Shown here one piece after another: positions 1 through 64,000 of a stretch of DNA of 64,000 nt. The stretch lies in assembly GCF_042242105.1 (NCBI RefSeq), contig NC_092035.1, forward strand, positions 6,034,977 to 6,098,976. Reading direction: 5' to 3'. How positions within the stretch are numbered: position 1 is the first letter of the stretch; every line of letters begins with the position of its first letter. The notes beneath the pieces were generated by a model. The model had not been told where the DNA came from, did not search any database, and was given only the letters and a program-made list of their open reading frames with translations. The stretch comes from Pempheris klunzingeri (taxonomy: Eukaryota; Chordata; Actinopteri; Acropomatiformes; Pempheridae). Both the position numbers and the translations under genes were made by a program.

Positions 1-77
1 TCAGGAATGATTTGGTGATTTATGGGTATTAAGCAACAGCTTGAACTTCACGCTCACGTCTCTTCATCCATGTGAAG

Positions 78-9797
<9,720 letters not shown>

Positions 9798-10001
9798 GAT
9801 GAGCCTGATTTTAGCGTGGCCTCAGTGATCTGCATGCTGCCGTCCCACTTCTCGCCACAGCCAATCACAGGGCCAGGATCGCCGAGGCCTCAGGATGACA
9901 GATGGGTGCAGCGGCCAAGGGGAAGCAGAGGATCACATGAACAGGTTGCCGACAGCTCCATCTGCTGCTGTCATGGAGACGGGACCACCTCCCCCTCTCC
10001 A

Positions 10002-10034
<33 letters not shown>

Positions 10035-12432
10035 GCCCTTTTAATGACCTCTACCAGCCTCTTATCCACGGATCATGAAGATACACATATGAATATTGTT
10101 GGTGTTATACTGCCAGAGATGAGCCATTTCATACCGTCCAGTATAAAACAAGCCACAGCACACAAAACGACTGACTGACACGACTTCTTGTGGGAAATCC
10201 TTTTGCAGGGTATGTTGTTACCTGGGAGGAAATTCAATATTCATAGTGTTTTTTTCTTTAGTGCCAATAAGTGGTTTGTTCTCAGAAGTATCAGATCTTG
10301 TTTTCTTCCCTCAATGGAATCAGTTTTTCATCATGAAAAACAACCTTTTTTCTGCAGAGCGAGGCGACAAAGACGTCAAAACTTCCTTGACTTTCCTTTC
10401 ACCTGAAATCTACATGAAGGAACGGACTGAACAAGGAAATACATGCAGCTTTATGAAACTGACAAACTTTTTATTTAGTGTCTATGTCATCTGAGGCAGC
10501 GGTGTGTTTACAGCTACATTCTTTCCCCCAAAACAACCTTCGACGAGCAACGCATAGGTGAGATTTGTGCTCTATCAGAAGAGTTTTCAAACAGGATTTT
10601 TTTAGACTTGGAAGATGAAGATTAGCTGGTTGCTTTGGAAGAAGCGCATCTGGTTAACTTTATTAAATGATAACTTCCAGCTGCTTCCCAGAGCTTTTCT
10701 ACGGGAGCCATCAGGGCTAGTTTACAGCCTGGTTTCATACTGCAACACAAGTCATGTACAGCAAGCTTTGGGTAAATGTAAAGTTAAGTCTAAATCATAC
10801 TGATAAACCAGCTGGAGTACAGTTAAACTTGGTTAGTTAGCTTAATTAGCTGGCTCTTACGCCGTCTTAATACTGAAGCTGATCACTTGGTTACTTGGAC
10901 TCTTTAAGTTACTTTAAAAGAAACTGTGATTAAGTTAATGCGCCTTAATGCAAAAGCAGGCTAAGAAAATTGTCTCTTGTTAAAGCTTTGCTGCATTATT
11001 TTAGACAACCTCAGAGCCACTTGTGTGTGTGTGTGTGTTCCCGAGCCCAGTTATCAGTATTATCAATATCGACAGGGTGCCTTCAGAAGTCTGCAAAATC
11101 TGAAACAGTTTGGGGTTGAAATTGGGGTCTCAAACATTTTGGGAATTAAAAAAAAAAAGTCTCACTACACATTGTTACTGTTCAGTAAAAAGGATGCATC
11201 TCAGAAGTTTGTAATTTTGAATTTGTTGAAGTGTTCCTTTATATGTTGCAGATGAATTAACCATTTAAAAACCCAGTGGATTTTCTAAAAAAAACTTATT
11301 GTCAAAAAGCCGACATGGCGACTATTTTTCTGTCTGAGATGGATGTTTTTTACAGGACAACATGTTTCTTTGCCAATGCAATCATGCTGTGGTTTGCAGT
11401 GTTGTGAACTGCAGTCATCAGTATAAATCTTTCTTTTTTTTAACAGTGTGGACAGAGTAGAATTGCAGGTTCCTCTACAGAGATCACTTTTATTCCCACT
11501 GACGTCCCATTTAAAGAAAGAGTTAATAACAAAAGAGCGGATAACAGAGAGGTCAGCACATTTTTCATGCAACGAACCACCATTTGCAGAAGGTAAAACT
11601 TAAGCCCACAATGCTTAATTTAGATTTTTCCTGCCAGCCGGTCAGCTTAATGCAAACACTGTTTTTATAGATGTGACGTTCAAAGCCGATTCTCTTTTCG
11701 TTTTTTTTTTTTTTAAACCATTTACAACACTAACTGTCAGACATTGTTGCTTTTTCCAGATTTGCGTCACACATGCCAGTTTATAAAAGGGCTTAAGTGG
11801 GGATTCAGAGGATGACCGGGCCTTTTTTTTTTTTTTTTTTTAACGTCACGGCTTTTGTTTCCTCACATGGTTTAACAATAGAACAGCCAGTGAATCAGAG
11901 GCCAGTTTTTCAACTGAGTAGATGCAGGATTTTGAAAATCTAGCAAGCAGAAAATTGGGGTTTGAATTTACATAAAATATTTAAAGCTGTTCTTCCACTA
12001 CAACTCTTGCTCTTTGACTGACAGATTTATAGTGAAATATGGGTTGAAATTGGAAACATTTGATCTCTTTTATTTGGAAATGTTGTTGAACATCCAGCCA
12101 CGATGCTTTTGCAAATGAATGCAAGCTATTTTCAATAAAACAACGCTTTAAACTGTTCAGCAGATTTTATCCCCACATGTGTAGTAAACATTTCACTGGA
12201 TCACCCGTTTGATTTGGGCCTCTCTCATACTATTGGGACTTGTGCTAACCCATCCCTGGGTAATAAACTCTTGTTACTGCTGAGACAGTATGTGCCTGAC
12301 ACATGAAGCAATATCTTTAAAACAAAGTATTTGACTGACAAGACGAGACTTCCTGCCCTCTATGTTGTGTCGATGTGATTTGATGTTGTCGTGTCACTAA
12401 AGCTCATCTAAACACAATCTGAAGGCTGACAT

Positions 12433-12433
<1 letters not shown>

Positions 12434-12466
<33 letters not shown>
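12434..12466 (+). repeat. (GCT/CTG)11 trinucleotide repeat in als2 3'UTR
   Basis: Eleven uninterrupted GCT units, read as CTG on the transcript strand, inside the inferred als2 3'UTR. Confidence 0.97.
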
Positions 12467-12467
<1 letters not shown>

Positions 12468-12873
12468 AAAATGAAGTCATGTTTCCAGGGGACAGCACAA
12501 CTGACACGCAAACCAAACTCCTAAGGCAGAGCTGGACATTTATCGTAACGGTTGTACATGAAGTGTTGTTTTAAATCCAAACTGAATGGTTATAAATAGA
12601 AACTGAAGATAATGTTCATAAGCTCATGTTGGGTTCATGATTTAAACCCTGTTACAACTGTTTAGCTAACTTAACGTACCTCTGCACCTGTGTGCTATGA
12701 GAACACCCCACACAGGTCACACTGTTGCATTGTATGTAAAAATAACTTTCGTCAATGGAGTTTGGTGTTTACTAGTTGACATTCTGTGTTTCAGCTGGCT
12801 GACAATGACTCCCACCTGTGTGTCTTTTACATGATGTCAGATGTATTGTACCTTTTAAATTATAACGAAGGGC

Positions 12874-12879
12874 AATAAA
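12874..12879 (+). terminator. als2: AATAAA poly(A) signal, als2
   Basis: The last canonical poly(A) hexamer before the mpp4 region, followed by TTATTTGATGG and a T/G-rich stretch. Confidence 0.6.
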
Positions 12880-13729
12880 CTTATTTGATGGACGTTGCTA
12901 ATTAGTCTGCTCCGACAGTTTTATGTGTTTGGGAAAATCACTGGTCACAGTCCTCCTAATGTGTGAACATTGAGATGTTTTGCAGTAAAAAAGAGAAATC
13001 TATCTTTTCACTCCGATACAAACATCACACTTCTTTTCCAGTCATTTCATCAGTTTTCATCTCGGAAAACAAGTTAAAAAAGGAGCCACAATTCTTCCCC
13101 TGCAGCAGCTGAAGCAGACCAGATTGGACTCTCACTTTTACTTGCTAGTGTTTGTTTTTACAGGCAGTGAGGAGCTCCTCACATGTCACTGGCGGCGGCT
13201 GTTAAACTGCCAAATCCTCTCAGCGCTGTACTTTTTCAACACTTGAGATTTAGGGTGAGAATTAACCAACAAAAACATGTTTTTGTTTTTAATCAAGTGT
13301 GGTGAGATAATCTCTGTGTTTTAAGGCGTTTTAGTGCTTTGTTTGCAGATGGAGGGGGGGGAGATTTTGCTGAATGTCTTTGGGAATTAAATTGCCAATC
13401 AGGAGATTAGCCCCAGTCCTGACAGATTTTTGTGCTCGAGTAAGAACTAAAGTACTGTTTATCTGAGCATCATGTCCATTAACTGTTGAGGCAGATCAGT
13501 AGATATTTTAATTACACCTTTACAACTCATGCTCTCTCTATTCCCTTTTCCCTTCAATGAATCCTGTCATCAATCAGTCCTTTTGTAAGAGCTTATAACT
13601 GTGAGTACAAACTGCTGAACAATGAGATCTTTAAGGCTTTCTCTTCTTTTCTTTTTTTTTTTTGAAGATCTGCCTAAATGCTCAGCCTGCAGAGCTGCCC
13701 TACAACTCCTCCTGCGTGCCGCTGAAAGC

Positions 13730-14021
13730 TGAAAGAGTTAAGAAGATTTGGCAGCTCCGCGGCAGCCAGCCAGCCGGTGAGGGAGGCACCGGCTTCCGGT
13801 GGCCAGAGGCAGGCGGCTCACTTGCCCGGGATTAAGTGGGATCGGGAGAGATTACAGGCTTCTCTCTCTCTTTCTCACTCGATGGAAGCGTAGTGCTGCG
13901 TCCAGCCAGCGGGGAACATTTTCCCATCATATAGACATTTTCCTGCACCGGCACTGGTGCTGAAAGCTGCTGGAGTTGGATGATAAAAGCTTGTGGCATC
14001 CTTAAGGAGTCAGACATAAAG
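13730..14021 (+). other. mpp4: Possible mpp4 5' untranslated exon
   Basis: A GC-richer stretch (AGCCAGCCAGCCGG and similar) ends at a good donor, AAG|GTAAGA, after 14021. It holds an ATG at 13980 opening 14 codons. That ATG cannot be joined in phase to the next exon without meeting the in-frame TAA at 14920, so this is more likely a leader exon with a short upstream ORF than the protein start. The start of transcription is unknown. Confidence 0.4.
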
Positions 14022-14967
14022 GTAAGATGCATCTTTGGTAAGAGAAGGACTTGGAGGAAGGCTACAGGGATCACCCTCCATTTCTTCTTTAACTACAGAA
14101 ACCTCTTGAGGAGCTTGAATCACTTTTTTTTATTTTTGCTTGAGTATATCAGATTTGGCACCCCTGGCACCTTTCCACTGTGTTTGAGATGGATTAGAGG
14201 CTGTAAATCCTGCCTGCGCTCATTTATTAACCAGTTTTATTACAGAAAGAGAGTTTTTGGTCTGTCACAGTGACCTACTTGAGATAATACAGGTTAAAAT
14301 AACATCACAGCTGAGTTGTTTCTTAAGACCAACAGATTTTTGTTGATTCTAGTGTTTGCTTTCTGAGATTACATCTCCATATTTACATCACCGTTGCTCT
14401 TACGAGCTGCCGTGAAATGTGCCACTAACCCCTGACCCCATTCACACTAACACTCCTGGAGTTGTAACTACACCTCCCTACCTCATCCCACTGCACGCTC
14501 ATGGCTCATGGATTACAAGCCGGGCGAAGTGGGCAGCTGAAGCCACAGAGGCCCAAATGTCTCACAGCGTGTCAGCTGCTTTTGGTAATTTGATTAATTG
14601 TAAATTTGTGCAAAGCAGATCCTGCATAATCATAAGTTACGTTTCTTTTAATCAAATAACTGCAAACAAGTAAGGAACAGCCGTCAAATGAGTTTATTGT
14701 CCTATTTATCATTTAAAGGTGTAACACATTAGATCAGCATGTCTACGCACAATATCAACTAGTTAACACCAAACTCCATTGACAAAACAGCCATTTTTAC
14801 ACACAGTGCAGCAGTATCACTGTGAGTCCCACTTGTATCACTTGTCTGATCCAAAAATACAAAAAAAAAAGAACTGTCTGTTGTGTTTCTATAACTTTTC
14901 CAGGTGTTTCCAGTCCTCTTAAGGAGCCAGTGGGTGGTTGGGGTCAAAGGTCGGGGGTCCAGTGACC

Positions 14968-17900
14968 ATGAGGCAGGCGGTGGAGGCTCAGGTGTTGAAC
15001 CCCCACTGTGAACTCGGAGAACATGGTCAGGAGGGGACACTGTCTTCATTAAACAAACATACTGCTCTCTGTCACAATAACACTAATAATCCACCTGTGT
15101 GTTGCAGGCCTGCGTCAGATCCTGACAGATGTGATTGAGGAGGTGAAGCAGTCGATAGACCAGGACATCGACGGAGCAGAGATCCTCCACAGTCTGCTGA
15201 ACGCCCCCTGGCTGCAGTCGCTGCTCAAGGTCTGAAAACACTCTGTGCTTTGTTCTTAAATGTGTCTCTAAAACTGAACTTATACAATTCAAAGAAATGT
15301 ATTTATTCTATTACTTTTTACAGCTTTTGTTCTGTGGATTGCTTTCTTTCAGTGATGTTTGAAAGCAGAAAACTGTAAATGAAAGACATCAGGGAAAATT
15401 TAGCTCCCAAAAACTTTGCCTTTTTCATCCAAGTCAAGTTTCCGGGAGCTAAAACGTGCAGATTTTATACCTTCACTGAATCATCTTGCACTCAGACCAA
15501 ATACTGCATCTCAAAACAGCATCAAATTGATTGATAATCTATGACAACCTCACAGTATTTAAGGATAGATTTGAGTTATAATCATGTTTTCAGGTTTACG
15601 AGTGTCTTCAGAGGTACCTGAGAGACTCCCCAGCACCAGCTCTGGACTACGCATCAGGACTTTCACTTCAGGTTACACTCAGATTGCTTTTATTAATATT
15701 TTGTTGCCTCCATTTGTTTTGTTGAAGCCTTTTTTAAATTGTGGATGTGTGGTTTCTTGTGTGTGTAGTTGCTGATTGATATCAGAGCGTTGCCGGGCTG
15801 CTCAGAAGAGGCCAAAGAGCTGTACCGCCTCCTGAGACAGCCAAACCTGCAGGTGAGTTTTTTTGGTCTAAACATCTGAAAATAGCAGAGTTTGGCCTGA
15901 TGATGGTGCTTTGAAGAGTCATTTATAATGACTTTGATTGGAAAAGGCACAAAAAGGAGGCAGGAAATCACTTTGCATGAAAAAACACTGTGCTACAGTA
16001 CAATTTTCTGTTGTATTTGTGCCTATTAATGAGGAAACACATAAGATTTATACACTTTTATAGGTGTCTTTGTCATTTTTCCTGTTATTTGGGCTGACAA
16101 ACAGTTTAAAAGGGGCTAAATGAAGACCAAATTAAACTCATATGAAAGTCAGCTTACATTAACCACCATTAACCTGGAGTTGTGCGTTACTTTGACCAGC
16201 AGCGCAGCAGTGTTCAATAAAAAAACCATGTGATCTTCACGTTTTTCAGGCTCTTCTCTCGGCTCATGATTCGGTGGCCCAGAAGGACTATGATCCGGTA
16301 CTGCCACCAATGCCAGACGACCTTCCAGATGACGAGGAAGCCACCCGGATCGTCTGCCTGGTCAAGAACAAACAGCCTCTGGTGAGCTACACAGCTAAAG
16401 TCTCCTCAATACTCTTTTAAAAAGTAAGAATCGTTAGAATATGAAAACTCCAAATGAGGTAATTTTCTCATTTGATACACTTCATTACATAAGCCTGACA
16501 TCTTAGTTGACTCACAAGCCCGTTCAGGCTCTGTATTCAGACACCACCTGACCTGAAAATAAGATCTCATTTTGAAGGGATCACCCTCCCTTGTCATTTT
16601 TAATCCTACTTTGAAAAAGGAGGTTTTGTTGGTCGAGGGAAACGCGTCATGTGTGGAAGTGTGGATCTTTTTACTCTACATAAATACAGCAGATAAAGTT
16701 AGTGGTTGCTTTTCAGATTCAGATTTTTAAAACACATAATTAAGGATTAAACTGATCTTTTCTCTACCTCTTTGAGTCCCCTTCTCTTGTTTCAGATGTC
16801 TGTGAAGGGAGGAAAAAAATGTGAAACAATAGAACAGGTTTTCTGTAGTTTGTGTGGGGATATAATGTACAGTAGATCAGACAAATGCAGGACCCATATG
16901 GTGTAGTTTGGAAATGGATCCCTCCTTTCTAACTCCTTATATTGGTATTGATGGAGGCGCGGAAATATCGAAACTTTTCCACATAAAACCCAAATGATCT
17001 GAGTGGCTGTATACGAGTTGGGATAAGAAGGAAACGGAAAGAAAAAAGTTTGTTTACATTTTCAGTATATGCAGATATTGGTTGGATATTTTAATATGTA
17101 GGGTTTTTTGCCATATATGAATCAAACAGCTGACTGCATCCAACACAGACCAGATGTTTGAATTTTATAATCTCTCATTTGAATAATAATCTGTTAATGC
17201 TTATTTCCTGACAGCATACACCACTGAAAAAGAAAGATTCGCTCTTGTCACATCAGTTACTGAAGAATGCTTAATTCCTGTCTTTGTCTTGTCTTTTTGG
17301 GAATTTTATCCCACATCTCTTACAATAGTAAGTACTGATGTGATGTTGAGGATAAGTGTTCTTATCAATGAAGCTTAAAGTTCTGTTTTTATAGCAGGAA
17401 TTCTGTATTTTACACCTTTCTTCCTTGCAGAGGAAGTTCTCAGTCTCTCGTGCCTGTGTTGAACATTTCCGTCCACCTTTGAGTGACTCTGTTGTCTCAC
17501 AGCCCTGCAACCCCCGGAGAGCTGGGCTCTCGCTGCCCAGAACATCCTCCTTAAGCGTAAAAAGCTCCAGAGGGGGGATCCGCAGTCACTGGGACACCCT
17601 GAGACGTCTGACCCAGCAGAAGCTTCACCGAGGTGCTGCTTTTGGGGTCCAGAGTCCTGGTGCTGGGTGCCGGGATGTCAAGCATTCATCGTTTAGTATT
17701 CGGAGAGGCAGCTACCCGCCAACTGAACCAACAGCAGCGGCTCGGCCGTACTGTCGACCTCACTATACGAGTAACTGTCAGATGTGTTGTAGCAAGCCGG
17801 TGAGCCAGTGCAGAGTTTGTTACACCAACCTGCTCTGGGAGCAAAGTGTGAACCGCTCTGCGCCTGCAGTCTACAGCTCTGTTCTGATTGGTAAGAAATA

Positions 17901-20900
17901 TCTGCTGGTTTTTCATCACCTGTCACCTGTCTCCTTCCATCGCTCATCACAGCTGCTCGTGATTTTTCATGGAGTAATAATGTCTCTTTTTTCATTGGAG
18001 ACAACATCATCGAAGAGCTCGACAGTGGAGATGAAGACGAGTCCGCCACTGCCTCATCCCCGCTTCCCACAGCCCGCCGTTGGACGATGTCTCCCCCGTG
18101 TCTGTCCTACTGCTCCAACGTAGACGGCTACCTCCAGCCAGGCCTGCGTACCAGGCGTCAAAGTCAAAGCCCTCGCGTTCGCACTGCTCCCCCGAGCCCC
18201 ATGCGCCCTCGCCATGTGGTGGATCTGCCCTCGGTGCCCCCCGTGGAGCTCGCCAAGCAGGAGAGCTTGGACGAGCTGAGGATGACAGTGCAGCTGGCCG
18301 CCAGCTCCATGGAGAACAGCACCAAAGACATCAGGCTCCTCGGGGAGAGGATGGCAGCCGCCACTGAACGCATGTCGGAGACGGTGCAGGATAACTCCCA
18401 GGCCCTGCTGCTCCTCACGCAGGTGGTGGACCGGCTGCAGATGCTCCTCGCCGCCACAAAGACTGACATCAACACCCCAAAGCCCTCAGTCGCTGAGCAA
18501 GACAGCACAGCAAAGAAGAGCCAAACTCCAGAGAGCCAAGGGCAACCTCCAGCCATGACACACCAATTCAAATGTTCCTTCCCCTCACTGCTTTCCTCCG
18601 CGCCCTCCTCCAGCTCCCTCAGCAGCTCCGTGGACACTCCCTCCACCTCTCAGGGGTCCGGCTGTCTGCCTGTGTCTTGCGGCGGGTCGCCCCGGGCTCC
18701 CCCGAAAACCAAGAGTGTCCCTTTGCCGCAGAAGAAGCACGTTCACGCTGAGGCTCAAGCGTCCAAGCACATCCCAACCAATGGCCTGCTTGATGAGCCC
18801 AAGAACACCTCCCACGCCGTGAAAGGATGTCATTCAAACCAGCGGAAGAAGAAGAGGAAGAAGACGACATGATAGACGCCGAAGAGAGTCGACAGTGTGG
18901 ACTTCTTGGGTCCTTTGAAGCCGTCTCCACAGATCGGCTGACCTGCAAACACCTGCAGTGGTAGCTGACATTTAATTCGTACTTTTTGTGGTGGTTTTCT
19001 TGGATCATTTCATCCCGTCATATTTCCACACCTGCTTTATTCTCACCTGTGACGTCCGATGTCTTTGGTGAATGAACTTCATTGATATTCATTTGGAGCT
19101 CTGGTTGACATTCATTTGTGTCACCGCTCGCCTTCCATTTCACCCTCAAGTCTTCACATCCTGTCATGGCTTCCATCATTTTATTTGTCTTCATTCATGC
19201 GCGTGCATCTACTCCCCCACATCACTGCAGGTTTATTTACTCTGTGTTTTCATTTTCTCTGTTCTAGGGAGCGACTATAAAGAGAAACGAGATCACAGGG
19301 GAGATTTTTGTCGCTCGGGTGATTCATGGAGGGCTGGCTGATCGAAGTGGTGAGCCTGTTCTCTCAAGGATAATGTTCTCAGTTTACTGTATATTTACAG
19401 TAGTAAAGTTTAAAGTAAAAGTTTAAATACTTTTTTATTTATCTTAACATGTTGGTGATATGATGAGATCTGGACTTTTAATCCAAGCTCAAAGGTAAAT
19501 TTACCAGCATTCAGAGCTTTCAAGCTGGAAAGCTTAATAAGTGGATCTTTCGGCTTTTATTATTTTAATGATCCCAACATGAAACCACCTTCATGCTCAA
19601 ATGTTCTGCTGCTTCCCATTAATTATGTACATTTTTATCTAATTTATACTCTTGATGCTTAATATAAATCATATGATATCATATTTAAGGTAAAAGCTAA
19701 TGTACAAAAGGACTTAATATAAATAGTTATCCCCGCATTATTCTTTAAATTCACAAAATAACCAGGTTTTGGTGTCTTTAGAGACTTTGAGAGAATAGGA
19801 CTTTCACACACTTCAAATTATCTGGGAAAATGTCCATTTGAAAATGTAAATGTAAAAAACCCATTCTTAAGATTTTTGTATTTGTGTGTGTGTTTGTAGG
19901 TCTGCTCCATGCAGGGGACAGGATCTTAGAGGTGAATGGTTTTCCTGTCGATGGGATGGAGCCTGAGCAAGTTATCCAAGTTGTGGTAAGTCGCTGGTTG
20001 CACTTTGTGTACAGAATAAAGTTTTGATTCTATAGAACAAATCACCATACTTAATTTTACTTTTTTTTTTAATCTTTATTCAAGTTTTTAAGTGAAAGCC
20101 GACTACATTTTTAATTTATATACATCCGACTCTCTGTCTTTATAATGAAATGCCACATTACCACAAGCTAATCATAACTCTGTTAAAGTGCAGTAGAGTC
20201 CATCCTCTCATGTCGTGATAAGTCAGGAGCCTTTAAAATGTGCTAATTAACTCATGTTGTTTCTTTACAACCAATCAGCAAGCGAGGTCACAAGGCACCA
20301 TCATGTTTAAAGTTGTCCCCATCACAGAGAGGCCGGTCCACAACCAGACGATGGTAAATCATGACCTTCTCTCCACCAGCTTCATTCTGTTACACACTAA
20401 AGCTGCAGATCCTCATAATAAACTAACTCGTGTGGTGTCAGCTGTACGTGCGGGCCATGGCCGACTACAGCCCCCAGCAGGACCCGACCATCCCCTGCGC
20501 CGACGCCGGCATGAGCTTCCGGAAAGGTGACGTCCTGGAGATCGTGGACCAGACGGACGCTCTCTGGTGGCAGGCCAAGAAGCTGCCCAGCACCACAGCC
20601 TGCGCCGGCCTCATCCCCTCCACCAGCCTGCTGAAACGGTCAGGAGGCTTCACTGATTCATCTTTTTTTACTGGACGGGGCACAGTTAGCTTCTTACAAA
20701 GGTGTCTGTAGGTTTAGCATTATCTCTGCTGACGTTAGACACATAGAGGGTGATTTCTTGTTTGATTAACAACAATCTGTAAAATAACAATTCTGATAAG
20801 AGATTAATCATTTTAGTAACTTATCAAGCAAAAATGTGGGTTTATTTGGGTTGAAGACATTTAAACTACATCACCCTCTGATCTGGGAATTTGTGATTCA

Positions 20901-23900
20901 GTATTTTCTGACTAGGTCAGCAGCAGCATTGGGATTTGAAAGTTGGTGTGAAATATTCCTAAAGTTGCAGTTTGTATGTTGTGTGCGATGCGGCATCGCT
21001 TAAACCTGAATCTCCATGTTGCTACAGGAAGCAGAGGGAGTATTGGTGGTCTCAGTCTTACCAGTCACATGGCTGCATGCAGACCTGTAAGTTCACCCCC
21101 ATTTTCTTTAACTTATTTTAAACCTTATATGAAACAGTGTCAGACCTGATACTTGAAACTGAGTTTTCATTGTGCTTTGCCCCACGCTTACTGAAGTGAG
21201 CACTGTAGAGGAAGGTAAGGAGAGATTACATTTCAGGTTTAAAAATACTGGACTCGTCCTTTAATTTAAATAAGCTCATGTAGGTTTAGAACTAAATTAT
21301 TTATGTGTTGTGTCACAGATATAACTTCCTTTTTCCATTTTTCATTCACAGAGGAAGACATGATGGCTATCGATGAGAAATGTGTGGAAGCAGGTAGAGC
21401 TCACCTGTCACTTATCGCTCTGCTGAGCTTTAAATCTTTTATACGCAAACTTACTGCACGTCTTTGCTGCCTTGTGATTAATCTCCCCCTGTTTGTCTTT
21501 TCTGCCTGTCAGATGAGGAGGCATTTGAATCCGGTAGGTAAGTCTTTGTTGATTTAACCTGTTTGACCCTGAAGTCGGTGTCACACATGCAAAGCACATC
21601 CCCTGCCTCCCGTCCTTCGTCTGAAGCATCTCTTATTGTTTCTTTTCCAAACTCTCGTGCTGTCTGACGGGGAAATGTCAGAGGAGCTCAGAGAAGGTGA
21701 GAGAAACCTCCAGTGTTTGTCTTTTTTTATCTGCCAGCTGAGAGAAAACTCACAAAACTGTACTTTCTTAAAAAAAATACAGTGGACCAAATATGACAAA
21801 ATAGAGAAAAAACTAAATACATACACAAAAATTAATTAAAGAATAAACTAAATAAGAACAATTCAAGTTCTTTTTCAGTTTTGCATGCCAAAGTCAAATC
21901 TCACCTGTCGCAGTCTTTCAACTTTATGGAAGAACGTGTATGTACTTCTCTTAAGATAATAAATGCAACTTGTTATTCTATGTAAAACTATTAGTAATAG
22001 ATATGGACAACAAAAGAACAATAAGTTGCATAAAATAAACAAAATACAGAAGGTTTATTGCCAGTTTTAATGAAGTGATGTGAGGTCTTTGACACACATC
22101 AGCCTCCCAGTTTCTTCTATGTTGTATTAACTGAATATTTAGTGGAGAAAATAATCAGCAGATCCATTTGAATCCCTGTGTCTCACTGTGCTTCTCCTCA
22201 TCTCAAACCAGAGGAGGATGACTTCAGCAGCAGCAGCGTTGAAGGGATCTACTTGGGTAAGTCCTCAAACAGCTGCTCTGACATCTGCACAGTAAAAGTC
22301 ACACAGAAATGGGAAACTGAAAGAGCCCTTGCTGTAGACCAGTCCATTAACTCTGACTGTCTCTTAGTTGGCTTCAGGCGCAGCATGCGTCTGTGTCGGC
22401 GGCGGTCTCACAGCACCACCCAGCCGTCCTGCCACACCCGCTGCTCCAGCAGCTGTAGCACCCTCAACAGCCCCTACGAGGAGGTGGTGCGCTACCAGCG
22501 CCACCCGCAGGACACACACCGCCTCATCGCCCTCTTAGGTACCCAAAACCTTTTAGATGGGATGGAATCAAATGTTCACTGTTCTTGCTGCTTGTTTATT
22601 CTCTCCCATCTCCACATGTTGTATTGATATGGAGTTGATAGATTCCTTATTATTTTCTCAGGTCCGCCTGGTGTTGGTGTCAATGAACTTCGCAGGCGTC
22701 TGATTGAAATTGATCCCCTCATCTTCCAGGGAGCTATACCTTGTACGCACCAACTTTTGTCTTTCACCAAATTTAAAATCAACTAAATTACCAAAATCTT
22801 GATCAGAACATGTAAAAAAAACCAAAAACAACATTAGAAGTCCAGTTTTTTACCTTTGTATCCGACTTCTGGATGACAATCGTCAATTAGCTGTTCATGT
22901 ATTTTATATAATTTCAATAATGAGCGTCCTTTTTCTCCGACCAGACACCACAAGAGCGCCCAGAGGATACGAGGAGGCTGGCAGAGAGTATTACTTCACC
23001 AACCGAGAAATCTTCGACAACATGGTGTATAACAACAGGTACAGCAGTGTAGAGGACTGTAGAGGCCACACTGCACTGTTTGAACACTATTTATTCACCA
23101 CTGAAGCCTCTTTTATACATATAACAACATATTCATGAGCATTTGATTCTTTCTCACACTCTCCGCAACATAATCAGTGTTTCAAATTATGGAAAGCTGT
23201 GACTGAATGTATCACAACTCTTAAAGCTGCCACAATATCCACCAAATTAATTCAGAAATGTGTTGCAGGTTTCTGGAGTACGGCGAGTACAAAGGGAATC
23301 TGTACGGCACCAGCATCGAGTCTGTGAGGGAAGTTTTAAACAGCAGAAAGATTTGTGTCATCGACATCGAGCCAAACGTAAGAAGAACATCAAGAGCTTG
23401 TATTCTAAAATGATGTTTGTCCATTTAAAAAGTGATGACGGCATCGTCTACACACAGAAGCTTTAATTTGAACTTACTTCCTCTTTGTCTTATCGCTCCA
23501 CGTAGGCCCTCCAGGCAGTGAGGACCCACGAGCTGAGGGCCTACATCATCTACGTGAAGCCGCCACCACTGGAGCGCCTCAGGGAGACCAGACAGGACTC
23601 GTACATCACCACCAACTACTACGTCAACCGGCCGTTCAAAGTAAAGTTATTTGCATGTTAAAACAAAAGAGCACAACGTAATGGAGGAAAAAAGGGCTTT
23701 TAAAACTTTAAGACATTAAAATCAACGGTAGTAAAGACACTTGTTTCACCTCAAGTATGCAAATCAAGGATTCTCAAACTTTTTTTGCAAACTTAAATGA
23801 ATACAAAATAGATCAGATAAAAGAAAAAAGAATTAGAGTAAGAAACAATAATGCAAACAAAAAAGGGATTTAGTTATTTTGACACATGAAAATGCACAGA

Positions 23901-24278
23901 ATTACATGGCACTATAGAAATATACATCTTTATACCTATATATTTACATAAATGCATATGTGGTGGAGGAACATAGGCGCTGCTTTGAGGTTAGAATCAC
24001 CTTGACCATCAATTTAAAAACTTTATTTCACACCACATTTAAGACATTTTAGTGTAATTGAAGCTAACTTTTGTTTCCTCCAACAGGATGAAGACTTCCA
24101 GGAGATGGAGGAAGCCGCCCGGAAGATCGAGTGTCACTACTGGCAGTTCTTTGATCACGTGATTGTCAACGATGAGCTGCAGGACTCCTGCACCCAGCTG
24201 CTGGAGGCGGTGATGAAGGCGCAGGACGAGCCGCAGTGGGTGCCTGCCAGCTGGATACGACCCACCACTGAGTCGTAA
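14968..24278 (+). CDS. mpp4: MAGUK p55 family member 4 scaffold (L27-PDZ-SH3-GK), 21 exons
   Basis: Exons: 14968-15025, 15108-15229, 15594-15671, 15769-15852, 16250-16381, 19268-19349, 19900-19985, 20279-20353, 20442-20638, 21028-21086, 21197-21214, 21352-21393, 21513-21533, 21682-21696, 22212-22256, 22368-22538, 22662-22742, 22945-23038, 23269-23377, 23506-23640, 24087-24278. They total 631 residues, close to the mammalian length. The start ATG follows an in-frame TAA at 14920. Order: L27 region (about 20-140), PDZ (about 158-235, [20 protein letters not shown]), SH3 (about 240-315, DALWWQAK), acidic linker from five tiny exons, guanylate kinase-like domain (about 428-625). The GK P-loop reads GPPGVGVN and lacks the GKS/T catalytic lysine, as in other MAGUKs, so it is a binding rather than enzymatic domain. 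Known role: presynaptic scaffold in photoreceptors. The 2.9-kb intron 16382-19267 contains a separate ORF. Confidence 0.95.
17431..18872 (+). CDS. Unassigned spliced ORF inside mpp4 intron (nested gene or alternative mpp4 3' end)
   Basis: Two open segments: 17431-17890 (acceptor TTCCTTGCAG, donor ATTG|GTAAGA) and 18001-18872 (acceptor CATTGGAG, stop TGA 18870). They join in frame through a 110-bp intron to 443 codons with no stop. I do not recognise the family. Visible features, numbered from 17431: a cysteine cluster at 108-130 (C-x7-C-x2-CC-x6-C-x2-C), possibly metal-binding; an acidic patch [11 protein letters not shown] just after the splice; a long amphipathic, probably coiled-coil helix at about 235-305; a Ser/Pro-rich stretch; and a basic tail RKKKRKK. 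The 5' end is unresolved. One choice is a small ATG exon at 16796-16837 (acceptor TTGTTTCAG, weak donor). The other is direct splicing from mpp4 exon 16250-16381, which is also phase-compatible. No AATAAA lies between the stop and the PDZ exon. Confidence 0.6.
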
Positions 24279-25190
24279 GAGAGGAGGAGGAGGAGGAGGA
24301 GGAGGCGGAGGCGAGGGGGCAGGAGAGATGTGACCCCCTAGTATCATGGCAGCAATCTCATTTCACAGATTCCTCACTATAAAACAAAAATCTTAACAGG
24401 AAATGAATTTTACGTCTAATGACTGCATGTTTTAGGGGAGTGGGGCATGGAAGAAATCCACATAATTTGATCTAGTAGTTACTTCTGTGCTTGATCTGGT
24501 TCTTAAGTCGCTTCAAATCCCCAAAGATAAGACGGAGCTGGACTCGAGCCCAAAGAAATCCCTGAAACTGTGCCAGAGTGTAATATCAGAAGCTTAATGT
24601 TAGAGGCAACTAGAAGCTTAAAAGAAGTAAAGTGTGCATTCCTCTGGGCTTTTTGGAGCAACAAAGATGTCAGATTTTCTAAATTTAGCAGAGCATCAAA
24701 GCCATTATTGTGAAAGTTACTGTAGCGCTTTGAGAAAAACAGTTACCTGCTCTGCATGCAGCTTTACTTTACTAAATGTTCATTGTGGCCCGACAACAAA
24801 ACAGACAAAAACAGGTGAATTTCTTGCCCTGCTCCTCCCTCATGTACACAGACCTGCAATAAAGAATGGGATGTTTTTTTCCGATTGTTTACATACTAAA
24901 AACGCAGAAAATGGTTTCTTGTTTAATGTTTTATGTTGTGTTTTTCATTCTGCATTCATGTCACTTCTTTGTGGTTGCTATAGCCTAAAATGTGTCATTG
25001 CATGCCAAAAAAATAATTCACTATTATTAACTAAACATTAACAAAATGCTGTGTTTGGCACAAATCGTTTACACTTTGTGTCCTTATTTAATTAAAGTAA
25101 TGTGAGAATATGACGATGTACAAACAAATCAATGGCATTTTAATATTTTTACCTGTTTGTGACATTAATAAAGCACTTCTGATAGTAATT
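24279..25190 (+). other. mpp4: mpp4 3'UTR with poly(A) signal
   Basis: No exon of another gene seen. It begins with a (GGA)n-type run at 24281-24310, and AATAAA occurs at 25167-25172. The following tmem237 start codon is only about 260 bp downstream, so the two genes are tightly spaced. Confidence 0.6.
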
Positions 25191-25261
25191 TATTCAGTCA
25201 TTTATTAATCTCTTTTACTTTGTCTCTTCCTGCTTTGCATGGGAGCTTTTATTTTGAAGGA

Positions 25262-25304
25262 ACAGGAAGTGTGCTACTGCTAAATACATCCGGATAACAT
25301 CCGG
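25262..25304. promoter_or_regulatory. tmem237: Probable tmem237 core promoter with clustered ETS-type motifs
   Basis: ACATCCGG occurs twice, at 25286-25293 and 25297-25304, 11 bp apart, and CAGGAAGTG occurs at about 25263. All carry ETS-family GGAA/T cores. They sit 130-170 bp before the tmem237 ATG, as in many TATA-less housekeeping promoters. Function is inferred from motif and position only. Confidence 0.4.
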
Positions 25305-25432
25305 TGAATAAAGTAAACAAAGTAGTAGGTTACTCACTTTTATACGGTTGTAGTTTAAAATATTCTTTTTAAATAAAAATGATTTAACTGGATGAATAAT
25401 TACAAGTGCAGATTTAGGCGGAATTTCTCAGG

Positions 25433-28093
25433 ATGGACGCTGGAGGCTCAAAGGTAACGCTAATTGTTTTATTTAAATAACGGTAACGTTAGCTCCAGTT
25501 GTTATAGTAACGTTAGCTCATCATCATTATAGCATTTAAGTTTGACGAAAAATGTTCACTTTTATGATTTAATTATGGTGTAAACTTTATTTCTGTGTAA
25601 ATTAACGATAGCTAGCTGTTAAATAACTTGAGACTATTGCGTGATAACGTACTTTAACGTTACATCACGCTATTGGGATACTCGTAGAGAGCTAGCATAG
25701 CTAGCATTAACGTTACTTGTGGCTAAATATTTCTAATAATCTGTGTTTTATCATTATAGAAAATGCGACCCAGGGAGCTTCCGCCTCTTCCACAGGTAAC
25801 TCCAGCTGTAATCACCCTAAATGTGTGTTTTTAAAAATGTGTTTTACAGAATAGTTATAATACAGTAATCAGATCTCACTTAACTTTAACTGTATTGTCC
25901 TTTAAAGGGAAGTTCTGCACACAACCACTGATGGAAGAAGTATTCAGGTCCTTTACTTCAGTAAAAGTCTAAAAGCACACTGTAGAAATGCTCTTTTACT
26001 AGTAAAAGTCCTGCATTGAAATAGTTACCAAAGTACAGTATGTGCATCTCATCAGGACTATGCGTCACAATGCTTGTTTTGTCCAAACCTCAACAGAATA
26101 AAACATACTCTAAAATCATTTTTAATCGATTTAAGGGAACGCAGAAAGTTCTCCCATCTGAGAAACTGTAAATGTTTGGCAGTTGTACTTAGTATACAGA
26201 GAATAAACGTGGATGTAAGACAGGTTTAATAATTGATTAATTAATTGAATTTAAAAAATGTGCTGGTTTGACCTTCTCAAATGTGAGGATTGATTAGTGA
26301 AGATTGAATTTCTGCTGATTTTAAGCTGTTGATCAGACAAAACAAGTAAACTGGGACTTCTGCAGAATCTGGGGGAAATATTAATGCACATTTTATAGAT
26401 TAAATATTAGATATTTTAATATCAATAATATTGTTTGTCCTATACCAGCATTTATATATCTCAATATCGTAAATGTAAAAAAACACTAATGAAATAAATA
26501 AGCTAAATAATATCGCTTGTTATACATTGATTATTGCTTAATAAAACCTGAGAAGTAATAAAAAAGTGTGTAGAAGTTGTCCAAGTGTATGAAGGGGCAA
26601 TAAAGCTCAGTGTTGGTGTTAATACGTCAGAGTTTTGAGAGGTTTGAGTCATCTGACCTCTGCCCTGAGTAATCCCCGGTCCTGGCGGATGTGTGAACGT
26701 AGAATAAGCCGAGGATTTAACCGTGTCATGTGGAGCTTCTCTCCACACTTGCTTGACTCTTGGGTGGAATGGCCAGAAAGACGATGGTAAGGTCTTTTAT
26801 CTGAATCTGTGCTGTAACTGAACAATTTCTGCACAGCCCACACGTCCTCTGCATGTGAGCGTATTGTTTCTGAGGTGAGCTAATTTGTTAGAGTGTTTAA
26901 GTTTCATTTGATTTTACCAAGTGTGAAGTGTCATTGGTCAGCTTATAAGGTTTTGCAAGGAACTTTAATTTAGCTTTTCTTATTATAGCTTCAGAAAAAC
27001 TCATCCAGCAGGAACAATTGTTCAATAAACAGGATCTAAATATTCATTTAGTCTTGAATTACTTATCAAATGTCTCTGTGTGTGATTTGTGGCAAACGTG
27101 CTGTTGTTCTAGACCTCTTACCTGATGTAAAATCTGTATGTGGACCATAATTAGCAATTCTTTAATCCATCTGTTCATTCATCCATTTCCTGCTGCTGTA
27201 TTCAGGTCCAGGTCATCGTTAGTGATTCATTAATGATGTTATTAGGTGTTATTGTTATGCATTGCTGAGAAATACTGACAAAATGTGGAACAAGCATCAA
27301 TAGATTTGTGTGTCTGGCTGGATTTCATTAATATTTCTCCTGCTGTGACACATGAGTTAAGTTGTTTTCTACGTTTAAATTTAACTTGAAAATGGCCAAA
27401 CAGACACAAACCTGGCTTCTCTTTTTTTTTTTTTTTCACTCTTAAGCGAGGACAACGGTCACTTCCCACAATGCCGAGGTACGTAAACATTACAGCCACT
27501 GCGACACACACACCGTTGTCCTTATGGACACTATTTATGCTGACCAGTCGGACTAAACTTCTCTTCTCTCTCTTGTCGGACGTGTGGAAACATGAAGTCA
27601 AGACACAGCTGGTGAGTGAAGATGTGAATCGTAGAAATTTGGATTTATGGGATGTTTATGTTTATGATGATTCAGTCATTTATTGTCATTTCAAGGCGAT
27701 TGATTGGAACATAAGTCACGCAATGCATTGATCAAAGTGTAAAACAGATCGGTAATCATCATCGTCTGCTCCATTACATAATTATCTAACCTGCTGAGCG
27801 GCTCTGTTTGAGGTGTGCTATTCTGGAGCTTAATGCCTCTTAGTCGTCTGAGAGGGAAATTAAATTAAAAAGGTTGTTTGTTAGCGGTGGGAGAGGTTTC
27901 CTGCAGAACTTATGTAATCTAGCTTCATAGATTCACATCACAGGACGCTCCACTTCTCCACATATTCATGCTGAAGCTCTTGTTTTTCGATGTAACTTTA
28001 TTTGTCATGTCGAACAGGAGAACCGACGGCGACGAAACACAAGAAGAAGAGAGTGAGAAAGGAGACGAGTGGAGTCGATGATATGGACGGTAC

Positions 28094-28128
<35 letters not shown>

Positions 28129-29403
28129 CTGTGTTTCCACTGACAGCATTTGTTTGTTAAAGCTAAACCTCAAATGTCTCAGTTACCTTGATTTAAAGGG
28201 CTAGTTCACCCTAACATGAAGGCTCAGCAGCTCTTTAATTCTTAGATGTAGAATAATAAATGTGACTGAAAAGCTCATCACTTGTTTTTGCTGCAAATAA
28301 AATACATTTAGTTAATATAATCCATCCTGTTGCTGCTGCTTTCTGTCTCATTAAATCTGAAGTATTAAGATTGAACAGGGCTGTTTTACTATTTAAATTA
28401 GTGCTTGCTACCAAGAGATGGTTTCTACAGACAGAAATCTTCAGTTTCCTCCTTTAAAAAGCCAAAAAATGTAGCTTGGTGACGAGGGAAGCTTCTGCTG
28501 TTCCCTGTGTAGATCAGGGGATGGAAATGGGAGGCCCCGGCAGCCGGAGAGCGTCTGAGAACGGCGAGCAGCTTACCCTTGAATCCACGACGGACGCTCC
28601 CCCACAGAGGAGGAAGAAGAAGAAGAAAACTCCAACAATAGGTAAAGGCTGAGAACATAAGCTTTGTAGTTCTACCAGCCTTCAAATGTTTTAGTTTCAT
28701 CAAGATATAATGAAGTGTGGAGGCCTTTAGACCATCATGAGAAAACAGTTCCAATCTGCATGCTGCTCACGAGTGTTAAACTCCAGCATTAGCAGCCCGG
28801 AGCTTCATCCTGACTCTTAGCAATGTGTAAATTTGCAGTTTCAGATCTCGATGATGACCAAGCCGAGCTGGTGAACGGAGACGCAGCAGATCACACGACT
28901 GATGGAGAGGAAGTGGTCAAAAAGCCCAAAAAGAAAAAGTAAGAAAGCAACAGTTACTGGAGTTTTGATAAACAGTGAAATGTGTTGTAAATGTTTGTTG
29001 TCTGAACCATTTCTACTGTTTTTAACCTGTGTTATACTTTAAGTTTATGCATAAACACCTGGTTTGAGTTATATGAGTTCTATATTGACAAGTTGGAGGT
29101 TTTTTATGACAATAAAACGCCATCAAACACAGTAGTAATAAAAATGTAAGAACATTGATCATATGTGGGACATCTTCTTGTAATTTCAGGAAGCCAAAGG
29201 TCGTTGAATCGCAGCTTCCCGATGAGCTGGACGTCGAAGAGGATGATATCATCACCGACACCCCTCCTCCAATCCCCCAGCATTCCCTGTTCTCGGCCCC
29301 GCAGGGTCAGAGCCAGCCGGTGGGGAAAGTCTTCGTGGAGAGAAACAGTGAGTAGCCAAGGCAGAGGAAGTGGGCAGGTCTGGTAAAGGGCAGAAGTGGT
29401 AAC

Positions 29404-29445
<42 letters not shown>

Positions 29446-31249
29446 AGCGTTTCCAGCCTGCCGAGCGCTCAGACTGGAGGAAAACCAGCATCCAGACAGA
29501 TAACATGACAGAATTCCAGCACATTCAGCCGCTCTGGACCACCAGAGATGTTTCTGTCAGACTGCACGAAGGCTTCAGGTGAAGGAAATGTGTCTCGTAC
29601 AAAAAGTAAAACATACACGAGCGTGCGATTTCCCCCCCCCTCTAAAGGACCCTCCTGTGCTTCGTATCTGCTGCAGGGTGTTCGGTCTGTACTGCCACGG
29701 CTTCCTGGCGGGCTACGCCGTGTGGAACGTGGTGGTGGTGTACGTGTTAGCCGGGCAGCAGCTCACCGCTCTGTCCAACCTGCTGGAGCAGTACCACAGC
29801 CTGGCCTACCCCTCCCAGTCGCTGCTCTACATGCTGCTGGCCATCAGCACGGTGGCCGCCTTCGACAGGTAACGCTGGAAACAACACGGCGGGCGGACTG
29901 GCACGTCCTTGGCTGTGTAGTTTCAGAGCAGTTTGTCCTTCACAGGGTCTATGAGGGTGCTGGAAATCCTTGAAAATGCACCTTAAAATGCTTGAAAAGT
30001 GCTTGAATTTTAACTTTAAAAGCTTTTATTTTGAATGTTCTATCTACATGAATATCTACATACATGCAGAGTGGATATTCACACAAATATATTGTGTGAA
30101 CGTCGACCAGACAGATACTTAAATTAAAGTCACGTTGAGACATAAATATAAATAAAGTCAGGTTTACCAGTGGATCTGTGTTTAATCTGTGTTTTTATGT
30201 AACTAAACTGAATTCAGTTTCCTCAAAATAGGCCACTGAAGGTATTATAAGTGCTCAATTTAACTTAACATAACTTAAATAAATATTTTCTTTCTGTTAA
30301 CGAACTAAAATGGAGATTGTTGCGACTCAATTTTAGGATTTTAGGATGAGACGAGTTGGATGAATTCATCATTTTTCATTAGATGTCTCGGTTAATGTCG
30401 CATTAATTTGAAATTATTGTTAAATCCTGCTGGGAATTACAAAAACGTGAGAGGCCATTTTGTTCCTACTGGTTTTCCATCAGACTGGACATGATTATTA
30501 AAGGGATATAACATTGAATTTAATGTGGCATTAAAAGGATCCCTCTAAAATATCCTCTTCTCACAGTGGAGCTGCTTAGTGAAACGGACCTGTGTGTAAA
30601 AGTACACTGCTGTGTTCTCAGGGTGAACCTGGCCAAAGGCTCCATGGCTCTTCGGGAGTTCATCACACTGGACCCCGTCGCTCTCGCCTCATTCTGTGAG
30701 TCCAAACAATCCAGCTGCATTCAGCACAGAGTTTTTAAAGATGAACAGCTCCTGTGTGTTCGGTTCCAGTTCTCACTCTTTGTGTGTTTTCCCAGTGTAT
30801 TTCTCAGCGCTGGTCCTCTCTCTGAGCCAGCAGATGACCAGCGATAGAATCAACCTGTACCCAGCCTTCAACGCTACATTATGGTGAGCTCAGTGCTCTT
30901 ATTTCATAGTGAAGCCTCGGTACGATGACCTGACGCTCTGCTTTCTCTTCTCCAGGCCACCGGGGATGGAGCACCAGATTCTCCACCCATGGGTGACCGT
31001 GAACCTGGTGGTGGCTCTGCTGGTGGGGCTGGCCTGGATCTTCATCGCCACCAGACCAGAAACAGACTACACAGAGGGTGAGAGAGAGTAATCTGTCAAT
31101 GTTAAGCAGGAAACTCCACCTTAAAACATCCAAACAGCAAGAAAGAAGCTTTATTTTATTCATTTCTATCTTCTTCCTCTTCAGGTTATCTGATGGCCAT
31201 GGAGATCGAGCCTCCCAAACCAGAGGACAAATCAGAAATAACCGCCTGA
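25433..31249 (+). CDS. tmem237: Transmembrane protein 237, ciliary transition-zone component
   Basis: Firm exons: 25433-25453, 25760-25795, 28018-28089, 28513-28641, 28839-28938, 29190-29347, 29446-29578, 29677-29868, 30622-30695, 30796-30883, 30956-31077, 31185-31249 (stop TGA 31247). From 28018 onward all phases agree. At least one small exon between 25796 and 28017 is needed to correct phase; the best candidate is 27451-27478 (28 nt), or a form beginning at 27447 that does not fit. The N-terminal half is hydrophilic with lysine-rich blocks ([23 protein letters not shown]), then EDDIITD and QPVGKVFVE as in mammalian TMEM237. Four membrane segments follow: [49 protein letters not shown] and [17 protein letters not shown]. 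Known role: transition-zone protein with TMEM216/NPHP-type partners, mutated in Joubert syndrome. Confidence 0.93.
25922..26040 (+). mobile_element. Short non-autonomous element fragment (copy A)
   Basis: Begins CAACCACTGATGGAAGAAGT and contains AGTAAAAGTCCTGCATTGAAA. A reverse-complement relative lies at 52984-53058 and a partial relative near 61050-61130. This CAGTGGTGGAAGAAGTA-type repeat is one I know to be widespread in percomorph genomes. The element class is inferred (MITE-like); no target-site duplication was identified. Confidence 0.55.
26255..26420. repeat. Decayed dispersed fish repeat
   Basis: Contains CTTCTCAAATGTGAGGATTG and TGATCAGACAAAACAAGTAA, matching the family also seen at 8190-8370 and 41460-41735. 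It lies in the 5' introns of tmem237. Confidence 0.45.
28097..28127. repeat. (CA)n microsatellite
   Basis: CA run immediately downstream of the tmem237 exon donor at 28089. Confidence 0.9.
29405..29442. repeat. (GT)n microsatellite next to a tmem237 acceptor
   Basis: The GT run forms almost the whole region before the acceptor GTGCAG at 29445, replacing a usual polypyrimidine tract. The intron is only 98 bp. Confidence 0.9.
29946..30030 (+). repeat. Probable dispersed repeat fragment
   Basis: GGTGCTGGAAATCCTTGAAA followed by two TGCTTGAAAAGTGCTTGAA-like units. I recognise this as a frequent fish intronic repeat. It lies in the tmem237 intron 29869-30621, where I see nothing else. Confidence 0.4.
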
Positions 31250-31418
31250 GAAACATTATTCTGTACATCAGCTCGGACACATCTTGTCGTTTTGCACATA
31301 TTGTTGCTCTGCATTTTGGCAGGGAACGTGTTGTAGATTATTTTTGTATTTCTGAAACGTGAATGTGCTCGTCTCTTTTTAAATACAGAGTTTTATCCAA
31401 CAAATCCAACAACGTCTT

Positions 31419-31453
<35 letters not shown>

Positions 31454-32146
31454 TTGAACAGGAGTTGGATGCTAATACATAAAACATGATGGAACATGAG
31501 GTGTATATTTAGTACTGAGTGGAATAGTTACTCTCTCCTATGGTATGTACAGGTAAAGCCATCAATTATACATTTTTAAGCAATTACACCTATAGATAAT
31601 TATATGAATAATATACAAATAATGCCATTTAAACCTATTTTTAAGTGAAATGTCTGTGTGCTTCCAGCTGAAAATATTCACAGCTGAACCATCTGAAAAA
31701 GGTGAAATGCTGAATTAGTTTAAAAGTGGGCACTGAATGAAGTGTGCAGGGCTGAATAGAGTTGAAATTGGCATTTAAGGTGGAAAAGAAATTGAATAAT
31801 AGTAATAAAATTATAATTAAATAAATGAAAGTGCCTGTTAACATGCCATTTAAAACTGGAAGTAGCTGAACTGTAAGCAATAAGCAGCTGGAGTATGAGA
31901 GGAAGTACTGGAGCTGAAATCAATTTAATGAATCCTGTTAAAAGCTTTGATTCCACCTATCGATTTCCTCTGAGATCGATTAGTTCGCTCTGCCGGCCAT
32001 CCAGGCCGTGTAATGGAACACAGAGGCTAACGAGCCTGTGCTGTATGTGTTGACGTGGTGACGGAGGCTGTTATCAGTTTAGGTGGAAACCTCCAGATAT
32101 TCATGAGTAAAAGTTAGTAAAACTGTACTGTTAAAAGCGAGGAGTC
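31250..32146. other. tmem237 3'UTR and cyp20a1 upstream region
   Basis: AT-rich and without coding potential on either strand. It includes a poly-T tract at about 31418-31450. No canonical AATAAA follows the tmem237 stop closely. The last 200 bp are less AT-rich and must contain the cyp20a1 promoter, but I see no TATA box. Confidence 0.5.
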
Positions 32147-35100
32147 ATGCTGGACTTTGCCATCTTTGCAGTCACGTTTGTCATCATTTTGGTCGGCGCT
32201 GTTCTCTATTTGTACCCGGTATGTAGCTGCAAGTTTGCTGCTAGCTTTAAGTCAATGCTAGCTATTAAACGTTACGGTAGCTCTCGAGACGCCAATTTCC
32301 TCTCCAAAAAGTGTTCATTTGGTTTCCATTTGCTTGAAGGCAAGCGGAAACGTCTCATTTAATACCGGAGATTTTTAAACTAATTGTTTACTGCAATCTG
32401 TTGATCATTTGTCAGCCAACAAACCAAACCAGGTTCAATGAAATGCAACTTTAAGACTTATTAAAGTTAGATGTTTCTAAATGGGTGCTGTTAAGTACGT
32501 CATTTGTATGCCGAATTTGCCAGAAAACCTTTAAAATAAATAATCGTATGACCTTACTTGGTATCTTGCAGTGTATGTTTGCCATTAAGTGAGGAATCAA
32601 TAAATTGCCATATTTTTCAATGAGGTTCCAACCTCAGAGTAACCAACCTGTCAACATATTAGAGGAGACAGTGGATGTATGTGAATGCCAGAACACATAT
32701 CCTTATGGTCGAAATCATATAAATATTGAGATATTTCACAGATATTATATTTCTAATCATGTTTTCAGTCATCCAGAAGGGCCTCTGGCATCCCAGGTCT
32801 CAATCCCACAGATGAGAAGTAAGTTTATATCTTTACTTTCATTAAAGATGGTGTGAAGTTAATATACAAGCAGACAACCAGCCTCTCTGTACACATACTG
32901 CCACTTATAATTAACTTCCTGGACTGTCATATATGTGCAGCATGTTATTAATTATAATTTTGAATAGTTTTCAGGATGTTTTCACTTCAGACAGACTTCC
33001 AAAGTAACTGTCCACGTATGCAGGACAAGTGTGCACATTAAATTCACCACTTTGTGGCTTTCTGCTCTGTGAGGGATGGGAACCTGCAGGACATCGTGAA
33101 CAGAGGCAGTCTGCATGAGTTCCTCGTCAGTCTGCATCAGGAGTTTGGGTCTGTGGCGTCGTTCTGGTTCGGCGGTCGGCCGGTGGTCAGTCTGGGCTCT
33201 GTGGACCAGCTACGGCAACATATCAACCCCAACCACAGCAGTAAGAGCAGCAGCATTCTCCACACTGTTGGGATCTGTATTAGGACCTTATAGAGACCTC
33301 TCCATAGACTTCAATTGTTTTGTTATACACGATTATACAAGATTTTTTTTACTCTTCTCAGCTGACTCTTTTGAGACGATGCTGAAGTCGTTGCTAGGTT
33401 ACCAGTCGGGAATGGGAGGCGGGGCCATGGACGCCTTAATAAGGAAAAAGGTGTATGAGGGTGCCATCAACAACACACTGAAGAACAACTTCCCTCTTGT
33501 GCTCAAGGTTTCCACGACTGATGAAAAGATATTTCCTCGTTCCTCCATTCCACATCCAGGTTTCATAAAAATATACAATGCACCTTCTGTCATTGTTTTC
33601 TTTTACTTAGATGGTGGAGGAGCTGGTGGGAAAGTGGAAGTCATTCCCGGAGGATCAACACATCCCTCTGTGCTCCCACCTGCTGGGCCTGGCCATGAAG
33701 ACCGTCACCCAGCTGGCCCTGGGCGAGAGCTTCATGGACGATACAGAGGTCATCTCCTTCCGCAAGAACCACGATGCGGTGAGACAACAACTCAAACCTC
33801 AAGTCGCTCTTTTGTGTCTTTGGTTCGTGGGGGTTTCAGTTTAAAGATGCCTTACAAACCAGGCACGGCACACGGCCCTTTTCAATTGAAGTTGAAAAGG
33901 GCCGTGTGATTCATGTTTTTCTCTCCTTCTAACTCATGATGGCGCCATCAGATCTGGTCAGAAATCGGGAAAGGCTACTTGGACGGCTCCCTGGAGAAGA
34001 GCTCCAGCAGAAAAGGACATTATGAGAAGGGTGAGTGAGGTTTGCATCATGGTCATTTTTTTCAAGCCTAGTGAGGCTAGTTATTGTCCTGATCTTCATG
34101 TCTCCTCTTCTTCGCCCCCTTCCTCACCTGCTGTGTGTTGACATGTCTGAGCAGTGCTGGGCTGTTCAGCTGTAGAGAAACAGGAGGGAAAGTTTGCAGA
34201 GGCTGAGATGTGATCTCTGTGTGCAGAGGAGGTTGACAGGCAGCCAGAAACCGTCTGAGAACAGATAAATGACCGTGCATAAGCACCGGCTCACTATTAC
34301 CTCCTTAATCAGTGAACAGCCACTGTTTTTGGGGGACTTTTATTGATTTATCTGCCAGTGGTAATGCCACTGAGATTTGGCCCCTGGCCAGAGTTAATAC
34401 TGGATGCAGTGTGAGGAGCTGGAAAGCAAGATGGATGCAGTCTTTTTCACTTCTAACCCCACTTTTGGTGTCAAAATGTAACTGAAGCAAATGACAATGT
34501 CTTTTATTTTTTTATGTTTTTTTTTTTCTTCCTGGGCGTTCAGCTCTGTCAGAGATGGAGTCTGTGCTGCTGTCACTGGCGAAGGAGAGAAAAAGCCAGA
34601 GGAAGCAGACGGTGTTTGTGGACGCTCTACTTCAGTCCAGCCTCACAGAGCGACAGGTGAATACCAATGAAGTCGCCAGTTCTAGTTTAAAACCAGGAGA
34701 CAACTTAAAAGATCTCCACGGCTCCCACAAAAGGCCTGAAAAGTACCTCTGTTTGTTTCAGATCATGGAGGACTGCATGGTTTTCTCTTTGGCTGGATGC
34801 GTCATCACTGCCAACTGTAAGTGACAAACATCAAAACTGCCTGCAAATTATTACATTGTTCTGACTCAGTGGTTGAAAGGAGGGGGAGGTTTTAGTCACA
34901 TATCAGGAGGACGAGAAGAACAGCTGAGAATTTTCTTTGTCAGGACTTATTGTGATATTATTAAGCCATCGATGTGTACATCATGTTGAAATTAAACTTA
35001 AATGGCAGCTAAAGTGTCAGAGAAGAAGAAATCAAATGCTCTTTTTACAGATGAATCCCTGAAGCTTAATTATAAAATGCTGTGTTTCGGCAGTGTGCAT

Positions 35101-36542
35101 CTGGGCTCTCCACTTCCTGTCCACCTCAGAGGAAGTTCAGGACAAATTGTGCCGGGAGCTGGAGGAGGTTTTGGGTTCGGATCCAGTGTCCTTGGACAAG
35201 ATCCCTCAGCTCAGGTAAGATCTCTGGACCTGTCATCTCAGACTAGACACCTGGCAATAGTGTGGCATGCTAAGCTAAGATTTGGGTGTCAGAATTTTGA
35301 ATATCTAACAATATTTCGTCCCTCATATTTGGGCTCTTCCCGGCATAGTTGGTGCATTCAATAACCTCTATCTTATCACATTTCTGTCCTTGGGAAGATA
35401 CTGCCAGCAGGTCCTCAACGAGACGGTGAGGACTGCCAAGCTGACCCCCGTCGCGGCTCGGCTTCAGGAAGTGGAGGGCAAAGTCGATCAACATGTCATC
35501 CCCAAGGAGGTATCTGGTTTCCTGCTGTCTGTCACCGCCTGCTTGCTTATTTCTCCTCAACTTATCAGGAAATGATCACAACCAAATAATCAGACGAAGA
35601 GAAACCGTAATTATGCTTGGAGTGAAGAAAATAGGCCTCACATTATTGGAATTACACTTAATAAACTATAAGTGATGAACAATTTGCCACTTATTGGAAT
35701 CTAAAAAGTGTTGTATTTGAAGAAGTTAGTCACCCAAATCAAGCAAGAATTTGGATTCAGTGGTTTGTTGTGGTTCCTTTTTCCCATTTTATGAAAAATG
35801 AATCATATTAGAAGTGAAAAGTGCTTTACATAAGATGTAAAAGGCATCAAGACGAGATAAAAAGAAACAAGCTCATCTAAAAAGACACTGACTGTATAAG
35901 GAGCATATACTGTACATATGTTCTTTTCCATATTTCAGACTTTGGTTATCTACGCGTTAGGAGTCGTCCTGCAGGACTCTGACACCTGGAGCACCCCATA
36001 CAGGTTCACCTTCCAGACATTCACATTTACTTTTGACACATCCGTCAATTCAGGATTTAGGATGCCATTGTGAATTAGAAGTCCAAGGTGGGGGTTAAAA
36101 CACTGATGTGTCTGATGTGATTTACTGCGCCGTCCCTCAGGTTTGACCCAGATCGATTTAAGGAGGAATCAGTGGGGAAGAGCTTCTGTCTGCTCGGATT
36201 CTCAGGGAATCAAACGTGCCCCGAACTCAGGTAGGGACGACCTCCTGAACCCTGAATCAGCTGTAGAAATGTCATGGACATTTGCTGCTCTCTCTGAGCT
36301 CTAAAAAGAAGCAAATTTGGGTGTAAATTTCCTGCATATGCAATGAAATCTTTCCGTGTTGATGATATTTGTTCTGTCTGGGAAGGTTCGCCTACACTGT
36401 CGCCACCGTCCTGCTCAGCTCGTTGGTGCGGCAGCTGAAGCTTCGCCAGTTGAAGGGGCAGGTGATGGAGGTCAGGTCTGAGCTGGTATCCACGCCTAAG
36501 GACGAAACCTGGATCACCGTCAGCGGAAGGAGCAGAGACTGA
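32147..36542 (+). CDS. cyp20a1: Cytochrome P450 family 20 subfamily A member 1, 13 exons
   Basis: Exons: 32147-32218, 32769-32818, 33074-33240, 33362-33507, 33611-33778, 33952-34030, 34544-34656, 34762-34816, 35094-35214, 35398-35509, 35939-36003, 36141-36230, 36386-36542. They total 464 residues against 462 in human. Residues 1-24 are a membrane anchor starting MLDFAIFAVTF, nearly identical to mammals. The K-helix ExxR is E332-R335, and the haem-ligand region is FSGNQTCPE with Cys409. The I-helix reads LAGCVITAN and lacks the usual acid/Thr oxygen-activation pair; this matches what I recall of the family and may relate to its orphan status. Known: an ER membrane haem protein with no established substrate. 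No break or frameshift seen. Confidence 0.97.
33869..33908. repeat. Perfect 17-bp inverted repeat, 6-nt loop
   Basis: Arms 33869-33885 (CACACGGCCCTTTTCAA) and 33892-33908 (its exact reverse complement), loop TTGAAG. It lies within the 173-bp cyp20a1 intron 33779-33951. Confidence 0.97.
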
Positions 36543-57022
<20,480 letters not shown>

Positions 57023-59360
57023 ACAATCCCCTCCCCAGCACGGAGCGGATGAGGAAGAGGAGCGGGAGGAGCGTTTGGAACAGGGAGGGGAGGGGAGGGA
57101 GGGAGGGGAGCCAAGGGGTGAAAGGTCAAAGACTTTGATCAGACAGAGCATGATCACCTCCGGAAGAGAGAAAAGAGACAGGGAGGGGGGAAGAAGACAC
57201 AGCTTTTAAAGAAGGTGCAACATGACAAACTGATGCCCAGTCACTCTCTCGACTTTGGCGCCATTGTAAAACAACCACTACTCTAGATATATCCTTCCCT
57301 GTAATATTTCTTTCTTTGATTCTTTATTTGACTGAGGAGGACCGGACGGTGATGCAGTTATTGTATTTTGAGAGTTTTGTGTTGCATCATGAGGCCACTA
57401 CATTGATTTTGCTTCATTTTTTTTGCTTTGTTTTATCAATTTGCCCTTATTTTAACGGATATTTATTTGGATTTTGTAGTGGGATAAACGGTGGGCAGGT
57501 AGATGGGGCTGCTGAAAGGGATTCAGTCAGCATTTCCGTGTTGCAGCCTCGGAGAAAGGGCTGGAGGAGAATGCCTTCATGTGTACATTTTCTCCTTAAC
57601 ACTTCAGAGACATTTTAGAGAAAGCTAGCGCTCTCTATAGGCTATATAAAGTATAATGCAACAACGATATCCTCGTTGGGTGGGGGGGAAACAGTAGTTT
57701 CCGTACTTGACAAAATATTTGGTGAGGTACCTCAGCAGGGAGTGTGCCAAAGCTGACACTAAGAGAAGCACATCAGGCGTCTTAAGGCGACGCACGTAGA
57801 GGTGAAAAGACGTCCGAGAGCAAACCGAGTGCTTTAAACCCAGATTTTTGCTTTTTTTCCCCCAAAGTTAACTCTATAATCTAAAACATTTTGCACCACA
57901 CAAACTTGCTGCTTCACTTTGCTGACTAGCGTGCGTTTTTTCGGGGAGAAGGAATCGTCATCCAGCCCTCAAATAAGAGAGGAAAGCGAGATCCTCAACT
58001 GCACAATGACCTGGATTTTGAAGTCTTACTCTGCAGCTCCTGTCATGAATAGTAGAAGTTTATTAGCTCGAGTGGCGAGGCTAATCATTTGCAGTGTTCA
58101 TATGCATTTGAGACGAAGACTTTTTCTTTGTTTTCGGCGTTTTACAAATGGGTCCAGAACCGAGTTTTGCTTGCAGAGCGGCAGACTGCATGTTTCGACG
58201 AGGAAAAAAAAAACTTTTCTTTTCTGCTCTTCTGATGATTAATGTCTTAATATTTTTAGATATGGTGTGGTTTGGTTTTTGATATTCACCCACAACGAAG
58301 ATGACGACAAAGACGATGATGCATTTAGGTCATTTCTAAGATGCTTGTGCCATATTGAAGTGTGTGTTGCTGTTCAGAGGTTATCACTTCATTTGCAATA
58401 AATCGGCCTGAGTGGGGTGGAGTGTCGTTGAACTACAAAAACTTTAGTTTCTTTTTTTTTTCCCGATTTGTTTTAAATCAAAAGCACATACATTTGTAGT
58501 AAAAAGGTGTAGAAGAAGAAATAATATAAATGTGAGATGTATTATGTCCTCGAAATAGGACTTACTGAGTATGAAAAGAAGCCAGCTGTTGTGTTGAAAT
58601 GATTTTAACCGTCGCAAGCCCCCGATACTTCTTTACGCCGTCAGTTTAGGCGTTGTTCGTCCTCCGTAAAGTTTCCAGTACGCTTGGCTGTTGGGTGTTT
58701 GCGAGGGCTCAGTGCTTGTACTTATGTCAGAATCTTTATTTTCTATTAAAAAAAAAGAACTAATAACAAGTGGGTCTGTATGTGAGTCTTGCATGCCATT
58801 GTTCTTATCTGTACTGGTGTCCCAAAAACCTTCGTGGCGAGATCACCCATTCTAAAAAGACAAGCAGCCCTGCAGCTCTGACCAGGTACCACCAGCCTCA
58901 TCCAAAGAGACTGTACAACTTAACTCAAGCCCAAGTCTGAGGAGGGAGGGGAGGGGAGGGACCCGGCTTCCTCCCCACCCCCTCCGTCTGTAGCCGCCAT
59001 CACATCAGTGGTGAAAAAAATCCCACGTGTAAGCTGCTAGTGAATCCTGCGGACAAAGAAAGCCAAACAGGCCGGAGGTGGACGATGATAGAAATGTAAC
59101 ACTCAAGATTAAAAGCAAAGCTTGACTCTCATTTCATAACACTCACAGGATGACACTAAAAAAAGCAAATAAAAAAAAAATAAATAAGGCCCTTTGGTCT
59201 GCAGGATTCACAGCTCCCTGGAGTCACAGACGTCCCTCAGGATGTCAAGTTTAACAGTCCATAATGCCATTGTGTTGCACAGTTAAAGTTGAATTGCAGA
59301 AGTATCATATTTGTAAAATCATGAGAACAAAGACAATAAAATTATTAAGATTTATTGCTG
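57023..59360 (+). other. abi2: abi2 3'UTR
   Basis: About 2.3 kb after the stop, without coding exons. It begins with a purine-rich (GGGAGG)n-like stretch at about 57080-57110. AATAAA occurs at 58397-58402 and 59335-59340, consistent with alternative poly(A) sites. Confidence 0.6.
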
Positions 59361-59932
59361 TAGTAATGTTTGGTTCTTGTTGTTTTGTACTCAAGCTATG
59401 ATTAAATTAAATAAAGTCGGGGAATATTAGTCCATGTGCACCTATTTTGGTATGAAAGTTTGAGTTTCAGCCGTAAATGCTCACAGTTGCCAATCATTGT
59501 GGATCTAAATGATGCTTTTCTGAGAGCCACACTAACAGAAAACAGGCTCCACACACCCAAACTAGTCTAATTACACTGGAAAAGAAACTACAACTAAACA
59601 TTTAGATTCAAAAGCCCTCAATTAGTACGATTTCAAGGGAATAAATGTTAATTTAAGGTGCTGATTAAATGGGAATTTAGTTGAGGCACAACTTTAATGT
59701 ATTCTGACCAATTTATATATTTATTTTACCCTTTTAAAAAACCCTCAAATTGTGCAGATAGTCCAAAAATGTACTTAAACATATTGAAATCCATTAATTA
59801 TCCTCTTAACATCACGTTTATAGTATGATTTGATTTGGAAATATCAAGTTTTTCACCCAAAAAAGTAACAATTTAAAGAAAACATTTGTGTTGCAGAAAT
59901 TTGAAAGGCTTTGTATACCCCCAAGGGTTTGC

Positions 59933-59934
<2 letters not shown>

Positions 59935-59972
<38 letters not shown>
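59935..59972. repeat. (CAAT)n tetranucleotide microsatellite
   Basis: About nine CAAT units in the intergenic stretch 59361-60740. The flank continues TTTCTTTATTGGCATCTTTG, and GATGCCAATAAT recurs inverted at about 60118, so the intervening 150 bp may be a worn inverted-repeat element. No gene is seen in this stretch. Confidence 0.85.
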
Positions 59973-59973
<1 letters not shown>

Positions 59974-60342
59974 GTTTCTTTATTGGCATCTTTGTGCACA
60001 ACACAAAAACAAAAATATAATTTGGACAATTCAAAACAACAGCAGACAAAAGCTTGTTCTCATACTGAGGGAAAAGTGATAAACCACTGATGTGGTCTAG
60101 CAGCCGCTTATTGATTGATGCCAATAATATAAATTAAAAGTTTAGCTAATAATGCAGCTGAGGTGTTGTGAAGATGACTGAATATCTTCTCTGTTACTAC
60201 AGCACCTCTTACACTGAGTGGGCAAAATAAACAACTCTCTACCAAACTACCTGTAAAAAAGTCTAAAAAGAAGCTGTTCGGCATAAGATTCACTCCAGAT
60301 GACACAAGCAGGAAACTAACACCCCCATAATTGTCGTGTCAA

Positions 60343-60376
60343 AGCCGGAAGTAGATGCCACCGTTGCCAGGCAACC
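60343..60376. promoter_or_regulatory. RFX-type X-box palindrome beside an ETS-like site
   Basis: GTTGCC-A-GGCAAC at 60363-60375 is a perfect inverted half-site pair with 1-nt spacer, matching the RFX X-box consensus; CCGGAAGT lies at about 60344-60351. They are about 365 bp before the receptor ATG. GTTGCCAGGCAACC also occurs in a common fish repeat, so it may be repeat-derived. Confidence 0.45.
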
Positions 60377-60740
60377 ACATAAATATATCTATTTATCTAT
60401 TTAATGTATTTATTTATTTATTAGCGTTATTAATTTATTGGCTCCTGCTCAAGTCCACAACTACTTTTTTTGGTCTTAGAAGCTCAAAATAAATTAATAA
60501 ATAAAATGATAATAATCGGGAGATTTAGTGACGCGGGAGTTTATGTACTTCCTCCTTCAGAGCGTGCTCTACATTTCCTCCTCCTGCTGCTTTCGTTTCT
60601 CTTCACTCGGTCATTTAGAAGCCACAGACTTTTATCCGCGTTTGTTGTGAACTTTTAAGAGTTTCTGAACACTTAGAGAGGAATAACTGGCGCTTTTTGA
60701 GTCATTTTTGTCCCTTTTTTTTTTTATCACCGAGGAGAGG

Positions 60741-63700
60741 ATGTGGAAGATTTTGGGCTTTTTTATTGTCTTTTTCTCTTGGAGTTCAGTGACAGCAGCC
60801 AGCCAGGGTGAGTTTGGGACATGTTTAGTATCTATGAGATATAAAATATATAAAAGTGTTGACTACTTCCGTGAAAAACTTGCCGGCACACCCAGACTGA
60901 CTGTTCAGATAACAACCACGCATGCGCGGCATTGCGTCACCTTATGATTGTGAAATACTTGTACTTTTACTTGATTACATCCATTATATGCTGCACTACA
61001 ATCCAGGGGCAAACTTTGTTCTTGATTTTCTCCATTGTAGTATCTAGTTACTAATGGTGGAAGTCATTTAATTGAAGTAAAAGTTCAACACTGTAAAATA
61101 AACTGTGAAATAAAAGTAAAGTACATGTACATGAGCTCATGAAATAAGTAGATTTATCAGTGAAACTACACAATTGTATGTGATGTAGTTACATATTCAT
61201 GCCAACAATTAAAATGTTGCTCATGCTGTAAGTTTTTACTTCATTAGTCCCATGATATACAATATAATACACATATAATACTGTATGAGCATGACATTTC
61301 TCAGTAAAAGTACTTCAGCAAGTAAAAGTAGTCTAACTACTTAAAGAGTAAGTAGTTAGACTACTTTTACTTGCTGAAGTACTTGTGGACTTTTGCTGAT
61401 TTCACATTCAGGACTTAGCAGAAGATTAAGACAGAAGACACAAAGAAACTTAAATGTGAGATCTGACGCTGTGTTGTTTTTGCTTTACAGACAAAGTGAT
61501 CTATAAGGCTGTAGGTGGCAAAGTCGTGCTCACCCCAGACTTTCCAGCCCATCCCATCACTAGCGTAATGTGGAAACATGAAGCTGACATCGCCATGGAG
61601 TGGTACGGAGGCGAGGTTGACTCCTACCGCCACTTCAAAGGTACGTACAGACGCCTTCGCACATTTAGACCAAAGCCTTTACTCTCATTACAGAAAACCT
61701 GTAACTGAAAACACATTCAACACCTAAATCCAAATCAGGCTTTCTGGTACAGCAGCAGAGATCCCTTTAAAAGACTTTAAGGGAATAAACTGTCAACTTA
61801 AGGTGCTGATAAAGTAGAATTTTTGTTTAGGTGTCTGAAAATTTTACAGAGGAAAATTAATGACATTTTAAGGTATTTATATTCAAGTATTAATTGAACA
61901 ATAAAGGCCATTATGAGGAGGATGAGGTTGTTGCCTGAATATAGTGGAACCCATTAATCATACTTAAAATCATATTTACAATATTTGATTTGGGGATATT
62001 TTGATGTAATGGGTTTAATGCTTGGATTAAGGGATACAAATCATTTGAATTTACCAAATACAATGAAAGCTATACCTGAATTTTGGAAAATGAGGACACA
62101 GGTACACAATGTAGTTACATTTTAAAGCATTTATATTCAGGTATTAACTGAAAAATGAAGACCATTTTGAGGCACTTTGTAAATGAAGGAATTGCTCTCA
62201 TGTGTTTAACTTTACTTACACATTAGTTTAAAATCCCATTAAAGTACTTAAAATACTTAGTTATCGATGAGTAAAATGAGATTCACGTAACCAATTTTGT
62301 CTTTTTTAATCTTTTAGCTAATGTTGGGAATCTGTTGCTCCACTGGGCATTTAAAAACAACTAAAGATCCCCGTTTAGGAGCCAAATCTAACCATGTGCG
62401 TGCGTTCTTTTAGTTCGTGGCATGCTGAATAGTTCATCTGGAGCAATGACGATCACAGGACTGGCTCGAAACGACAGCGGCAGCTACACCGCACGTATCA
62501 ACAACCAGTTCACCACCACGACTCAACTCGAGGTCATCTGTAAGTGGAGGAATTTTATATGAAGTTTTTTCTCCTGAACTCAAATGAAGCGTCTCTTTGT
62601 TTGCGTCTCTGTCTTCCAGCTCCCGTCTCTAAACCCTCTGTCTCCATATGGTGCCACGCTGAGAAGGTCTACTGTCTTTTCACCTGTGAAGGCAACACCA
62701 CAGACGCTGAGCCCATCACTTATGGTTGGACTGCGCATGACATGCGCTGGTTGCTTGCAAGTAAAGTGCGCAATATAACAAAGGTATGAACAGAATAAGT
62801 CAACATCTGCCTTCAGTAAGAGATAGATCATGTTGCACACAGGAATCTAATCTCCTCATTGATTCACACATTCAAGCATCCGCTGGTGACTTTCAGCTCC
62901 TTTTTCATCTACAGTAAGTAAAAGATTTAGACTGAAGTGAAGCCCAGGCTCAAGGGATAGCATGGATTATTTGAAGTGGGGGTGAATGAGGCACTTACCT
63001 ATAGTTAGTGTAAGCAGAAAGACAGATTTAAGCCACCTAAGTGTAAGTTTATGCTACGTTAAGAATATTTTCACTGCCTTACATTGCTCTCAGGCAATGC
63101 TGCCTCGATTGGTCAGTTTGCTTGCGTTACTGTGTGATTTTGGTGCTTTGAATGATTAGCTTGCATCCAAATTACTGTGCTAGTTCACTGATCGAGGCAG
63201 CGGTAGTACAGTAAACTTCTGTGTTCTCCGAGGGAAAATGTCAATGGAGTCTGGTGGCTATGAAGCTAGCGGCATCCACTGACGGTGAAATCTGGTTAAA
63301 TACCTAATACAACCCCAGTTCAAATAATCCAAAGTACTCCTTTGAAATCAGAGCTGCATGGAACTTTTTTTCTCTAAATAACATTCACATTTTATGTGCC
63401 CCATAGTTTCAAATTATTTTATTACATGTTGAATATTTTTGCATGTTGTATAATTCTCCACTTCATGTAGTTATCAGCTGATAATTTACAGACTTTTTTT
63501 GGTATCTTTTTTGTCCTGTATGCTATAAGATGGCACGTAGATGTGAGCAAAAATTTAATCTGTCAAGTACTTTGGTTTATGACCAAATACTTGCCAAAAC
63601 TAATGATCTAGACTCAAAACTGTGTAGTTTTAGTTCCTCAGTTCCTCTTTCGGAAAGCTTGTGTGATGGAAGTGCCCTATTATTCATGATTGCTGCTGTG

Positions 63701-64000
63701 AGGAGGTTTTCTGTGCTGTTTTCTGCTGTGCATGCAAGGTCAGACCTACAGAGACACAAACAGTGTGAGACAGTTCAAATCAGCGCTTCACGACTAATTA
63801 TCCACATTATTGTCTCGTCCCTGACGTGACTGTTCTGAGCATGTTGTACAAAGACAAGCTCCTTCAAAGTTATGCACATTTGCTTCTCGGGCTTGTGGCT
63901 AAAACTATCTTTCGCTGGGTTTGTAGGATGAGACTGAGCCGGTGTTCAAGTGCATCTTGGAGAACCCAGTCAGCTCCAAAAGCAGTGAAGACGCCCACAA
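60741..64000 (+). CDS. CD2/SLAM-family immunoglobulin receptor (CD48/CD58-like), 5' part
   Basis: Exons: 60741-60807, 61491-61640, 62414-62539, 62620-62783, 63927-64000 and beyond the window, in frame for 193 residues. The start ATG opens a hydrophobic signal peptide (MWKILGFFIVFFSWSSVTAA). Exons 2 and 3 encode an Ig V-type domain ending NDSGSYTARI. The usual cysteine pair is missing: the B strand reads KVVLTP and the F strand YTARI, which is the known CD2-family pattern. Exons 4 and 5 encode a C2-type domain with four cysteines (IWCHAEKVYCLFTC ... FKCILENPVS), also family-typical. N-glycosylation sequons occur (NSS, NDS, NTT, NIT). Transmembrane and cytoplasmic parts, and any ITSM motifs, lie outside the window, so CD48-like (GPI) and SLAMF-like (signalling) cannot be separated. 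Expected role: leukocyte cell-surface adhesion or co-stimulation. Confidence 0.82.
61309..61383. repeat. Perfect 34-bp inverted repeat with 7-nt loop
   Basis: Arms 61309-61342 and 61350-61383 are exact reverse complements; the loop is AAAGAGT. It lies in intron 1 of the CD2-family gene, 107 bp before exon 2. The arm content (AGTACTTCAGCAAGTAAAAG) resembles the AGTAAAAGT-rich element seen elsewhere in the window. Confidence 0.97.
62784..63926. other. Intron 4 of the CD2-family gene
   Basis: 1.1 kb without recognisable exon. AGGCAATGCTGCCTCGATTGG (63093) and CTGATCGAGGCAGCGGT (63187) form a loose inverted pair, probably a worn element. Minor open frames at 63530-63829 show no homology or splice context. 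Confidence 0.4.

Follow-up and report, generated by a model that had tools for sequence, protein, structure and literature searches.

MPP4 is a photoreceptor MAGUK with the domain order L27-L27-PDZ-SH3-GK. In extracts of a review (PMC7662862), its L27 domains are described as binding Lin-7, PSD-95beta, and the calcium pump PMCA; the literature assigns the anchoring of MPP4 complexes at the presynaptic membrane to its PDZ-SH3-GK half. The review extracts credit Aartsen et al. 2006 with a mouse Mpp4 mutant that makes the two L27 domains alone. MAGUK isoforms with or without L27 are reported for Drosophila varicose and Dlg and for human MPP6 and PSD-95 in extracts of PMC2414870, which also mention an MPP4 isoform said to be without L27.

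A spliced coding unit in the L27/PDZ intron of mpp4

The window (the whole 64-kb stretch of Pempheris klunzingeri DNA that was analysed) encodes a MAGUK-like gene whose exons are collected in Table 1; the last two exons of the drafted list lack AG/GT and were left out. We take this gene to be mpp4, and the names als2 and tmem237 used below are likewise presumed, as Pfam itself shows just L27 and PDZ. Conceptual translation omitting the two exons described here, e1 and e2, runs in frame and gives two L27 stretches (Pfam, E=1.7e-27) followed by PDZ. The final L27 exon closes in phase 0, and the donor there, CTG|GTGAGC, scores 8.83 on crude splice-site matrices of assumed frequencies, on which every donor and acceptor score given here depends. 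The mpp4 exons flanking the host intron are both phase 0.

Table 1. Coordinates of mpp4 and of the e1/e2 coding unit in the window, and of the homologous exons on contig C10
Feature	Position	Strand	Remarks
mpp4 L27 exons	15108-15229, 15594-15671, 15769-15852, 16250-16381	+	AG/GT borders, continuous translation
mpp4 intron hosting the coding unit, L27/PDZ junction	16382..19267 (2,886 bp)	+	
Optional ATG exon of the preliminary description	16796..16837	+	acceptor 7.72, donor CAG|GTTTTC -0.34; probably not used
Novel exon e1, 460 nt	17431..17890	+	acceptor phase 0, donor phase 1, TTG|GTAAGA; homologue in second mpp4
GT-AG phase-1 intron, 110 bp	17891..18000	+	paralogue intron at identical place and phase
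Novel terminal coding exon e2, 872 nt	18001..18872	+	TGA stop; homologue in second mpp4
Conserved-helix codons, n=74 (residues 234-307 of 443)	18240..18461	+	41/74 residues identical to paralogue
Lys/Arg-rich C-terminus RKKKRKKTT	18843..18869	+	directly 5' of stop
mpp4 exons of PDZ region	19268-19349, 19900-19985, 20279-20353	+	Pfam, translation
e1 homologue (e1b)	C10:2699054-2698748	-	tblastn homology
e2 homologue	C10:2695011-2693972	-	

A preliminary description had reported two open segments of these lengths, joined in frame into 443 codons over the short intron, and coordinates and translation bear this out, the TGA falling at 18870-18872. The stop-to-stop frames containing the e2 and e1 segments (325 aa and 242 aa) are the longest and third longest in the window. 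Frame length by itself is not decisive. Second-order Markov resampling, with 5,000 trials per stretch, yielded frames of 153 codons or more in 198 trials (17395-17890) and of 280 codons or more in 186 (17895-18872). The GC fraction of third codon positions reaches 0.74 in e2 and just 0.56 in e1. Scored against 508 mpp4 codons, a rough reference that includes one 34-codon training piece in the wrong frame, e2's own frame ranks best of six and e1's own frame fifth.

The unit belongs to no family found, as the preliminary description had held. Pfam-A returned no families at E<=10 for the whole 443-residue protein, three pieces of it, and one alternative-frame tail, and the whole protein matched no PDB sequence at E<=10. 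NCBIfam gave no family, its one bacterial match (E=0.31) scoring 10.9 bits against a cut-off of 100, and searches of plasmids with e2 DNA and of phages with the e2 peptide also yielded none. We know of no mammalian counterpart. A long helix is predicted in e2, at residues 82-156 of the e2 peptide in a single-sequence AlphaFold2 model (about 18246-18470). When the helix was searched as a two-sequence profile, 18 PDB sequences matched at E<=10, mostly coiled-coil or helical-bundle chains, the best being a designed antiparallel coiled coil (E=0.0004); we read these matches as a coiled-coil signature, not as kinship.

A homologous exon pair in a second mpp4 copy

The P. klunzingeri genome has a second mpp4, on contig C10, whose equivalent intron contains a homologous pair of exons with the internal splice again in phase 1, the two members being ~3.7 kb apart as against 110 bp in the window. 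On sequence comparison, this pair is the decisive evidence that e1 and e2 are real coding exons. The second gene was called mpp4 from its MPP4 matches (11 matching stretches, 47-69% identity) and a nearby tmem237, the comparison being with the window's MPP4. The tmem237 copy lies ~12 kb beyond the second mpp4 and a second als2 copy lies on C10 at 12.36 Mb, which together fit an old large-scale duplication; als2 was expected beside the second mpp4 and is absent from C10:2707000-2736999. Further own-genome matches were dropped, one on contig C19 (L005, E=0.06) because its frames look like a metalloproteinase by eye, and four others (L006, L007, L017, and L018; E 0.8 to 5.6) as chance.

Conservation between the copies is concentrated in the helix (55% identity) and in two motifs of e1, GGI-x-S-x-W-x2-LRRLT and LW-x4-N-[QR]-SAP. 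Two checks proposed in the preliminary description, for disruption of the frame and for constraint, were each run in part, at the second mpp4 of this one genome. No frameshift or stop was found in the homologous exons. In the helix pN is below pS (Fisher p=6e-10), a test on rounded Nei-Gojobori counts from an alignment guided by the protein sequences, a choice that depresses pN compared with pS. Helix dN is 0.344, compared with 0.346 over 472 aligned MPP4 codons and 0.322 over 134 L27 codons, and synonymous differences between the copies are saturated. Because the helix thus resembles MPP4 in its dN, with synonymous sites saturated, the e1/e2 product is, as judged from the two copies, an old one on which purifying selection acts, in the helix and the two short motifs at least, and its coding unit sits in the equivalent intron of each mpp4 copy. 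Across the 371 aligned codons as a whole, identity amounts to 124 residues, with a dN of 0.76 and a pN/pS of 0.61; outside the helix and motifs, where the alignment is loose, pN/pS is ~0.72. A cluster among the nine cysteines of e1, highlighted in the preliminary description, did not hold up as a conserved feature: its spacing is not kept in the paralogue, and no conserved metal-binding cluster was found.

How the coding unit begins and ends

More likely than not, in our view, e1 and e2 are an old coding sequence that serves mpp4 as an alternative 3' end, giving a protein of two L27 domains and a coiled-coil tail. Some mpp4 transcripts would join the end of the last L27 exon, 16381, to e1 in place of the PDZ exon, and e1 then to e2, where translation would end, with polyadenylation ahead of the PDZ exon. 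The resulting protein would retain both L27 domains but carry, in place of PDZ-SH3-GK, a mostly disordered tail with the two conserved motifs, a single long amphipathic helix capable of pairing with other helices, and a lysine-rich terminus. Such a protein may bind L27 partners and either self-associate or take a new partner, and without the PDZ-SH3-GK half it could compete with the normal MPP4 complex or re-route it. Several observations count against an alternative mpp4 end: e1's low codon-usage rank, the weak whole-length conservation, the modest homology of e1 (tblastn E=6e-4 in an 11.6-kb stretch), and the whole-genome searches, which linked the two copies through the e2 part alone.

A lesser but real possibility is that a distinct gene lies nested within this intron in the orientation of mpp4, driven by a promoter of its own and opening with a short 5' exon that bears the start codon; its protein would work without L27. 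The unit has its own stop and its own conserved motifs, and a nested gene would likewise be retained in both duplicates. What bears on the choice is how the unit starts. No Met precedes the first conserved motif in e1 of either copy; further on, the window's e1 has one and e1b none. In both copies the final L27 exon closes in phase 0, and in the window e1 is in frame with it, as previously described, with phase 0 at 16381/17431 and a strong acceptor (7.13). In the paralogue, an AG giving phase 0 lies shortly after an in-frame stop but is weak (-3.57) and competes with an AG in another phase (-1.35); a phase match is expected by chance about one time in three at each locus. The paralogue e2 acceptor scores -4.52 by the crude matrix, and the weakness of both paralogue acceptors counts against an alternative mpp4 end.

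A nested gene would need its 5' exon to fit within 1,049 bp (window) and 785 bp (paralogue) if intronic. Candidate short ATG exons with a donor of at least 2 do occur, at 16441-16458 (8.01) and 16796-16900 (2.32) in the window and at 2699290-2699201 (3.69) in the paralogue, but they have no visible similarity between copies. Comparing both introns, we found no conserved ATG exon between the last L27 exon and e1, a search in which such short exons could be missed. The two introns upstream of e1 showed no convincing similarity (best tblastx E=1.1), and blastn gave one inverted 32-bp match (E=0.002). The junction 16837-17431, suggested earlier for an optional ATG exon, fared poorly: the exon has a good acceptor but a very weak donor, no counterpart was found in the paralogue, and it is probably not used. 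The 1,049 bp preceding e1 contain two TAATCC/GGATTA sites where the window's rate predicts 0.38, which speaks for a nested gene; the same intron is AT-rich and CpG-poor (CpG observed/expected 0.18-0.44), so there is no CpG-island promoter upstream of e1. The missing start codon, the shared phase 0, and the lack of a conserved ATG exon in our comparison together favour the alternative mpp4 3' end over a nested gene.

The other end of the unit is relevant to a cassette within full-length MPP4 (L27, new segment, PDZ-SH3-GK), formed through a donor within e2, which we consider improbable. Neither AATAAA nor ATTAAA occurs in the window between the stop (18872) and the PDZ exon, and of 13 hexamers sought in 18873-19400, just two are present, AATGAA (19071) and, within the PDZ exon, TATAAA (19276). 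This want of a canonical poly(A) signal counts against an alternative mpp4 end and speaks for a cassette, as does the phase 0 of both flanking mpp4 exons. In the paralogue, ATTAAA at 2693738 and AATAAA at 2692982 follow e2. Against a cassette, a similar C-terminus (GC... in both copies, GC...KKKKKNK in the paralogue) runs directly to the stop, and this lysine-rich end argues for a true C-terminus. Least probable is that the unit has no function, being either a remnant in decay or an open frame that arose by chance: frames of about such length appear in about 4% of resamplings per segment and e1 has no codon-usage signal against mpp4 codons, but both mpp4 copies retain the open frame, the motifs, the splice phase, and the C-terminus, and nonsynonymous evolution of the helix is as slow as that of MPP4.

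Comparison with known MAGUK systems

An intron of a retinal scaffold gene thus encodes a conserved protein with no match among the Pfam families. Should the unit be an ending of MPP4, the two steps ascribed to MPP4 in the literature, L27 recruitment of PMCA and anchoring by the C-terminal half, would be separated within a single natural gene, and fish mpp4 mutants targeting PDZ or GK exons would leave the second product intact. If it is nested, this fish would have a two-member gene family, which mpp4 mutants may disturb. It is plausible, from the two copies compared, that this fish, and probably ray-finned fish generally, derive two scaffolds from one MPP4 N-terminus, the known MAGUK and an L27-coiled-coil protein without PDZ, SH3, or GK. 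The latter, kept in both duplicates, would in photoreceptor terminals compete for or re-route L27 partners, among them Lin-7, PSD-95beta, and the calcium pump.

The unit resembles MPP4 itself in locus, phase, and helix dN, and the L27 exons would be common to both if the fusion is true; the proposed product differs in lacking PDZ, SH3, and GK and in having a long helix and a lysine-rich tail of no Pfam family. With the MAGUK L27 isoforms, as the extracts of PMC2414870 present them, it would share the alternative use of one gene's L27 and PDZ-SH3-GK modules, although those isoforms drop L27 and keep the rest whereas the proposed product would keep L27 and gain a new C-terminal half. The mouse Mpp4 mutant, in the account given by the extracts of PMC7662862, likewise makes an L27-only MPP4 protein; unlike the proposed product, this protein is a laboratory truncation without a coiled-coil tail.

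The e1-e2 coding unit in mpp4

The host gene is taken to be mpp4. Its intron at 16382-19267 is flanked by exons encoding L27 (two stretches) and PDZ domains, as assigned with Pfam, and the normal join that skips the novel exons e1 and e2 stays in frame (read over 15 residues). As the preliminary description had proposed, e1 and e2 themselves join in frame upon removal of a 110-bp GT-AG intron, giving 443 codons and a stop. The stop-to-stop frames of the two segments are the longest and third longest in the window; however, resampled sequence contained a frame of 153 codons or more in 198 of 5,000 trials and one of 280 codons or more in 186 of 5,000, so length alone is little proof. Codon usage is uninformative for e1, whose own frame ranks fifth of six, and weakly favourable for e2, whose frame ranks first. 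Among the listed titles and abstract openings on mpp4/MPP4, stardust and MAGUK isoforms, none describes the e1-e2 unit; public fish annotations may already predict it.

Other features of the window include its second longest stop-to-stop frame (33100-33906, + strand, 269 aa), which has no Pfam match at E≤0.01, and a Glu-rich frame, open for 40 codons, that overlaps the lysine-coding end of e2 in another frame (18842-18964, + strand) and likewise returned nothing from Pfam. A long CA/TG microsatellite (8465-8974) leaves both strands with long open frames of low complexity, and an Abl-interactor HHR domain indicates an abi2-like gene further downstream.

Coordinates of the novel exons, their counterparts and associated features
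Feature	Location	Strand	Remarks
e1	window 17431-17890	+	460 nt
e2	window 18001-18872	+	872 nt
Conserved helix of e2	window 18240-18461	+	74 codons
e1b (e1 counterpart)	C10:2699054-2698748	-	by eye; also local tblastn over 11.6 kb, E=6e-4
e2b (e2 counterpart)	C10:2695011-2693972	-	begins in phase 1
TAATCC/GGATTA sites	window 16601 and 16744; C10:2699410		intron just before e1
Abl-interactor HHR domain	window 42653-42997	+	Pfam E=1.2e-34

A counterpart in the second mpp4

The decisive result is a paralogous unit in a second mpp4, on contig C10 of the same genome. A six-frame search of the 646-Mb genome with the joined e1-e2 protein (E≤10) returned six matches: e1 and e2 themselves, one paralog, and three weak matches that were discarded (E 0.06, 0.78 and 3.38). 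The paralog match (C10:2694149-2694583, - strand; E 4.9e-17, 44% identity) lies within a 407-aa open frame and, within the 30 kb examined around it, occupies the corresponding intron, past VKNNQPL and ahead of the PDZ exon near 2692909. The genome-wide search missed e1b. The e1b donor, GTAAGA, is in phase 1, as is the start of e2b, matching the splice between e1 and e2. The reciprocal search returned five matches: both paralog exons, e2 (5.1e-17) and two weak matches, also rejected (E 4.19 and 5.63).

Second copies of tmem237, the downstream neighbour of mpp4 in the window, and of als2 are likewise on C10, at 2667786 and, further off, at 12.36 Mb. Given these copies and the saturation of synonymous sites, we infer that both blocks descend from the teleost whole-genome duplication. 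Also inside the second mpp4, frames resembling a broken retrotransposon by eye (C10:2681448-2682785, - strand) are flanked by stretches matching its guanylate kinase part.

Constraint and predicted structure

Between the two copies, the helix retains 41 of 74 identical residues with a dN of 0.344, close to that of MPP4 by the same comparison (0.346 over 472 aligned codons; 0.322 over the 134 codons of L27). Differences at first, second and third codon positions number 24, 15 and 47. The preliminary description had called for dN/dS; constraint on the helix was borne out (pN/pS 0.36, Fisher p=6e-10), but saturated synonymous differences preclude a dN/dS value. Two short e1 motifs are likewise constrained (Fisher p=0.0006 and 0.004). 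The full alignment of 371 codons has 124 identical residues, with a dN of 0.76 and pN/pS of 0.61, rising to about 0.72 outside the helix and motifs; these ratios lean low because the alignment was made on protein. The cysteine cluster described earlier is not common to the paralog.

An AlphaFold2 model of the e2 peptide alone predicts a single continuous helix at residues 82-156, coinciding with the conserved stretch (57 residues with pLDDT of at least 90), and is of low confidence almost throughout the remainder (mean 58, pTM 0.27). In each copy, two heptad registers are similarly hydrophobic (0.57 and 0.57; 0.62 and 0.57), which suggests a broad or two-sided hydrophobic face, like those of helical bundles or antiparallel pairs. 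When the PDB was searched with a profile built from both helices, 18 sequences matched at E≤10, for the most part coiled-coil chains.

Alternative end or nested gene

On sequence grounds, we lean towards e1-e2 being an alternative 3' end of mpp4, with the L27 exon ending at 16381 spliced to e1-e2. As had been noted, that exon ends in phase 0, which holds in both copies, and e1 begins in phase 0 behind a strong acceptor; in the paralog, a phase-0 start of e1b is possible via the weak acceptor ATAAAG|AAT. No Met precedes the first conserved motif of e1 in either copy, which also counts for an alternative end. Upstream of e1, tblastx between copies found no convincing conserved exon (best E=1.1), and blastn a single inverted 32-bp match (E=0.002).

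A separate gene nested in the intron, with its own promoter and start-codon exon, is possible but less probable. Both introns contain sequences that could serve as short ATG exons with a donor score of 2 or more (two in the window, one in the paralog), and upstream of e1 the window has two TAATCC/GGATTA sites, which we take to be CRX-like, in 1,049 bp, versus 0.38 expected from the window rate (one in 785 bp in the paralog). Against a nested gene, neither AATAAA nor ATTAAA occurs between e2 and the PDZ exon in the window, an absence that also counts against an alternative end; both follow e2b in the paralog.

As an alternative end, e1-e2 would replace PDZ-SH3-GK, yielding L27 domains with a coiled-coil tail. 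As described in excerpts of PMC7662862, MPP4 L27 domains bind Lin-7, PSD-95beta and PMCA; recruitment of PMCA toward the photoreceptor terminal is the work of the L27 homodimer, after which the C-terminal part of MPP4 and PSD-95beta stabilise PMCA at the presynaptic membrane. The predicted product could thus perform PMCA recruitment without presynaptic stabilisation. In mice whose MPP4 expression is limited to its two L27 domains, synaptic PSD-95 is strongly reduced, according to the same excerpts (PMC7662862).
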